A DNA stretch of 61,188 nucleotides from contig CALAJP010000181.1 in NCBI GenBank assembly GCA_937922815.1, forward strand, positions 1 through 61,188, read 5' to 3'. The DNA comes from an uncultured Saprospiraceae bacterium. GTDB lineage: Bacteria; Bacteroidota; Bacteroidia; Chitinophagales; Saprospiraceae. The notes beneath the pieces were generated by a model. That model worked only from the letters and a program-made list of their open reading frames with translations, ran no database searches and was not told where the DNA came from. Of this stretch, positions 1 through 61,188 are shown piece after piece. The number at the start of each line of letters is the position of its first letter. Position 1 is the first letter of the stretch. The position numbers and the translations under genes were made by a program.

Positions 1-2
1 TC

Positions 3-167
3 AGTTGGGAGCTCAAATCAACAAGACTACAATTAATGGGCTTTTTTATTTCCAGCCTTATTTACGTTCTCGTTTTATTGTTTCATAAGAAGTACATTGG
101 ATTAATAACACTGCAAGATAATAATAATAATAATAATAATACAATTCCAAACACTTTATTTCAATAA
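3..167 (+). CDS. C-terminal end of an unidentified membrane protein (partial)
   Basis: The frame is open from the left window edge to a TAA at 165-167 and encodes the last 54 residues of a protein that starts outside the window. It contains one hydrophobic segment (about residues 12-27 of the fragment, LMGFFISSLIYVLVLL), a basic patch (HKK), then a run of seven asparagines encoded by an (AAT)n tract and a short polar tail. This looks like the last transmembrane helix and cytoplasmic tail of a membrane protein. It is short and I do not recognise the family; chance openness cannot be excluded. Confidence 0.4.
   Translation, partial: SWELKSTRLQLMGFFISSLIYVLVLLFHKKYIGLITLQDNNNNNNNTIPNTLFQ
120..140 (+). 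repeat. AAT trinucleotide tract (7 units)
   Basis: Seven consecutive AAT codons encode a poly-Asn tract in the partial reading frame at the window start. Because the unit is three bases, slippage would change the Asn number and keep the frame. Confidence 0.8.
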
Positions 168-250
168 TTCACCTTCTTAACTAGCAGGTTATCATACATT
201 AACCACCAAAATCAAACATGTAAAAACATCGAAAATATCAAGCAAAAAAT

Positions 251-302
251 GGTGAACGTCAAAATTTAGGGGTTGAACGTTAGAAAAGAAGGGTTGAACG
301 TT
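251..302. promoter_or_regulatory. Three phased direct repeats, LytTR-like sites
   Basis: TGAACGT occurs at 253-259, 274-280 and 295-301, exactly 21 bp apart (two helical turns); copies two and three share the longer GGTTGAACGTT. The reverse complement AACGTTCAA matches the LytTR DNA-binding consensus at eight of nine positions, and LytTR sites are typically paired direct repeats about 21-22 bp apart. The array lies about 300 bp upstream of the TonB receptor gene. The regulator is not in the window. Confidence 0.5.
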
Positions 303-483
303 TTTACATCAACCAAAATGTTGTCATAAAACATAATAAAGGTGTTCTTTTAATTTTTTTTGGAAATAACATACAAAGCAGATATTTTCGAAAAACGCAT
401 ATGAAATATTATGATTTGATACTCTACAATCAAAAACTTAACCAAGAAGCCTAAACTATTAACATTACCCCAATAATAATTTT

Positions 484-513
484 TTGTTAATCAAGTTATA
501 AATATTAAATTTG
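484..513 (+). promoter_or_regulatory. Bacteroidota-type promoter for the TonB receptor gene
   Basis: TTG at 484-486 and TAAATTTG at 506-513 are separated by 19 bp, matching the Bacteroidota housekeeping promoter pattern (TTG about -33, TAnnTTTG about -7). Transcription would begin near 520, giving a leader of about 80 nt before the ATG at 600. Confidence 0.65.
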
Positions 514-599
514 TCCCGACTTTCACAGACCTAAATACAAACGATTCTTCTTTGTATTTAAAATTCCAATGATTAAAAAAATAAAAAATTTAATAATAA

Positions 600-3500
600 A
601 TGAGATTAACATTTTTCATTTTATTCAACCTTTGTGTGGGTGTCATTTTATATGGACAAGAAACAACAGGAAGTATTTCTGGTTTCGTTTTAGAATCTAA
701 TAATAGCGAAGTTTTAGCAGCTACTATTTTGTTAAAAAACCTAGAAACAAACGAACAATTCGTAGGCTATAGCCAAAATAATGGTTATTACCGTTTCTTA
801 AATTTGAGTCCAGCAACTTATGGAATAGAAGTGAGTTATATTGGTTTTCAGACATTTAGTCGTAACGATTTACAAATTAGTTTAGGCAAAGAACTGAAAT
901 ACAATATTACCTTAACTCAAGACGATATAAACCTTGAAACAGTAACTGTCGTCGGAGGAAAAGGAAATTCGGCTTCCGAAAAACAAATTACACAACAACA
1001 AATTCAACAAACGCCTAGTATTTTCAGAAGCATCCAAGAACTGCAACGCTCTGACCCAGAAAACAATCTCAATTCATTTCAAGGAGCAAGTCACCGTTTC
1101 AATAATTTAAATATTGATGGAGTAGCCACCAACGATATTATTGGTTTTCAAGAACCTGCCAGCGGTGCAGCTGGTTCACAAGCCAACGGAACCCCAGGTA
1201 GTTTATCAAAAACACAGCCTATAGGTTTTGGAGCTATCAAAGAATTATCTACCAAAACTACACCTTTTGATGTCAGTATCGGTAATTTCAATGGAGCCAA
1301 TATTGATATTATTACTAAAAACGGAACTAATAACTTTAAAAATAGTGTTTTTGGATATTTTAATAACCGTTCAACTACAGGCAAAAAAATAGATAAGGAG
1401 CGTATAGATGTTGCCGAATTTTCGGATTACCAAATCGGGTTCAACACAGGCGGACCGATTATAAAAGATAAACTATTTTATTTTGCGAATGCTGAATTTG
1501 CAAAATCTTCAACACCTTTAATTAATACGCCAGGTTCTCAGGGTTCTAATATTTCATCTGAAGATGTAAATTTGGTTAGAAATCATTTAATCGATAATTA
1601 CGATTACGACCCGGGGGCATTTGAAACCGCAAATAATGAAATTCAAAGCTCAAAAGTATTCCTACGGTTGGATTATATTATCAACAAGAATCACAAACTT
1701 ACTTTTAGAAATAACTTTGTTTCTAGTTTTGCTGATAATTTAGAATGGAGTCAAACTTTTTTCAATTTTGGCAACCAAGGCTTTCGACACAACAACCTAA
1801 CAAACAGTGCCGTATTAGAATTGAAGTCAAACTTTAAAAACGTTTTCAACAAATTAAACATTAGTTTCAATAGAGTAGAAGAAGGAAGAACTTTTGATGG
1901 AAGGATATTTCCTCATTTACAGATTGCAACGTCCTCAGCTTCAAGAATTTTTGCAGGAACCTATAGAGAAGCATCTGTATTTAATAGTAATTTCAACACC
2001 TATCAAGTCACCAATAAGTTATCTATTATAAAAAATAATCATTCGATAAGCACGGGGTTTTTATTTCAGTTTCATGACTTAGATTATGGCTTTTTATCCG
2101 CTTGGAATGGGCGTTGGGAGTATTCTTCGGTTGATAATTTCTTGAACGATAGACCTTCTCGAGTACGAGGGGTTTATAATGTAAATGCGAACCTAAATAA
2201 CTTTGATTATGTCCAAAACAACCCTGCTGCCTCATTAGGCATTTTGGAAGGAGCAATTTACCTTCAAGACAACTGGAATATTTCGCCTGAATTTAGTCTT
2301 TTGTACGGTACTCGATTAGATGCTCAATTTCTTACTCGAGACCTACCTTTAAGCCCTCTGATTCGTAATTCAACATCTTTTCAACAGTACACTAACCAAC
2401 TGAATAACAATATTCAAGTGAACCCAAGAATCAAATTAAGCTACCAAAATAGCGATGCCAATTTATCTATAAACCTTGGGACAGGATTATTTTCTGGTAG
2501 GTTACCCTATCTGTGGTTTGCTTATATTGACTATATTTCGGGAACAGATTATTTCAATATTGATATTCGCCCCAATGGAGAATTCCCTATTGTTGAGAAT
2601 TTACAAGATTTAACCAGTTTGCAACCAGGGTTAACGGAAATAAATCTATTAGACCCTGACTTTAAATATCCTAGAGATTGGAAATCTAATATAAATATCA
2701 ATTGGGATGCCAACCAAAAATGGAGTTTTGGTTTTGATTTTAGTTTCACAAAAGTTCTTCAAGGTTTATTATTCCAAAGTATTAACAGAAACGAAGTTTT
2801 ATCTAATTTTTCTGGTGCTGGCAATCGTTTATTTTACAATACATCAGGCGATAATGTAAAAATAGACGAGAACTTTACAAACGTATTTTTATTAACCAAC
2901 ACCGATAAAGGTTTCAGATATAATGCAACTATAAATGCGGAAAGAACAACCGAAAAAAGTAAACTCAATATAGGCTATAGCTACGGATTGAGTAAAGATG
3001 TGAGCAGCACCGTAAGAAGTAGCCCCGCAGCCAATTACGAATGGAATCAAGCCCTTTTAGGAAATGCCCCTAATGTTTCTTTTTCAAATTACGATTTGAG
3101 GCATAAATTTAATGCTTCGTATGCCCAAATCATACCATTAGGCAAAAACCAACTTTCTATTTCGTTGCTATACAATGGGCGTTCAGGCTCTCCATATAGC
3201 ATTGTTTATCAAGGCGATTTGAATAGAGACGGTTCTTCTAGAAATGATTTGGTTTATGTTCCTGCAAATGCTTCAGAAATTAACCTAGTAGAAACAACGA
3301 ATTCAAATGGAGAATTGGTTAGCCCCGAACAGCAATGGAATTTATTGAATCAATATATCGAAGGAAACAATTATTTGAATACTCGTCGAGGAAATTATGT
3401 AGAAAGAAATGGTGCAAAAACGCCATGGAATCATAGTCTGGATGGAAGTTTCAGTTATTCGATGCCATACTTAAAAGAAAAGAAAGTAACTTTTCGATTA

Positions 3501-3722
3501 GATGCTTTCAATCTCTTAAACCTAATTCATTCTTCTTGGGGCAAACAATACTTTGTTCCGAATGTGGTCAATTCAAGTTTTAGTTTACTAAAGTTTGAAG
3601 GTATCGAAAATGGAGATATTCCTACTTTTTCATTCAATATTCCTTTAGAACAAACACCTTGGTTGGTTGACCCTATTAATTCTAGGTGGAGGGTTCAGTT
3701 AGGGCTTGAAATTGAGTTTTAA
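600..3722 (+). CDS. Oar-like TonB-dependent outer-membrane receptor
   Basis: A 1040-residue outer-membrane receptor that would import a large substrate using TonB energy. It has a signal peptide (about residues 1-19, ending ILYGQ), a carboxypeptidase-regulatory-like beta-sandwich (about 23-110, beginning GSISGFVLE), a plug region containing TPFDVSIGNFNGANIDIITKNG, and a long beta-barrel ending in an aromatic-rich strand (LGLEIEF). The plug and barrel style is that of Oar-type receptors rather than SusC; no SusD partner is adjacent. A good promoter lies at 484-513 and phased repeats further upstream. The substrate cannot be read from the sequence. Confidence 0.88.
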   Translation: MRLTFFILFNLCVGVILYGQETTGSISGFVLESNNSEVLAATILLKNLETNEQFVGYSQNNGYYRFLNLSPATYGIEVSYIGFQTFSRNDLQISLGKELKYNITLTQDDINLETVTVVGGKGNSASEKQITQQQIQQTPSIFRSIQELQRSDPENNLNSFQGASHRFNNLNIDGVATNDIIGFQEPASGAAGSQANGTPGSLSKTQPIGFGAIKELSTKTTPFDVSIGNFNGANIDIITKNGTNNFKNSVFGYFNNRSTTGKKIDKERIDVAEFSDYQIGFNTGGPIIKDKLFYFANAEFAKSSTPLINTPGSQGSNISSEDVNLVRNHLIDNYDYDPGAFETANNEIQSSKVFLRLDYIINKNHKLTFRNNFVSSFADNLEWSQTFFNFGNQGFRHNNLTNSAVLELKSNFKNVFNKLNISFNRVEEGRTFDGRIFPHLQIATSSASRIFAGTYREASVFNSNFNTYQVTNKLSIIKNNHSISTGFLFQFHDLDYGFLSAWNGRWEYSSVDNFLNDRPSRVRGVYNVNANLNNFDYVQNNPAASLGILEGAIYLQDNWNISPEFSLLYGTRLDAQFLTRDLPLSPLIRNSTSFQQYTNQLNNNIQVNPRIKLSYQNSDANLSINLGTGLFSGRLPYLWFAYIDYISGTDYFNIDIRPNGEFPIVENLQDLTSLQPGLTEINLLDPDFKYPRDWKSNININWDANQKWSFGFDFSFTKVLQGLLFQSINRNEVLSNFSGAGNRLFYNTSGDNVKIDENFTNVFLLTNTDKGFRYNATINAERTTEKSKLNIGYSYGLSKDVSSTVRSSPAANYEWNQALLGNAPNVSFSNYDLRHKFNASYAQIIPLGKNQLSISLLYNGRSGSPYSIVYQGDLNRDGSSRNDLVYVPANASEINLVETTNSNGELVSPEQQWNLLNQYIEGNNYLNTRRGNYVERNGAKTPWNHSLDGSFSYSMPYLKEKKVTFRLDAFNLLNLIHSSWGKQYFVPNVVNSSFSLLKFEGIENGDIPTFSFNIPLEQTPWLVDPINSRWRVQLGLEIEF

Positions 3723-3729
3723 ATGTATT

Positions 3730-3771
3730 ATTTCTGAATTGATAATTAAACTTAGTTATCAATTCAGAAAT
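3730..3771. terminator. 16-bp hairpin between convergent genes
   Basis: Perfect inverted repeat, arms 3730-3745 and 3756-3771, loop 10 nt. It lies just after the TonB receptor stop and before the end of the convergent nucleotidyltransferase gene, so it probably ends transcription from both sides. The T-tract is weak in both directions. Confidence 0.65.
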
Positions 3772-3780
3772 TTCCAAATT

Positions 3781-4776
3781 TTAACTAAAATCCAATTCGG
3801 TATTATCTCCGATATTCAAACTTTGTTTCATTCCTTTGATAATAGCATCGTTTCCTACAATAGATTTTTTGAGAACAATTTCGTCAATATCTGTATAGTT
3901 GCCAATAATTGAATCTTCAACAATGCTATGGTCTATTTTTACGTTATTTCCAATAGTTACGTGTGGGCCAATGATTGAGTTTTTTATATCACAATCTTTT
4001 CCAACAGCAACAGGATTAATAATAATCGTATTTTCGTAATGCGGTAAATCATCAGAAGTGTAGCCCATTTCGTCCAATTTACGAGCATTGGTCAGTAACA
4101 AAATGTCTTTTCGACCACAGTCATACCAATTGTCTACCGTCAAGGTTTCTAAAATTTCACCATTTTTGACCATTCGTTGAATACCATCCGTCAATTGGAA
4201 TTCATTATGAGTGAGCACTTCATTATCAATATTATACTGTAATGCTTCCATCAGTGGACCAATTTTGGTAAAATGATAAATTCCCACCATCGCCAAGTTA
4301 GATTTTGGGATAGCGGGTTTTTCAACCACTTTAACGACTTGCTTATCTTCATTAATTTCAACAACACCGAATTGTTGAGGGTTGGCAACATGCTTCACCC
4401 CTAATGCTGAATGTTTTATTGCAAAAAAGGCTTTCCAGTCCATATCTATGATGGTATCGCCTAGTAATATTATTACATCATCATCATAATCCAAATACGA
4501 ATTTGCCAAAGAAACCGCATGTCCTAGCCCCTTTCTTTCCGTTTGATTAACAAAAGTTTTATTCAGGTCAGGATAAGCTTCTTCAACATAAAGTTTAATT
4601 TTTTCGCCCAAATAGCCGATAATAAAAATAAATTCATCAACGCCTTGGTCAATTAATTCGTCAATAATATATGCCAATATTCGTCTTCCTGCCACAGGAA
4701 TCAGCGGCTTAGGTTGAGTATATGTGAGCGGACGCAATCGGGTTCCTGCTCCTGCTACTGGGATAATGGCTTTCAT
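3781..4776 (-). CDS. Sugar-1-phosphate nucleotidyltransferase with left-handed beta-helix tail
   Basis: This 331-residue protein should activate a sugar-1-phosphate with an NTP to give an NDP-sugar for cell-surface glycans. The N-terminal signature MKAIIPVAGAGTRLRPLTYTQPKPLIPVAG (residues 1-30) is the RmlA/GlmU-type pyrophosphorylase motif, with the metal-binding DTIID near residue 107. The tail (about residues 240-325: IINPVAVGKDCDIKNSIIGPHVTIGNNV and on) shows hexapeptide isoleucine repeats of a left-handed beta-helix. Sugar and nucleotide specificity cannot be assigned. It precedes the Ctp protease with no obvious operon link. Confidence 0.85.
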   Translation of the reverse strand: MKAIIPVAGAGTRLRPLTYTQPKPLIPVAGRRILAYIIDELIDQGVDEFIFIIGYLGEKIKLYVEEAYPDLNKTFVNQTERKGLGHAVSLANSYLDYDDDVIILLGDTIIDMDWKAFFAIKHSALGVKHVANPQQFGVVEINEDKQVVKVVEKPAIPKSNLAMVGIYHFTKIGPLMEALQYNIDNEVLTHNEFQLTDGIQRMVKNGEILETLTVDNWYDCGRKDILLLTNARKLDEMGYTSDDLPHYENTIIINPVAVGKDCDIKNSIIGPHVTIGNNVKIDHSIVEDSIIGNYTDIDEIVLKKSIVGNDAIIKGMKQSLNIGDNTELDFS

Positions 4777-4856
4777 ATCAATTATTTAACTGTCGACTAA
4801 TCATACCCCGCAAATTAACAAAATGACTGAGGTTTACGAAATAGAATTAAAATTTA

Positions 4857-6488
4857 TTATTTCAAAAACGATTGATATTTATTCTTATCGTTAAGAATAG
4901 AAATAGCTTCTTTGATTTCTGCATCGTTTCGCAAACCAATTTTCACCTTCCCTGCTTGATAATAAGAACGTGAAACTATCTCTTTTTCAATTTTATCAAC
5001 TATAATTTCTTTGTGCTCGTTTAATGCACTTTCTTTTTTAGAGGTAATTTGAGATTGAATTTGTTTAGAGAGTTGAGAAACATCAATATTTTCTTCTTTG
5101 GTATTGTCTATCAATTTCTCCAAGGCAGTTTCGCTATCTGTTTTGAAATTAAATTCGGTTGACTTCAAGAACGAAGTAAATGCCGCCCAATCCGAAAAAT
5201 GAAAATCTTCCACATTCTCAATCGTCCCTACTTTATCAATATATTCGTTCACAAATTTGAAAATAATAAATTGCTCATTAAACGCCTTAATCAATGGTAT
5301 TTTGTTAGGGTTCGGCAATAATAAGTCTGGTTTTACCCCACCTCCATCATAAACAGTTCTTCCGTTTTTCGTTTTAAAAGCTGCTCTTTTAGACTCTGGA
5401 ATATCTACAGGGTTTCCATTCTCATCATATTCTACCCCCTGAATACATCTGCCCGACGGAATAAAATACTTAGAAGTTGTCAATTTTATTTTAGAATTAT
5501 AACCTAAATCCATCGTATTCTGAACCAAACCTTTTCCATAAGAACGCTGCCCAATCAATACCCCTCTATCCAAATCTTGAATCACACCTGATACAATTTC
5601 AGATGCCGAAGCAGAATGGTCATTGATTAAAACCGCAATAGGAACATTCAAATCTAAAGGAGCTTTTTTGGTATAATAATTCTTATCTCTATCTTTTACT
5701 TTTCCTTTCGTAGAAACCACCAATTCGTTTTGAGGAACAAACAAATTACAAATAGCAATTGCTTCTCTCAACAATCCACCTCCATTACTTCTCAAATCCA
5801 AAACCAAAGCATTCATATTGGTATTGTCATCTTTCAGTTCATTATAGGCATTGGCAATATTTTTACTTGCATTAGCAGTAAATGTGGTCAAATTAATATA
5901 ACCTACATTATCATTTAACATCCCATGATAAGGAACATTTGAAATGGTAACTTCGCTTCTTTTGATTAAGAACTCTTTATTTTTGAACGAGCCTTTTCTG
6001 GTCACTTGTAGCTTAACTTGTGTTCCCTCTGCTCCATTAAGTATAGCCGCTAAATCTTCTTGTTTCTTATCCGTAATGTCATTACCATCAATTTGAATAA
6101 TTTGATCTCCAGGTCTTAATCCTCCTTTTTGGGCGGGAGCATCTTCATTTACCGCAAGAATCATAAAATCGTTCTCTATTTTCTGTATTTTTGCTCCAAT
6201 TCCTGTAAACTTACCTTGGGACTGCATCCTGTAGCCTTCCACCTGCTGTTCAGAATAGTAAACCGTATAAGGGTCCAAAGAATTAAGCATTGCATCAACA
6301 CCTAATTTCATTAGTTCTCCAGGGTCTAATTCATCAACATAATTAGTATTCAATTCTTTATAAACACTTGTGAATAGTTCTAAGTTTTTAGCAATTTCAA
6401 AATATTTGTTATTCACAGGTGCATTCGCCGCTACAAATAACAAACTCATTGTTAATACGCTAAAAATTATTTTGGTTTTTCTTCTCAT
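4857..6488 (-). CDS. S41 C-terminal processing protease (CtpA/Tsp family)
   Basis: A periplasmic serine protease of 543 residues that trims or degrades exported proteins. It has an N-terminal signal or anchor helix (about 7-23), a PDZ domain (about 90-165, with GLRPGDQIIQIDG), and the S41 core. The catalytic dyad is visible as Ser292 in HSASASEI and Lys319 in RSYGKGLVQ. The C-terminal 150 residues form a helical, charged extension common in Bacteroidota members. About 60 bp separate it from the hydrolase gene upstream, so the two may be cotranscribed. Confidence 0.92.
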   Translation of the reverse strand: MRRKTKIIFSVLTMSLLFVAANAPVNNKYFEIAKNLELFTSVYKELNTNYVDELDPGELMKLGVDAMLNSLDPYTVYYSEQQVEGYRMQSQGKFTGIGAKIQKIENDFMILAVNEDAPAQKGGLRPGDQIIQIDGNDITDKKQEDLAAILNGAEGTQVKLQVTRKGSFKNKEFLIKRSEVTISNVPYHGMLNDNVGYINLTTFTANASKNIANAYNELKDDNTNMNALVLDLRSNGGGLLREAIAICNLFVPQNELVVSTKGKVKDRDKNYYTKKAPLDLNVPIAVLINDHSASASEIVSGVIQDLDRGVLIGQRSYGKGLVQNTMDLGYNSKIKLTTSKYFIPSGRCIQGVEYDENGNPVDIPESKRAAFKTKNGRTVYDGGGVKPDLLLPNPNKIPLIKAFNEQFIIFKFVNEYIDKVGTIENVEDFHFSDWAAFTSFLKSTEFNFKTDSETALEKLIDNTKEENIDVSQLSKQIQSQITSKKESALNEHKEIIVDKIEKEIVSRSYYQAGKVKIGLRNDAEIKEAISILNDKNKYQSFLK

Positions 6489-6550
6489 TATCTGAAAAAT
6501 TTATTCTCATTTTCAATAAACAACTTATCTATTCTACTTAGAATAAAGGC

Positions 6551-7324
6551 TTAGGGTTGCAAATAAGACACAAAGGCATCAATCACTTGTTGAGGGTGTG
6601 AAGCATGAACCCAGTGCCCTGCTCCTTCTACAGTTATAATTTGTGCAAACGGATACAAGGTCTTTATTGTAGAAACGTCGTTATCTAAAATATATTGAGA
6701 GGCACCTCCTTTAATAAATAACACTTCTTTGTTATTTACCTTTGTTATCTCCGAATCCATCAATTTTTGATAATTTTCAGCCAAAACAGGCAAATTCATT
6801 TTCCATTCGTATTTTCCTTCTTTGTTTCGAGTCAAATTTTTCAATAAAAAGAGAAGTACCCCTTCATTCGGAATTTTTTCAGCAAGAAACTTGGCGGCTT
6901 GGCCCCTCGATTTCATTTCGTCAATAGGCAAAGATTGCATTGCTGCAATTAAATCTTCGTGTCCACCGCTATATTTTTTGGGAGCGATATCAATAACAAT
7001 ACTTTTATCACAAAGATCTGGATATAAATCTAGAAATTTCATTACTGCCTTTCCTCCCATGGAATGCCCCACAATATGTGGATTTTGAATATTATGGTCT
7101 ATAATAAACTGACGCAAATCAGTAGCCATCAGTTCATAACTCATTTCTTGGCTATGTGGCGAACGCCCATGATTGCGTTGATCAACTAAAAAAACTTCAA
7201 AATTTTCCGCAATTTTCTTAGCAATGGTTTGCCAATTATCAAGTGTTCCAAATAGCCCATGAAGGATAATAAGAGGTTTTCCTTCTCCGAATTTCTTAAA
7301 ATTAAGTGTACAAGTATTAGTCAA
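6551..7324 (-). CDS. Alpha/beta-fold hydrolase (YbfF-type esterase)
   Basis: 257 residues with a full alpha/beta-hydrolase pattern: the oxyanion-side HGLFG (about 22-26), LVDQRNHGRSPHS strand, nucleophile elbow GHSMGGK (about residues 87-93), and a C-terminal GAGHWVHA containing the catalytic histidine. The HGLFG...NHGRS combination is typical of YbfF-like acyl-CoA/ester hydrolases. No signal peptide is present, so it is cytoplasmic. The physiological substrate is unknown. Confidence 0.85.
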   Translation of the reverse strand: MTNTCTLNFKKFGEGKPLIILHGLFGTLDNWQTIAKKIAENFEVFLVDQRNHGRSPHSQEMSYELMATDLRQFIIDHNIQNPHIVGHSMGGKAVMKFLDLYPDLCDKSIVIDIAPKKYSGGHEDLIAAMQSLPIDEMKSRGQAAKFLAEKIPNEGVLLFLLKNLTRNKEGKYEWKMNLPVLAENYQKLMDSEITKVNNKEVLFIKGGASQYILDNDVSTIKTLYPFAQIITVEGAGHWVHASHPQQVIDAFVSYLQP

Positions 7325-7439
7325 GAGAAATAAGTTTTCTGGTAAAAAAGTAAATATAAATACAGTTTAGAATCAAAATTGTTGTCAACAATAAATTTAT
7401 AGCTAGATAATTAGCTGTTTAAATGTTTTGAAATTATAA

Positions 7440-7447
7440 TATCTTTG
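7440..7447 (+). promoter_or_regulatory. -7-like element upstream of pdxA
   Basis: TATCTTTG matches the TAnnTTTG element of Bacteroidota promoters and lies about 85 bp upstream of the pdxA start. No TTG lies at the ideal distance, so the promoter is only partly supported. Confidence 0.4.
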
Positions 7448-7534
7448 TTAGTGATTGAATCAATCTATTTCTTTGGTTCCAAACTAAAACAGTAGCTTTT
7501 CGTAGTTATTAAAAATTTAATATAGCAAATAAAT

Positions 7535-8614
7535 ATGAATAAAATAAAATTGGGTATTTCGATTGGAGATGTAAATGGAATTGGGTTAGAGGTAATTCTA
7601 AAAACGTTTTATGATAGTAGAATGTTAGAGTTGTGTTGCCCGATCGTTTATGGTTCTTCAAAAGTTTTGGCTTACCACAAAAAGGCAACTGAATTAGAAG
7701 ATATTCAATTTCATAACCTACGCTCTATTCAGGACAGACTTCATACCGAAAAATTAAACGTTATTAATGCGTGGCAAGATAATGTCAATATTCAGTTGGG
7801 TGAAGAAAACGAAATAGGAGGTACTTTTGCGATGCGTTCTCTTGCTGCTGCCGTCGATGACTTAACCGCTGGAGATATAGATTGCTTAGTAACTGCTCCG
7901 CTTAGCAAAAAAGCAGTTGTTAAATCAGGCCTAAGTGATTTTGTTGGGCATACTGAATATCTAACCGATAGAGCAGGGGCTGATGAATCTTTAATGCTTA
8001 TGGTTGCCGACCAAACACGAGTAGGTATTGTAACTAACCATATCCCTGTCAATCAAGTAGCTTCGGCGCTTACTTCTGAACTTATTCTAAAAAAGATAAC
8101 CCTATTAAACGCTACCTTGAAAAAGGATTTTGGAATCGAAAAACCAATGATAGCCGTTACAGGCTTAAATCCACACGCTGGCGAAAATGGCGTTATTGGC
8201 GATGAAGACGTTAATATCATAAAACCGGCATTGGAACAGGCTAAAAATAAAGGAATTACTGCAATGGGACCTTTCCCTGCTGACGGACTATTTGGAGGCG
8301 GAGAATTCAAGAAATTTGATGCTGTACTCACGATGTATCACGACCAAGGACTAATTCCTTTCAAAGTGCTAGCAGATAATGGCGGTGTAAACTATACGGC
8401 TGGACTTTCTTTCGTTAGAACATCTCCTGACCACGGCACAGCATTCGGTCTAGCGGGCAAAAATAAAGCGAATATAGAATCTTTTAGAGCTGCTGTGTTT
8501 ACGGCTATTGATATATTTAAATGTAGATCCGAATACGAAGAAAATCATAGCAACCCGCTAAAGAGAAGAAACAAAAAAATTCATAATAGTAAGGCTGGCG
8601 ATATTGAGGAATAA
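7535..8614 (+). CDS. pdxA: 4-hydroxythreonine-4-phosphate dehydrogenase
   Basis: PdxA oxidises 4-phosphohydroxy-L-threonine in the DXP-dependent route to pyridoxal 5'-phosphate; the product is then used by PdxJ. The 359-residue sequence shows the family start (KLGISIGDVNGIGLEVIL), the central VTAPLSKKAVVKSG and FVGHTEYL motifs, the GLNPHAGENG segment and the metal-binding MYHDQGLIPFK. The last 25 residues are a lysine/arginine-rich extension. No other pyridoxine genes are nearby. The following small conserved gene commonly accompanies pdxA in this phylum. Confidence 0.95.
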   Translation: MNKIKLGISIGDVNGIGLEVILKTFYDSRMLELCCPIVYGSSKVLAYHKKATELEDIQFHNLRSIQDRLHTEKLNVINAWQDNVNIQLGEENEIGGTFAMRSLAAAVDDLTAGDIDCLVTAPLSKKAVVKSGLSDFVGHTEYLTDRAGADESLMLMVADQTRVGIVTNHIPVNQVASALTSELILKKITLLNATLKKDFGIEKPMIAVTGLNPHAGENGVIGDEDVNIIKPALEQAKNKGITAMGPFPADGLFGGGEFKKFDAVLTMYHDQGLIPFKVLADNGGVNYTAGLSFVRTSPDHGTAFGLAGKNKANIESFRAAVFTAIDIFKCRSEYEENHSNPLKRRNKKIHNSKAGDIEE

Positions 8615-8699
8615 ATTATCTTCTTTTACTATTAATAAAATATGCTTACTAAAATTTCAGTGGACAGTTCTCTGGCCACATTTTGAAATGTTAAAACAG

Positions 8700-8966
8700 A
8701 TGAAAATAACAGCATCCAAACTCAGTAAAATAGAGCAACTTTTCAAAGAATTAGAAATTAAAATTCGTTACGAAAAAGGAAGTTTTCAAGGAGGATACGC
8801 TTTGGTTGAAAATAGACAAATGGTGGTTCTTAATAAATTTGTGGATACACAATCCAAAGGAGATACACTCATCGAAATTTTAAATTTACCAGATATCAAC
8901 CTCGAAAAACCCTTGAGTAACGAAGCTCAAAACTTACTTAATCAACTGCTAAAAAATAAAAATTGA
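8700..8966 (+). CDS. Small conserved Bacteroidota protein downstream of pdxA
   Basis: I place the start at the ATG at 8700 (88 residues, MKITASKLSKIEQLF...). A longer reading from 8604 would add 32 residues unlike the family and overlap pdxA; an ATG at 8688 is also possible. The core KIRYEKGSFQGGYALVENRQMVVLNKF, with predicted beta-strands flanked by helices, resembles a short hypothetical family usually found in this genomic position. Function is unknown. Its TGA overlaps the TTG start of the metallo-hydrolase (TTGA), which suggests coupled translation. Confidence 0.7.
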   Translation: MKITASKLSKIEQLFKELEIKIRYEKGSFQGGYALVENRQMVVLNKFVDTQSKGDTLIEILNLPDINLEKPLSNEAQNLLNQLLKNKN

Positions 8967-9748
8967 TTGTTAATACTACAACCCTAACATTCCTTGGCAC
9001 AGGTACTTCACAAGGGGTACCCGTTATTGGTTGTAGTTGTGAAGTTTGTACAGATATTAACCATAAAAACAAACGATTTCGTTGTTCGGCAGTATTTAGT
9101 ATTGGCAATCAAAACCTAATCATTGATATTGGGCCCGATTTTAGGCAACAGTGTTTACGCTATAATTTAGACAATTTTGAAGCAGCATTTATCACTCACG
9201 AACACAATGACCATACCGCAGGCGTTGACGATATTCGTCCTATAAATTTTAAGTACCAAAAAGAGATTTCTATTTATGCTCAAAATAGGGTTTGTGACAA
9301 CTTAAAAACACGATTTTCCTATGCTTTTGACAAAAACCCTTACCCTGGTGCTCCTGTATTAAGTTTGAAAGAAACTGAATTTCATAAGACTATACAAATA
9401 GGCGATTTTTTAATTACTCCTTTTCCTATTTTGCATGGAAAATTGCTTATAAATGGCTATAAAATAAACGATTTTGTGTATATAACCGATGGAAAAACGA
9501 TTCCTAAAGAAAGTGAAAAGTATGTTTATAATTGTGACCATTTAGTTCTTAATGCGTTACAAAAAGAAGCTCATCATTCTCATTTTACCCTTGACGAAGC
9601 TATTGAAATTGGCAATAAATCGCAAGCAAAACGAGTTTGGTTAACACATATTAGCCACAGATTGGGAACTCATCACCAAGTGCAAAAGATATTACACAAC
9701 AGTAAATTTGTCGTAGCTTATGATGGATTGAAAGTAACAAGCAAATAA
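8963..9748 (+). CDS. MBL-fold metallo-hydrolase, PhnP-like
   Basis: 261 residues with a TTG start overlapping the previous stop. The metallo-beta-lactamase signature HEHNDH is at residues 79-84, preceded by FLGTGTSQGVPVIG and a cysteine cluster (CSCEVC, about 24-29) typical of PhnP-like cyclic phosphodiesterases. Further metal ligands are plausible in PILHGK, YITDGK and THISHRLGTHH. The family hydrolyses phosphodiester or cyclic phosphate bonds. There is no phosphonate operon here, so the real substrate is uncertain. Confidence 0.85.
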   Translation: MIVNTTTLTFLGTGTSQGVPVIGCSCEVCTDINHKNKRFRCSAVFSIGNQNLIIDIGPDFRQQCLRYNLDNFEAAFITHEHNDHTAGVDDIRPINFKYQKEISIYAQNRVCDNLKTRFSYAFDKNPYPGAPVLSLKETEFHKTIQIGDFLITPFPILHGKLLINGYKINDFVYITDGKTIPKESEKYVYNCDHLVLNALQKEAHHSHFTLDEAIEIGNKSQAKRVWLTHISHRLGTHHQVQKILHNSKFVVAYDGLKVTSK

Positions 9749-9756
9749 ATCAGCCG

Positions 9757-10809
9757 ATGAAAAATCAAGTACAATATTTTATCTTTTTAATTATACTCTG
9801 TATTTCTAATTCAATTCTCGCACAAGATATAACAGGAAAATGGGTAGCGAATAAGGAAGATAATGACGGTCATTACGAAGTTCTTTTTATCCTTGAGAAA
9901 CGAGGAAAAATTACAGGATTTACTTACGATGAATATAGAAACCAATATTGTAAATTCATGATAGAGGGTACGTTTAACCCAAAATCAGGAAAAGTAAAGT
10001 TTGAAGAAACTGAGTGGGTTGATGGGAATTCGAGCTGCTTAAATGCTAAATTCAAACTCAAATTTCGATCCTATATTGATGTTGATGTATTGAAAGGAAC
10101 CTATTCTGATGGCAATAGAGCACCTGTAGGGACTTCTGTTTTTGTGGGAACAATGGGCGCTGGAGCTTCTATTGACTTGGGTTCTATAAAAACAGGTACT
10201 CCTATTCTTTATAAAAAAGAATCGGACAGCCTTGAAGATTTACCAGATAATGTAAAAAAGTTTCTTGATATAGAAGAATCTGAACCACCATTGGTCGAAA
10301 ACGAACCTATTGAGGAAGTCAAAGAAATTATAGAAGAAGTAGAAGAAATTAAAGAGGTCATAGAAGAAGAGCCAATTCAAGAAACTGAAGTTGTTGTCGA
10401 AGAAGTAGAAAAAGTTAATACGGACTCTTTAATGAAAGTAGAGGCAATCGACAAGAGAGAGTTAAGAACAACAAGCGTTATTGACCAACTCGCCATTGAC
10501 CAAGAAGAAGTAACATTACACATTTATGATTCAAAAACTGAGGACAATGATAGAATAACCATTTTTTTAAATGATGAAATCATTGCTCAAAATTTGGAAG
10601 TAAAGAAAAAATATCAAGAATTTGTTGTAAAATTGTCCTCCGATTTAGATGTCAATAGACTTACGTTTTATGCGAATAATTTGGGAGATGTTCCTCCTAA
10701 TACCGCAAATTTGAGAATAATTATCGGAACGCAACGAAAACATTACGTAATGTCGACAAACGAATTGGAAAACACAGCAATAGAATTTACAAAAAAGAAT
10801 AAAAAATAG
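9757..10809 (+). CDS. Secreted DUF2147-type protein with Glu/Val-rich linker
   Basis: 350 residues with a signal peptide ending SILAQ (about 1-22). The first domain (about 24-150, DITGKWVANKEDNDGHYEVLFILEKRGKITGF) has the GKW start of DUF2147-like lipocalin folds. A strongly acidic linker (about 172-225) repeats Glu-Glu-Val blocks and separates it from a C-terminal beta-domain (about 240-345) containing LHIYDSKTEDNDRITIFLNDE and FYANNLGDVPPNTANL, a module seen at the C-terminus of several Bacteroidota envelope proteins. It starts nine bases after the metallo-hydrolase stop codon. The role is unknown, probably periplasmic binding or scaffolding. Confidence 0.7.
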   Translation: MKNQVQYFIFLIILCISNSILAQDITGKWVANKEDNDGHYEVLFILEKRGKITGFTYDEYRNQYCKFMIEGTFNPKSGKVKFEETEWVDGNSSCLNAKFKLKFRSYIDVDVLKGTYSDGNRAPVGTSVFVGTMGAGASIDLGSIKTGTPILYKKESDSLEDLPDNVKKFLDIEESEPPLVENEPIEEVKEIIEEVEEIKEVIEEEPIQETEVVVEEVEKVNTDSLMKVEAIDKRELRTTSVIDQLAIDQEEVTLHIYDSKTEDNDRITIFLNDEIIAQNLEVKKKYQEFVVKLSSDLDVNRLTFYANNLGDVPPNTANLRIIIGTQRKHYVMSTNELENTAIEFTKKNKK

Positions 10810-10819
10810 GTTGTTAAAG

Positions 10820-11133
10820 TGCCTTGTCGCGTTATTTTCTTGAAAATAATGAGGAAAGTCCGGGCAACGTAGAGCAACCACACCACCTAACGGGTGGGGG
10901 CATTCATAGAATGTTACAGAAAGTGCCGCAGAAAATAACCGCCTTTTTTCGGAAAGGTAAGGGTGAAAATGTGAGGTAAGAGCTCACGGCAATTTATAGC
11001 AATATAAGTTGCGGGTAAACCTTGTGGGTTGAAATGCCATGTATACCAGTGCTTGAGGGTAGCTCGCCCGATTGCTGGAGGGTGGGCAGATAAATTAATG
11101 GTGTGAACCATTAGTAAGATAAATGACAAGGAT
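10820..11133 (+). ncRNA. rnpB: RNase P RNA
   Basis: The catalytic RNA that matures tRNA 5' ends. The conserved core GAGGAAAGUCCGGGC lies at 10851-10865 and its partner ACAGAAAGUGCCGC near 10916-10930. The P1 helix is visible as CCTTGTC (10822-10828) pairing with GACAAGG (11125-11131), and AGATAAATGAC sits at the 3' end. The length of about 314 nt is normal for bacterial type A RNA. It begins about ten bases after the DUF2147-type gene. Confidence 0.95.
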
Positions 11134-11224
11134 TGAGTTTTTAGAAATTCGATACAGAACCCGGCTTATAGCTTTGCAGCCTATTTTTTATTTTCATTTT
11201 CTAAACCATAAACGAATAAAGAAA

Positions 11225-11764
11225 TTGAAAAATACAGAAGCTCATTATTTAGAGATTTTTAATAATTGTTGGGAACTTTTCAAGAAAAAAAACCAAGATT
11301 ATGGTACTTCTTGGCGTATTTTAAGACTTTCTTCTTTAACAGACCAAATTTATATCAAAGCCAAACGTCTTAGAAGCATCGAAGAAAAGAAGACGCAAAA
11401 AGTTTCTGACAACATCAAAGACGAATATATTGGCTTGGTTAATTATTGCATCATTGCACTTATTCAACTCGAAATTTCAGGAAGTGAGGATATTGCCACT
11501 GCTCAGGCATTAGAGGCTTACCAAAAACACATGAAAATTACGCACCAACTCATGTTGGATAAAAACCATGATTATGGAGAAGCTTGGAGAGATATGAGAG
11601 TTAGTAGCCTTACAGATTTAATTTTGATGAAAATTCATCGTATCAAACAGATAGAAGATAACCAAGGCGTGACCATTGTTTCTGAAGGGCTTGATGCGAA
11701 TTATAAAGACATTATTAATTATTCTATATTTGCACTCATAAAAATAGCCGAATCGGAAGAGTAA
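11225..11764 (+). CDS. DUF1599 domain protein
   Basis: I start the protein at TTG 11225 (LKNTEAHYLEIF...), giving about 179 residues. A longer frame back to 11123 would run into the 3' end of RNase P RNA. Two tandem copies of one motif are visible: LFKKKNQDYGTSWRILRLSSLTDQIYIKAKRLRSIEE and LMLDKNHDYGEAWRDMRVSSLTDLILMKIHRIKQIED. These are characteristic of DUF1599, which is distantly like nucleotide pyrophosphohydrolases and is usually next to a BT_3928-like DoxX gene, as here. The biochemical role is not established. Confidence 0.85.
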   Translation: MKNTEAHYLEIFNNCWELFKKKNQDYGTSWRILRLSSLTDQIYIKAKRLRSIEEKKTQKVSDNIKDEYIGLVNYCIIALIQLEISGSEDIATAQALEAYQKHMKITHQLMLDKNHDYGEAWRDMRVSSLTDLILMKIHRIKQIEDNQGVTIVSEGLDANYKDIINYSIFALIKIAESEE

Positions 11765-11801
11765 TTAACAATCGATTAACAAAATTGAGATTTTCAAAGC
11801 T

Positions 11802-11809
11802 TAAATTTG
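11802..11809 (+). promoter_or_regulatory. -7-like element upstream of the DoxX-family gene
   Basis: TAAATTTG matches TAnnTTTG. The nearest upstream TTG (11785-11787) is closer than the usual spacing, so support is partial. Transcription from here would include the long inverted repeat at 11835-11910 in the leader. Confidence 0.35.
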
Positions 11810-11834
11810 TATTGGAGTAAACATTTTACTACTT

Positions 11835-11910
11835 TATTTGATATAGTAATTGAGTTGTTATAGAAACATCTTCCTTTTGTAAGCTGTAGAACAGTATTCT
11901 ATATCAAATA
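11835..11910. repeat. 12-bp inverted repeat in the leader of the DoxX-family gene
   Basis: TATTTGATATAG at 11835-11846 and its exact complement CTATATCAAATA at 11899-11910, separated by 52 bp. The right arm ends about 30 bp before the ATG at 11940. It could be a leader RNA stem or a looped pair of protein sites. Confidence 0.6.
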
Positions 11911-11939
11911 GAAATTAAGAAATTAAACGTTAAACTGAT

Positions 11940-13403
11940 ATGTCATTATCAACCATATTATTAGGAGTTGGAATCGCAGCTTTAGTACTTACTATACTGA
12001 TGAAATCTTCGGGAGATAGAGTCAAAAACATACTTTTGTCTTATATCCAAAATTTTTGTGGTGGTCTTTTTATCTTTTCTGGTTTAGTAAAAGCTGTTGA
12101 CCCTCTTGGAACTGCCTATAAAATGCAAGATTATTTTGCTCAGTTCGAAATTCACTTTTCTTTTATCGGAGGTATTTTTGCTCCACTTTCAGAAATGGCG
12201 GTTGGCATAGCTGTATTTATGATTGTTTTCGAAATTGTGTTGGGGGTAATGCTTATTCTTGGTACTTGGCCCAAAACAACATCTATTTCATTTTTCTTAT
12301 TGGTTTTGTTCTTCACCATTCTAACAGGTTTTACTTATTTGACAGGACATATCCCAAGAGATGCGACTTTCTTTGAGTTTAATAGATGGTATGATTGGAA
12401 AGAATCAAATATGTTGGTTACGGATTGTGGTTGTTTTGGAGACTTTATCGTACTGAAACCATTTGTATCCTTCATGAAAGATGTGGTTTTGATGGTTCCT
12501 GCCATTATTTTCTTAATATTTTCTAAGAAAATGCATCAGATTTCTACCACAGGTGTTCGTTTTATCATTCCTTTGGTGACTACTTTGGGTATGATAGTTT
12601 ATTGTATGAGTAATTATGTTTGGGATTTGCCTCACGAAGATTTTAGACCTTTCAGAGAAGGCGTAAATATTGCGAAGCAAAAACAAGCGGAAGAAGATGC
12701 TATGGCAAATGTAAGTATATTAGGGTTTAAATTAACTAATAAAGCCGATGGTAAGGTAGTTGAATTGGGACCAAACGACTATGCTAAAATGAAAAATTAT
12801 CCAAAAGCCGAATGGAACTACGAGCAAATCAAATCCGAACCTACGATGACTCCAAGTAAGATTAGTGAGTTCGAGATTGATGATAATGATAATAATATTG
12901 CGGATGATTTGTTGGCAAATCCTGATTATAATTTTATGATTGTTGGGTATAAATTACCTTACAAATCGAAAGAAGTTTCTAGAGTAATTAACGATACTAT
13001 TTTCAGAACAGACACCATTGCATTGGAAGAATTTCCAGATAGTATTCACACCGTTCAAGTAGTGGACAAAGTCAACCAAGAAAATAAAATGGTTAAAGAA
13101 TATACTTTTGATGCTAATTATTTAAAGAACTTCAAAAAAGTATCGGATTTCACTGAAAAGGCAGCCGCTGAAAATGTAAAATCTTTCTTTGTTACCAAAT
13201 TTGTTGACCGAACAGTTACGCAAAGCCTAAAAGAACAAACTCATTTTGGGTCTCCGATTTATATGGCTGATGATATTTTATTAAAAACCATCGTTCGTTC
13301 TAACCCTGGAGTAGTCTTGATGAAAGAAGGTTTGATTATCAAAAAATGGCATATTAATAAATTACCGAAATTTGACGAAATCAAATCTCTTTATTTGAAA
13401 TAA
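11940..13403 (+). CDS. BT_3928-like DoxX/MauE-family membrane protein
   Basis: 487 residues. The N-terminal half has about five transmembrane segments (about 5-20, 38-55, 78-105, 117-135, 173-195 and 202-220) with the DoxX-type FSGLVKAVDPLGTAYKMQDYF and the cysteine motif VTDCGCFGDF (about 160-169). The C-terminal half is soluble and periplasmic-like (about 235-480), ending in a thioredoxin-like pattern (VVLMKEGLIIKKWHINKLP). The family is tied to DUF1599 in Bacteroidota and often followed by triosephosphate isomerase; here hemF follows. A redox or quinone-linked envelope role is likely but unproven. Confidence 0.85.
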   Translation: MSLSTILLGVGIAALVLTILMKSSGDRVKNILLSYIQNFCGGLFIFSGLVKAVDPLGTAYKMQDYFAQFEIHFSFIGGIFAPLSEMAVGIAVFMIVFEIVLGVMLILGTWPKTTSISFFLLVLFFTILTGFTYLTGHIPRDATFFEFNRWYDWKESNMLVTDCGCFGDFIVLKPFVSFMKDVVLMVPAIIFLIFSKKMHQISTTGVRFIIPLVTTLGMIVYCMSNYVWDLPHEDFRPFREGVNIAKQKQAEEDAMANVSILGFKLTNKADGKVVELGPNDYAKMKNYPKAEWNYEQIKSEPTMTPSKISEFEIDDNDNNIADDLLANPDYNFMIVGYKLPYKSKEVSRVINDTIFRTDTIALEEFPDSIHTVQVVDKVNQENKMVKEYTFDANYLKNFKKVSDFTEKAAAENVKSFFVTKFVDRTVTQSLKEQTHFGSPIYMADDILLKTIVRSNPGVVLMKEGLIIKKWHINKLPKFDEIKSLYLK

Positions 13404-13429
13404 TAATTCTATTTTTGAATGAAATAGCT

Positions 13430-13466
13430 AAAGGGCTTTTGTGTAAACGAAAGCCCTTTATTTTTT
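13430..13466 (+). terminator. Rho-independent terminator after the DoxX-family gene
   Basis: A 12-bp stem (13430-13441 with 13448-13459, one T-G wobble) with a six-base loop is followed by TTTTTT at 13461-13466. It lies 27 bp after the stop codon and before the hemF start. Confidence 0.88.
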
Positions 13467-13487
13467 GAATTTTTAACACTCTCTATT

Positions 13488-14384
13488 GTGAATAAAGAAA
13501 TTATAGAACAACGCTTACGCAATCTTCAAGATAATATTTGTCAGTCTTTAGAACAATTAGACGGAGAAGGAAAATTTCAAGAAGACCTTTGGGAACGCCC
13601 AGGCGGTGGAGGAGGAAGAACGAGAATTATTCAAGGGAAAGTAATTGAAAAAGGAGGGGTAAATTTCTCTGCTGTTCACGGAAAATTGAGTGAACCTATT
13701 CGTAAGAAATTAAAAATTGAGAGTGATGATTTCTTTGCTACTGGAGTGTCTATTGTTTTGCATCCACACAATCCATTTATTCCTATTATTCATATGAATG
13801 TTCGTTATTTCGAATTGAATGAAGATAAATGGTGGTTTGGAGGTGGAATTGATCTAACGCCACATTATATCAATACGAAAGAAGCTGCTTTCTTTCATAA
13901 CCAGCTCAAAAATACTTGCGATAAATATCATAAAGACTTTTATACACGATTCAAAAAATGGGCGGATGACTATTTTTTCATACGTCATAGAAATGAAACT
14001 CGTGGAATTGGCGGTATTTTCTTCGATAGATTGGGCCCAGAAACAGGTTTGACCAAAGAACAATTGGCTAATTTTATTATTGAAGTTGGAGAAACTTTCA
14101 TTCCAACCTACGTTCCTTTAGCGAAAAGAAATCTTTCTACTACTTTTAATGACCAGAATAAACAATGGCAAGGATTGCGTAGAGGTCGATATGTTGAATT
14201 TAATTTGGTTTGGGATGCAGGAACTAAATTTGGATTAGAAACGAATGGTCGTATCGAATCTATTTTAATGTCTCTTCCTTCACAAGCATCTTGGACATAC
14301 GATTATCAAGCTGCACCCGATAGCGAAGAAGAAAAAACTTTACAATTATTGAAAAAGGAAATTGATTGGTTGGGGTATATTTGA
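13488..14384 (+). CDS. hemF: Oxygen-dependent coproporphyrinogen III oxidase
   Basis: HemF converts coproporphyrinogen III to protoporphyrinogen IX with O2 in haem synthesis. The 298-residue protein, starting at GTG, carries the family blocks WERPGGGGGRTRIIQGKVIEKGGVNFSAVHG (about 36-66), HMNVRYFELN...WWFGGGIDLTPHY and GIGGIFFDR, and the C-terminal RRGRYVEFNLVWDAGTKFGLETNGRIESILMSLPS. The length is normal. It implies aerobic growth. It stands alone between two hairpins and has its own transcription unit. Confidence 0.95.
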   Translation: MNKEIIEQRLRNLQDNICQSLEQLDGEGKFQEDLWERPGGGGGRTRIIQGKVIEKGGVNFSAVHGKLSEPIRKKLKIESDDFFATGVSIVLHPHNPFIPIIHMNVRYFELNEDKWWFGGGIDLTPHYINTKEAAFFHNQLKNTCDKYHKDFYTRFKKWADDYFFIRHRNETRGIGGIFFDRLGPETGLTKEQLANFIIEVGETFIPTYVPLAKRNLSTTFNDQNKQWQGLRRGRYVEFNLVWDAGTKFGLETNGRIESILMSLPSQASWTYDYQAAPDSEEEKTLQLLKKEIDWLGYI

Positions 14385-14392
14385 AATTGAAT

Positions 14393-14431
14393 AATTATCG
14401 AAACTTGCATTTTTTGCAAGTTTCGATAATT
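14393..14431. terminator. 17-bp hairpin after hemF
   Basis: Perfect inverted repeat, arms 14393-14409 and 14415-14431, loop TTTTT. It lies nine bases after the hemF stop and just beyond the end of the convergent broken gene, so it likely terminates hemF transcription and could serve both strands. Confidence 0.75.
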
Positions 14432-14442
14432 TAAAGCCTAAA

Positions 14443-14874
14443 TCATTCACCCACAGAATCCAATAACATCTCCCACATATCTTCAAACGGAATATATTCG
14501 GTCAGAATGGCAATAGAAGAATCAGTTAAACTGAGATCCTTTAGTTTGGATTCTAGCGTTTTCGTTTTTTTGGACAAAAACTCCTTTTGAAAACCTGTTT
14601 TTTTAGTTCATTAATCGTATTGGCAAAACGTTTGACTCGTACTTTTCCTAAGCCTTTACTTTCATGAGGTTCTTTTATTTTTCCTGCTTCTTTAAGAAAT
14701 ACTAAATACGCTTTGTATTCTAACAATAGTTTGCTGTTTTTGTGTAATAGTTGTAAGTAGCTTGAATACCATAAAACGATCGTAAGCGGATTGATATTCT
14801 TTGGTATCAAAATATATAATGGATTTGTATTCTAAAAATTTATTGCAGCAAGAACCAATCTTTGACTTATTCAT
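14443..14874 (-). pseudogene. Frameshifted gene of unknown function
   Basis: Three reading frames on the minus strand join into one protein-like sequence. Frame one begins MNKSKIGSCCNKFLEYKSII at 14874. Frame two carries WYSSYLQLLHKNSKLLLEYK and KGLGKVRVKRFANTINELKK (about 14770 to 14590). Frame three carries KEFLSKKTKTLESKLKDLS and ends EDMWEMLLDSVGE at 14443. Shifts fall near 14760 and 14585. The intact product would be about 140 residues, basic and helical. I do not recognise the family. It could be decay or two sequencing errors; frame two also has its own ATG at 14810. Confidence 0.55.
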
Positions 14875-14975
14875 GCTTTGGACTTCAGTAGAGTTATAAT
14901 TAAACTGTTAAAAATTAGCATCCAATCAAAATTTTCCTTAAATTTAATATCTATTTTTTCCCAATAAACAACAAA

Positions 14976-15344
14976 ATGGCATCGCATAATGACTTAGGAG
15001 ACCATGGTGAAAGTATGGCTCAAGCGTATTTACAAAAAAAAGGTTACCAAATCCTTGAAAAAAATTGGAGATACAAACGTGCTGAAATTGATATTATCGC
15101 ACTCGACAAATCAAGTTTAGTATTCGTAGAAGTAAAAACTCGAAGTACTTCTCAGTTCGGAAGACCGGAAGAGTTTATTAGCTTCAAAAAACAACAACTT
15201 CTCGCAGATGCGGCTATGGTTTATATTGAAAGTATTAACCACGAACAAGAGCTACGTTTTGATATAATTAGTGTTGAATCAACATTAACACAAATCAGAA
15301 AAATAGACCACTTTGAGGATGCATTTTTCCCATCCACGATTTAA
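14976..15344 (+). CDS. YraN/UPF0102 family endonuclease-like protein
   Basis: 122 residues with the compact PD-(D/E)XK-like core of UPF0102: GDHGESMAQAYLQKKGYQILEKNWRYKRAEIDIIALDKSSLVFVEVKTRS. The E-I-D-I-I...VEVK arrangement (about residues 38-59) matches the metal-binding acidic and lysine positions of that nuclease fold. The family is widespread and often close to DNA processing genes, but its in vivo role is not firmly known. Confidence 0.9.
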   Translation: MASHNDLGDHGESMAQAYLQKKGYQILEKNWRYKRAEIDIIALDKSSLVFVEVKTRSTSQFGRPEEFISFKKQQLLADAAMVYIESINHEQELRFDIISVESTLTQIRKIDHFEDAFFPSTI

Positions 15345-15447
15345 AGTGTTAAAAACTTTAATAGTCGATTCATTCCCTAAAAAGACTAAAATTTGCATTA
15401 TTTAGTTAATATTGAAGCACCATTTGTGTAAATATAATTAATAAATA

Positions 15448-16707
15448 ATGCGAATATTCTATTATTTCTGTTTAATATTTTTGGTTTCGATGAGTGTAAA
15501 CGCTCAATCGGAATTGTATTTTGAATTTGCTCAAAGACCAAGTTCTGTGTTTTTGACCCTTGAAAATGGAACAACTTATGAGGTTTCTGTTGATGAAAAC
15601 AACCAAGGCTCAACATATTTGGAAATTAAAGAACCTAAATTCGGAACGATAGTTATCAATCAATCTGAAAAATACCCTATCTATTTAGAATACGGTCAAA
15701 AACTGAACCTTCGCCAAGATTATAACAAAAAAATGCTTGTTAGTGGACAAAAATCACAAAACGCTAAGGCTTGGATGTTGGCTTTTGATTCGATAGGAGG
15801 AATGAATAAATCTTCTTTTAACGAAAGTGGTTTTGAATGTAATTATTATGCAAATGCTAAGAATGAGATGTTGAATCCGATTAATAATATGGGAGGGCAT
15901 ACTTTCAAGAAAAAAGCATTAAAAAAGTTAAATTATCAAATTGCGGCTACTCAGTTATTGAATAATTATGGAACGCATCAGTACAATTCATTATTAAATA
16001 TTTCGAACGAAGAGCTGATAAATAACGCTGAAAACTATAGAGATTTTGTTTTGGCTTATGCCAATCGTTTATCAAATGGAGGAAGTTACGAAACTGCGTT
16101 CGAAATAGTTTCTCAAAAAATGCAAGGCTCTGTTCGTTCATTTACGCAAAAAGAATTGATAAAGTCAGTTTATAAAACCATCTCAGATGACGCTTTTATG
16201 GAGCAAGCACTATCTACTTTCATTAAGCAAAATACGGTAGGAGCATTTAATGAAGAAATGATGGGTAAATTTGGCGGTTATTTGGTAGGTATGGAAGGTT
16301 TGCCCGCTCCATATTTGGGCTATTTAAATGAGAATAACCAACCCGAAAGTTTGAGCCAATTGAGAGGAAAAGTCGTTTATATTAGTTTTTGGGCGAGTTG
16401 GTGTAAACCTTGTATTGCTGGTTTTGAAAAGTCTAAAGCATTAAGAGAAGAGTTGAATAGAATGGGAGTAGTTTTATTGAATATTAATATTGACCAAACC
16501 GAAAACTTATGGCGAAGTAGTTTAGAAAAACACCAACCATTAGGAAAAAATGTATGGGTAAATGATTTAGCTGAACTATATAAGAATTACCAAATATCAA
16601 GTATTCCACGATATCATATCGTTGCAAAAAATGGAACTTTTGCCAATTTACCAGACCATAAAGGACGAAATATTGTTGAAGAGTTTAGGAAGTTGGTAAA
16701 CAATTAG
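15448..16707 (+). CDS. TlpA-like thioredoxin-family protein
   Basis: 419 residues, exported by a signal peptide ending SVNAQ (1-20). A long N-terminal domain (about 21-280) is of the DUF4369/unknown type common in Bacteroidota thiol proteins. The C-terminal TlpA/AhpC-TSA domain (about 285-419) has LRGKVVYISFWASWCKPCIAGF, with the redox pair Cys319-Cys322, and the cis-Pro loop ISSIPRYHIV. It probably reduces or isomerises disulfides in the periplasm. The gene stands alone. Confidence 0.88.
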   Translation: MRIFYYFCLIFLVSMSVNAQSELYFEFAQRPSSVFLTLENGTTYEVSVDENNQGSTYLEIKEPKFGTIVINQSEKYPIYLEYGQKLNLRQDYNKKMLVSGQKSQNAKAWMLAFDSIGGMNKSSFNESGFECNYYANAKNEMLNPINNMGGHTFKKKALKKLNYQIAATQLLNNYGTHQYNSLLNISNEELINNAENYRDFVLAYANRLSNGGSYETAFEIVSQKMQGSVRSFTQKELIKSVYKTISDDAFMEQALSTFIKQNTVGAFNEEMMGKFGGYLVGMEGLPAPYLGYLNENNQPESLSQLRGKVVYISFWASWCKPCIAGFEKSKALREELNRMGVVLLNINIDQTENLWRSSLEKHQPLGKNVWVNDLAELYKNYQISSIPRYHIVAKNGTFANLPDHKGRNIVEEFRKLVNN

Positions 16708-16720
16708 GTTTTGGAGAAGG

Positions 16721-16811
16721 TGTATCAAATGTGATTGTACAAAGAACAATTGAGCAAAACATACTTTAAAGTCTTTTTGTTTAATTGAATGTAAGTATTA
16801 CATTTGATACA
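16721..16811. repeat. 12-bp inverted repeat between convergent genes
   Basis: TGTATCAAATGT at 16721-16732 and its exact complement ACATTTGATACA at 16800-16811, with 67 bp between. It lies between the ends of the thioredoxin-family gene and the GIN-domain gene. The arms share TATCAAAT with the inverted repeat at 11835-11910. Confidence 0.6.
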
Positions 16812-16823
16812 TTGCATAGTGTT

Positions 16824-17561
16824 TCATCTAACTTCTGAATCTCCCAAAAGTCGCTTTCTCGAGAAGCTTGCGTTTCCTTCATTATAAAAAATGCTATCGT
16901 CTTTTGCTACTAAATCTATATCCTTAGAGACCTTAATTTTCGCAAAACTATCTTCATCAAGAAAGATTTTCAAAGATTCTACTTCAAAGTCCTTTCCTTT
17001 AAAAAAACTATCTTCAACGATTGTTGCTTTCATGTCGTTTGTACTACCTCGAAACTTGACGCTACAGTCTTCATCTAAACTAAGCTCTAACCTCTTTGTT
17101 TCAATTTCACCTCTTAGTACGCAATCTTCGGTTAAGGCTATTTTTAATTCGTCAGTGGTCAGTTTATTCTCAAAATTGATAATTACGTCTTCATCTGCTG
17201 TTAGTTCCTTTAATTCAGACATAGTTATATGAACCTCTAGTTTTTCAGATGCACCGCATTTTTTACAATTTCCAGATTGAGTACTATAAGACTCTAAGTT
17301 GAAATTTAGTGCTTCCCCTTGTTGAGAAACATTTATCAAAGCATGTAGATTTTCATTAGCGGTTATTTGAACGTTTTGGTCTGTTTCACTAAATTCAATA
17401 AAGACTTTGAAGTCTTCACTGAAGTTCAATTCTTTGAAACCTGAAAATTTTCGTGTCTCTGTTGTTATATTTTCAGAAAGTTTAATGAAGTTATTTCCCC
17501 ATTGAGCTGAAATACTTAAAGAGAATAGTAAAACGATGGATGTTAAAATAGATACTTTCAT
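16824..17561 (-). CDS. Secreted DUF2807 (GIN-domain) beta-helix protein
   Basis: 245 residues with a signal peptide ending SISAQ (1-20). The rest is the head/GIN domain type (DUF2807): KFSGFKELNFSEDFKVFIEFSETDQNVQITANENL, then a series of short beta-strands. In this copy each turn carries an acidic pair: Glu-Asp at 124, 145, 164, 183 and 203 and Asp-Asp at 221, spaced 18-21 residues. A CKKC pair is at 99-102. The family is envelope-associated; its function is poorly known. The gene is divergent from the DUF4175 gene. Confidence 0.8.
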   Translation of the reverse strand: MKVSILTSIVLLFSLSISAQWGNNFIKLSENITTETRKFSGFKELNFSEDFKVFIEFSETDQNVQITANENLHALINVSQQGEALNFNLESYSTQSGNCKKCGASEKLEVHITMSELKELTADEDVIINFENKLTTDELKIALTEDCVLRGEIETKRLELSLDEDCSVKFRGSTNDMKATIVEDSFFKGKDFEVESLKIFLDEDSFAKIKVSKDIDLVAKDDSIFYNEGNASFSRKRLLGDSEVR

Positions 17562-17756
17562 AATTTATTTTTTAAACCAAAGACAATCGTAATTACAGAG
17601 AGTTGCATTCTGATTAAATAAAAACACAAACTCGTTATTATTCATAGAAGTAGCAACATAGCAATAAAAAATGCGTTTTTATGTATATTTAGTATTTCAA
17701 GCTAAGTAGTAATCAACTTTACATACAATTTTATACTCAGGTTAAGCAATTGATTT

Positions 17757-20700
17757 ATGGATAATTATACAATACTTCTCAATAAATTAGACACATTTAT
17801 CAGAAAATACTACCTCAATCAAATCATCAAGGGAGTCCTTTTGTCTGTGGGTTTAGTATTGTGTCTATTTTTATTGGTTAATATTTTAGAGTATAATTTT
17901 TATTTTAAAAGTACATTTCGAAAAGTCATGTTCTTTGGGTTTCTAGGCTCGAGTGCTTTAGCCATTGGCTATTGGGTTATTTATCCGATGTTGCAATATT
18001 TTAGACTAGGAAAAACGATAAATAATTACCAAGCTGCTGATATTATTGGGAAACATTTTGCTGATGTAAAAGATAAATTATTAAATATTTTGCAGCTCAA
18101 AGACCAAATGACCTCTCAACCATCTGACTTGTTATTGGCGAGTATCGACCAAAAAAGCGAATCTATTAAATTGGTTCCTTTCAAGTCAGCGATTGATTTA
18201 AGTAAAAATAAAAAACACTTAAAATACGCAATTCCACCAACCTTTCTTTTTCTATCTCTTCTTGTTTCGTCACCGAATATATTGAAAGACGGAACCGAAA
18301 GATTAATAAATAACAATAAGGAATATGAGCGACCTGCTCCTTTTACTTTCATTTCTGACAAAGATAAATTTAATGTTATTCAGTTTTCTGACTACCCTGT
18401 TCGAGTAAAACTAGAAGGAGATAAAATTCCCAAAGAAGTATATATAAATATTGAAGGGTATCAATACAAAATGACTTCGATAGGGGCAACTGAATTTGAA
18501 TATACGTTTAGAAATGTGCAAAAAGGGAGAAAATTTAACTTTACCTCAAGCGGCTTTGATTCGAAAACACATGAACTAAATGTACTTTTCAAACCCACTA
18601 TTCTAGACATGAAATTGGATTTAAAATATCCGAGTTATCTCAATAAAAAAAGTGAACAAATTGATAATATTGGCGATATATTAGTCCCTCAAGGCACCAA
18701 TATTTCGTGGAAATTCAAAACACAACATACTGATAGAATTGATTTTTTGTTTTCAAATAAAGAAAAATTTGAAGAAGCAGCCAAAAAAGGAAATAACGAC
18801 CATACGCTAAGTACTCGAGCAATAGAAGATTGTAATTATCAGATTTTCTACAAAAACAATGTCATCGGAACTCCTGATTCTATTCAATATAGTATTTCCG
18901 TTATTCCCGACGAACATCCTAGTATTCAAGTGGAGACGATTGTTGATAGTAGTAACCTTGACGTTAGTTTGTTTATAGGCGATGTGGCCGATGATTACGG
19001 AATCAGTAGATTGGAATTAAAATATCAAATAAAAAATAGTGCAGGAGTATTGGGAGCACTCAACAGTAAGCCCATTTCAATTCCTACGGAAAGGCAGTCT
19101 GATTTTCAATATCAGTTCAATATTGAAGATTTTAAATTAACTACGGGCGAGGAATTAGTTTACTATTTTGAAGTATTTGACAACGATGCTATTAACGGAA
19201 GTAAATCTGCAAAAACAGAAACTTTTTATGTCAACAACCCTAGTATTGCTGAGATTAAAGAAGAAACTAAAGAAAATAATGCCGCTATTAAAAATGATTT
19301 GAAAGAGGCAATTGAAGAATCATTAAAAATACAAGAAGAGTTTAAAAAATTAAAAAATAAGCTCCTTCAAAAGAAAGAAATTGACTGGCAGACCAAAAAA
19401 GAAATGGAGGAATTGATGAAACGTCAAGAAGAGTTGGAAAAAAGAATTGAAGATGCCAAGCAAAAAATGAAAGACAACCAAGAGAATCAAGAAAAATTGA
19501 ATCAAAATTCCCCAGAATTAGACCAAAAACAAGAGCAGTTGGAAAAACTCATGGACGAGGTTGTTAATGAGGAAATGCAACAACTCATGGAACAAATTCA
19601 GGAGTTAATGGAGAAAATGGAAAAAGATGAAGCCTTAGAAATGATGGAACAGATGGAAACGTCTGATGAGAAAATGAACATGGACTTGGAACGAATGATG
19701 GAACTCTTCAAAAAACTAGAATTCGAACAACAGTTGGAGGAAAATATAGAGGCTCTCGAAGAAATGGCAGAAGAACAAGAAAAATTAGCTCAAGAATCGA
19801 AACAGGACGAAACGACTCCAGAGGAAATAGAAGAAAAACAAAAGGAATTAAACGAAAAATTTGAGGAACTTAAAAAAGAAATGGAGGAACTCAAAGAAAA
19901 AAACGAGGAATTAGAAAAACCTCAAGATATGGAAGACCCTAAAGAAGAAATGGAAGACATTGAGCAAGACATGCAAGAAAGTCAGGAACAATTGGGGCAA
20001 AAACAAAAAAGTAAAGCTGCTCAAAAACAAAAGAAAGCTGCCGAAAAAATGAAAAAAATGGCAGGCGATATGAAACAGCAACAACAAAATGGAGAAATGG
20101 AACAGCTAGATATTGATATGGAGGCTCTACGTCAAATTTTAGAAAACTTGGTTTCTTTATCTTTTGAACAAGAAGACCTCATTAATGACCTCGATGTCAC
20201 AGCCATAAATACCCCTAAGTATATAGAAAATGTTCAAAATCAACATAAAATAAAAGAAGATTTTAAAATAGTAGAAGACAGCCTTTTTTCACTAAGCAAA
20301 AGGGTTTATCAAATAGAGGCTTTCGTAACCGAAAAGGTTTATGACACAAAAACAGATGTTAAAAACAGTATAAAATCATTAGAAGAAAGAAACAAAAATA
20401 TAGCGGCCAAAGACCAGCAGTCTGCAATGAAAAACCTTAACGATTTAGCCTTAATGTTAAATGATGTAATGGACCAAATGCAACAGCAAATGTCACAAAT
20501 GATGTCTGGTAGCCAAATGTGCAATAACCCTAAACCAGGACAAGGTGGACCAAAAAGCAAAATGTCAGGAAAACAAAAATCACTGACTGAGTCTATGAAG
20601 AAAATGCACGAAAAAATGAAAAAAGATGCCCAAGGAGGAAAAGGCGGACAAGGAATGAGTAAAGAATTTGCTGAAATGGCTGCCAAGCAAGCAGAACTTC

Positions 20701-21083
20701 GCAGAGCATTAGAAAAAATGAAAGAAGGAAGAACAGAACAAGGAAAAAGTGGAAAAGAACTACAAGAGATAATTGACCAAATGGACAAAATAGAGGAAGA
20801 CTTGGTTAATAAAAAGTTAGACAATGAAATGCTAAAAAGGCAACAAGGCATAACAACCAAAATGCTAGAGTTTGAAAAAGCAGACAAGCAAAGAGAAATG
20901 GATGAAAAAAGAGAAGCGGAGACCGCTCAAAACATTGAAAAGAAATTGCCGCCAGAAATAGAAGAATACCTTAAAAAAAGAAACGCAGAAATAGAACAAT
21001 TGAAATACATATCTCCCGAATTATTGCCATTTTATAAATTTTTAGTGGAAGAATATCAACGAGATTTGAAGAAAAACCAGTAA
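17757..21083 (+). CDS. DUF4175 family membrane-anchored coiled-coil protein
   Basis: 1108 residues. Two transmembrane helices (about 24-45 and 58-78) are followed by a helical segment, a third hydrophobic stretch (about 158-172), beta-rich periplasmic domains (about 190-490), and a very long coiled coil (about 495-800) rich in Glu, Lys, Gln and Met, then a low-complexity Gln/Met/Lys/Gly region (about 900-1000) and a final coiled coil. This matches DUF4175-family architecture in Bacteroidota. The function is unknown. A mechanical or scaffolding envelope role is inferred from the architecture only. Confidence 0.75.
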   Translation: MDNYTILLNKLDTFIRKYYLNQIIKGVLLSVGLVLCLFLLVNILEYNFYFKSTFRKVMFFGFLGSSALAIGYWVIYPMLQYFRLGKTINNYQAADIIGKHFADVKDKLLNILQLKDQMTSQPSDLLLASIDQKSESIKLVPFKSAIDLSKNKKHLKYAIPPTFLFLSLLVSSPNILKDGTERLINNNKEYERPAPFTFISDKDKFNVIQFSDYPVRVKLEGDKIPKEVYINIEGYQYKMTSIGATEFEYTFRNVQKGRKFNFTSSGFDSKTHELNVLFKPTILDMKLDLKYPSYLNKKSEQIDNIGDILVPQGTNISWKFKTQHTDRIDFLFSNKEKFEEAAKKGNNDHTLSTRAIEDCNYQIFYKNNVIGTPDSIQYSISVIPDEHPSIQVETIVDSSNLDVSLFIGDVADDYGISRLELKYQIKNSAGVLGALNSKPISIPTERQSDFQYQFNIEDFKLTTGEELVYYFEVFDNDAINGSKSAKTETFYVNNPSIAEIKEETKENNAAIKNDLKEAIEESLKIQEEFKKLKNKLLQKKEIDWQTKKEMEELMKRQEELEKRIEDAKQKMKDNQENQEKLNQNSPELDQKQEQLEKLMDEVVNEEMQQLMEQIQELMEKMEKDEALEMMEQMETSDEKMNMDLERMMELFKKLEFEQQLEENIEALEEMAEEQEKLAQESKQDETTPEEIEEKQKELNEKFEELKKEMEELKEKNEELEKPQDMEDPKEEMEDIEQDMQESQEQLGQKQKSKAAQKQKKAAEKMKKMAGDMKQQQQNGEMEQLDIDMEALRQILENLVSLSFEQEDLINDLDVTAINTPKYIENVQNQHKIKEDFKIVEDSLFSLSKRVYQIEAFVTEKVYDTKTDVKNSIKSLEERNKNIAAKDQQSAMKNLNDLALMLNDVMDQMQQQMSQMMSGSQMCNNPKPGQGGPKSKMSGKQKSLTESMKKMHEKMKKDAQGGKGGQGMSKEFAEMAAKQAELRRALEKMKEGRTEQGKSGKELQEIIDQMDKIEEDLVNKKLDNEMLKRQQGITTKMLEFEKADKQREMDEKREAETAQNIEKKLPPEIEEYLKKRNAEIEQLKYISPELLPFYKFLVEEYQRDLKKNQ

Positions 21084-21504
21084 GAACCAGTGTTTTATCA
21101 TTGTTTCTATGATATTAGTCCATAAAATTTGATTTTTTAATTGAATAATATCATCTTTACTAACAAATGTAACTCGAACAAATAATTCAAAATCTCTTAA
21201 TCGATTTTTTGGTAAAACGGTAGGATTGTAATCGTAACAAGCACTATTACTTTTTTATAAACAAACCCCACTTGTAAAATTGAATCAAGTGAATACTGAA
21301 ACACAAACCAACCGTTATGTTTTTATAAAAAAAACAGATCCAGTCGATATTGACTTATCAACTTAAACTACTATTTAAAAAATAAGTTGATTAAACAAAA
21401 AGCTTTAAATTTTTACAACACTTTTCAGTTTTATCAGTATAATAAAACTGTAATCTCTTGCAATTTTTTTTAATAGGGGTAGAAGAAACACCTTTGTAAA
21501 TAAA
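21084..21504. other. 421-bp gap with two hairpins, no confident gene
   Basis: No convincing gene is seen. A 28-codon frame from TTG 21281 to TAA 21364-21366 has no recognisable motif. Two inverted repeats are present: arms 21358-21365 and 21383-21390 (TCAACTTA/TAAGTTGA), and arms 21426-21434 and 21442-21450 (CAGTTTTAT/ATAAAACTG, loop 7). The second lies about 55 bp upstream of the anti-sigma-type gene and could regulate it. Confidence 0.5.
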
Positions 21505-21906
21505 ATGGATCTTATAAAAATGCTAGAATTCCCATCCGAATTAAAACAATTAGATAAAGTCGAAAACTTTGTTGACGATTTAGTCTATAATTATGATATT
21601 TGTCCTGATGTTCATGGCAACATATTAATTAGTCTTACCGAGGCTGTTAATAATGCCATTAAACACGGAAATAAGGAAGATGCCTCTAAAAAAGTTTTCA
21701 TCAAAAGCTATCGAAACAATAGTGGGCTTTCTATAACGGTTCAAGATGAAGGCGATGGTTTTGATTTCGATTATATACCTGACCCAACTTCTCCTGATAA
21801 TATTTTGTGCCCAAGTGGAAGAGGCGTATATTTGATGCAAAAACTGTGCGATAATTTAGTTTTTTTAGATAATGGAGCACAGATTGAAATGCAATTCAAT
21901 TTATGA
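21505..21906 (+). CDS. Anti-sigma-factor-type ATP-binding protein (RsbW-like)
   Basis: 133 residues forming a stand-alone GHKL ATPase (HATPase_c_2). The N box is LTEAVNNAIKHGN (about 45-57) and the G1 box is VQDEGDGFDF (about 80-89), followed by SGRGVYLMQKLCD. Family members bind a sigma factor or phosphorylate a STAS-domain antagonist. Neither partner is adjacent. Its stop overlaps the ybeY start by four bases (ATGA), so it is translationally coupled to ybeY. Confidence 0.85.
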   Translation: MDLIKMLEFPSELKQLDKVENFVDDLVYNYDICPDVHGNILISLTEAVNNAIKHGNKEDASKKVFIKSYRNNSGLSITVQDEGDGFDFDYIPDPTSPDNILCPSGRGVYLMQKLCDNLVFLDNGAQIEMQFNL

Positions 21907-22349
21907 CAGACCACAATTTGCACGCTTTATCCTATATAGATTTCCAATCAGAAGATGTAGAAATGCCTTTTGACGGATTAGAAATTTATATTAAATGGAT
22001 TGAACAAACCATACTAAACGAAGACAAGAAACTCCATCGGATTGATTTTATTTTCTGTTCAGACGAATATCTTCTAAAAATAAATCAAACCCATTTACAA
22101 CATGATACTTACACCGATATTATAACTTTTGAGTATAATAACAATCCTATAGAAAGTGATATTTTTATCTCGACAGAACGGGTACGTGAGAATGCAACTA
22201 AATTTAATGTTTCGTTTCTCGAAGAACTAAATCGAGTCATTATTCATGGTGTTTTACATCTGTGTGGTTATCCAGACAAGACAGCATCACAAAAGGTGGT
22301 TATGAGATCTAAAGAAGAATATTACATGAACGAACTATGCCCAAAGTAA
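21903..22349 (+). CDS. ybeY: Endoribonuclease YbeY (rRNA maturation factor)
   Basis: 148 residues. YbeY is a zinc-dependent RNase involved in 16S rRNA 3' end maturation and ribosome quality control. The metal site is HGVLHLCGYPDKT, with His115 and His119; the third ligand is Asp125 where many bacteria have His, a form normal in this phylum. HDTYTDIITFEY is the other conserved block. It overlaps genes on both sides: four bases with the ATPase and 13 bases with the glycosyltransferase. Confidence 0.93.
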   Translation: MTDHNLHALSYIDFQSEDVEMPFDGLEIYIKWIEQTILNEDKKLHRIDFIFCSDEYLLKINQTHLQHDTYTDIITFEYNNNPIESDIFISTERVRENATKFNVSFLEELNRVIIHGVLHLCGYPDKTASQKVVMRSKEEYYMNELCPK

Positions 22350-23341
22350 GTATTATTATTCCTTTTCGGAACGAATCTTTATATATTAAAGACTGCATTC
22401 AATCTATTCAAAAATCTACTTTTACTGATTTTGAAATTATTGCAATTGACGATTGTAGTACCGACAATTCATATGAGATTGTTAAACAAATTTCTTCAAC
22501 AGACCATAGAGTTCATGTTTATAAAAACAAGAACGGAGGCTTAATCAATGCTTTAGGTTTGGCAACTTCTAAAGTGACCAGCGAATACATTACACGAATG
22601 GACGCTGACGACCTCATGGATTCTAATAAGCTATCAAGCATGTTAGAAGCACTTCAAAACGCTAGTTCCTCTAAAGGAATAGCCGTAGGAAAAGTATCTT
22701 ACTTTCATTATCAAAATGATTTAAAGAGTGGATATAAAAAATATGAAGAGTGGTTGAATAGCATGATTGATAACCAAAACCACTTTGAAAACATCTATAC
22801 AGAATGTGTAATTCCATCTATAGCCTGGATGATGAAAACAGAACTGTTTCAAAAAATAGGAGGCTTTGGCAGTCGTTATCCCGAAGACTATGATTTTGCA
22901 TTTAGGGTTTATGAAAACCAATTAACTATTCTTCCTGTAAATAAAACCGTACACTATTGGAGAGATCATCCGAATAGGGCTTCACGAAATGATGAAAATT
23001 ATTTGGATCAGAATTTCTTTGCATTGAAATTATACTATTTCAAAAAATTAGAATACAATAATAATCAAACATTAGTGTTGTATGGTGCAGGAAAAAAAGG
23101 AAAGGTATTAGCAAAAATAATGCAGCAAAATAATTTAGTATTCGAGTGGTGGACAGACAACGAAAACAAAATAGGACATGAAATATATGGCATAAACCTA
23201 AAGCGTGGAAAAAGCCAACCTCTAAAAAACAAACAAATTATACTTTCTATTTCATCTCCATCAGAAAAAGAGGAACTACATTCTTATTTAACACTAAAGT
23301 CCAAGCAAGAATGCAATTCCCAAATTATTAACTTTTTCTAA
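22337..23341 (+). CDS. Family 2 glycosyltransferase with a C-terminal nucleotide-binding-like domain
   Basis: 334 residues. The GT-A domain (about 1-215) has VSIIIPFRNE, IDDCSTDNS and the metal-binding DADD at 89-92, and would transfer a sugar from an NDP-sugar to a glycan acceptor. The last part (about 244-334) starts LVLYGAGKKGKVLAKIMQQN, a glycine motif like a small Rossmann domain, followed by WWTDNENKIGHEIYGI. It overlaps ybeY by 13 bases. It ends four bases from the convergent alpha-2-macroglobulin gene. The substrate is unknown. Confidence 0.88.
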   Translation: MPKVSIIIPFRNESLYIKDCIQSIQKSTFTDFEIIAIDDCSTDNSYEIVKQISSTDHRVHVYKNKNGGLINALGLATSKVTSEYITRMDADDLMDSNKLSSMLEALQNASSSKGIAVGKVSYFHYQNDLKSGYKKYEEWLNSMIDNQNHFENIYTECVIPSIAWMMKTELFQKIGGFGSRYPEDYDFAFRVYENQLTILPVNKTVHYWRDHPNRASRNDENYLDQNFFALKLYYFKKLEYNNNQTLVLYGAGKKGKVLAKIMQQNNLVFEWWTDNENKIGHEIYGINLKRGKSQPLKNKQIILSISSPSEKEELHSYLTLKSKQECNSQIINFF

Positions 23342-23345
23342 TTCA

Positions 23346-26300
23346 TTATTTTTTCGATTCTTCGATTCTAATATATTCGCCTGCACTATGAGCATTGTAT
23401 TCAGGAGCAAACATACATTGAATAGTCGAAATTCCGTTAGATTGAACACCTTCTACCGTTGCTCTCAGATTATATTCAAAAGTATGAATGCCTTTAGGTA
23501 GTCTATCAAAGAAGAAATTTGTTTTTTGGTCTTTGATGTCTTGATAATACCCCAACCCTGCGTCCCAACGGTATCCACTGTTGTTATTAGTAGGTTCTAA
23601 GCCAGCAGCTCTCATATCCGAAAGATGAACATAGGAATAATCTCTGTCTGCAGAAATAATCATTTTTAATACCAATTCATCTCCAATTTGAATAGTATTA
23701 TCTTTTAGTGGTTCTAACATTAATTTATTGTCCACCACCACTTTACGATATAATTCTTTCTCTATTTTCAAATTATCGTTTTCATAAGCCGTTAAGTTTT
23801 CAATTTTTTCGATATACTGATAATTAATGCTTCCCCACGATTGAGTAGAGTTTGGATTTTTAATTTCAATTTCTAATCCCGAGGGGTCTTTTTCAGGAAG
23901 ACTAATATCGAGTTTTCCTAAAATAGGAGATTTTCTTTGGGCCGCAATAGATTTTTCAATACCAAACTTATTTCCTTTCTCTTTAATAACCAATTTTTTA
24001 GGACTAAAAAACAAATCATCTCCATTTTTCAATAAAGCATATATTGCAGCAGATGTAGCGGTACTGGTCCCCCAGTTTTGAGTTCGTTTACTAACCAACA
24101 ACCATTGACTAAGTAAATTGATTTCATTTTCAATAGGCTTTGCTTTCGACAACAAATTCATCGCCCACACATGGGAAACAATTGGACGTTGATACCAATA
24201 ATATCTATTGCGAGAAGTTTTCCAATACATTCCTTCCTCGTCTTTATAAATCGCACTTTCTCTTAGACTCTTAACCACATCTTCAAATAACTTTTCTTCA
24301 TTCCATGACAAGAACAACTCTCCTATCATTGATGTATATCTCAAATTAGAAAGGTAATCAGTCCATTTTTCTTTCAATGCTTTTTTGAACATTTTAGAGG
24401 CTTCATTCTCATCTTTTCGATTAAGAGCAGATTTGATATAAAACAAGTTTAAATTTAGTCCATTTAGCAAAGAATCAAAGTCTTTATCCTTGCCTTTTAA
24501 TGTATTGTAAAAAGTTAGATACGTAGCCCAACAGTAATCAAACCCTTTCGACGTTATTTGATTAATTCTATTTTCGTGCTCTTTAGGAATTGCTTCTAAT
24601 TCCTTGAGTCTAATGAGTTGAATCATTATATTTTGGGTGATATAGACACTAGCTCTCCCCCCTTCAAACCACGAAAAAGCACCGTTATTTAACTGTAAGT
24701 CTTCTAACAATAGTAATAATTCATCAAGTTTATCATTTGCATGTTGTGAATCTAACAACAGTTTTATTTTTTGCATTTGATCGGTCTGATGGTTGGCATC
24801 TACTAACCAAGGTGTTTCTTCAACGACTATATTTTTAAAATCTTGATTTTGGTTAAGTAAAGAAACAAATTCTTCAGGGTTAGTAATCTCCCAATTAAGT
24901 ATTGCATTGGATAATTTTGGAAATTGGTTGCTAATTTTCAACCCAATTGCATTTCCAAAATAACTACTCATCAAGCTTTCTGCATTGGCGTTATTCTTAT
25001 TGACATTAATGTATGGCAAACTTTGGAGTGCATACCAAATAGGATGTTCAATAATCTGAAGATTTAGATTTTTTCCTATCAATGTTTTACTTTGCCCCAA
25101 TTCATCTAATCGTTTCCAATCAATCGTTTTTGTAGTCTCTGCATTTATATAAAAAGCCTTAGATTCGTTAATCAACTTTTTGTCTGAAAGAATAGGCAAA
25201 AGTTTTTTCTCAGCATCTGAATAATCCGTAGAAGAAGCACTTATGGTCATAGAAATAGGTTGTACAAAGTTTTCTGGGATATTAACTTCCCAAGAAACAA
25301 CCTCAGACTGATTGGCTTTAATATTAATTGACGAGGATTTAGAAATATTCCACTTTTTATTTAAAGACTTACCTAAAATAGTTTCTAAAGATATTTTAGG
25401 TATAACGGAAACTGCTTTGTCTGTTAAATTTACGATTTTAGATCTAATAATTAACTTGTCTCCAGAACGAGCAAATCTTGGTAATTGAGGAACTACCATT
25501 AATTTTTTTTGTGTCACAATCTCCTTTTCTATATATCCAAAATCAGCGTCAGTACTATGTACAAACATTTTGAATTTCCAAGTGGTAAGTGCATCATTCA
25601 TTAAAAAAGAAAAATTAGTTTCCCCCTTTTCGTTTGATTTTATATGAGGTTTATAAAACACGGTTTCTCCCAAATTCTCTCTAATTTGTTGTGGAGAATC
25701 AACATTAGGTTCCTCAGCATTTACTACACCATCGGCATCCATATCCGCGGTTATGGATACCGATTCGTCCAATGGTGCACTTGTACTCGTTTTTTCCATA
25801 GACATAGGCGAACCCGCCATAATTGACCTATAACGCCTATCCATTAACCATAAATGTTGATTGAATATATTTTTCATCTTCTGAATTAAAGGTGAAGATG
25901 TGTTTATATATTTGTTTTGATAATTGACATGAATAGAAAACCCATAATAAGATTCGGAACGAACACTTAAATTAAAAAATATATAATTCGGAGGGTAGTC
26001 GAATTTAGGAAAATAATGCGGATAAATATCGTCTAGAGACTTGTCATATAAAGTAGCTACTCCCTCGACTTGAATGGGCTTTTTTAAATGGTCAAAAAAA
26101 GAAAACGACATGCTTTCTTTTGCCCCAGGCAACATTTTATCTCTAAATGTATTAACCTTGATATTTATCTTTTTTTCATCATAAGGAGCAAAAACAACTA
26201 ATTCTTGTTTGATTTTCATTCCTCGATAAGACATAAATATGATATATTTTTTACCTCTATTTTCAGCCGATAAATGTTGCTTGATATCGTGTTGACCATT

Positions 26301-29219
26301 CTTCGTTTTTATCAATTCAAAACTAGTGGAATGGTTAATATCTTGAGTCGATAGCAATAATTCTGCACCATTAATACTATTCAATAAATTTACTTCAACT
26401 TTTTTATTCAATGAAACTTGTTCATCAGCTAACAGCAAAGAAATAGGCATTTGGTTCGGTAATGGTTTTCCTTTTTGCCAAACAAAAAACAAATCGGATA
26501 TTTCAGTTTCAACACCTTCTGTTTTTAATAAAATTCGATATGCGCCTGGTTTTAATTTAGGACATTTAATTTTATTGTTTAAGCCAGAAACCTTTCGCTC
26601 TAAAATTGTTTCGATAGTGTTCCAGTTTGAAGGGTTTAATTGACTTTCTTCATATGCCAAATAGGGGTAATGTTTCTGTAATTCACTTTTAGTAAACAAT
26701 CTCTTTTCTGTAAAACTCCAGTTTCTATATTTAAAACCGTCTTCGGGGACATCGACACGTTCTATTATGATTTTTCCATTTCTATCTACCGGAATATTAT
26801 TAGTATTAGTAATCGAGTAAGCTATACTATCCAAGGCACTAACTTCTATGATTTCATCTATAGATATTGAAGACAAAACAGGGTCTTTATACACAGTAAC
26901 AGACTTGGTTGAAGTTTGCGTTTCTCCATTAATATCTGTAACCTCTATCAGAATATCGAAAGTAAAACCAGGTCTCCACCGCCAATCCACTTTAGAAGCT
27001 TTTGGGGTAAAGGTCAAAAATGCTTCGCCATCCTTATTCGTTACCGTATTAGACTCTAATATTATATCTTTTGATATGTTTTTAATAGGAGGAGCAAAAC
27101 ACCAAAAAGGTCTCCAAGAATAAAATTGAGACCTTTTTACCTCAAACCTAACCTTAGCTTCGTCAATGGGAAAACCAGCATAAGAAAGTACGTCTGCTTT
27201 TAGCGTCATTTCTTTATCTAATTCTATTTCTGCGTTTGATTCTTCCCATTTTATTTCAAATTTGGGTCGTACATAAGATTCAATAGGTATATTATGTCGT
27301 TTATTATTTAAATACAAATAATAAACACCATTCATGCCTTTTTTAGGAATATTCACCACTCCCGAAATACTACCATACTCGTTAGTAAACATAGTTTCTT
27401 GAAAAAGTACTTTATGGTTAGGGTCGTAAAAAGTAACCTTAACAGATTTATTTTCAGAAATAGTAGGAAGTGATTTATGATTTTCGTAAGCTAACGCAAT
27501 TCCTTTAAAATGAATCTGTTGCCCTAATTTATACACTCCACGGTCTTTGAACAATTCAACAACTGAATAGCTTTGAGAATTAGGTCTGTAAGCCAGTCCT
27601 GATCCTACTTCATGAAATACAGCCGTACCGGGCACTTCTACATAACATCGAGATCTATAGTCTGCTTTTAAGCCCTTAATGTCAAACCTAAAATCGTCCT
27701 CTGTTTTAAGAGTAGATTTACTTTTAAATTTATTATTTTTAGTGATGTAAAGATTAAGCGGTGCATTTTTATAAAACACCCCCGTTTCTATATCAGACAA
27801 AGCAATATAGTTTTCACTTTTAGTCTTGAAGTTTACCGTAGTATGTTTACTTACTCTAAGTTGAGTAATTTTACCTTGAATAGCTACGATATAATGCCCA
27901 TGAGGCAAAGCGTCTAGTAATAATTCTGCGTTATGTGTGTTATAATCGCTGTACGAAGGAAGTTCTAGTTTAACCTTTCTAAATATCGTCTTTTTTTGCT
28001 TCCATTCTTGAAATTTTAAGTCTTTATACTGAATATAATCATCAAAATCATCAACTTTATAAATTGTTAATTCAGTTTCGGCTACATTTTTATATTCAAT
28101 TTTGGCCAAAATAGGTCTATCAGGGTAAGGCGTTTCTTGGAAAGTAATTCTAGTGCTCTTAGCATATACCTCACTATGCATTAAATTATAAATTTTGCCC
28201 CACCATTCATCCTCCTCCTTAGGTTTTTGGGAAATTAATTCTTGATAAATACTATCCGCAGCTATCTTAGTGTCAGTATTAAGAGTAAGTTGTATTTTTT
28301 TAAAATATGGTAAGTTTTTAATCGAGGAACTTTTATATCTGTCAAAAAACAACTCCCATGTTTTCTTGTATTCTTCAGTGTGTTTTTTGATATCCAACAC
28401 TCTTAACAAAAAAGAAAGCCTTCTTTCTTCAAAATAAATTAGAGCAGATTCGTTATCCTTAACAGAAGTCAATAAGTTTTGATAGGCTTTGAAAATATAG
28501 TCAAATTTGCCAATTTTAATATTTCCTAAATTCCTAAAAGAATTGGCATCTAGATACAACCATTCTTTAGGTATTTGAGACCAATAAACCTCACTAATTA
28601 TTATATTGCTTCTCGAATAATTTATAATTTCGTAAAGAATAACCTCATAAAGGTTTGTCAAAAACTCTGTTTTATTAACATCATGCTCCAGTAATGTTTC
28701 CCACTCTTTATTCTTACAGTCCTTTAAAGCATTATTGTATTCTAGCGATTCTAAATAATGTTTTTCTATTTCTTTAGAGAAGGATTGAGAGGAGCTTTTG
28801 TCCAAATCAAATTTCTCACCTACAATCGAACTTCTTTTTCCTATATTCCGTCTATTGTTATTGTAATAATTCTTCAACATTTGAGCCTTATAAAAATGAT
28901 ATAGGCTTTTTTCAATCTCAGTTGAACTGTTTTTTATTAATTTATCGAAGCTAGTAACCTTACTAAAGTCGCTAGTTTCATCTTTAATAGCTTCTTTATA
29001 TTTGATTAAATAAAGCTCGGATTTAACTTTATTAGGTAAATCGTTCTCTTGAAGTGCCTTTGACTGAATTACTTGAACCCGTTCAATAGCGGTTTTAAAT
29101 TGTCTTTTTCTTTCTAATAGATAGACCTCTTGCCAAGGATCCTCGTTAGTTTCTATTGACTTCATACCAATTGAAAGTAATATTGTTAAGGTAAAGGTTA
29201 GAAGATAAGAGATTTTCAT
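23346..29219 (-). CDS. Alpha-2-macroglobulin-family protein lacking the thioester
   Basis: 1957 residues with a signal peptide (about 1-18). An N-terminal helical region (about 30-340) is followed by macroglobulin domains (about 360-900; KDRGVYKLGQQIHFKGIAL is the usual MG block), a bait-like segment and the signature FLMNDALTTWKFKMFVHSTDADFG. The thioester-domain position reads LPYINVNKNNANAESLMSSYF: Asn1412 and Ser1415 stand where Cys and Gln of CxEQ would be, so the covalent trap is lost. It would act in the periplasm as a protease trap or structural protein. No penicillin-binding partner is adjacent. Confidence 0.88.
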   Translation of the reverse strand: MKISYLLTFTLTILLSIGMKSIETNEDPWQEVYLLERKRQFKTAIERVQVIQSKALQENDLPNKVKSELYLIKYKEAIKDETSDFSKVTSFDKLIKNSSTEIEKSLYHFYKAQMLKNYYNNNRRNIGKRSSIVGEKFDLDKSSSQSFSKEIEKHYLESLEYNNALKDCKNKEWETLLEHDVNKTEFLTNLYEVILYEIINYSRSNIIISEVYWSQIPKEWLYLDANSFRNLGNIKIGKFDYIFKAYQNLLTSVKDNESALIYFEERRLSFLLRVLDIKKHTEEYKKTWELFFDRYKSSSIKNLPYFKKIQLTLNTDTKIAADSIYQELISQKPKEEDEWWGKIYNLMHSEVYAKSTRITFQETPYPDRPILAKIEYKNVAETELTIYKVDDFDDYIQYKDLKFQEWKQKKTIFRKVKLELPSYSDYNTHNAELLLDALPHGHYIVAIQGKITQLRVSKHTTVNFKTKSENYIALSDIETGVFYKNAPLNLYITKNNKFKSKSTLKTEDDFRFDIKGLKADYRSRCYVEVPGTAVFHEVGSGLAYRPNSQSYSVVELFKDRGVYKLGQQIHFKGIALAYENHKSLPTISENKSVKVTFYDPNHKVLFQETMFTNEYGSISGVVNIPKKGMNGVYYLYLNNKRHNIPIESYVRPKFEIKWEESNAEIELDKEMTLKADVLSYAGFPIDEAKVRFEVKRSQFYSWRPFWCFAPPIKNISKDIILESNTVTNKDGEAFLTFTPKASKVDWRWRPGFTFDILIEVTDINGETQTSTKSVTVYKDPVLSSISIDEIIEVSALDSIAYSITNTNNIPVDRNGKIIIERVDVPEDGFKYRNWSFTEKRLFTKSELQKHYPYLAYEESQLNPSNWNTIETILERKVSGLNNKIKCPKLKPGAYRILLKTEGVETEISDLFFVWQKGKPLPNQMPISLLLADEQVSLNKKVEVNLLNSINGAELLLSTQDINHSTSFELIKTKNGQHDIKQHLSAENRGKKYIIFMSYRGMKIKQELVVFAPYDEKKINIKVNTFRDKMLPGAKESMSFSFFDHLKKPIQVEGVATLYDKSLDDIYPHYFPKFDYPPNYIFFNLSVRSESYYGFSIHVNYQNKYINTSSPLIQKMKNIFNQHLWLMDRRYRSIMAGSPMSMEKTSTSAPLDESVSITADMDADGVVNAEEPNVDSPQQIRENLGETVFYKPHIKSNEKGETNFSFLMNDALTTWKFKMFVHSTDADFGYIEKEIVTQKKLMVVPQLPRFARSGDKLIIRSKIVNLTDKAVSVIPKISLETILGKSLNKKWNISKSSSINIKANQSEVVSWEVNIPENFVQPISMTISASSTDYSDAEKKLLPILSDKKLINESKAFYINAETTKTIDWKRLDELGQSKTLIGKNLNLQIIEHPIWYALQSLPYINVNKNNANAESLMSSYFGNAIGLKISNQFPKLSNAILNWEITNPEEFVSLLNQNQDFKNIVVEETPWLVDANHQTDQMQKIKLLLDSQHANDKLDELLLLLEDLQLNNGAFSWFEGGRASVYITQNIMIQLIRLKELEAIPKEHENRINQITSKGFDYCWATYLTFYNTLKGKDKDFDSLLNGLNLNLFYIKSALNRKDENEASKMFKKALKEKWTDYLSNLRYTSMIGELFLSWNEEKLFEDVVKSLRESAIYKDEEGMYWKTSRNRYYWYQRPIVSHVWAMNLLSKAKPIENEINLLSQWLLVSKRTQNWGTSTATSAAIYALLKNGDDLFFSPKKLVIKEKGNKFGIEKSIAAQRKSPILGKLDISLPEKDPSGLEIEIKNPNSTQSWGSINYQYIEKIENLTAYENDNLKIEKELYRKVVVDNKLMLEPLKDNTIQIGDELVLKMIISADRDYSYVHLSDMRAAGLEPTNNNSGYRWDAGLGYYQDIKDQKTNFFFDRLPKGIHTFEYNLRATVEGVQSNGISTIQCMFAPEYNAHSAGEYIRIEESKK

Positions 29220-29417
29220 TTTTATATATTTTTTAAAAATGTAAAATTTAACCTTAAATATTTAAGGTATATGTATTCAACGAATAGTTCTTAGTTATAA
29301 GGTGAAAAACCTAAGTAAAATGCACGTGATTACACTTTATTAGATTAATAATAACAGAATAGTAACATATTCAGTTACGAATATAATGTGAAAAATAAAA
29401 AGAAATATTTGTTTGAA

Positions 29418-31646
29418 TTAAGCAATAAGGTCTTCTGGATATTCCAAATAAAATGTCGTCCCAACACCAACCTCGGAATCTACAGACAATTTAATTTTCA
29501 ACTTGGTTGACATTTTATTTACATTATATAACCCCATGCCTTGCCCTGGAAAATTGATTCCATTTAGTTTTTTTGTAGGTAGGAAAATATTTTCGAACTG
29601 ATCTTTTGAAATACCAATTCCGTTGTCTTTAACAAAAATAGTATTAGGTTTAATGTAACCGACTTCAATCTTAGCATCAACACCAGGTCGTCTAAACTTA
29701 GTGGCGTTTATCAATAGGTTTTGATATATAAGTTGGTTCAGATTTTTGTTAGAATTAATACTTGGCAAATCACCTATACTAATGATACTTTTATATTCTA
29801 ATTCCCCATAAATCAATTTGATAAGGTCGGTTAAAGAAAAAAGTTCCTCTGTAAAATCCTTAGAATGTACTTTGGATAATTCCAATACATTATTTAAAGT
29901 TTTCGTTAAGGTTTCAGCCTGCGTTCTAATAATACTTTTCATATTCGCAATATCTTCGGACTGAGTGTCGCTAGAGCTAAAAGAAGCTAGTTCATCGAAT
30001 TCTTGATTGAATTTTTGTATAGGATATTTTAAATTTTGTGCAATCACTTCTGCATAGTTTTGAAGCGACTCGTTGTTCTTCTTTAAATTGTTGTTTTGGC
30101 TTTCAATTAATTGTGATTTTTCTACTAAATTCTTTTCAAGAGCTTTTAATTCATTGGTTTTGGCTTTTACATTTTTAATAAAAACATAACCTGCATAAGC
30201 ACTTGCCGAAAAGAAAATAAAAATAAGTGTTAAATATACCAATTGCTCATTTTTCTTCTTTTCTTCTAAATCTAACAATTGACTCTCTTTCTGTAGGTTT
30301 ACGATAAAGTTAGACATTCTATTATTTTGAATAGACTTGAATTGCTCAGTCCTTTGTATATTAAAGAGCATATTACTTCTATTTATATCGCGGTATATTC
30401 TTTTTTTATACGCATTAACTAGAGCAAGAGGTATATTCTCTCTGGATTGCGTTCTTCGAAAGAAATCAAAAATTCCTTCAAAAATAAAATCAGATTTTTC
30501 TGAACGTAATTTATCTCCTTTTTTCAAAATAAATTCGGTAAACATTTTTTCGCCTTCTGAGGGAGAAACAATTTTTTTCTCTGTTATGTGTATTAATTCA
30601 TAAGGTAAAGCTCCATTACATTGAAGTACTTTTTTTTCAAATTCCTTTAACTTAACTAAATCTTTTGTGTGATAAATATATTCTAAGTAAAAAATTAAGT
30701 TTTCAAAATAGCAACTTGCCCTAACATCCTCTGACTTCATTATTTCATCATCAAGCATTTTTCCTACATCATCAGATAAATAGCCATTAGTATGCAACTG
30801 TGCATAAGCCAAATGTACATGAATACCATAAAAAAAATCTTTATGAATAGCAGTATTCTTGAAACTATCGTATAGTTTAAATACATATTCATAGTTTTTA
30901 GTTGTATTATTAATATACAATGTTTGTGATAGTATAAAGCCAGTCTCTTTCGTTAACAAACTAGGATCTACTCTTTCATACAATTTAACTAGATTATCAA
31001 TTAAACTCGAAGCATAGTCTATGTTATCTTTTGTGTATTGAATTTTAGAAAGAGAAAAAACAATATTAATAATGTTTTGAACTTCGGCACTCTGAGCAGG
31101 GTTATTTAGCAACTTAATTAACTCCGTTTTATAATAAACTCTTTTAGACTCAGTTCTATTCAGATATAAATTAAAATAAGTTAGAATGTTTTTATGAAAT
31201 TCACTTTTAGAAAGAATAGCATTCATCAATTCAACATAAACTAATTCGGCCTGATTCGAATCTTCAAACCTTAATCTATTCAATAAGTTATTATATGGGT
31301 AGATTTCAAAGATTACAGGTCTATTCTTCCACTTGAATACATCAATGGCTAACTTAGAAGATTGAAATAACTGGGGAAATTTACACTCATGATCACTCTT
31401 TATAGCAATGGATAATTGCGTGATATAACAATAATAAACACTTGATTTATTCTTAATAGCGGCATGCTTTTTTAAGTCAAAACCAACCTGACTACTATCA
31501 ATATTTAAATGAATATTGAGATACTCTTCTATATTATATTTAGTTAATATTGAATCATGTTTTAGCAAAAAAGAATCTATTTTAGACTCATTTGCACTCA
31601 TCTTAACAGACAATAACAATAATAGATATAAAATAAAGTATCTCAA
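29418..31646 (-). CDS. Sensor histidine-kinase-like protein without the phospho-histidine
   Basis: 742 residues: signal peptide (about 1-18), a long helical, TPR-like periplasmic region (about 20-450), one transmembrane helix (about 468-490), a coiled coil (about 493-530), a DHp-like region (531-595) and a GHKL ATPase domain (about 605-740). The N box NLLINATKF (643-651), G1 DNGIGIS (674-680) and GQGMGLYNV (701-709) are intact. At the place of the phosphorylated His in SHDLKEP the sequence reads AQNLKYP, so Gln537 replaces His. No response regulator is adjacent. Confidence 0.8.
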   Translation of the reverse strand: MRYFILYLLLLLSVKMSANESKIDSFLLKHDSILTKYNIEEYLNIHLNIDSSQVGFDLKKHAAIKNKSSVYYCYITQLSIAIKSDHECKFPQLFQSSKLAIDVFKWKNRPVIFEIYPYNNLLNRLRFEDSNQAELVYVELMNAILSKSEFHKNILTYFNLYLNRTESKRVYYKTELIKLLNNPAQSAEVQNIINIVFSLSKIQYTKDNIDYASSLIDNLVKLYERVDPSLLTKETGFILSQTLYINNTTKNYEYVFKLYDSFKNTAIHKDFFYGIHVHLAYAQLHTNGYLSDDVGKMLDDEIMKSEDVRASCYFENLIFYLEYIYHTKDLVKLKEFEKKVLQCNGALPYELIHITEKKIVSPSEGEKMFTEFILKKGDKLRSEKSDFIFEGIFDFFRRTQSRENIPLALVNAYKKRIYRDINRSNMLFNIQRTEQFKSIQNNRMSNFIVNLQKESQLLDLEEKKKNEQLVYLTLIFIFFSASAYAGYVFIKNVKAKTNELKALEKNLVEKSQLIESQNNNLKKNNESLQNYAEVIAQNLKYPIQKFNQEFDELASFSSSDTQSEDIANMKSIIRTQAETLTKTLNNVLELSKVHSKDFTEELFSLTDLIKLIYGELEYKSIISIGDLPSINSNKNLNQLIYQNLLINATKFRRPGVDAKIEVGYIKPNTIFVKDNGIGISKDQFENIFLPTKKLNGINFPGQGMGLYNVNKMSTKLKIKLSVDSEVGVGTTFYLEYPEDLIA

Positions 31647-31671
31647 TAGTATAAATTTATATTTCTAATTA

Positions 31672-32412
31672 TTAAGTATTAAGCCCTCCACAAATACTAA
31701 TCGTTTGTCCTGTTATATAGGTAGAGCTATCTGAACCTAAAAACACACATAAATCAGCAACTTCTTCTCCTTTTCCTAACCTATTGAGAGGAATACCAGA
31801 TAAAAACTGTGATTTAGTATTTTCGTCTAATTTATCTGTCATATCTGTTTCTATAAATCCAGGAGCGACAGCGTTACATCGAATATTCCTAGACCCCAAC
31901 TCTTTTGCTACTGACTTAGAAAAACCAATGACTCCAGCTTTTGAGGCTGAATAATTTGTTTGACCAGCATTACCAAAAACACCAACTACTGAAGATAAAT
32001 TAATAATAGAACCTGACCTTGCTTTAAGCATTGTTCTTAATACATTCTTGGTTAAGTTAAAAACTGATTTCAAGTTAGTTTCAATAACTGCATCCCAATC
32101 GGACTCTGACATTCTTAACATCAAATTATCTTTCGTAATTCCTGCGTTATTTATTAATACATCAATTGTACCAAAGTCTGCTAATACGGATTTTACTAAT
32201 GTTTCTGCTGCTGAAAAGGAACTGGCGTCAGAAGAGTATGCTTTTATTTTCCCAAAACTGGACAACTCGGCTACCAATTCTTCCGATTTTTGTGCATTCG
32301 AACGGTAAGTAAATGCTACAGATGCTCCTCTTTTCATATATTCCTTAACAATTGCAGCTCCGATTCCTCTTGACCCTCCAGTTATTAATGCAACTTTATT
32401 CTCTAAATTCAT
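31672..32412 (-). CDS. fabG: 3-oxoacyl-[ACP] reductase
   Basis: FabG reduces 3-oxoacyl-ACP with NADPH in fatty acid elongation. The 246-residue SDR shows TGGSRGIGAAI (cofactor loop), NNAGITKDNLMLRM, the catalytic Ser in LSSVVG and Tyr-x-x-x-Lys in QTNYSASKAG, and the C-terminal GFIETDMT. The length and the NNAGITKDNL block favour FabG over other SDRs. It lies 25 bp upstream of the histidine-kinase-like gene and 30 bp downstream of the S24 repressor, so the three may share a transcript. Confidence 0.92.
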   Translation of the reverse strand: MNLENKVALITGGSRGIGAAIVKEYMKRGASVAFTYRSNAQKSEELVAELSSFGKIKAYSSDASSFSAAETLVKSVLADFGTIDVLINNAGITKDNLMLRMSESDWDAVIETNLKSVFNLTKNVLRTMLKARSGSIINLSSVVGVFGNAGQTNYSASKAGVIGFSKSVAKELGSRNIRCNAVAPGFIETDMTDKLDENTKSQFLSGIPLNRLGKGEEVADLCVFLGSDSSTYITGQTISICGGLNT

Positions 32413-32441
32413 ATGTTTTGTTTTTTATAAAAAAGATAACT

Positions 32442-33110
32442 CTAATGTAAAGAATGTCTTGTAAAGCGTCCCTTTACTTTCAATATTTTTTTAATTTCTG
32501 TTTCTTCTATTTCGTACTCAGGATAAATTGGGTTATCAGAAATAAGCTTGAACTTAACGATACCTGTCCCTCGAATGTGTTGTATTCGTTTGACTACAGA
32601 AACATCGCCAATAATAACATGGATTTGATTATCTTTTAGCAATTTATAGTCATAAACTTCTTCACAGACCAACAAGTCTCCATGTCTAATCGTAGGGTAC
32701 ATACTGTCCCCTTCTGTTCTAAATGCTACATGTGGACCTTGGACACCGGGTATTCCAAACTTAATAATATCAACTTCGCCTTCTTCTATATTTATTCCTG
32801 TTCCTGCTAACACTTCTTTATCTACTAGTTTTATATTATCCAGCCAGTTTTGTCCTGATTCGCTTTTTTGAAAAATTTGATCCGACAAACCAAAAATAAA
32901 AGATGGGTTAATATTAAAATTATAAAACAATTTGTTTAACTGATCTATCGTAACAGAGCGATTCCCTTTTAAAATATTATTAATAACATGGTTGTAAGTG
33001 TTTAATTTCTGAGCTAAATCACTTTTGTTTTCAATTATTTTGTTCTTCAACAAACAATCATAAACATCTGAAAATCTTCTATTTATTGGGTTATCAGTAA
33101 ATTTATTCAA
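32442..33110 (-). CDS. HTH/S24 LexA-like repressor
   Basis: I start at TTG 33110 (222 residues, LNKFTDNPINRRFSDVYDCLL). A longer frame to 33254 would add 48 hydrophobic residues that do not fit. An XRE-type helix-turn-helix (about 15-70) is followed by an S24 peptidase-like domain (about 110-222). The Ser-Lys dyad is in EGDSMYPTIRHGD (Ser136) and VSVVKRIQ (Lys174). The VLAGTG segment is a possible self-cleavage site (Ala-Gly). This resembles phage CI/LexA-type repressors that respond to DNA damage. It is divergent from the GH73 gene. Confidence 0.82.
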   Translation of the reverse strand: MNKFTDNPINRRFSDVYDCLLKNKIIENKSDLAQKLNTYNHVINNILKGNRSVTIDQLNKLFYNFNINPSFIFGLSDQIFQKSESGQNWLDNIKLVDKEVLAGTGINIEEGEVDIIKFGIPGVQGPHVAFRTEGDSMYPTIRHGDLLVCEEVYDYKLLKDNQIHVIIGDVSVVKRIQHIRGTGIVKFKLISDNPIYPEYEIEETEIKKILKVKGRFTRHSLH

Positions 33111-33146
33111 AATATTATTATTTTTTTGTTTTAAAAAATAAATAAT

Positions 33147-33163
33147 TAAAACAATTTGTTTTA
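33147..33163. promoter_or_regulatory. 17-bp palindromic operator candidate
   Basis: TAAAACAA-T-TTGTTTTA is a perfect palindrome with 8-bp arms. It lies between the divergent repressor and GH73 starts and overlaps the left end of the -7-like element TATATTTG (33162-33169) on the plus strand. A half-site TTGTTTTA recurs at 33126-33133, and an imperfect copy AAACGAATTTGTTT lies at 33201-33214. The arrangement suggests repression of GH73 and autoregulation by the S24 protein. Confidence 0.55.
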
Positions 33164-33169
33164 TATTTG
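33162..33169 (+). promoter_or_regulatory. -7-like promoter element for the GH73 gene
   Basis: TATATTTG matches TAnnTTTG. No TTG is present at the ideal -33 distance, which would fit a weak or activated promoter. Transcription would begin near 33176, leaving a leader of about 135 nt. Confidence 0.45.
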
Positions 33170-33310
33170 TGCTAAGTAACCACAATATACAAAAAAACAT
33201 AAACGAATTTGTTTCTAAAAAACAGTTATTCAAAATTAGAAACCAACAAAGCATTCAAACAAGTTCATTTTAAAAACTTTACAATACTTAATACTTAAAA
33301 AGAACGAGTC

Positions 33311-34186
33311 ATGAAAAACACTAATACCTCTAACCACACAAAAACTAAAGACAACACTATTTTTGCTAGGGCGGAATCTACACCAATAGAATTTGGAGCC
33401 TTTAATTCTGAAAGTTCAGAAATGAGCACCCCTATTAACCCTATCAAGCTTTTAAAGGAATGGTTATGCCTAAAATACGAAGTCGCATCAATGGCGTTTA
33501 AGAATTTTATTGTTAAATTACCTTGGTTAAAGCTTTCTCTATTGTTTATGGTTGCATACTTATTTCTTTTCAAAGACTTAACATTTACGCTAGGCTTTAA
33601 AACTCCGCACGAGGTAGTCGGAGATGATCAAGAGTCGAGACAGATGGAAAATACCGTAAGTCTAGGGTCTATTGGAAGTATATTCAAATCTAAAGACCCC
33701 ACTAAAGTAAACGAATTTGCACCTGCTGAAGTAAACGCTATCGGCTTAGATGCAAAAGGATATATCAAAAGATATGCAAAAGTTGCTGTTTCTGAAATGA
33801 ATAAATTTGGTATTCCTGCGAGCATTAAATTGGCTCAAGCATTATTAGAAAGTCATGCGGGTAACAGTAGACTTGCAACGCAAAACAACAATCACTTTGG
33901 TATTAAATGTTTTTCAAAATCTTGCAAACCAGGGCACTGTGCTAACTTCGAAGATGATCATCATAAAGATTTCTTCAGAAAATACAAATCTGTTTGGGAA
34001 AGTTATCGCTCCCATTCTAATATGTTAGCGAATGGACGCTACAAAGTATTAAAAAAACATAAAAGAGATTATAAAAAATGGGCACAAGGGCTCAAGCAAT
34101 TAGGCTATGCAACCGATAAAAAATATGCGGAAAAGTTAATTAGGACTATTGAAAAATATAATCTAGATAAGTTCGACAAATATTAG
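33311..34186 (+). CDS. Membrane-anchored GH73 glucosaminidase
   Basis: 291 residues. A cytosolic N-terminal region of about 70 residues precedes one transmembrane helix (about 72-90). The C-terminal domain (about 150-291) is a glucosaminidase/muramidase of the FlgJ/GH73 type: PASIKLAQALLESHAGNSRLA, with Glu180 as the probable catalytic acid, and NNNHFGIKC at 192-200. It would cut peptidoglycan glycan strands on the periplasmic side. It has no LysM domain. It is divergent from an S24-type repressor, with a candidate operator over its promoter. Confidence 0.85.
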   Translation: MKNTNTSNHTKTKDNTIFARAESTPIEFGAFNSESSEMSTPINPIKLLKEWLCLKYEVASMAFKNFIVKLPWLKLSLLFMVAYLFLFKDLTFTLGFKTPHEVVGDDQESRQMENTVSLGSIGSIFKSKDPTKVNEFAPAEVNAIGLDAKGYIKRYAKVAVSEMNKFGIPASIKLAQALLESHAGNSRLATQNNNHFGIKCFSKSCKPGHCANFEDDHHKDFFRKYKSVWESYRSHSNMLANGRYKVLKKHKRDYKKWAQGLKQLGYATDKKYAEKLIRTIEKYNLDKFDKY

Positions 34187-34350
34187 ACGTTATTACGAAT
34201 TGGATTGTATGTGAGAACAAATAGAAATTTTTATTTCTATCAAGGAAAGCACGGAATCTAACACCCATAGGTATTAAGATGAGTGCTTGACGAAGAGTGA
34301 GGTAAAAAGAACATTTTTAATCCATATAAATTCATTTGTAATAATGTCTA
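34187..34350. other. Gap with possible RNA structure
   Basis: No gene is seen. An 8-bp hairpin with loop TTTT lies at 34221-34240 (ATAGAAAT/ATTTCTAT). A second possible stem joins AAGCAC (34247-34252) and GTGCTT (34283-34288) and encloses ACCCATAGGT. The region is less A+T-rich than other gaps. It may hold an RNA, but I cannot identify one. Confidence 0.3.
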
Positions 34351-35154
34351 TTAACTCCTTTTCCCTAATTGTATTTTTGCGAAAAAATTTAAATACAGAA
34401 ATCTATCATCATTAGCTTCAGGAACAAGAATTTCTAATGGTGTAAAAAATGCATCAATCATTATTCCTACATCCAATGATTTTATAAAAGCATCAAACGC
34501 TCCCCAGTCTAGGTGAATTGATGCTTTTGCATTTAGACCAGGTCTGATTTTAGCGTCGGAATAGCCTTTGAAACTAGGGCCTTTGCCCAAGATTGAATTA
34601 ACATCTAAAAACACGGGTGGGCTTGTTTCGTATATTATTTCTTGCTCTCCAGAAACCAATAGTTCGTTAGTATTTGCAAATACATTACTTACCGTAACGT
34701 TTAAATAGTAAGGTTTTTGAAGAGCAAGACTTGGCCCTCCCGAAAGGTTATACCCTACAGCAACTCCCTTCTTTTCAGCCTTGTCGGAAATAAATCGTTT
34801 GAACCCCCAACCTAACCTTGTTAATACAATTGAATTCTTTTTGCCAAAAGTGTAATTACTTCTTCCTGTAATCAACCCAATTCCACTTATCCCGTTGATA
34901 CTTTCCTTGGGATGCCTCAATGTTCCTATTTCTACTCGATAATAGTTTGTTCTATAGAATTTTTTGATTATTCCTTTTGAAAACCCTAGAAAAAAACCAT
35001 TTGTTTGAGCCGCAATATCAATTCCAAACTCATTGTCATAGACAACGCCTTTTTTAAAAATAGGGTTTTGATCTTCAGGAATTGTAACTTGAGCAATTAA
35101 ACTTTGGTAACTTATATTAAACAAAAATGCAATTATTATTATCCTAGCTTTCAT
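34351..35154 (-). CDS. Outer-membrane beta-barrel-type protein of unknown function
   Basis: 267 residues with a signal peptide ending SLIAQ (1-21). The mature part alternates polar and aromatic residues in strands typical of a small beta-barrel (GIDIAAQTNGFFLGFSKGI, YRVEIGTLRHPKE, GVAVGYNLSGGPSLALQKP) and ends with LYLNFFAKIQLGKRS. GIGLITGRSNYTFGKKNSI and LNAKASIHLDWGAF recall a conserved Bacteroidota hypothetical family, but I cannot name its role. It is divergent from the recO pair. Confidence 0.65.
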   Translation of the reverse strand: MKARIIIIAFLFNISYQSLIAQVTIPEDQNPIFKKGVVYDNEFGIDIAAQTNGFFLGFSKGIIKKFYRTNYYRVEIGTLRHPKESINGISGIGLITGRSNYTFGKKNSIVLTRLGWGFKRFISDKAEKKGVAVGYNLSGGPSLALQKPYYLNVTVSNVFANTNELLVSGEQEIIYETSPPVFLDVNSILGKGPSFKGYSDAKIRPGLNAKASIHLDWGAFDAFIKSLDVGIMIDAFFTPLEILVPEANDDRFLYLNFFAKIQLGKRS

Positions 35155-35275
35155 AAGTATAAACGACTTAGAGAAAAAATGAATTTATTTTAACTAAGTG
35201 ATATTAGTAATTATTTTTGAATTATCCTATTTTGTAATCTTTAAAACGATTTTAAACATATAAAGCAGACTCAAT

Positions 35276-35611
35276 TTGAAAGATGTAAATACTTCCGAAA
35301 TTAATATATTGATTTCAAACGACTTTCAGATAAAACAAGCTCCACCTGAACTTAGCGAAGAAGAGTTTGTCCTTTATCTTGCAGACTACGTCGAATACTT
35401 GATTGAAAAAAGAATGGAGTATCTTTTGAGCATGCTTTATCGCTTAGATGTTGCAGAACGAAAAGTTAACGCGGCTCTATTGCCCACTGCACAACTTCCG
35501 CCTCATGTTGGGATTGCACAACTTATTGTTGATAGGCAAAAGAGAAGAATTTGGACTAAAAAAAATATAAAATCAAAAGAATTGGAGTCATGGGATGATG
35601 ACATTTTTTAA
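35276..35611 (+). CDS. Small conserved hypothetical protein upstream of recO
   Basis: 111 residues from a TTG start (LKDVNTSEINILISNDF); no in-frame ATG fits before the conserved core. The sequence is mostly helical: an acidic N-terminus and LADYVEYLIEKRMEYLLSMLYRLDVAERKVNAALL. The C-terminal half contains QLPPHVGIAQLIVDRQKRRIWTKK, which is basic. I do not recognise the domain with confidence. It ends 12 bp before recO and is likely cotranscribed with it. Confidence 0.65.
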   Translation: MKDVNTSEINILISNDFQIKQAPPELSEEEFVLYLADYVEYLIEKRMEYLLSMLYRLDVAERKVNAALLPTAQLPPHVGIAQLIVDRQKRRIWTKKNIKSKELESWDDDIF

Positions 35612-35623
35612 CTCTAACTATCT

Positions 35624-36325
35624 ATGATATTTAATGCTCAAGGTTTAATTCTTCGTTCTATCAAATACAAAGAAAGTAGTCAAATAATTGACGTTTACAC
35701 ACTAGACTATGGCAAACAGTCTTTTATAGTCAATGGCGTACGGAAGAGCCGACCTAGGTTTTCTTCGGCTTGTACTCAGCCTTTAAACTTTGTAAGCCTC
35801 GAGGCATACGGACCTATATCCAAAAATATAAAAAGGGTTAAAGAAATATCTTTACTTCATTTTTATAAAACTATTCCGTTCAACCCAATCAAAAGTGTCT
35901 TAGGCTTATTTATTTTAGAAGCTTTTCAGAAATGTATTTCTGAACCTGAACCCGACGAAAAACTTTACCATTTTATTTACAATACGCTTACCTTAATAGA
36001 CCAGCCCGATCAAGAGTTAAAACATATCGCAATTCACTTTTTGATTCATTTTGCAACTCATTTAGGTATCGGGCCAATACCTATCTTAAAAGAAAGAACA
36101 CACGAAGGTATTTATTCTAACCCAGAAGAAATAGTGCTTACCGAAGAAGTATATCAGTATTTTCTTGTTTTAACTAAAAATATAGAAATTTCAACCATAA
36201 GTGTTCAGCCCATTTCTAAAGAAAACAGATCGTTTTTATTCAATGCCCTTATTAATCACTTTGAATATAATATCCCAAAGTTTGGGAAATTAAAGTCACT
36301 TAATGTAATAAATTCTATTTTTTAA
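35624..36325 (+). CDS. recO: DNA repair protein RecO
   Basis: RecO helps RecF/RecR load RecA on SSB-coated single strands. The 233-residue protein has the N-terminal OB fold (AQGLILRSIKYKESSQIIDVYTLDYGKQSFIVNGVRKSR, about 4-42) and a helical C-terminal half (ELKHIAIHFLIHFATHLGIGP). The usual zinc-binding cysteines of many RecO proteins are not evident, which is common in this phylum. It follows the small hypothetical gene closely. Confidence 0.9.
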   Translation: MIFNAQGLILRSIKYKESSQIIDVYTLDYGKQSFIVNGVRKSRPRFSSACTQPLNFVSLEAYGPISKNIKRVKEISLLHFYKTIPFNPIKSVLGLFILEAFQKCISEPEPDEKLYHFIYNTLTLIDQPDQELKHIAIHFLIHFATHLGIGPIPILKERTHEGIYSNPEEIVLTEEVYQYFLVLTKNIEISTISVQPISKENRSFLFNALINHFEYNIPKFGKLKSLNVINSIF

Positions 36326-36677
36326 GTGGATTTAATTCCTCAAACAACATTAAGGCTTATGCCACCTTTTATTCAAGGTTTATGATTGTTTCAAATGTTT
36401 TTATTTTCTAACCAACACTTACTCTATTGGTTTTTTACTATGTCACGTATTTTATTTTTAGTATTTCTTTTGGTGGTGTAAATTTCCAACATTAGTATTA
36501 TCACCAAAAAACATAAAAGTACCAGCGTTCAATTTCTGACAAAAACAAGGAATAATGAAACCTAGCTTCATATTCTATGGTACAATATAAAACATCTAGT
36601 ACGCACTAAAACTATAAATAATAAAACTCTTTTGACACTCAAATTATAGCTAAAACGCTATATACTTATTAGATAAA
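36326..36677. other. 352-bp gap with one inverted repeat
   Basis: No gene is seen. TTTTGGTG (36468-36475) and CACCAAAA (36502-36509) form an inverted repeat that extends three more pairs inward with G-T wobble. It lies about 165 bp upstream of the secreted-protein gene. No clear -33/-7 pair was found. Confidence 0.4.
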
Positions 36678-39008
36678 ATGAATAAACTTAGCTTCACATA
36701 TTTCTTCTTATGCTTCACGATGATGAATATTTATGCTCAAAATTCATCATCTCCTATAAACAAAACATGGTTTTCTGGAAACTTCGCAATCGATTGGAAC
36801 GACGACGAGCCTAAAATTAAAAACGTATTTTCAATTAACAACAGAAAGTTTTCTGAAAACACTTCCTTTGTAGCTAACCCATCTACGGGCGAGTTAGTTT
36901 TATTCACCGATGGAATTACGCTATGGGATCAAGATTTGAATGTGATAGATGATAATATTGGTGCTAGGTATTCGACTCATCAAAATTCAATCATCGCACC
37001 TACTAACGATAGCACTTATTTGATTGTAGGAAATGCGGCTATGCAAGGGCACGAAGATGGCAATCATTTGACATTTACAATTATTCAAAAAGGACAAAAC
37101 GATAACACTTATAAAATCATTCATAAAGAAGAAATCTTTGATATTGACGTATTTGAAACACTTGCTTTAGCTCCAAATCCTGAAAAAGACTGTTCTTTCT
37201 GGCTAATTTTTATAGCTAATCAAGCCAATCAAATACATTCTCTTTCCATTTCTGAAAGCGGAAATTACAATTTTCAAGACTTGCAAACCTCTACGATTCC
37301 TAACTTCAATGAAGACAAAGAAAATATCCGAGGTCATATATCCATGTCGGACGACTTTACCAAAGCTTCAATAGGAGTACAATTTAATGGTATTGTTACT
37401 GCCGATTTTAATTCTTCAACAGGTTTATTCTCAAACTTCTCTCTTCCGTTAAGCGATAAAGACGAAACTGGTTATATTTCATTATTGTCACCAGATAAGT
37501 CAAAACTATACTATATTCAGGGCTTGTTTGGGTTCAATGGCTTTATCCAACAATATGATTTTGACACTCAAGAAACCGAAATTATTTCGATTTCAAATGA
37601 TAATTTTGGAGGTTTACAGCTTGCTCCCAACGGAAAAATTTATGCATCTGGAATAAGACGAAATTATTTTGCTGTTATTAATAATCCGAATGAAGCTGCC
37701 TCTAAGGTAAATTTCAAGAATAAAGGTCTTTATTTACAAGGCTATAAGTCAAGTTATTCGGCAGGTATGTTATCGATAATGAATACTAACAGTTCTTGTA
37801 ATATTAGCACTCCCTGTCCTTCTAACTTATCCGACACCATTTTTTATTGTTCAGAAGAGCTTAGTTCTAACGAAATAACGGCAATACAAAACAACCCTGT
37901 TTCGATTACAGAGGTAGACGAAAACGGTTGCGTAAAAACACTTCATCACATTATTCAAGAACCTAAAGTTATGTGGGATGAAATTACAATTTGCGAAAAA
38001 GTACTTATTTGGAAAGACGGAAACCATTATTTAGCAGGAGATACTATTCTTCAACATTCATCTGAAGGTGCCTGTACTGACTTAAAAAAGATAATTGTAA
38101 AACAGTCTTATTCTACACGTACCGTAATTGATACTTTTATTTGTATTCCTGGAGAAATATTTATTGGAAACCAAAAATATACTCAGGCAGGCGAGTTTCT
38201 ATATCATTTAAAAAATCAATTTGGGTGTGATAGTACTGTTTCTATTAATATACACGAGCGTTTTGATATAAAAGAAACTATATTAGATACTGCTGTTTGT
38301 GAAGGAACAACATTAGAACTTCCTATAGATTTACCCACTAGCTTCCTTTCTCAAATAGATGGTTATAACAAAAACGAAAACTCTATTTTAGTATCAAATG
38401 ATACCTTTATTGATACTTTTATTCTGAATTGTATTGGAGATTCTATCTATCTATCTTTGGATATTCAAATGTTAGATGCTCCAAAAGTACAATTAGAGCA
38501 CCCTTCTAAAGTCAAAGAGGCGGATCTATTTGAAATCTATTTGTCTAGTACCGACTCATACCAACTGTTTGAAAGTGGTAAACAAATCAGCGTTGGAACA
38601 GATAATACTTTTCAGTTAGAAGCAAAGTTAGGTGCTATTTACGAAGTAAAATCTAAAACCGTATCGGGCTGCGAGGCCAACCAAGTTATTCCTATTAAAG
38701 TTACGCCTGCTAATTTTGATTGTGGAGACATTGAAAGTTTTATACCTAATTACATTACTCCAAACAACGATGGTAGTAATGACTTTTTTGAATTTACAAT
38801 TGAAAAAATAAACTCCATTAAAAATATTACAATCTACGATAGGTGGGGAGCCATTGCATTTCAAACCAAAGACCCTACGAGAAATTTATGGAATGGAAAA
38901 ATCCAAGATGAACCTGCACCTCAAGGTGTCTATGTGTATAAAATAGAGGTAGAATGCAAAAGTGGTAATAATTTTAACCTAAGTGGCAATATCACCGTGT
39001 TATATTAA
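36678..39008 (+). CDS. Secreted protein with type IX (type B) sorting domain
   Basis: 776 residues with a signal peptide ending NIYAQ (about 1-20). The first 370 residues look like a beta-propeller: repeats such as PSTGELVLFTDGITLWDQDL and SPDKSKLYYIQGLFGFNGFI. A cysteine-containing central region (about 375-670) follows. The last 90 residues are a gliding-motility-associated C-terminal domain: FIPNYITPNNDGSNDFFEF, ITIYDRWGAIAFQT and LSGNITVLY. That signal targets proteins to the type IX secretion system. The cargo role is unknown, perhaps adhesive. Confidence 0.85.
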   Translation: MNKLSFTYFFLCFTMMNIYAQNSSSPINKTWFSGNFAIDWNDDEPKIKNVFSINNRKFSENTSFVANPSTGELVLFTDGITLWDQDLNVIDDNIGARYSTHQNSIIAPTNDSTYLIVGNAAMQGHEDGNHLTFTIIQKGQNDNTYKIIHKEEIFDIDVFETLALAPNPEKDCSFWLIFIANQANQIHSLSISESGNYNFQDLQTSTIPNFNEDKENIRGHISMSDDFTKASIGVQFNGIVTADFNSSTGLFSNFSLPLSDKDETGYISLLSPDKSKLYYIQGLFGFNGFIQQYDFDTQETEIISISNDNFGGLQLAPNGKIYASGIRRNYFAVINNPNEAASKVNFKNKGLYLQGYKSSYSAGMLSIMNTNSSCNISTPCPSNLSDTIFYCSEELSSNEITAIQNNPVSITEVDENGCVKTLHHIIQEPKVMWDEITICEKVLIWKDGNHYLAGDTILQHSSEGACTDLKKIIVKQSYSTRTVIDTFICIPGEIFIGNQKYTQAGEFLYHLKNQFGCDSTVSINIHERFDIKETILDTAVCEGTTLELPIDLPTSFLSQIDGYNKNENSILVSNDTFIDTFILNCIGDSIYLSLDIQMLDAPKVQLEHPSKVKEADLFEIYLSSTDSYQLFESGKQISVGTDNTFQLEAKLGAIYEVKSKTVSGCEANQVIPIKVTPANFDCGDIESFIPNYITPNNDGSNDFFEFTIEKINSIKNITIYDRWGAIAFQTKDPTRNLWNGKIQDEPAPQGVYVYKIEVECKSGNNFNLSGNITVLY

Positions 39009-39097
39009 CTTCTATTTTCAACCCCAATATTTTATATTTTCTTATCTGAATTATTTTACTTTGTAATGCTTTTTCCATTATTGGCAAAAAATGCATA

Positions 39098-39117
39098 TTT
39101 TGTGAGCATACACAAAA
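39098..39117. repeat. 7-bp hairpin upstream of the desaturase gene
   Basis: TTTTGTG (39098-39104) and CACAAAA (39111-39117) with a six-base loop, then A-rich DNA. It could end transcription from the preceding gene or be a protein site about 120 bp upstream of the desaturase gene. Confidence 0.4.
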
Positions 39118-39238
39118 AATGATGTTTCATATTAAAAAACGTTATATTTTTTGATTGTAAGTATTATAATTTTTGATGCAACACTCTTTTTACATCCAAT
39201 CAATAGAGTATATAACTCAATTGACCTAAATATTACAA

Positions 39239-40231
39239 ATGGGATCATCAACAGACAAAATTTTTAACATAAGGTTAGAGGTAATGCAAACCATAGAAAA
39301 ATCTATGGGTGATTTAATTGACAAGTATCTAAAACCTATTGATACCAATTGGCAACCCTCTGACTTTTTACCAGACTCTACTGGCCCCGAATTCTTTGAA
39401 GATATTAAAGAAATTCAAGAACTTGCCAAAGAGTTAGACGACGACTTTTTAGCTGTTTTAGTTGGAGACACAATTACAGAAGAAGCATTACCAACCTACG
39501 AATCTTGGTTAATGAATCTTGAAGGTGTAGACAAATCAAAAAGAACAGGATGGTATCGTTGGATTTCTGCATGGACTGCCGAAGAAAATAGACATGGAGA
39601 CCTTCTTAATAAGTATTTATACCTTTCGGGAAGAATCAATATGAAGGAAGTAGAAATCTCTACGCAACACTTGATAGCGGACGGATTCGATATAGGAACA
39701 AGTCACGATCCATATAAAAACTTTATTTATACATCTTTCCAAGAAATAGCCACCAATATATCTCATAGAAGAGTAGCTTCATTGGCTAAAAAATCAGGAA
39801 ACGCACGATTAGCTAAAATGTGTGGCGTTATTGCCTCTGATGAAAATAGGCATGCAAACGCCTATATGGATTTTGTGGAAAGAATTTTTACCATGGATCC
39901 TTCAGAAGTAATGCTTGCATTCCAACACATGATGAAAATAAAAATCGTTATGCCTGCTCATTTCTTGAGAGAATCAGGCGAATCTATCGGAAGTTTATTT
40001 GAACAATTCTCAGATGCAGCACAACGTCTGCAAGTTTATACAGCACAAGACTATATCGACATTCTTCAACGATTGTTAACCAGATGGGATATAGAGCATG
40101 TAACAGGATTAAATGACAAAGCCGAACGAGCTAGGGATTATTTAATGAAATTACCGAACCGATTAGAACGTATTTCAAGCCGAATTCATGTTCCTGAATC
40201 AGGGCCTAAGTTCAAATGGATAGCGGGATAA
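39239..40231 (+). CDS. Acyl-ACP desaturase (di-iron)
   Basis: 330 residues of the soluble stearoyl-ACP desaturase family, which introduces a cis double bond into ACP-bound acyl chains using O2 and reduced ferredoxin. The two iron-binding motifs are clear: EENRHG (115-120) and DENRHA (201-206), with an upstream Glu in the TITEEALP segment. The length is normal. With the acyltransferase gene that follows, it suggests membrane-lipid tailoring under aerobic conditions. The electron donor is not in the immediate neighbourhood. Confidence 0.93.
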   Translation: MGSSTDKIFNIRLEVMQTIEKSMGDLIDKYLKPIDTNWQPSDFLPDSTGPEFFEDIKEIQELAKELDDDFLAVLVGDTITEEALPTYESWLMNLEGVDKSKRTGWYRWISAWTAEENRHGDLLNKYLYLSGRINMKEVEISTQHLIADGFDIGTSHDPYKNFIYTSFQEIATNISHRRVASLAKKSGNARLAKMCGVIASDENRHANAYMDFVERIFTMDPSEVMLAFQHMMKIKIVMPAHFLRESGESIGSLFEQFSDAAQRLQVYTAQDYIDILQRLLTRWDIEHVTGLNDKAERARDYLMKLPNRLERISSRIHVPESGPKFKWIAG

Positions 40232-40314
40232 TCAACTACTTCTCAAAATATAAATTTCAAAGATATGGTTGAATAGATTCAGTCATATCTTTGTTCGTTT
40301 TAAACCAAAACATT

Positions 40315-40869
40315 ATGGGATCTTGGATTTGTAATACTATTTTAAAGCTTTGGGGGTGGAAAATAGTTGGCGATTTTCCTGCTCACTTAAGGAAATATAT
40401 TGTTCCAGTAACACCTCATACCTCTAATTGGGATTTTCCGATTGGTTTATTATTAAGAAAGGCACGAAAAACGGATATACGTTTTGTTATAAAATCGGAA
40501 TTGTATTTTTGGCCGCTTTCTATTATTCTAAATTCTTTAGGAGGAAACCCAGTAGACCGAAGAAAGGCGGGTTCTTTTCTAAATTCTGTTGTAGATTTAT
40601 TTAATACGAGCGACGACTTTATTTTAAATATAGCTCCAGAAGGTACTCGAAAAAAAGTAAAAAAACTAAAATCTGGTTACTACTATATTGCACAAAAAGC
40701 CAATGTTCCTTTAGTTCCTGTTATCTTCGATTGGGGTACAAAAACATTGATTATCAAAGAGCCGTTTTTTTTAACAGATAATGAAAAAGCAGATAAGGCA
40801 TTCCTAGAAAAAGAATTCTCTGGATACACAGGTCGAATCCCTGAATATAGTTTTAACATAGATGAATAA
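40315..40869 (+). CDS. 1-acyl-sn-glycerol-3-phosphate acyltransferase-like protein
   Basis: I start at ATG 40315 (184 residues, MGSWICNTILKLWGWKIVG). An earlier TTG at 40291 would add eight residues that lie over a -7-like element (TATCTTTG, 40286-40293). The PlsC motifs are HTSNWD (the HX4D-type acid-base site), GGNPVDRR and APEGTRKK. The family adds the second acyl chain to lysophosphatidic acid; this short branch may instead acylate other lipids. It ends 1 bp from the convergent hydrolase. Confidence 0.86.
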   Translation: MGSWICNTILKLWGWKIVGDFPAHLRKYIVPVTPHTSNWDFPIGLLLRKARKTDIRFVIKSELYFWPLSIILNSLGGNPVDRRKAGSFLNSVVDLFNTSDDFILNIAPEGTRKKVKKLKSGYYYIAQKANVPLVPVIFDWGTKTLIIKEPFFLTDNEKADKAFLEKEFSGYTGRIPEYSFNIDE

Positions 40870-40870
40870 A

Positions 40871-41713
40871 TTAGACTATTTTTTCTAAAAAACGTACGAT
40901 ATTCTCGACTGCTTCTTCTAATTCTTTTGGCATAATATCTTTATCCCAAGGGTGTTTTGCTCCAAAAGTATGTCCCGCGTCTTTAAGTTTAATTTTTTCA
41001 GCATCAGGAAACAAAACAAACATTTCTTCTGCTTTATCAATACTTATTGTTTCATCCTTTTCTCCATGGATTAACAGTACAGGGCATGTTATGTTTTGTG
41101 CAATATATTCAATAGCATATTCCTTTTGGTGCTGTTCAAAATCCTTGTATAAATATTGATAATAAATAGGCATATGTTTATCGATACGCTTATTATAAAA
41201 CTCATGAACCTCATTTTTCTCCCAGTTTTTCAACATATCTTCTTTCAACCACAAGAAATCTAAACGATGTACTGAACCCATGGTAATTACACTTTTTATT
41301 CCTACATATCCTTGGGCAGCAAAACACAAAACAGTTCCTCCTCCACGGCTATGCCCCATCAGAGAAATATTTTCTGCCCCGTAGTTTTTCGCTAAAAAAT
41401 TTATCATCGTACGAATGTCAAGCAATTCAGTAGAGTAATTGTTTTGCCCAAAACTATCAAGTTTAGTAAACTCCGTACCTTCATTCAATGCGTCTAGGCC
41501 GTTAAGCGAAAAATTCATTGTAACAACATTAAGATTAGCCTGTTTCGCTATTTTTTTAGCCATCAAGTCCCAACAACCCCAATCTTTAAAACCTTTAAAA
41601 CCATGACAAAATATTAACCAATCCTTTTGTTCGTTTATGATAAACAAATCAGCAGCGAAAGGTTGATATTCATACGTTTTACAAATAACATTTTTAATGA
41701 TTTTCATATTCAA
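40871..41713 (-). CDS. Alpha/beta hydrolase (dienelactone-hydrolase-like)
   Basis: 280 residues with no signal peptide. Fold markers are FCHGFKGFKDWG (about 33-44), GHSRGGGTVLCFA as the nucleophile elbow, a GEKDETIS segment carrying the catalytic Asp and DAGHTFGAKHPW carrying the His. HGFKGFKDWG is typical of a small cytoplasmic hydrolase group in Bacteroidota. The substrate is unknown. Confidence 0.85.
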   Translation of the reverse strand: MNMKIIKNVICKTYEYQPFAADLFIINEQKDWLIFCHGFKGFKDWGCWDLMAKKIAKQANLNVVTMNFSLNGLDALNEGTEFTKLDSFGQNNYSTELLDIRTMINFLAKNYGAENISLMGHSRGGGTVLCFAAQGYVGIKSVITMGSVHRLDFLWLKEDMLKNWEKNEVHEFYNKRIDKHMPIYYQYLYKDFEQHQKEYAIEYIAQNITCPVLLIHGEKDETISIDKAEEMFVLFPDAEKIKLKDAGHTFGAKHPWDKDIMPKELEEAVENIVRFLEKIV

Positions 41714-41803
41714 GTTTCTTTTATCCTCAGCTTTTCAATTATACTTACTACTAAAATAATCGTATATTTCGGTTTTTTATTAATATAATGACTTCTTTAT
41801 AAT

Positions 41804-42778
41804 TTGGGTAAGCTTGATGACATAAGAAAACCTGTTTCGAAAGAACTTGTCGAATTTGAAAAACACTTTAAAGATTCGATGAAGAGTAATGTTCCTTTAC
41901 TTGACAAAATAACATATTACATTGTTCAAAGAAAAGGAAAACAAATACGTCCGTTATTTGTGTTTTTGTGTTCGAAAATGATAAACCCCGAAATTAAAGA
42001 ATCTTCTTTTGTAGCGGCTTCTTTAATAGAGCTTATGCACACAGCAACTCTTGTCCATGACGATGTTGTTGATGAATCTTTCGAAAGAAGAGGGTTCTTT
42101 TCAATTAATGCATTATGGAAAAATAAAATTGCGGTTTTGGTTGGTGATTATTTACTTTCCAAAGGACTTTTGATGTCTGTCGATACGAATAGTTTTGATA
42201 TGCTAAAGATTGTATCTATTGCCGTAAAAGAAATCATAGAAGGGGAGCTTCTCCAAATGGAAAAAGCAATTCGTTTAGATATAAAAGAAGATGTTTATTT
42301 TGAAATTATTCGCCAAAAGACGGCTTCTTTAATTGCAGCGGCATGTTCTGCGGGAATAGCCGCAACTACAAATAATCCAGAATTAATTGAAAAAGGTAGA
42401 ATTTTTGGAGAAAAAGTAGGCATTTCTTTCCAAATCAAAGACGATTTATTCGATTATGGTTCTGACGATGTTGGAAAACCGCTTGGTATAGACATCAAAG
42501 AAAAGAAAATGACCTTGCCACTCATCAGAGCACTGTCTCAAACAGATGCTAAGACAAAGCGGAAGATTTTAAAAATCATTAAAAAACAGGCTCATAAAAA
42601 ATCTAAACGCCAAGAAGTAATTGATTTCGTAAAATCAACGGATGGCTTGGAATATACCAAAAACAAGATGATGCAACTCAAAAATGAAGCTTTTGACTTG
42701 TTAAAAGAGTTTCCTCAAAACGAAGCTAACGATGCTTTAAAGAAATTGGTTTTGTTTGTAACTGAAAGAAAGAAATAA
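41804..42778 (+). CDS. Polyprenyl diphosphate synthase
   Basis: 324 residues from TTG 41804, the only start in frame before the conserved LDDIRKPVSKEL. It condenses isopentenyl units onto an allylic diphosphate to make a long-chain polyprenyl diphosphate, most likely for menaquinone. The first aspartate-rich motif is LVHDDVVDES and the second is FQIKDDLFDYGSDDVGKP; KGKQIRP provides the IPP-binding site. Chain length cannot be read with certainty. It converges with a small hydrolase gene. Confidence 0.92.
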   Translation: MGKLDDIRKPVSKELVEFEKHFKDSMKSNVPLLDKITYYIVQRKGKQIRPLFVFLCSKMINPEIKESSFVAASLIELMHTATLVHDDVVDESFERRGFFSINALWKNKIAVLVGDYLLSKGLLMSVDTNSFDMLKIVSIAVKEIIEGELLQMEKAIRLDIKEDVYFEIIRQKTASLIAAACSAGIAATTNNPELIEKGRIFGEKVGISFQIKDDLFDYGSDDVGKPLGIDIKEKKMTLPLIRALSQTDAKTKRKILKIIKKQAHKKSKRQEVIDFVKSTDGLEYTKNKMMQLKNEAFDLLKEFPQNEANDALKKLVLFVTERKK

Positions 42779-42783
42779 GAGTG

Positions 42784-43311
42784 TTAAATTAACCTACCTA
42801 CAATTACTTCACTCAATTGTTTAGCAAACTCAGGTTCGCGATAGACTTCATGTTCTTTATCTAGCAATACATTACAATCCAATTTCATCATTTCAAACCA
42901 TTCTTTTATAGGTCTAAACTTGTCATTTTCTCCAAAATAAAGCTCAATTTTGCCATTTGGTTTTTCTGTTTCCTTTCTTAATCGAGTAGAGGATACGCAA
43001 ATGAGAGTATTTATATTGTTACTTTCAATCCCAAACTTCCATGCGATTGTACCTCCAATACTAAATGCTAAAATGTTCACGGTTTGTTTTTCTAGTTCCA
43101 ACAAACTATTGACGGCCGTTTTAACCCCTCCATGGACAAATTGACGATGCAAATGCTCTTGGGAATAATTAGACTTATCAATTTTCCCTAACTCACAACT
43201 ATCATAATATTTAATATCAAATTTTGATTCTAAAACACGAGTATAATGGGTAAACCAACGATGTTTTTCAACGCCCCACAAGTCTGAAATTACAACCAAT
43301 CTTGCTTTCAT
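42784..43311 (-). CDS. Small alpha/beta-hydrolase-like protein
   Basis: 175 residues, much shorter than normal alpha/beta hydrolases. The nucleophile-like elbow is AFSIGGTIAWKFG (about 80-92), with IYFGENDKFRP (acid-side segment) and DKEHEVYREPEF (possible His). The start SDLWGVEKHRWFTHYTRVL lacks the usual HGxxG. It may be a trimmed esterase. It is separated from the next minus-strand gene by nine bases, so the two are probably cotranscribed. Confidence 0.7.
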   Translation of the reverse strand: MKARLVVISDLWGVEKHRWFTHYTRVLESKFDIKYYDSCELGKIDKSNYSQEHLHRQFVHGGVKTAVNSLLELEKQTVNILAFSIGGTIAWKFGIESNNINTLICVSSTRLRKETEKPNGKIELYFGENDKFRPIKEWFEMMKLDCNVLLDKEHEVYREPEFAKQLSEVIVGRLI

Positions 43312-43320
43312 AGCTTATTT

Positions 43321-44295
43321 TCATCTTCTAACGTCGAAGTGCATGCCTTGAAACTCAATTCCAGAAATACTTCTATTTCCCAATAAATAAACAAGCACAG
43401 GACCTTCTTTGGTTTCCATCTGCAGCAAATATTTTTCTTCATTCATTTTAGCCGCCTCATCTTCCAATTCTTCTAGTCCTTTCACTTCAAATTCTTCATC
43501 AATTTTATTTTCGGTACCATCTTCTAACAATATAGTAGTCTTGAAACGGATGGTATTTTGTTGTTTAACTTCAAAACCCATTTTTTTGAGTAGTTTAGAG
43601 TTTTCTTGAGCTAATTCCGCAGGAGTAAGAGCTTCTAGACGCTCTAATTCTTCTGTATCTTTAACTTTTTTTGTAGTTCTTTTTACCCCAATTTCCTCTT
43701 TGAACTCAAACAAAGTCGAATCTTCAACCCACAACCTTTCCTGTCTATTGTTTGCCAAATGCGTCCTAAAGAATGGTGTATATGTTTTTCCCCAAATAGA
43801 ATCTGTTTCTTCAATTATTAATTCCCCCTGATCGGTGAAGTGCTCTTTTTCTTGTTCTATTTCACTTTTTGTCAATTCTGGTAGATAAAAAATGATTTCA
43901 TCGGAATGCCTATCTTTTTTAAAAACCAAGGCATTAACATATTCCTCATTATCCAAAATTACTTTTAAATGCCCTTGAGCCATAGGGTTGCTGGGGTCCA
44001 TTGTTAAAATACGGAAACCAAAGTCTTCAGGAATCATATTGTTAATATTATAGACACCTTGGACGTCTTCTCCCGATATATATAAATTTCCTCGAGTGAC
44101 ACCAAAAGAGTAGTCTCCTGCCGAAAATTCATTGGTATCTCCTGTTGACAATTCAATTTGGCTGGGATTAAATTGATACCCGACCAAATCATTTACATTC
44201 GTAAATACTTTGTCTGTTACAAAAGAATATTTTTCTTGAGCATTTATAGAAAAAAAAGAAAATGCTAAAATTGCAGTAGAATAAAGAAGTTTCAT
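43321..44295 (-). CDS. Secreted protein of unknown function
   Basis: I start at MKLLYSTAILAFSFFSINAQ (ATG at 44295); a longer frame to 44340 would put 15 residues before a normal signal peptide. The mature protein of about 300 residues is acidic and beta-rich at both ends with a charged helical middle (TPAELAQENSKLLKKMGFEV). I recognise no domain. The final QMETKEGPVLVYLLGNRSISGIEFQGMHFDVRR looks like a beta-sandwich end. It lies directly upstream of the small hydrolase gene. Confidence 0.65.
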   Translation of the reverse strand: MKLLYSTAILAFSFFSINAQEKYSFVTDKVFTNVNDLVGYQFNPSQIELSTGDTNEFSAGDYSFGVTRGNLYISGEDVQGVYNINNMIPEDFGFRILTMDPSNPMAQGHLKVILDNEEYVNALVFKKDRHSDEIIFYLPELTKSEIEQEKEHFTDQGELIIEETDSIWGKTYTPFFRTHLANNRQERLWVEDSTLFEFKEEIGVKRTTKKVKDTEELERLEALTPAELAQENSKLLKKMGFEVKQQNTIRFKTTILLEDGTENKIDEEFEVKGLEELEDEAAKMNEEKYLLQMETKEGPVLVYLLGNRSISGIEFQGMHFDVRR

Positions 44296-44376
44296 ATACG
44301 TTTTGTTAATTTTTAATGGGATTGGTTTTCTAACCATCAACTGTTTTTAAAGGGTACAAAAACTATGCAGGTTTTA

Positions 44377-45354
44377 TTAAAAATAAGAATCCAATATCTT
44401 TTTTTTATACGAATCTTTCCAATACTTTGAAAGGTTCCATCTCTTAAACACCTTTTCTGCTTTTTCCTCATCACTTCCTTGGTAATCGTAATATGTAGCA
44501 GCATCAAGCAATACTTGTAAAGGAATTAATCCAATCAATTCAGCTCCAGTGACTTCAAAATTATTGTTTTTGGCAAATTTTTCGATAAAAGTCCAAACTT
44601 CATGAACTTTAGTTTTTTCAATATCCGTAAAATTACAGGATATTTGATAAGTATCGAATGATTCCATCCACCAAGAAATAGCTTTGAGACAGGGAAACAT
44701 TCCTTTAATATTGTTTTTTTTGCTACCGCTAGTTCTGATTTTTGCGGCTAATTCGGATGCTATTTTTTTATTTTTAGTTGAAATATCAATATTAAACGCT
44801 ACTAAAATATTTCGGACTCCGATGACCGTCGCTCCTGTTTTTTCGTTCCATTGATGACCGAAATCAGGTTTCCACGTGGAACTTTGATTGATTCTGGTGA
44901 TAAGTTTTTGTTTTCCACCTCTCCTTATTTGCTCTAAAAAGGTGCGGTGGTTTTTAGTTTGTGATTTTTCATAAAGAAAAATAGGTATGTCTAATTCCTG
45001 ATTAACTTTTTTAGAAAACTCATTCACCAATACTATTAATTTTTCTTCACGAATACCTTTTATAGGAATAAATGGACAGACATCAACAGCACCAATATTG
45101 GGGTGGTCACTCCCATAATTTTGCATATTGATAAATTGAGTAGCCGTTTTGATTAAACTAAACGCTGCTTCGAAAATAGATTTTTCATTCCCAATAAAGC
45201 TAAAAACAGTTCTATTTACGTCATAACCGTTATCTATATGCATCAATTTAACATTATCGATAGCTCTAATTGCTTTCGAGCATTTTTCTATAATCTTTTT
45301 GTCCCTTCCTTCGCTAACATTTGCAACACATTCTATAACAACAGGTTGTAACAT
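44377..45354 (-). CDS. Glutamate formimidoyltransferase-like protein
   Basis: 325 residues of the formiminotransferase family (N-terminal and C-terminal subdomains): VIECVANVSEGRDKKIIEKCSKAI, then GYDVNRTVFSFIG and SDHPNIGAVDVCPFIPI, with GVRNILVAFNIDIST. In histidine degradation it moves a formimino group from formiminoglutamate to tetrahydrofolate. No other hut genes are adjacent, so it may act alone or in another folate reaction. The next gene upstream on the strand is a TIM-barrel lipoprotein 12 bp away. Confidence 0.88.
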   Translation of the reverse strand: MLQPVVIECVANVSEGRDKKIIEKCSKAIRAIDNVKLMHIDNGYDVNRTVFSFIGNEKSIFEAAFSLIKTATQFINMQNYGSDHPNIGAVDVCPFIPIKGIREEKLIVLVNEFSKKVNQELDIPIFLYEKSQTKNHRTFLEQIRRGGKQKLITRINQSSTWKPDFGHQWNEKTGATVIGVRNILVAFNIDISTKNKKIASELAAKIRTSGSKKNNIKGMFPCLKAISWWMESFDTYQISCNFTDIEKTKVHEVWTFIEKFAKNNNFEVTGAELIGLIPLQVLLDAATYYDYQGSDEEKAEKVFKRWNLSKYWKDSYKKKILDSYF

Positions 45355-45366
45355 ATTTATTCTAAG

Positions 45367-46272
45367 TTAAACTAAGTTTTTAGAAACGTAATTATAACTA
45401 ATAGATACGCTTTCTATAGGTTTGTGATTTTTGCATTGATCCTGTTCTACATAAAAGTGCTTCATACCTGATATTTTTTGCATTTCGAATATAGATTTAA
45501 AATCAATAATTCCATTTCCTACCTCAGTAAAAAAGCGTTCTTCTGTTTTGTCCATATCTTTTACATGCCATAAAGGGAATCTACCGGGGTTCTTTTCAAA
45601 AATTTCTTTAGCAGATTGCCCTGCAAACTGAACCCAATATAAATCCAATTCCATTTTTAGATGCTCTGGCGAAATGGAAAGTAATAAGTCGTAAGGTATT
45701 TTATTCTCTAATGCTATAAATTCGAAATCATGGTTATGATAAGCAAATTGAATATTGCTTTTTTTACAGGCAGCTCCACATTCATTAATTTTATCTACGA
45801 GTCTTTTATAGTCGTCAAGTTTGGTGCGTTCTTCTTCGACAAGGTATGCCAAAACCAAATATTCCATTCCGACTTCGGCACTATCATCAACCATTTTTTG
45901 AAAATCATTATACATCGTCCCTTTTCTATCAGGAGCTGTAAACCCTGTTCCACAGTGACCAGAAACCATTTTCAAACCGTTATCATCTAATACTTTTTTA
46001 AACTCTTTTGGTTCTATGCCATAAAACTTTCCTGTTTCATAGCCCGCAGCTTCAACACTATTATACCCGACTTTCGAAATAGCTTCTAGAGTAGCTATGG
46101 GATTTTCATTCATCATATCCCTGACGGTGTATAGTTGTATTCCAATTTCTGGGCTTGACAGATTTTCTGTTTGGGTATTCTTATTTACTTTTTCTTCGGC
46201 TTTTTGCTTGCAAGACAATAAAAAAGCTAAGCTAGCTAAGGATGTACTTTGAACAAATTTTCTTCTTTTCAT
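45367..46272 (-). CDS. Sugar-phosphate-isomerase/epimerase-like TIM-barrel lipoprotein
   Basis: 301 residues. The N-terminus MKRRKFVQSTSLASLAFLLSCKQK combines a twin-arginine-like RRKFVQ with a lipobox ending LLSC (Cys21), so it is exported and lipid-anchored. The body is an AP-endonuclease-2-like TIM barrel: GIQLYTVRDMM, VEAAGYETGKFYG, FAYHNHDFEF, ELDLYWVQFAG and WHVKDMDKTEERFFTEVGNGIIDF, with the metal ligands His/Glu/Asp in these blocks. Family members isomerise sugars. The substrate is unknown. Confidence 0.87.
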   Translation of the reverse strand: MKRRKFVQSTSLASLAFLLSCKQKAEEKVNKNTQTENLSSPEIGIQLYTVRDMMNENPIATLEAISKVGYNSVEAAGYETGKFYGIEPKEFKKVLDDNGLKMVSGHCGTGFTAPDRKGTMYNDFQKMVDDSAEVGMEYLVLAYLVEEERTKLDDYKRLVDKINECGAACKKSNIQFAYHNHDFEFIALENKIPYDLLLSISPEHLKMELDLYWVQFAGQSAKEIFEKNPGRFPLWHVKDMDKTEERFFTEVGNGIIDFKSIFEMQKISGMKHFYVEQDQCKNHKPIESVSISYNYVSKNLV

Positions 46273-46441
46273 TGGATATAGAATTTAATTTTATATCAAA
46301 ATACAATTTTTTTAGAAAAGAACCATACGATTTAAGTATTGAAAGTAGAATAGCTATTGCTCAAGGTAAGCAAAACGATTTCTCATTTTGAAAATAATTT
46401 TTTGATTCTGTTTGCAAAATGAATAAGTAAACTTATAAAAC

Positions 46442-46481
46442 AAACAAAGGGAGAATGAAATGAATCATTCTCCCTTTGTTT
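46442..46481 (-). terminator. 17-bp hairpin downstream of the ArsR-family gene
   Basis: Arms 46442-46458 and 46465-46481 pair perfectly around a six-base loop; the minus-strand RNA then runs TTTGTTTTATAAG. It lies about 50 bp after the stop of the ArsR-family gene and probably terminates it. Confidence 0.75.
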
Positions 46482-46530
46482 CTATGTGTAATCAAACTGT
46501 TTTTACAAACAATTTATAGATAACAATTAC

Positions 46531-46866
46531 TTATGAAGCTAGTTCTTCTACCAGTTTCGTAATTTGCTCCAACCTTTCTTTTACAATTGTGTAGTAAATA
46601 AATTTACCTTCGCGTTGTGTTTTAACAACACCTGCCTTTCTTAGGATTGCAAGGTGCTGAGAAGCAACAGATTGCTCCAATCTTAACTTGATATAAATAT
46701 CAGTTACAGTCATTAAACCATTCTCGTCAAGTAAATCAATAATACTTTGTCTAAGCGGGTGATTGACAGCTCTCAAAACTAATACTGCATTTTTCAATTC
46801 AGTATAGTTAAGTAAAATGTCAGAAGATCCTTTTTTCAGGATAATTGTATCGTTTTGCTTTCTCAT
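46531..46866 (-). CDS. ArsR-family winged-helix transcriptional regulator
   Basis: 111 residues from ATG 46866 (MRKQNDTIILKKG); an earlier TTG at 46887 is possible but less likely. The winged helix-turn-helix covers about residues 28-100: NHPLRQSIIDLLDENGLMTVTDIYIKLRLEQSVASQHLAILRKAGVVKTQREGKFIYYTI. No cysteine pair of the metal-sensing ArsR type is visible, so it probably senses something else. It stands alone with long gaps (about 260 bp) on both sides. Confidence 0.9.
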   Translation of the reverse strand: MRKQNDTIILKKGSSDILLNYTELKNAVLVLRAVNHPLRQSIIDLLDENGLMTVTDIYIKLRLEQSVASQHLAILRKAGVVKTQREGKFIYYTIVKERLEQITKLVEELAS

Positions 46867-47146
46867 AAATATGTTTTTTTGTGTCAAGTTTTAATAATTA
46901 TGGTGTGTGTCTAAAATTATACCAAAAAATAATTTATTGAATTTTTCTATCTGTTTTGTACTCCAAAAACAATCTTTTACATAATGTATAAATTTAAAAT
47001 TGATTGTTTTCATAATATAAGAACACATGTCAAAAAAAAATAGTTCCACATTTTAACAATAAATGTGATTTAATAATAATAATACCAAAACCGTTCCATC
47101 TTATCATTGTCTAATAAAAATGTTTCATTTAAAACCCAAATTTTTC

Positions 47147-47839
47147 TTATAATTTAGGTTTAGCTTGCGTTATATTTGGTTTTTTAAGGTAAAAAGGTGA
47201 AAAACTAACAATATTTTCAAATTCGTTATTATTAAATTTTTCAAAAGCAAGATTACATAACAACTCCGCAGAACATTTTTTCTCTATTGTTATATAATGG
47301 GGATGGTCAATGAGTGAAGATGTTTTTGTTGCTCCGTTGCCGATTGCCCACACAACACCTCCCTGATTTAGGTATTCGGCAAAGGTACTCTCATTTATTA
47401 TAATATTAAACTTTTCTTTAATTAATCTTTTTTTATAATATATACTCGAATAAACCTCCATTCGCCTAGCGTCAATCATAGGAATAACATAATCACCAAC
47501 CTTCTCCAAACGGTGAGCATAGTCCGCCAATCCCTCAAGGTTAGAAATAGAAATTAAAGGAATTGACAATGAAAAACAAATACCTTTGGCACATGCTGCT
47601 GCAACTCTTAAGCCTGTATAACTTCCTGGTCCACCTGACAAAACAACAGCACTGATTTCAGTCATACTCACACCGACTTCTTCTATTAATTGTTTAATGA
47701 ATTGGTGAACGACTTCTATGTGGTTTGGAATATCCGTTGATTCCTTAGCTGATAATAATTTACGACCTTTAGAAATTCCAATTGAACATATTTCTGTAGA
47801 TGTTTCTAATATTAAAAATATAGGTTCTTTTGATTTCAT
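47147..47839 (-). CDS. tsaB: tRNA threonylcarbamoyladenosine biosynthesis protein TsaB
   Basis: 230 residues. TsaB is a non-catalytic partner of TsaD in making t6A at position 37 of ANN-decoding tRNAs. It shows the ASKHA start LILETSTEICSIGISKG (about 7-24), the block ISAVVLSGGPGSYTGLRVAAACAKGICF (about 63-90) and IPMIDARRMEVYSSIY. The length is typical. The tsaD and tsaE genes are not in the window. Confidence 0.94.
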   Translation of the reverse strand: MKSKEPIFLILETSTEICSIGISKGRKLLSAKESTDIPNHIEVVHQFIKQLIEEVGVSMTEISAVVLSGGPGSYTGLRVAAACAKGICFSLSIPLISISNLEGLADYAHRLEKVGDYVIPMIDARRMEVYSSIYYKKRLIKEKFNIIINESTFAEYLNQGGVVWAIGNGATKTSSLIDHPHYITIEKKCSAELLCNLAFEKFNNNEFENIVSFSPFYLKKPNITQAKPKL

Positions 47840-48046
47840 CTTGACTTATAAGAATTATAAATATTTAAAGTATTGAAGAACAAGATACAAATTGTTCAGT
47901 ATCTAAATAAAATATATAGAAGTTAAACATTTCAAGATTATATTGTTTTCTTCTTCTATAAAACAACATTTCTTTTGTTGTCTTTTATGTTTAGGTTTCT
48001 AGCTTTCTATTTTTTATATTTAGACTCCAGAAAACTCACCAAAGCT

Positions 48047-48727
48047 ATGAAAGGAAAAATACTCGATTGGAACGAAGAAGACCGACCTCGTGAACGATTA
48101 AAAAATAATGGGGCAGAGGCATTAAAAAATTCAGAACTATTAGCCATTTTATTAGGAAGTGGAACGAAGGAACTTTCGGTTGTTGAACTTGCTGACGAAA
48201 TTTTAAGTCATTTCAACCATGATTTAGAAAGATTAGGGAGGGCGAGTATTGCCGAACTATGTACGTTCAAAGGAATTGGCCCCGCCAAATCTATTACCCT
48301 TTCAGCAGCAATGGAGTTCGGAAGGCGAAGAAATACCTTTCAAACCAAACGCATTAGCATCAAAAGTTCCCATTCTGTCTACCAAATTATGGGGGCGAAA
48401 CTCCGAGATTTACAACACGAAGAGTTTTATGTTCTCTACCTAAACAAAGCGAATCAAGTTATTGAACAAAAATGTATTAGCAAAGGTGGTGTTTCGGGAA
48501 CGGTGGTAGATGTTCGTTTAATTCTCAAACCTGCCATTTTGTTAACAGCTTCGAGTGCAATATTAGTACACAATCATCCAAGTGGAAATAATAAACCCAG
48601 TCAAGCAGATAAAACGATTACTCAAAAAGTAAAAGAGGCTGCCAAATTCATTGATGTTACCATTCTGGATCATATAATCATAGCAGGAAACCAATATTTT
48701 AGTTTTGCCGATGAAGGAATTTTATAA
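48047..48727 (+). CDS. radC: RadC family JAB/MPN protein
   Basis: I start at ATG 48047 (226 residues, MKGKILDWNEEDRPRERL). The longer frame from 47975 begins with an unlikely aromatic stretch. An N-terminal helix-hairpin-helix region (NSELLAILLGSGTKELSVVELA and FKGIGPAKSITL) is followed by the JAMM metalloprotease-like domain with the zinc motif LVHNHPSGNNKPSQAD. The family was once linked to DNA repair, but the function is uncertain. Confidence 0.92.
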   Translation: MKGKILDWNEEDRPRERLKNNGAEALKNSELLAILLGSGTKELSVVELADEILSHFNHDLERLGRASIAELCTFKGIGPAKSITLSAAMEFGRRRNTFQTKRISIKSSHSVYQIMGAKLRDLQHEEFYVLYLNKANQVIEQKCISKGGVSGTVVDVRLILKPAILLTASSAILVHNHPSGNNKPSQADKTITQKVKEAAKFIDVTILDHIIIAGNQYFSFADEGIL

Positions 48728-48808
48728 AAACTGCCTATTTCAAGACAAAAAAAGATACCTTTAATTGTAGAAACGAAAAGGTATTTTTTAAATCAAAAAC
48801 CAAAAATA

Positions 48809-49711
48809 TTGGCAACATCACAAGACGCAAATCCAACCTACAAAGATTGGCTAACAATGATCGCCCTTGCATTGATATGGGGTTGTTCATTTATTCTAAT
48901 CAAAAAAGGCTTAGTTGCATTAGAGCCTACTCAAGTAGCAGCTCTAAGGATGTCTTCTGCGGGTTTAGTATGTTTACCTTTTTTCTTTTATTACCTAAAG
49001 CACGTACCAAAAAATAAGAGAATATTAGTTTATTTGACCTGTGGGTTTTCTTCTGTTTTTCCTGCCTTTTTGTTTTCTACTGCTCAAACCCATATTGACT
49101 CAGGTGTTACGGGAGCATTAAATACACTTTCTCCTATTTGGACTTTGATTTTAGCGGTATTATTCTTCAAACTAAAAGGCAATAAATTCATCTATATCGG
49201 GACTTTTTTGGCATTTGCAGGAGCATTAGTTTTGGTTTCTGCCAAAGGTGTCGATGTGTTTTCAGCCAATATATTTTATGCAGGACTTATTATTTTGGCT
49301 ACCTTTTGTTATGGTTTAACAGGGAATATTGTAAAAATTAACTTGGCAGGCATTAAACCCATTAGTATTAGTGTAGCAGGCTATGGTTTTTGGACAATAC
49401 CGAGTTTATTGTTTTTATTTTTTGGGACTGATTTTGTTTCCGATTTAGAAACAGAACCTTTGATTTGGCAAAGTATAGGAGCAGTAGCAGCGTTAGGAAT
49501 CGTTTCCACGGCTATTTGTAGCTTTATATTCTTTATTTTGATTCAACGTACCAATGCTGTTTTTGCATCTAATGTGGCTTATATCATGCCTTTCATTGCT
49601 TTGTTGTTTGGTATTTATGATGGCGAACCAATTTTATTTTTTCATTGGATAGGAATGGGATTAATTATTTTAGGGTTGTTTGTTTCGAATCGAAAGAAAC
49701 AGAAATCATGA
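48809..49711 (+). CDS. EamA-family (DMT) transporter
   Basis: 300 residues with ten predicted transmembrane helices in two EamA repeats: LTMIALALIWGCSFILIKKGLVALEPTQVAALR starts the first, and ILATFCYGLTGNIVKINLAG starts the second. The start is TTG 48809; ATG 48857 would cut into helix one. The family exports amino acids or other metabolites; the substrate is unknown. Its end overlaps the convergent PnuC-like gene by six bases. Confidence 0.88.
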   Translation: MATSQDANPTYKDWLTMIALALIWGCSFILIKKGLVALEPTQVAALRMSSAGLVCLPFFFYYLKHVPKNKRILVYLTCGFSSVFPAFLFSTAQTHIDSGVTGALNTLSPIWTLILAVLFFKLKGNKFIYIGTFLAFAGALVLVSAKGVDVFSANIFYAGLIILATFCYGLTGNIVKINLAGIKPISISVAGYGFWTIPSLLFLFFGTDFVSDLETEPLIWQSIGAVAALGIVSTAICSFIFFILIQRTNAVFASNVAYIMPFIALLFGIYDGEPILFFHWIGMGLIILGLFVSNRKKQKS

Positions 49712-50491
49712 TTCTATTTTTTTAGAATCTTTGTTGATTTTCCAATCGAAATATGTAATAACTGCATTAAAAATATAGAAAATATACTTTCCTACATTCG
49801 CATAATTTTGTTGAATGGTATTTTTAACTAGCTGAACAATATTATAAATCAACCAATTCACCCAAGTATCTTGATATTTGAATGCTGAAGCTAAATTGGC
49901 TGCCAAACTGATACTAAATGTAATGGCAATTGTATGAAATAACCATTTTATTTTTTCAATTTCATACCAACCCGCTTCCGAAAATAAGTGAAACCCTAGC
50001 CACGTAAATAAATATCCGACTAATCCACCGATTACAAATAAAGCGTAATATTTATAATCCTTTTGTTTAACTTTTTCACCATTTTTCCACTTAATAGTAG
50101 CAAATATGGAGATAAAAAAGGTAATAGGGTAAGTAATAATTGCTGATTTGTTTCCCAAAGCATAATCAATCAAACACACACAAACCGTTGTTCCTATTCC
50201 AATAAAATTTCCAAGGTTATCCTGTTTCGCAATAAAACGAGTGGATAGCATCGAAAAACAAGCTACAATAATAGAAAAAAGTCCCAAAGGAAACCCTCCA
50301 TCAGAAACGATTCCAGCCCACTGGTCGAAAGGAATATTAAATTGTGCCTCCCACTTATAGAAAAACGTTTCATGAAAACCTTTCACGAAACTTACGGTAA
50401 GAATAATTGCCACCGCAATTATATCCAAGTATTTGCTGTGGACTATTTTTCTCAGCCTAGGGTTAGCAACTTGGTGGTTTTCGTTTTTCAT
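49706..50491 (-). CDS. PnuC-like nicotinamide riboside/ribosyl-vitamin transporter
   Basis: 261 residues with about seven transmembrane segments and a basic cytoplasmic N-terminus. The closing block TWVNWLIYNIVQLVKNTIQQNYANVGKYIFYIFNAVITYFDWKIN resembles the PnuC signature, where Trp and Asn line the substrate site; NFIGIGTTVCVCLIDYALGNKSAIITYPITFF fits the early helices. PnuC proteins take up nicotinamide riboside or thiamine by facilitated diffusion. No riboswitch was found upstream. The assignment is by motif similarity only. Confidence 0.65.
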   Translation of the reverse strand: MKNENHQVANPRLRKIVHSKYLDIIAVAIILTVSFVKGFHETFFYKWEAQFNIPFDQWAGIVSDGGFPLGLFSIIVACFSMLSTRFIAKQDNLGNFIGIGTTVCVCLIDYALGNKSAIITYPITFFISIFATIKWKNGEKVKQKDYKYYALFVIGGLVGYLFTWLGFHLFSEAGWYEIEKIKWLFHTIAITFSISLAANLASAFKYQDTWVNWLIYNIVQLVKNTIQQNYANVGKYIFYIFNAVITYFDWKINKDSKKIES

Positions 50492-50513
50492 TTTTTATGC
50501 TTTGAACATCAAT

Positions 50514-50672
50514 TTATTGTAACCAAAGTTGAATATAATCATACCAATATCTAAAATTCTTGAGCACTAAAATAAATATTGCTATGCCCAAAAATATAAG
50601 AATCAAACGAATTATCCTCGAATGGTCTTGATATTTTTCCCTTCTACTTTTATAGACTTTTCTCTTTTTCAA
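50514..50672 (-). CDS. 52-residue single-pass membrane protein
   Basis: A TTG-start frame on the minus strand encodes MKKRKVYKSRREKYQ (very basic), then DHSRIIR, then a hydrophobic helix LILIFLGIAIFILVL (about residues 23-37), then an aromatic tail KNFRYWYDYIQLWLQ. The basic head and aromatic tail favour a cytoplasmic N-terminus and one membrane span. It fills the gap between the reductase gene (upstream) and the PnuC-like gene (downstream) on the same strand. I do not recognise a family. Confidence 0.6.
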   Translation of the reverse strand: MKKRKVYKSRREKYQDHSRIIRLILIFLGIAIFILVLKNFRYWYDYIQLWLQ

Positions 50673-50683
50673 TGAAAATCAAT

Positions 50684-51787
50684 TTAAGCATCAAAATTAA
50701 TAACTACTTTATCACTTGTTGGACGACACTGGCAAGTCAAGACAAAGCCTTCAGCAATTTCACTTTCGTCCAATGCTATTGCATTATCCATAGTCGTTGT
50801 TCCTTCCGTAACTTTTGCGATACATGAAGTACAAACACCAGAATAACAAGAATAGGGTGGATTTTGACCATCTTTTAATAAGTGGTCTAACACCAAGTCC
50901 TTTTGAGACATAGTTGTAGTTTTTGTCTCTCCATCAATGGTCACCACTAATTCCGTTAGCCCATTTCCTACGCTATTCGAGGATTGTTTTTTCGGTTCAT
51001 CAATAACAAATAATTCTGTGTGAATTTTACTAGAATCAATCCCCTTATTTTTCAAATAAGTCTTAGTTGTATTCATCAAACCACTAGGCCCACACATATA
51101 ACATTCTATTTCAGTATGAATAGCAGGCGATTCATCAAATAATAAATCCAGTTTTTTAGCATCAATTCTACCTTCTAAACCGTCCCATTCGCTAATGGCA
51201 GACTTAAAGAACCCACGCAAACCTTTTTCTTTCTTTTTAACAGGTCTAGAAAGTACATTTACTACCTTTAACTGTCCTGCATATTTACTTTGCAAATTCT
51301 CTAATATAGAATGGAAAATAATAGAGTCCTTGTTTCTGTTGGCATAAAAAAGGTTGATATTACTCTGTGGCTCTTCCTCCAAAACAGTTTTCACCATAGA
51401 CATAATTGGTGTGATACCACTACCACCAGCAACCATATAGTAAGTCTTTCGAGCATCCACATCAGGCAATAACACAAAACGACCTTGTGGAGCCATAACC
51501 TCAATTTTGTCACCTACTTTTGCTGTATCATTCAATAAATTTGAAACTAAACCTTTTTCGACTCTTTTTACAGTAACACAAATAGGAAACTCATTAGGTT
51601 TAGAACTAATAGAGTACGAACGAAGTTGGTCAGTACCTTTTGCATTTACCTTTAAGGTTAAATATTGACCTGGTTTGAACGTAAACGTTTTCTGCAGATC
51701 TACAGGAATGTCAAAACCTATTGTTAATGTATCTTCTGTTTCTTTTGTTACAGAACTTACTTGTAAGGGATAAAAAGTATTAGCCAT
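50684..51787 (-). CDS. PaaE-like flavin/2Fe-2S reductase
   Basis: 367 residues. The FNR module (about 1-240) has the FAD-binding RSYSISS (56-62) and the NAD(P)-binding GGSGITP (121-127). A plant-type ferredoxin domain follows (about 275-367) with the cluster cysteines at 314, 319, 322 and 352 (CX4CX2CX29C). It would pass electrons from NAD(P)H to an oxygenase or desaturase. It resembles PaaE of phenylacetyl-CoA epoxidase, but no paaABCD genes are here; a link to the acyl-ACP desaturase is a speculation. Confidence 0.9.
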   Translation of the reverse strand: MANTFYPLQVSSVTKETEDTLTIGFDIPVDLQKTFTFKPGQYLTLKVNAKGTDQLRSYSISSKPNEFPICVTVKRVEKGLVSNLLNDTAKVGDKIEVMAPQGRFVLLPDVDARKTYYMVAGGSGITPIMSMVKTVLEEEPQSNINLFYANRNKDSIIFHSILENLQSKYAGQLKVVNVLSRPVKKKEKGLRGFFKSAISEWDGLEGRIDAKKLDLLFDESPAIHTEIECYMCGPSGLMNTTKTYLKNKGIDSSKIHTELFVIDEPKKQSSNSVGNGLTELVVTIDGETKTTTMSQKDLVLDHLLKDGQNPPYSCYSGVCTSCIAKVTEGTTTMDNAIALDESEIAEGFVLTCQCRPTSDKVVINFDA

Positions 51788-51919
51788 TATTTCAGTTTGG
51801 TTTAAATTTATTGGACAAATATATGCTTATTCAGTCTTAGTTTGAAATAGTTATTCTAACAACTTCACAACATATTGGTTCTTTATTATTTAAATTTAGT
51901 GGAATATCCTTCATATTTA

Positions 51920-51951
51920 TTGTTTTATTATTTTTTTTGGCAATATATTTG
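51920..51951 (+). promoter_or_regulatory. Bacteroidota-type promoter upstream of the rsmE leader
   Basis: TTG at 51920-51922 and TATATTTG at 51944-51951 are 21 bp apart, close to the consensus arrangement. Transcription would begin near 51958. Confidence 0.6.
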
Positions 51952-51957
51952 AAGTAT

Positions 51958-52048
51958 GTAGGGAGAATGATGATAAATGAGAAAATATCTAGAACGACGT
52001 TCACCCTGCCTCGGTAAGATTGTTAATCTTACTGGGGAATTTTTTTTT
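51958..52048 (+). ncRNA. Candidate small RNA or attenuated rsmE leader
   Basis: About 90 nt lie between a good promoter and a strong intrinsic terminator, with no coding frame of note. GTAGGG (51958-51963) can pair with CCCTGC (52004-52009), enclosing a small GAAC/GTTC hairpin. The GTG start of rsmE lies 20 nt past the T-tract, so this is either a free-standing sRNA or a premature-termination leader controlling rsmE. Confidence 0.5.
52009..52048 (+). terminator. Strong Rho-independent terminator before rsmE
   Basis: Arms 52009-52021 and 52025-52037 form a 13-bp stem (two G-T wobbles) around the loop GTT, followed by AA and nine T's (52040-52048). No protein-coding gene on the plus strand precedes it in the gap. 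Confidence 0.85.
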
Positions 52049-52067
52049 AGGACATAATGTAATTCTA

Positions 52068-52766
52068 GTGTATCATTTTTACCTCCCCAATATTTCCAAT
52101 AAATCTGTTGAATTATCTACTGAACAAGCCAAACACTGCCTTGTTTTAAGAAAAAAAGTAGGCGATATTATCCATTTTACAGATGGAAAAGGCTCATTTT
52201 ATGAAGCAGAGTTGGTAGACTTAACTAAACGAGGAGGAATAGGAAATGTTATTTCTGAACGAACGGTTAGTGCTGATGAGTACGAACTCCATATTGCCGT
52301 TGCTGCTACTAAGAATAATGACCGTTTAGAAACTTTCATTGAAAAGGCGACTGAAATAGGAATTCACCATATTCACCCCATCCAATGTGACCGTTCCGAA
52401 CGAAAAAAAATACGCCTAGATAGATTAGAAAGAATAGCCATTGCAGCTATGAAACAATCTCTCCAAGCCTTTTTACCAACCATTCATCCGATGGTTTCAT
52501 TCTCCGATTTTATGAAAATTGAAAAAAAAGGAAGTCTTTTGGTAGCATTTTGTGATGAAGAACGTACACAAAGTCTAACAAAATACGTTTTAAAACCTGA
52601 GATATGGATATTAATTGGCCCTGAAGGAGATTTTTCAGAAAATGAAATTAAACAATCCTTCGATGCAGGGTTCAAACCTATCTCTTTAGGTCCTAATCGA
52701 CTTCGTACCGAAACTGCGGCTATTCAATCAGCCAGTTGGGTTCGACATTTTTTTGAAAACCAATAG
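52068..52766 (+). CDS. rsmE: 16S rRNA (uracil(1498)-N3)-methyltransferase
   Basis: RsmE uses S-adenosylmethionine to methylate U1498 of 16S rRNA. I start at GTG 52068 (232 residues, VYHFYLPNISNKSVEL), since the longer frame from 52020 runs through the upstream terminator. The PUA-like N-terminus (SKEQAKHCLVLRKKVGD-type block) is followed by the SPOUT knot with WILIGPEGDFSENEI and LGPNRLRTETAAI. The DUF4159 gene follows 10 bp later, an arrangement seen in other Bacteroidota. Confidence 0.93.
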   Translation: MYHFYLPNISNKSVELSTEQAKHCLVLRKKVGDIIHFTDGKGSFYEAELVDLTKRGGIGNVISERTVSADEYELHIAVAATKNNDRLETFIEKATEIGIHHIHPIQCDRSERKKIRLDRLERIAIAAMKQSLQAFLPTIHPMVSFSDFMKIEKKGSLLVAFCDEERTQSLTKYVLKPEIWILIGPEGDFSENEIKQSFDAGFKPISLGPNRLRTETAAIQSASWVRHFFENQ

Positions 52767-52776
52767 CTACTTTTTA

Positions 52777-53436
52777 ATGAAAAACATTCTATTTTCTTTA
52801 CTTATCGTTCTTACGTTCTCTGTTTCTAATACATTTGCTCAATCCGATATGAAATTGGGGTTGTTAAAATATAATGGGGGAGGAGATTGGTATTCTAACC
52901 CGACTGCCTTACCTAATTTGGCTAAATTTTGTAACACCTATTTGAAAACAAAACTCAATCCGAGTTATGAAACAGTTGAAGTAGGAAGTGCTGATATTTT
53001 TGAATTGCCTTTTCTTTATATGACGGGACACGGAAATGTTGTTTTTTCAGACCAAGAAGCTAAAAACCTTAGACAATATTTACTTGGTGGTGGCTTTCTT
53101 CATATTGATGATAATTATGGTATGGACCCTTTTGTTCGCTCTGCCATGAAAAAGGTTTTTCCTGAATTAGAATTTATTGAATTACCTCCTAATCACCCTG
53201 TTTATAATACTCATTTCGAATTCCCGAACGGCATTCCAAAAATTCATAAACACGACAACAAACCTGCCGAAGGTTTAGCCCTAATTTGGGAAGATAAATT
53301 GATATGTTTCTATTCTTACGAATCTGATTTAGGAAACGGTTGGGAAAATCAAGAAGTACATAATGACCCTCCAGAAGTCCGTACTCAAGCCTTAAAAATG
53401 GGTGCTAATTTGGTTAAATATGCTTTTGAGAGGTAG
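52777..53436 (+). CDS. DUF4159 domain secreted protein
   Basis: 219 residues from ATG 52777 (MKNILFSLLIVLTFSVSNTFAQ, signal peptide). The mature domain is DUF4159: MKLGLLKYNGGGDWYSNPTALPNLAKFCNTYL, MTGHGNVVFSDQEAKNLRQYLLGGGFLHIDDNYGMDPFVR and PNHPVYN. It folds like a glutamine-amidotransferase-type Rossmann domain and is periplasmic here. Its function is unknown. Likely cotranscribed with rsmE. Confidence 0.88.
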   Translation: MKNILFSLLIVLTFSVSNTFAQSDMKLGLLKYNGGGDWYSNPTALPNLAKFCNTYLKTKLNPSYETVEVGSADIFELPFLYMTGHGNVVFSDQEAKNLRQYLLGGGFLHIDDNYGMDPFVRSAMKKVFPELEFIELPPNHPVYNTHFEFPNGIPKIHKHDNKPAEGLALIWEDKLICFYSYESDLGNGWENQEVHNDPPEVRTQALKMGANLVKYAFER

Positions 53437-53521
53437 TTTATCAATTTTGATGTCCCCAAAACTTTAAATCAATATTGTTGTTTATGGATTGTCTTTTAGT
53501 TTCAAAACAACTTTGATATTT

Positions 53522-55072
53522 ATGAACATCAATATGGAAAATTCTTTTACGGATGCACTTTCTGCTGACCCCATTCTTGAAAATTATCCTAGAACAGTAC
53601 CAAATGCTTCCTTTTCTTGGGTAAAACCTATTTCATTTTCGAATAGTGAAGTGATTCATATTTCAACTGAAGTTTTGGAGCTTTTAGGCTTAGATAGCTT
53701 TGACAAAGAAGAATTAGAAAAAATAATAAGTGGGCAAAGTTCTTTTGATGGTTTTCAATCCTTTGCCATGCGATACGGAGGACATCAATTTGGGCATTGG
53801 GCAGGTCAATTGGGCGATGGACGGGCTATCAATATTGGAGAAATCAATACAGAAAATAAAAAATGGGCATTACAACTGAAAGGGGCTGGACCTACACCGT
53901 ATTCACGTACTGCGGATGGATTTGCTGTTTTGCGTTCTTCGATTCGAGAATATTTATGTAGTGAAGCGATGTTTAATTTGGGAGTACCTACCACCAGAGC
54001 ATTGTCTATCGTTAAATCAGGAGAAGAAGTCATGAGAGATGTTATGTACGATGGAAATCCTGCCTATGAAACAGGTGCTATTGTTTGTCGAGTTGCTCAA
54101 AACTTTATTCGATTTGGAAACTTTGAAATTCTTACTGCCCATAAAGAACATGAAGAACTAAAAAAACTTTGTGACTACACGATTACTAACTTTTTTAAAT
54201 CTATTGATTCTAATTCGTCAGACAAATATTTATCGTTTTTTGAAAAGGTTTGCGAATCCACACTTTCTTTAATTATCGAATGGGAAAGAGTTGGCTTTGT
54301 TCATGGGGTTATGAATACAGATAATTTATCAATCATGGGTGAAACGATAGATTATGGGCCTTATGGATGGTTGGAAGATTTCAACCCAAATTGGACTCCA
54401 AACACTACCGACAGAACGCATAAAAGATATGCTTTTGGAAAACAAGCTTCGATTGGGCTTTGGAATTTAGTTCGTTTAGCGAATGCTTTATATCCTGTAA
54501 TTAAAGACAAAGAGGCATTAGAAAGTGTTTTAACTAATTCGTACCAACAAAAATACCTTGCGAATCATCATCAAATGATGTGTCAAAAAATGGGAATTAG
54601 TGATTCCTCCCCAACTGAATTGATAAATGGTCTCAAGAGGTGTCTTCAAATGACAGAAACAGATATGACTATTTTCTTTCGATTGTTGGCTAATATTTCG
54701 ACGGTAGATACGCAAGACGATATGCTTATCAAAATTGAAAAGGCATTTTATCAAACTCCAACTACTCCTCAACTTCAAGATTGGAAAAATTGGTTTGGTT
54801 TATATTCAGAACAATTAATAAAAGATGGTTTTGTAGATGCAGAAAGAAAATCTAAAATGAATTTAGTAAATCCGAAATACGTATTGAGAAACTATATCGC
54901 TCAATTGGTAATAGATGATGCTGAAAAAGGAGATTATAAATTATTTAATGAAATTAATAATCTTCTCAAAAAACCTTACGCCGAGCAACCTGAATATGAA
55001 AAATGGTTTGCCAAGCGTCCAGAATGGGCAAGGACAAAGGTCGGATGTTCGATGTTATCGTGTAGTTCGTAA
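53522..55072 (+). CDS. selO: SelO/YdiU family protein adenylyltransferase
   Basis: I start at ATG 53522 (516 residues, MNINMENSFTDALSADP); ATG 53534 is equally possible. SelO pseudokinases transfer AMP to protein hydroxyls. Motifs include NASFSWVKP, RYGGHQFGHWAGQLGDGRAINIGE, LQLKGAGPTPYSRTADGFAVLRSSIREYLCSEAM and VHGVMNTDNLSIMGETIDYGPYGWLEDF (the Asp-Asn and metal-binding region). The C-terminus GCSMLSCSS has the two conserved cysteines, with Cys where animal SelO carries selenocysteine. Confidence 0.93.
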   Translation: MNINMENSFTDALSADPILENYPRTVPNASFSWVKPISFSNSEVIHISTEVLELLGLDSFDKEELEKIISGQSSFDGFQSFAMRYGGHQFGHWAGQLGDGRAINIGEINTENKKWALQLKGAGPTPYSRTADGFAVLRSSIREYLCSEAMFNLGVPTTRALSIVKSGEEVMRDVMYDGNPAYETGAIVCRVAQNFIRFGNFEILTAHKEHEELKKLCDYTITNFFKSIDSNSSDKYLSFFEKVCESTLSLIIEWERVGFVHGVMNTDNLSIMGETIDYGPYGWLEDFNPNWTPNTTDRTHKRYAFGKQASIGLWNLVRLANALYPVIKDKEALESVLTNSYQQKYLANHHQMMCQKMGISDSSPTELINGLKRCLQMTETDMTIFFRLLANISTVDTQDDMLIKIEKAFYQTPTTPQLQDWKNWFGLYSEQLIKDGFVDAERKSKMNLVNPKYVLRNYIAQLVIDDAEKGDYKLFNEINNLLKKPYAEQPEYEKWFAKRPEWARTKVGCSMLSCSS

Positions 55073-55089
55073 TGTTTTGAAAAATAAAA

Positions 55090-55701
55090 CTACTTAATTT
55101 CCAACTCAAACATTTTATCATCTTCAAGAAAACCTTCTAAGGTATCGCCAGGTTTTACATTACCAACTCCTGCGGGAGTGCCTGTGTAAATTAAGTCTCC
55201 CACTTGAAGGGTGAAGAATTTAGATATGTGAACAATCAAAGTATCGAAATCGAAGATTAAATCTTTTGTATTTCCTTGTTGAACAGTCTTGTCGTTAATA
55301 TTTAATCCAAAATTGATATTATTCATATCAGTAAAAGTAGATTTTTCCTTAAAATCGCCAACTATTGCCGAATTATCAAAAGCCTTTGCTATTTCCCAAG
55401 GATGTCCTTTACTTTTTAATTTGGACTGTAAATCACGTGCTGTGAAATCTATCCCTAAACCAATTTGGTCATAATAACGGTGGGCAAACTCTTTTTCTAC
55501 CGTTTTTCCATTCTTACAAATCTTTAGAATAACTTCCACTTCATAATGCAAGTCATCAGTAAAATTGGGAATATAAAAAGGGTAGCCTTTTTTCAACTTG
55601 GCAGTTGGTGGCTTCATGAAAATCATTGGACTGCTTGGAACAGCGTTGTTAAGTTCTTTGGCGTGATCAATATAATTTCGACCGATACAGAAAATTTTCA
55701 T
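55090..55701 (-). CDS. Fumarylacetoacetate hydrolase family protein
   Basis: 203 residues of the FAH C-terminal fold: FCIGRNYIDHAKELNNAVPSSPMIFMKPPTA, LHYEVEVILKICKNGKTV (metal-binding Glu residues), GIDFTARDLQSKLKSKGHPWEIAKAFD and GDLIYTGTPAGVGNVKPGD. Family members include acylpyruvases and decarboxylases that cleave or decarboxylate 2,4-dioxo acids with Mg2+. The short length suggests the acylpyruvase branch (YcgM-like). Confidence 0.9.
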   Translation of the reverse strand: MKIFCIGRNYIDHAKELNNAVPSSPMIFMKPPTAKLKKGYPFYIPNFTDDLHYEVEVILKICKNGKTVEKEFAHRYYDQIGLGIDFTARDLQSKLKSKGHPWEIAKAFDNSAIVGDFKEKSTFTDMNNINFGLNINDKTVQQGNTKDLIFDFDTLIVHISKFFTLQVGDLIYTGTPAGVGNVKPGDTLEGFLEDDKMFELEIK

Positions 55702-55724
55702 AGAAAGATAAGTTTAAAAAGAGA

Positions 55725-57230
55725 CTACAAATTAGGTGTTTTAGGTTTAAAAAATGGAATTCGACCTAATATTTGTGGTTCGGAACGCAAAATCATTCCA
55801 ATAAATAAAACTGCTATCATATTACCCAACAATAATCGAGACCAAATATTGTCAAAATAGGCATCTATAAAACCTATCTTAAACCACCAACCTAGCACTA
55901 AAGCTAACACGATTTTATAAGAAATTTTAGAAATAGGATAAGGTACTTTATAATATTTTTGTCCTAAGAAATAACAGATTATCAACATGACAGCATAACA
56001 ACAAAGGCTAGCAATAGCTGCTCCTTCTTTGCCCAAAATAGGGATTAATTGATAGCTACTAAATACAAAAACCACAGAACCAATAAAGGATATAATTGCT
56101 CCAAAATAAGTTTTATCCGTTAATTTATACCAAATAGAAATATTGTAATATAATCCAACCAATAATTTGGAAAGTAATAAAATTGGTAAAATACCGAATC
56201 CGCTATGAAAGTCTTTTCCTATAAAAAACTTAATAATATCTACATTCACTAAGATTAATATTAACAAAAGGCTGGCTAAGAACATAAATACATTAGCAAC
56301 ACGGGCATACAAAAAGAACGCATCTTTTCTGTCTGCATTCTGAAAGAAAAAGGGTTCGCCTGCATATTGAAATGCCGTAAAAAACAATTGCATCAAAATA
56401 GCGACTCTTAAAATAGCACTAAATTGCCCCGATTCTTGGATTCCGTTTTCATTAGAACTGAAATAATCGACTAAATTGATACCAAAATATTCATTAAATA
56501 TTCCACAAACAGAAACAATTGCTAATGGAGCAGAATAGGCTAACATTTTGGTTAATAATGAAAAATCGGGTTGTCGAAGGTATTTTATATAATAAGGTAA
56601 CACGCAGAAAAAGCTAACAAACGAACCTATTAAATTGGCAAAAACCACCAACATAATTCTATCTTCTACGGACGTACTCAAAAATATATCGTTGGAAGTA
56701 ATGCTATACCAAAAAGATGAAAGTTCGTAAAATGAAAAGGTAAACAAGACAATTGCACTAACTTTTATAATTTTGATAAGGGCAAACTTCTTCGGTTTTC
56801 CTTCTTGCCTAAGTTTGGCGAAAGGGATAGATTCCAAACAATCTAATAAAATAACCAAACAAGAAACTTGAATGATTGCATCAATATTCAAAGAAGTTTC
56901 TACGTAATGGGCTAAAATATTAGGGTTGAAAAACAAAATACTGGATACTAATAATGCCAAAAAGGCAACCACCCAAGTCGCTGTACTGAAAACCGTATTG
57001 CTATTTTTTTCTTTGGATGCAAATCGAAAATATGCTGTATCCATTCGAAAAGTAAGCAAAGCAATAATAATGGCAATCCAAGTATATAGTTTTGAATAGA
57101 CACCGAATTCTGTTTGACCGTATTTGTTAGTCAAATAAACGGTAATCACAACATAATTGATAATTCTTGGAAGAATAAAAGCTATTCCATAAACTGCCGC
57201 ATCGCTTGCAAATTTTTTCAAAATTGACAT
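55725..57230 (-). CDS. Polysaccharide flippase (MOP/MVF superfamily)
   Basis: 501 residues with about fourteen transmembrane helices. The start FASDAAVYGIAFILPRIINYVVITVYLTNKYGQTEFGVYSKLYTW matches the N-terminal helices of Wzx-type flippases. It likely moves lipid-linked oligosaccharide across the inner membrane. It lies 23 bp from the FAH-family gene and 52 bp from dapA, on the same strand. There is no local glycan cluster beyond this. Confidence 0.85.
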   Translation of the reverse strand: MSILKKFASDAAVYGIAFILPRIINYVVITVYLTNKYGQTEFGVYSKLYTWIAIIIALLTFRMDTAYFRFASKEKNSNTVFSTATWVVAFLALLVSSILFFNPNILAHYVETSLNIDAIIQVSCLVILLDCLESIPFAKLRQEGKPKKFALIKIIKVSAIVLFTFSFYELSSFWYSITSNDIFLSTSVEDRIMLVVFANLIGSFVSFFCVLPYYIKYLRQPDFSLLTKMLAYSAPLAIVSVCGIFNEYFGINLVDYFSSNENGIQESGQFSAILRVAILMQLFFTAFQYAGEPFFFQNADRKDAFFLYARVANVFMFLASLLLILILVNVDIIKFFIGKDFHSGFGILPILLLSKLLVGLYYNISIWYKLTDKTYFGAIISFIGSVVFVFSSYQLIPILGKEGAAIASLCCYAVMLIICYFLGQKYYKVPYPISKISYKIVLALVLGWWFKIGFIDAYFDNIWSRLLLGNMIAVLFIGMILRSEPQILGRIPFFKPKTPNL

Positions 57231-57282
57231 AAATAGGATTTTGTCAGTTATGGATTAAAATGAATCATAATATTATATTATA

Positions 57283-58200
57283 CTACAAATCGTTTTTAGT
57301 AGATTCAATTTTTGCCATTTCTTTTTTCAAACCTTCGATAATAGAATCACTGCACTGAACAAGAGGAAATCTTGCTTTTCGGGATTCCATAATGCCTTGA
57401 ATCTGCAAAGCTCCTTTGATTCCCACAGGATTTCCTTCTGCATATAACCAAGGGTGAATGTCTAAAACAAGGTTATGTAATTTTCGTGCTTCTACGAAAT
57501 CATGTTTTAAAGAAAAACGTATCATTTCTGAAAAAATCTTCGGATACATATTCGCAATCACAGAAATAACTCCTTGACCACCTAAGGCACACATCAACAT
57601 TGCCGTAGGGTCGTCTCCTGACATCACTAAAAAATCATCTTTGACATGCTTGATGATTTGTGAAGCCTGAACCATATCTCCAGATGCTTCTTTAACACCT
57701 AAAAAGTTTTCGTGGCTTTCTGCTAATCTAAGAATAGTTTCAGCTTCTATGTTTGAGGCTGTTCTTCCCGGTACATTATAAATAATAACAGGTTTTGGCG
57801 AAGCGTCAGCCACTCGCATATAGTGCTGGTAAATTCCTTCTTGCGAAGGTTTGTTATAAGCGGGATTAGAAGACAAAACAGCATCTAATCCATCAAAATT
57901 ATAGTCATTAATTCTGTTGACTAATTTTATCGTTTCATTTCCTCCAAAGTGACCTGCTACAATAGGCACTCGACCATTAGCAACTTCCATTGCTGTGTCC
58001 ATAACAAATCGACACTCTTTGGTAGATAGCGTAATTGCCTCACCCGTAGTTCCCAAAACCACTAAATATTCAACACCGCCAGCAATATTTTTTTCTACTA
58101 ACTTTTTGAATGCTTCAATATCTACTGTTCCGTCAGGAAACATGGGAGTTATTAATGCGACACCTGTCCCTCTAAATGTGTTGATAAAACCCGCTGTCAT
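57283..58200 (-). CDS. dapA: 4-hydroxy-tetrahydrodipicolinate synthase
   Basis: DapA condenses pyruvate with aspartate semialdehyde in lysine and meso-diaminopimelate synthesis. The 305-residue TIM barrel shows GTGVALITPMFPDGTVD, GTTGEAITLS, YNVPGRTASN (Tyr of the catalytic triad) and FLGVKEASGD (Schiff-base Lys), and GDDPTAM. The length is normal. It lies between accA and the flippase gene. Confidence 0.95.
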   Translation of the reverse strand: MTAGFINTFRGTGVALITPMFPDGTVDIEAFKKLVEKNIAGGVEYLVVLGTTGEAITLSTKECRFVMDTAMEVANGRVPIVAGHFGGNETIKLVNRINDYNFDGLDAVLSSNPAYNKPSQEGIYQHYMRVADASPKPVIIYNVPGRTASNIEAETILRLAESHENFLGVKEASGDMVQASQIIKHVKDDFLVMSGDDPTAMLMCALGGQGVISVIANMYPKIFSEMIRFSLKHDFVEARKLHNLVLDIHPWLYAEGNPVGIKGALQIQGIMESRKARFPLVQCSDSIIEGLKKEMAKIESTKNDL

Positions 58201-58252
58201 TGGATTAAGATTGTAAAATTTGAAAAAGAAATGTTTTTAAATAAAATGGGTG

Positions 58253-59212
58253 TTAGTTTTTTCGATCTTCGAAAACGCCCATTTTTTCGTATTTTTCAAT
58301 TCGTTTTTGAAGTAATTGATCCTTTTTTATAGGTTTTAACTCCTTTAAATCTTTAAGAATCTGTTTCTTCAGAATATCAGCCATTTCTTTATGATCAGCA
58401 TGTGCACCACCAGCAGGTTCGTTAATGATTCCATCAATAACGCCTAAGCCTTTAACGTCTGTTGCTGTTAACTTTAATTGTTCTGCTGCTGTTTCTTTAT
58501 AATCCCAACTTCTCCATAAAATAGAAGAACATGATTCGGGTGAAATAACAGAGTACCATGTATTTTCTAACATATAAACTCTATCCCCTAATCCAATTCC
58601 AATTGCTCCTCCCGATGCTCCTTCGCCAATAACATAGCAAAGAATTTGAGTTTCTAATTGAGCCATTTCAATCAAGTTTCTTGCAATTGCTTCTGCTTGA
58701 CCTCGTTCTTCTGCTTCTAAGCCTGGGAATGCTCCTGGTGTATCTATGAAAGTTACTACTGGAATATCAAATTTTTCTGCAATTTTCATCAACCGAAGTG
58801 CTTTTCTATAGCCTTCTGGGTTTGGCATACCGAAGTTTCTGTATTGGCGAAGTTTGGTATTTACACCCTTTTGATGACCAATAATCATCACTCTTTGCCC
58901 ATCGATAGTCCCCAAGCCTCCAACGATAGCTTTATCGTCTTTGAATGCTCTATCGCCATGAAGTTCTACAAAATCCTCACAAATTTCGTCTATATAATGC
59001 AGTGTATAAGGTCTTTCTGGGTGACGAGATAGTTGCACTCGTTGCCAACCTGTTAGGTTTGAATAAATCTCATTTCTTGTAGATTCTATCTTTTGCTCCA
59101 ATTCTGATACGATAGGAGTAACGTCTAACCCTCCTTTTTCCCCAACTTCCTTAATGTTATTCAGTTGTTCGTGGAGTTCCTCTAAAGGTTTTTCAAATTC
59201 TAAAAAGACCAT
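58253..59212 (-). CDS. accA: Acetyl-CoA carboxylase carboxyltransferase subunit alpha
   Basis: AccA pairs with AccD to move the carboxyl group from biotin to acetyl-CoA, the first step of fatty acid synthesis. The 319-residue protein has the N-terminal coiled segment ([22 protein letters not shown]) and the crotonase core: [78 protein letters not shown] and [12 protein letters not shown]. It precedes dapA by 50 bp and may be transcribed with it. Confidence 0.96.
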
Positions 59213-59331
59213 AGTTGTTTAAAATTTAATCTATATTGACTCACAAAGGTACGGATTACGATTAGCTTTTTAAATAAAACCTATGTATTGATTGTGTAAA
59301 AATATTTTTTTCATTTTTTTTATTGAAAAAC

Positions 59332-59362
59332 TTGCAAGTAAAAATAATTCACTATATATTTG
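59332..59362 (+). promoter_or_regulatory. Promoter of the tRNA-Asp gene
   Basis: TTG (59332-59334) and TATATTTG (59355-59362), 20 bp apart, match the Bacteroidota promoter consensus. Transcription would start near 59369, about 40 nt before the mature tRNA. Confidence 0.75.
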
Positions 59363-59409
59363 CATCGCTGTTCAACACAGTAGGTAATATAAAGCAATTT
59401 ATATTTCTT

Positions 59410-59483
59410 GGTTCGGTAGTTCAGTTGGTTAGAATACCTGCCTGTCACGCAGGGGGTCGCGGGTTCGAGTCCCGTCCGGACCG
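59410..59483 (+). tRNA. tRNA-Asp (anticodon GTC)
   Basis: The cloverleaf is complete. The acceptor arm GGTTCGG pairs with CCGGACC (one T-G wobble), with discriminator G at 59483. The anticodon stem CCTGC/GCAGG encloses CTGTCAC, with anticodon GTC. The T arm CGGGTTCGAGTCCCG is standard. The 3' CCA is not encoded. The length is 74 nt. Confidence 0.97.
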
Positions 59484-59487
59484 CTAA

Positions 59488-59519
59488 AAGCTTCGTAAGA
59501 TTTCTTACGGAGCTTTTTT
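59488..59519 (+). terminator. Rho-independent terminator after tRNA-Asp
   Basis: Arms 59488-59499 and 59504-59515 form a 12-bp stem (one T-G wobble) with loop ATTT; the T-run continues to 59519. It lies four bases after the tRNA. Confidence 0.9.
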
Positions 59520-59647
59520 GGTTTATAAAAGATAATTTAGACTTTTCATTTACAAGTCCATTCTTCATTATTTCATATCTAAATTAATTATTCTCGACTC
59601 TATTTGGATGGTAACTAAACCCAAAACTTAGGTTGTTTATTCGTTTT

Positions 59648-60505
59648 TTACCTAATTTCAAATTCATATTTATCTTCATTTACTAATGCAAAAACTCCAA
59701 GCTGGTTTGACATATTGGTGGTGGATAGTCTTGGGTCAGCTATTTCACTAAAGATCCTTTCTTCATCTTCAATAAAAGAAAGGTAATTATAGTAGGATTC
59801 GTTAATTGAATAGATTGATGTTTGATATATAAATGAGGTGGAGTTAAATATAGGTTGATAGAAAGTATCAAATTTTAATGTTGAATTTTTAAAACAATTA
59901 TTTCTCAGAATATTTGCTACCCCTGATACATAATAATCGCATGAATAACCTTTTGTAGATATACCATCATAGTTATTTCCCTCTAAAATATAATATTCGT
60001 CATTAGCACCACCTTCAATCTCGAATGTAAAAACAAAGGAGTCATCAAATGTGCTAGTACTGTCAACGAAATTACTTTTTAATTCTGAAGGAAATTGTTC
60101 TAGACTCGAAAAAACTTCATCATAACCATCTGCTGAAATAATGACTTTCCAGTTTCCTTCTTTGTTGAAATTAGAAATAGTTTCAGTGTTTAATTGAGGA
60201 TTATTTATCGTTGTTTCCCAGACCAAAACTTCATCTTGAAAAAGTTTAATATTCGCATTTTCTACTTTTATACTTTCCAAAGTAGCATTTTTTTCTTCTT
60301 CAGAAATATATCTTAAATCGATAATCTCGAATTCATTAGTAGGTCTTGATTTTGTAATCTGATATTGTATTTCTCCGTGCTGGTTTAATAGAATGTTAGC
60401 AACCAGCTTGGGTTGATAATCTGGATCTGTTTCTAATTCGACCAATTCGGATTGGAAACAGGAGATTAACAATAGCACCCATAATAGGGATGGAAATATT
60501 TTCAT
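59648..60505 (-). CDS. DUF4249 outer-membrane lipoprotein
   Basis: 285 residues from ATG 60505 (MKIFPSLLWVLLLISC), with a lipobox ending at Cys16. The longer frame to 60526 only adds seven residues before it. The mature protein shows the DUF4249 pattern: VELETDPDYQPKLVANILLNQHGEIQYQITKS at the front and beta-rich repeats, with Cys pairs at CDYYVSGVANILRNNC. DUF4249 proteins are partners of TonB-dependent receptors, like the one just upstream, and likely bind substrate at the cell surface. The pair is a transport unit. Confidence 0.85.
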   Translation of the reverse strand: MKIFPSLLWVLLLISCFQSELVELETDPDYQPKLVANILLNQHGEIQYQITKSRPTNEFEIIDLRYISEEEKNATLESIKVENANIKLFQDEVLVWETTINNPQLNTETISNFNKEGNWKVIISADGYDEVFSSLEQFPSELKSNFVDSTSTFDDSFVFTFEIEGGANDEYYILEGNNYDGISTKGYSCDYYVSGVANILRNNCFKNSTLKFDTFYQPIFNSTSFIYQTSIYSINESYYNYLSFIEDEERIFSEIADPRLSTTNMSNQLGVFALVNEDKYEFEIR

Positions 60506-60630
60506 TGGTAATGAATATTGAATCATTTGTTAATAGATAAAAGGAATACACTTTCCTTACAACGATTGGTTTTAAGAAGAAATTTTATCCGATATTTCAA
60601 TAGAAGCAGTAGATGTTCTAAATATCTCAA

Positions 60631-61188
60631 TTACCACTTTTGGCTCATCGAAATGCCTGGAAAAAAGTTTAAATTAGATATAACCTGTGCTTTTCCATTG
60701 AAGTAATGTGCATAAAATGGATTATTGTGAGCCGTAGTGTTATAAACTGAAATATTCCATTCTCTATCTCTTCCTTTTTTAGAAACAGTTTTCCATGAAT
60801 ATCCTAGATCGAGCCTAAAATAGTTGGGTGTTTCGAAATTATTAATCTGTCTATTGACAGGTACAAATTGACCGAGTGTAGAAAGTTGGATTTCGTCAGG
60901 AACATTAAAATAAATTCCCGATGACCAAACGGCATTAAAACTCAATGCCTTTTTATCGTTGATTTGATAATTGGCAAAAAACTTAATATTATGTTTTCTC
61001 CCAAATTTAAAATTAAATGGCTTTCCATTATTTACATCATCAAATTGCCTCTTTGAATCCAAATATTCATACGAAAGTAATCCTTCTAACTTTTTAAATT
61101 TGAAACTGTACGAAACTTCTAAGCCTTTGATGTCTGATTTTCCGCCACTATTGACTAATGAACTGAAATCATTCTGAGATACGTGGAA
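60631..61188 (-). CDS. TonB-dependent receptor, C-terminal part (cut by window end)
   Basis: The frame is open from the right window edge to the stop at 60631, giving 185 C-terminal residues. Alternating beta-strands such as IKGLEVSYSFKFKKLEGLLSYEYLDS, KHNIKFFANYQINDKKALSFNAVWSSGIYFNVP and NYFRLDLGYSWKTVSKKGRDREWNISVYNTTAHNNPFYAHYF are typical of the last barrel strands and the C-terminal domain of receptors partnered with DUF4249. The N-terminal plug lies outside the window. Confidence 0.85.
   Translation of the reverse strand, partial: FHVSQNDFSSLVNSGGKSDIKGLEVSYSFKFKKLEGLLSYEYLDSKRQFDDVNNGKPFNFKFGRKHNIKFFANYQINDKKALSFNAVWSSGIYFNVPDEIQLSTLGQFVPVNRQINNFETPNYFRLDLGYSWKTVSKKGRDREWNISVYNTTAHNNPFYAHYFNGKAQVISNLNFFPGISMSQKW

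Follow-up and report, generated by a model that had tools for sequence, protein, structure and literature searches.

SOS Repressors and Their Neighbours

Promoter occlusion, RecA-triggered cleavage and derepression are established features of LexA and CI biology. In the Bacteroidetes, CI-like S24 SOS repressors were described by Sanchez-Osuna et al. in 2021, with the motifs CTAA-N5-TTAG and GGA-N5-TCC (PMC8565304). Dyads with an N5 spacer are the operator type of these regulators, and some S24 SOS paralogs of the phylum have diverged motifs (PMC8565304). The targets of these non-canonical LexA proteins include recA, umuDC, dinB, a dnaE2 cassette and parC/parE (PMC8565304). In the text of that study, cell division comes up a single time, in the introduction, and the main text contains none of the strings saprospir, lewinella, glucosaminidase, hydrolase, cell wall or murein. 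HdiR and UmuDAb are also non-LexA S24 repressors recruited to SOS control, where they mainly control error-prone polymerases (PMC8565304).

Some SOS repressor genes have a gene divergent from them, or close to them, that encodes a membrane-anchored extracytoplasmic product. Examples are YneA, SosA, DivS and ChiZ, the last of which is reported as a wall hydrolase (PMC6851548, PMC3989709). LysM is found in YneA and ChiZ and is absent from DivS and SosA. The Lys endolysin of Pseudomonas, responsible for explosive cell lysis, is an SOS-controlled peptidoglycan hydrolase as well; its gene belongs to a pyocin/prophage cluster, and a holin is proposed to be required for its passage into the periplasm (PMC4834629).

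The S24 protein described here is probably the SOS repressor of its Saprospiraceae lineage, with a GH73 glucosaminidase as its SOS-induced effector, an arrangement comparable to lexA-chiZ/yneA. This reading rests on comparative sequence analysis and a predicted structure. The protein is like the non-canonical Bacteroidetes LexA in its S24 peptidase domain, CI-type helix-turn-helix (HTH), Ala-Gly bond, Ser-Lys dyad and N5 dyads, and its putative operator likewise stands before recA, umuD, dinB, parC and a dnaE-type polymerase gene. It is unlike them in its motif, TAAAAC-N5-GTTTTA, in a site list rich in GH73 genes and in its apparently separate clade. Like HdiR and UmuDAb, it would be a non-LexA S24 repressor recruited to SOS control, although here wall hydrolases dominate the examined sites.

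The pair resembles YneA, SosA, DivS and ChiZ in its gene arrangement and in the membrane anchor of the effector, which is only apparent for the GH73 protein. It differs from them in the GH73 domain, found here without LysM by Pfam, in the CI-type repressor, and in having dispersed GH73 paralogs that also bear the operator. The host is presumably of the Gram-negative type, unlike theirs.

In the literature searched, no paper was found on SOS, LexA or DNA damage in Saprospiraceae or Lewinella, nor one joining an S24 family peptidase and a glucosaminidase in Bacteroid- taxa. On SOS and LexA together with glucosaminidases or peptidoglycan hydrolases, no title or opening of an abstract among the matches listed names a GH73 SOS system. 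For Bacteroidetes, SOS and division inhibitors, only PMC8565304 names Bacteroidetes in its title among the matches listed.

The Locus

The window, meaning the whole stretch of DNA analysed, is 61,188 nt long. The following features lie in it.

32442..33110, minus strand: S24-family repressor gene, 222 aa, TTG start at 33110; CI-type HTH (by fold) plus Peptidase_S24 domain
33311..34186, plus strand: GH73 glucosaminidase gene, ATG at 33311; PF01832
33147..33163, no strand: putative operator TAAAAC-AATTT-GTTTTA, a dyad with a 5-nt spacer; in relatives it is conserved some 40 nt from the start of the repressor gene
33162..33169, plus strand: GH73 promoter -7 element TATATTTG, which overlaps the right half of the operator
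33126..33135, plus strand: conserved upstream half-site TTGTTTTAAA; TGTTT between repressor start and operator in relatives
33187..33198, minus strand: degenerate counterpart (3 mismatches) of conserved element ATACAAAAAGTT, weak at this locus
32923..32939, no strand: second palindrome copy TAAAACAATTTGTTTAA, 1 mismatch, within the repressor gene, 224 bp from the operator

The initial annotation placed a perfect 17-bp palindrome at 33147-33163, overlapping the TATATTTG of GH73 and beside the TTG start of the repressor. It was located as described: TAAAACAATTTGTTTTA has perfect 8-nt arms around a single central base. Of 75 distinct intergenic regions, all but this one (74) have an ATG at the same place, which supports the position of the repressor start; in this set identical regions were counted once and loci without a GH73 start were left out. 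An Rfam scan of 32400-34400 gave no match at the gathering threshold.

The palindrome had been taken as a regulatory site. Alone, it stays within chance: when the 200-bp intergenic region is shuffled 2000 times, 9% of the shuffles contain a palindrome with arms of at least 8 nt, and 20 dinucleotide shuffles of the window contain 5.5 such palindromes on average, the window itself 2. Because such palindromes arise at chance level in shuffles, this one by itself proves nothing; what speaks for a regulatory role is that it is kept in ortholog promoters. A genome search for further copies of the 17-mer, suggested as a check, found no excess (at most 2 mismatches, 10+8 against 17+13 for the reversed control).

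Conservation of the Divergent Pair

The search covered 150 genomes of the same family, 148 of which have some S24 match. Orthologs were taken as 47 loci from 47 genomes, with E <1e-70 against a profile of the 30 best loci, this locus included. A divergent GH73 gene adjoins the repressor gene in 39 of these 47 loci, the other 8 being without a GH73 neighbour. None was found beside other S24 paralogs in the 20 loci fetched. Throughout, kinship between genomes was ignored, and related genomes were counted as separate cases.

Two short conserved peptides were used to scan named genomes; 84 relatives were confirmed, of which 80 were kept. Two of the 80 loci, having no flank, were left out of the count, and a divergent GH73 gene is found in 69 of the 78 with enough flank. 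The named loci and the 47 orthologs overlap, so the two sets are not independent.

Most of the named relatives are titled Saprospiraceae or Phaeodactylibacter, Lewinella, Saprospira grandis, Flavilitoribacter or Aureispira, which we take to be Saprospiraceae genera. The remainder are titled only Saprospirales, Chitinophagales, Bacteroidetes/Bacteroidota, Bacteroidia or bacterium. Carriers include Phaeodactylibacter xiamenensis KD52, Lewinella cohaerens DSM 23179 and Flavilitoribacter nigricans DSM 23189. Outside the family, 198 sampled genomes of the class gave no match better than E 4e-40, against 8e-90 for this repressor. Judged by sequence, the S24 repressor is a member of a Saprospiraceae clade.

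Four loci without GH73 were inspected. Three of them encode a small protein that begins like a lipoprotein and contains an HTH domain (by eye; one HTH was confirmed by Pfam), and the fourth has an acetate kinase gene instead (by eye).

The pair might be the remnant of a prophage repressor-lysis module, and the PHROG matches of the two proteins, to a transcriptional repressor and to an endolysin, would suit such an origin. It is highly improbable, however, given that the neighbouring genes are chromosomal (a fabG-like SDR, RecO, a desaturase and a polyprenyl synthetase), that the repressor is found in 39 genus codes, and that the pair is kept in most ortholog loci (39/47).

The Repressor Protein

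The initial annotation recognized a Ser136-Lys174 dyad and a possible Ala-Gly cleavage site. Both hold across relatives, A102, G103, S136 and K174 being invariant in 20 of 20 aligned orthologs. The TYNH segment of the presumed recognition region is equally invariant (20/20). PF00717 is matched in all 20 members, while HTH families of Pfam (HTH_19, BetR, HTH_3 and HTH_26) are matched weakly and in at most 4 of the 20 each. The winged-helix DNA-binding domain of LexA gave no Pfam match at E 0.01 in the 20 members.

A sequence search of solved structures gave no meaningful match (best E 0.52). Evidence for the domain assignment comes also from a predicted model, with a mean pLDDT of 78 and a poor linker. 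The closest folds to this model are those of LexA and CI repressors. Foldseek matched it to LexA bound to DNA (E 2.6e-6). In a model comparison, the lambda repressor bound to RecA scored Z 13.4, with an rmsd of 2.6 over 118 residues, and LexA scored Z 13.2. The N-terminal part gave middling scores against CI-type HTH domains (lambda CI, Z 8.1; TP901-1 CI, Z 7.5). By sequence and predicted model, the repressor combines a DNA-binding domain of the CI type with a self-cleaving domain of the LexA/CI type whose cleavage residues are conserved.

In a tree of 65 S24 proteins, the repressor clade (94/89) groups with Saprospiraceae paralogs, including the second S24 protein of its own genome. A 99/97 branch parts this clade from the one that holds the five S24 genes with an exact CTAA-N5-TTAG upstream; these five stand in for the published reference repressors, and the bootstrap was not fully settled. 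The repressor is LexA-like and, from the tree, apparently outside the published non-canonical LexA clade. The published motifs were rejected as its operator. CTAA-N5-TTAG and GGA-N5-TCC are each exact in 0/47 ortholog promoters, taken over about 200 nt, and are not clearly above shuffles there.

The Putative Operator

Among relatives the operator, with the consensus TAAAAC-N5-GTTTTATATTTG, is situated within the GH73 promoter, some 40 nt away from the start of the repressor gene. Conservation of the palindrome in relatives, another check suggested at the outset, was borne out: TAAAAC-N5-GTTTTA with at most 1 mismatch is found in 27 of the 47 ortholog promoters, this locus included, against about 1% of shuffles. 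The longer string AAAC-N5-GTTTTATATTTG, which comprises the operator and the -7 element, is found at the same tolerance in 26 of 47, against none of the shuffles. Promoters of paralogs have the first in 1/21 and the second in 0/21.

AAAC-N4/5-GTTT lies 25-65 nt from the repressor start in 64 of the 75 distinct regions, and in 59 of these it lies at 38-43. The operator spacer is A or T at 164 of 165 positions (33 sites).

Both TTG and TAnnTTTG were found in 48 regions, and in 43 of these the TTG lies 20 or 21 nt upstream of TAnnTTTG. The promoter consensus of the Bacteroidetes has TTTG near -33 and TAnnTTTG at -7 (PMC7366714). Since the spacing of the TTG fits this consensus, the operator would fill the spacer and the -7 region of the GH73 promoter. 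At this locus there is no TTG 20-21 nt 5' of TATATTTG, as relatives have.

Two further elements had been proposed at the start. The half-site TTGTTTTA at 33126-33133 is present and conserved, with TGTTT between the repressor start and the operator in 54 of 64 regions, against 0.165 by shuffling. The imperfect copy AAACGAATTTGTTT is present at 33201-33214, but it has a 6-nt spacer and is not conserved, AAAC-N6-GTTT being found in only 9 of 75 regions, and it was rejected as a part of the operator.

A second conserved element, TAAAGATACAAAAAGTTTC, lies about 30 nt before the GH73 start and reads AAAC-N5-GTATnTTTA on the other strand. Its core, with at most 2 mismatches, is found in 46 of the 75 distinct regions, against 3.2% of mononucleotide shuffles. 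From its sequence it is probably the promoter of the repressor itself, with a second, weaker operator; its counterpart at this locus is the degenerate element at 33187-33198.

The copy at 32923-32939, inside the repressor gene, was not mentioned in the initial annotation. It covers Asn-Lys-Leu-Phe codons, and NKLF is written AACAAATTGTTT in 15 of the 25 S24 genes that have NKLF, so it may be a coding coincidence.

Of the 39 operators at loci with GH73, 33 went into a weight matrix; the other 6, each with over 4 mismatches, were dropped. Operator scores of at least 12 are found at 62 of 69 named loci with GH73 and at 1 of 9 without (Fisher 2e-6; kinship ignored), in a comparison where the species used to train the matrix overlap with those scored. 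Operator and GH73 neighbour are lost together.

A Probable Wider Regulon

In the genomes bearing an ortholog, an operator score of at least 12 is found before 25 of 48 recA genes, against 3.1% of shuffles. The other 23 promoters score below 12, 9 of them below 8. In genomes of the family with no detected ortholog, 3 of 30 recA genes reach this score (Fisher 2e-4 against 25/48), in regions that are less AT-rich than those of ortholog-bearing genomes (0.66 against 0.71). The operator also precedes umuD in 7 of 11 cases, 2 of 13 umuD loci being too short to score, and dinB in 14 of 23, against 0 of 7 for a dinB paralog group.

In its own genome, the pattern AAAC-W5-GTTT-N2-4-TTTG matches three times: in the GH73 promoter, at a point 47 nt upstream of recA, and in the gap separating a SnoaL-like gene from a divergent VanY-type carboxypeptidase gene (C237). 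The control pattern likewise has 3 matches, and for this reason the C237 site is not claimed as a target. We would not expect two of three sites to land on the GH73 promoter and recA by chance. At the cut-offs applied, this genome gave no homologs of dinB or umuD. TAAAAC-N5-GTTTTA with at most 1 mismatch was rejected as a genome-wide signal there, its 89 matches lying below the 143 of the control per strand. Of 16 loci with such dyads that were inspected, 11 have the site inside a reading frame. One dyad (L045) lies 93 nt before a gene that by eye resembles a GH3 glycosidase.

Across 47 genomes, 135 strict sites (at most 1 mismatch) were found against 77 for the reversed control, which is only a moderate enrichment. 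Seventy of the 135 were examined: 30 came from the search, and 40 were chosen mainly for having A/T spacers. Of the 51 A/T-spacer sites examined that are not at the repressor gene, 34 precede GH73 genes, 28 of them by 2-94 nt. Nine more precede recA (1), umuD (1), parC (3), a dnaE-type polymerase gene (2) or a PBP1A-type synthase gene (2); one target of each kind was confirmed by Pfam and the repeats by eye. For the remaining 8 no connection is apparent. Where the spacer contains G or C, 2 of 8 examined sites lie before GH73. In three genomes where the repressor has no GH73 neighbour (G057, G021 and G126), dispersed GH73 genes still carry the site (L380, L381, L351 and L089).

The S24 protein could instead be a private repressor of GH73, with an envelope or developmental role and a ligand or antirepressor as its signal. 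The matches before recA and umuD would then be AT-rich look-alikes. GH73 genes do dominate the examined sites, and in its own genome the relaxed pattern is no more frequent than its control and dinB and umuD were not found at the cut-offs used. Against this, the recA of that genome has an operator 47 nt upstream, the cleavage residues are invariant, and the frequencies before recA, dinB and umuD exceed those of shuffles, of the dinB paralog group and of recA in genomes with no detected ortholog. We consider the private repressor unlikely. The initial annotation considered GH73 alone, whereas in relatives the operator marks a regulon.

Genomes with no detected ortholog (51 sites in 47 genomes) still have GH73 downstream of 10 of the 30 sites examined. 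Another S24 protein may share the motif, or the assemblies may be incomplete; one of these control genomes, G036, has an apparent ortholog cut off at a contig end. In either case, genomes that have the repressor contrast less sharply with the others than would be ideal. Such genomes would also be expected if AAAC-N5-GTTT were read by another global regulator, of which the S24 gene is merely a target. This is quite improbable, because the motif keeps its place 25-65 nt from the S24 start (64/75 distinct intergenic regions) and N5 dyads are bound by the S24 SOS regulators of the phylum (PMC8565304).

This comparative evidence supports the central claim of the initial annotation: a self-cleaving S24 repressor would control the divergent wall hydrolase through the palindrome, in response to DNA damage. 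The support comes from the conserved divergent pair, the operator in the GH73 promoter, the joint loss of operator and GH73 neighbour, the invariant cleavage residues, and the operator before recA (in its own genome too), umuD, dinB and parC.

The GH73 Protein

A Pfam scan of the GH73 protein finds PF01832 only (E 1.6e-35; 122.9 bits against a cut-off of 30.2). A hydrophobic stretch at about residues 72-88, read by eye, is probably membrane-spanning. The Glu in QALLESHAG is presumably the catalytic one. It is present in this protein and in 93 of the 101 scored GH73 rows of repressor loci; 8 further rows are gaps, and some loci hold a second GH73. In the dispersed GH73 genes that bear the operator, Glu is found in 19 of 36 and another residue in 15, while 2 were not scored by the pattern.

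With the same regulator, the effector may act in more than one way. It could lyse cells or break filaments, as SOS-dependent lysis by the Pseudomonas Lys endolysin has been published (PMC4834629). The profile relation of GH73 to phage endolysins and the Glu kept in most scored GH73 rows of the repressor loci (93/101) fit this, but the protein has an apparent membrane anchor, no holin was noticed among the reading frames inspected, and the same-operator paralogs with another residue at Glu (15/36, 2 unscored) fit binding or scaffolding better. A lytic or filament-breaking role is possible, and it is the less likely of the two. By analogy with ChiZ and YneA, GH73 would most likely be an effector of a division or septation checkpoint, a role favoured because the protein looks membrane-anchored and because paralogs without the catalytic Glu share the operator.

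Proposed Mechanism

The proposed cycle of repression, cleavage and derepression draws on LexA/CI biology and on the conserved residues. In undamaged cells, a repressor dimer on the operator would block the GH73 promoter, and through the second site the repressor would also block its own. DNA damage would lead to RecA loaded on single strands and to cleavage of the repressor at Ala102-Gly103. GH73, recA and the repressor itself would then be derepressed, and membrane-anchored GH73 would act on peptidoglycan. The effect of GH73 on the wall is the least certain step.

Significance

A putative self-cutting repressor, of the kind that senses DNA damage, stands divergent from GH73 and shares with it a conserved, putative operator that also precedes recA. 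For this reason, DNA damage probably triggers cell-wall remodelling in Saprospiraceae, several of which are filamentous. More tentatively, the sequences may point to a third class of phage-type S24 SOS repressor in this family, one that differs from the two groups published for Bacteroidetes. Its main output would be peptidoglycan remodelling through a membrane-anchored GH73 family of active enzymes and Glu-less paralogs, forming an unrecognised SOS checkpoint of division or filament breaking.

PMC8565304 gives no account of how Bacteroidota arrest or reshape division after damage, and the family-wide repressor-hydrolase pair is a concrete candidate for it. The pair suggests that phage-type repressors have been recruited to SOS control more often than is known. 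A further suggestion is that wall-acting effectors have repeatedly come to lie next to SOS repressors: in Firmicutes, in Actinobacteria, and now perhaps in Bacteroidota.

Operator-like sites in the window and its genome

The predicted operator, the dyad TAAAAC-N5-GTTTTA between the divergent S24 repressor and GH73 glucosaminidase genes, has a second copy in the window, which also holds one other long palindrome.

32923-32939: second copy of the operator, near-perfect, which falls within the repressor gene at a distance of 224 bp from the first
29251-29268: ACCTTAAATATTTAAGGT, the window's sole other palindrome with arms of at least 8, immediately upstream of an alpha-2-macroglobulin-like gene

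The palindromy of the second copy comes from the codons AAC-AAA-TTG-TTT (Asn-Lys-Leu-Phe), and the site is either a loop operator or a coincidence. Elsewhere in the same genome, a dyad with one mismatch (TAAAACAACAAGTTTAA; locus L045, contig C25) is found 93 nt upstream of a gene judged GH3 glycosidase-like by eye. Counting those in the GH73 promoter and before recA, a third operator-like site (locus L393, contig C237) is separated by 12 nt from the start of an opposite-strand gene that encodes a VanY-type carboxypeptidase lipoprotein; this site is within chance expectation.

The operator and the repressor apart from each other

Family genomes with no detected ortholog of the repressor also carry the operator before GH73 genes (loci L399, L400, L401, L403, L404, L407, L408, L412, L424 and L425). 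In genome G059, a site at 6032-6052 of contig C281 is upstream of a different S24 gene (5263-5889 on that contig), whose product may act as the regulator in this genome.

At three repressor loci that lack GH73 (L026, L029, L031), the divergent gene is small, with about 105-130 codons open. Judged by eye, its product has a Cys-containing, lipoprotein-like start; an HTH_3 domain comes next (by Pfam, for L031 only). An export signal and a DNA-binding domain make an odd pairing in one small protein.

Genes preceded by the operator

In operator-bearing GH73 paralogs dispersed away from the repressor gene, the catalytic glutamate can be replaced by His, Gln, Leu, Ala or Ser (L092, L093, L113, L117, L118, L356, L365, L366, L371, L374, L376 and others). 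Such paralogs are probably inactive wall-binding proteins retained under the same operator control. At loci L255, L261 and L272, the GH73 has Ala at this position and the operator has a spacer of 4 (TAAAACAATTGTTTTA).

In two genomes, the operator also precedes genes for PBP1A-type peptidoglycan synthases (L377, assigned by Pfam, and L091, by eye), hinting that wall synthesis may be coordinated with hydrolysis.
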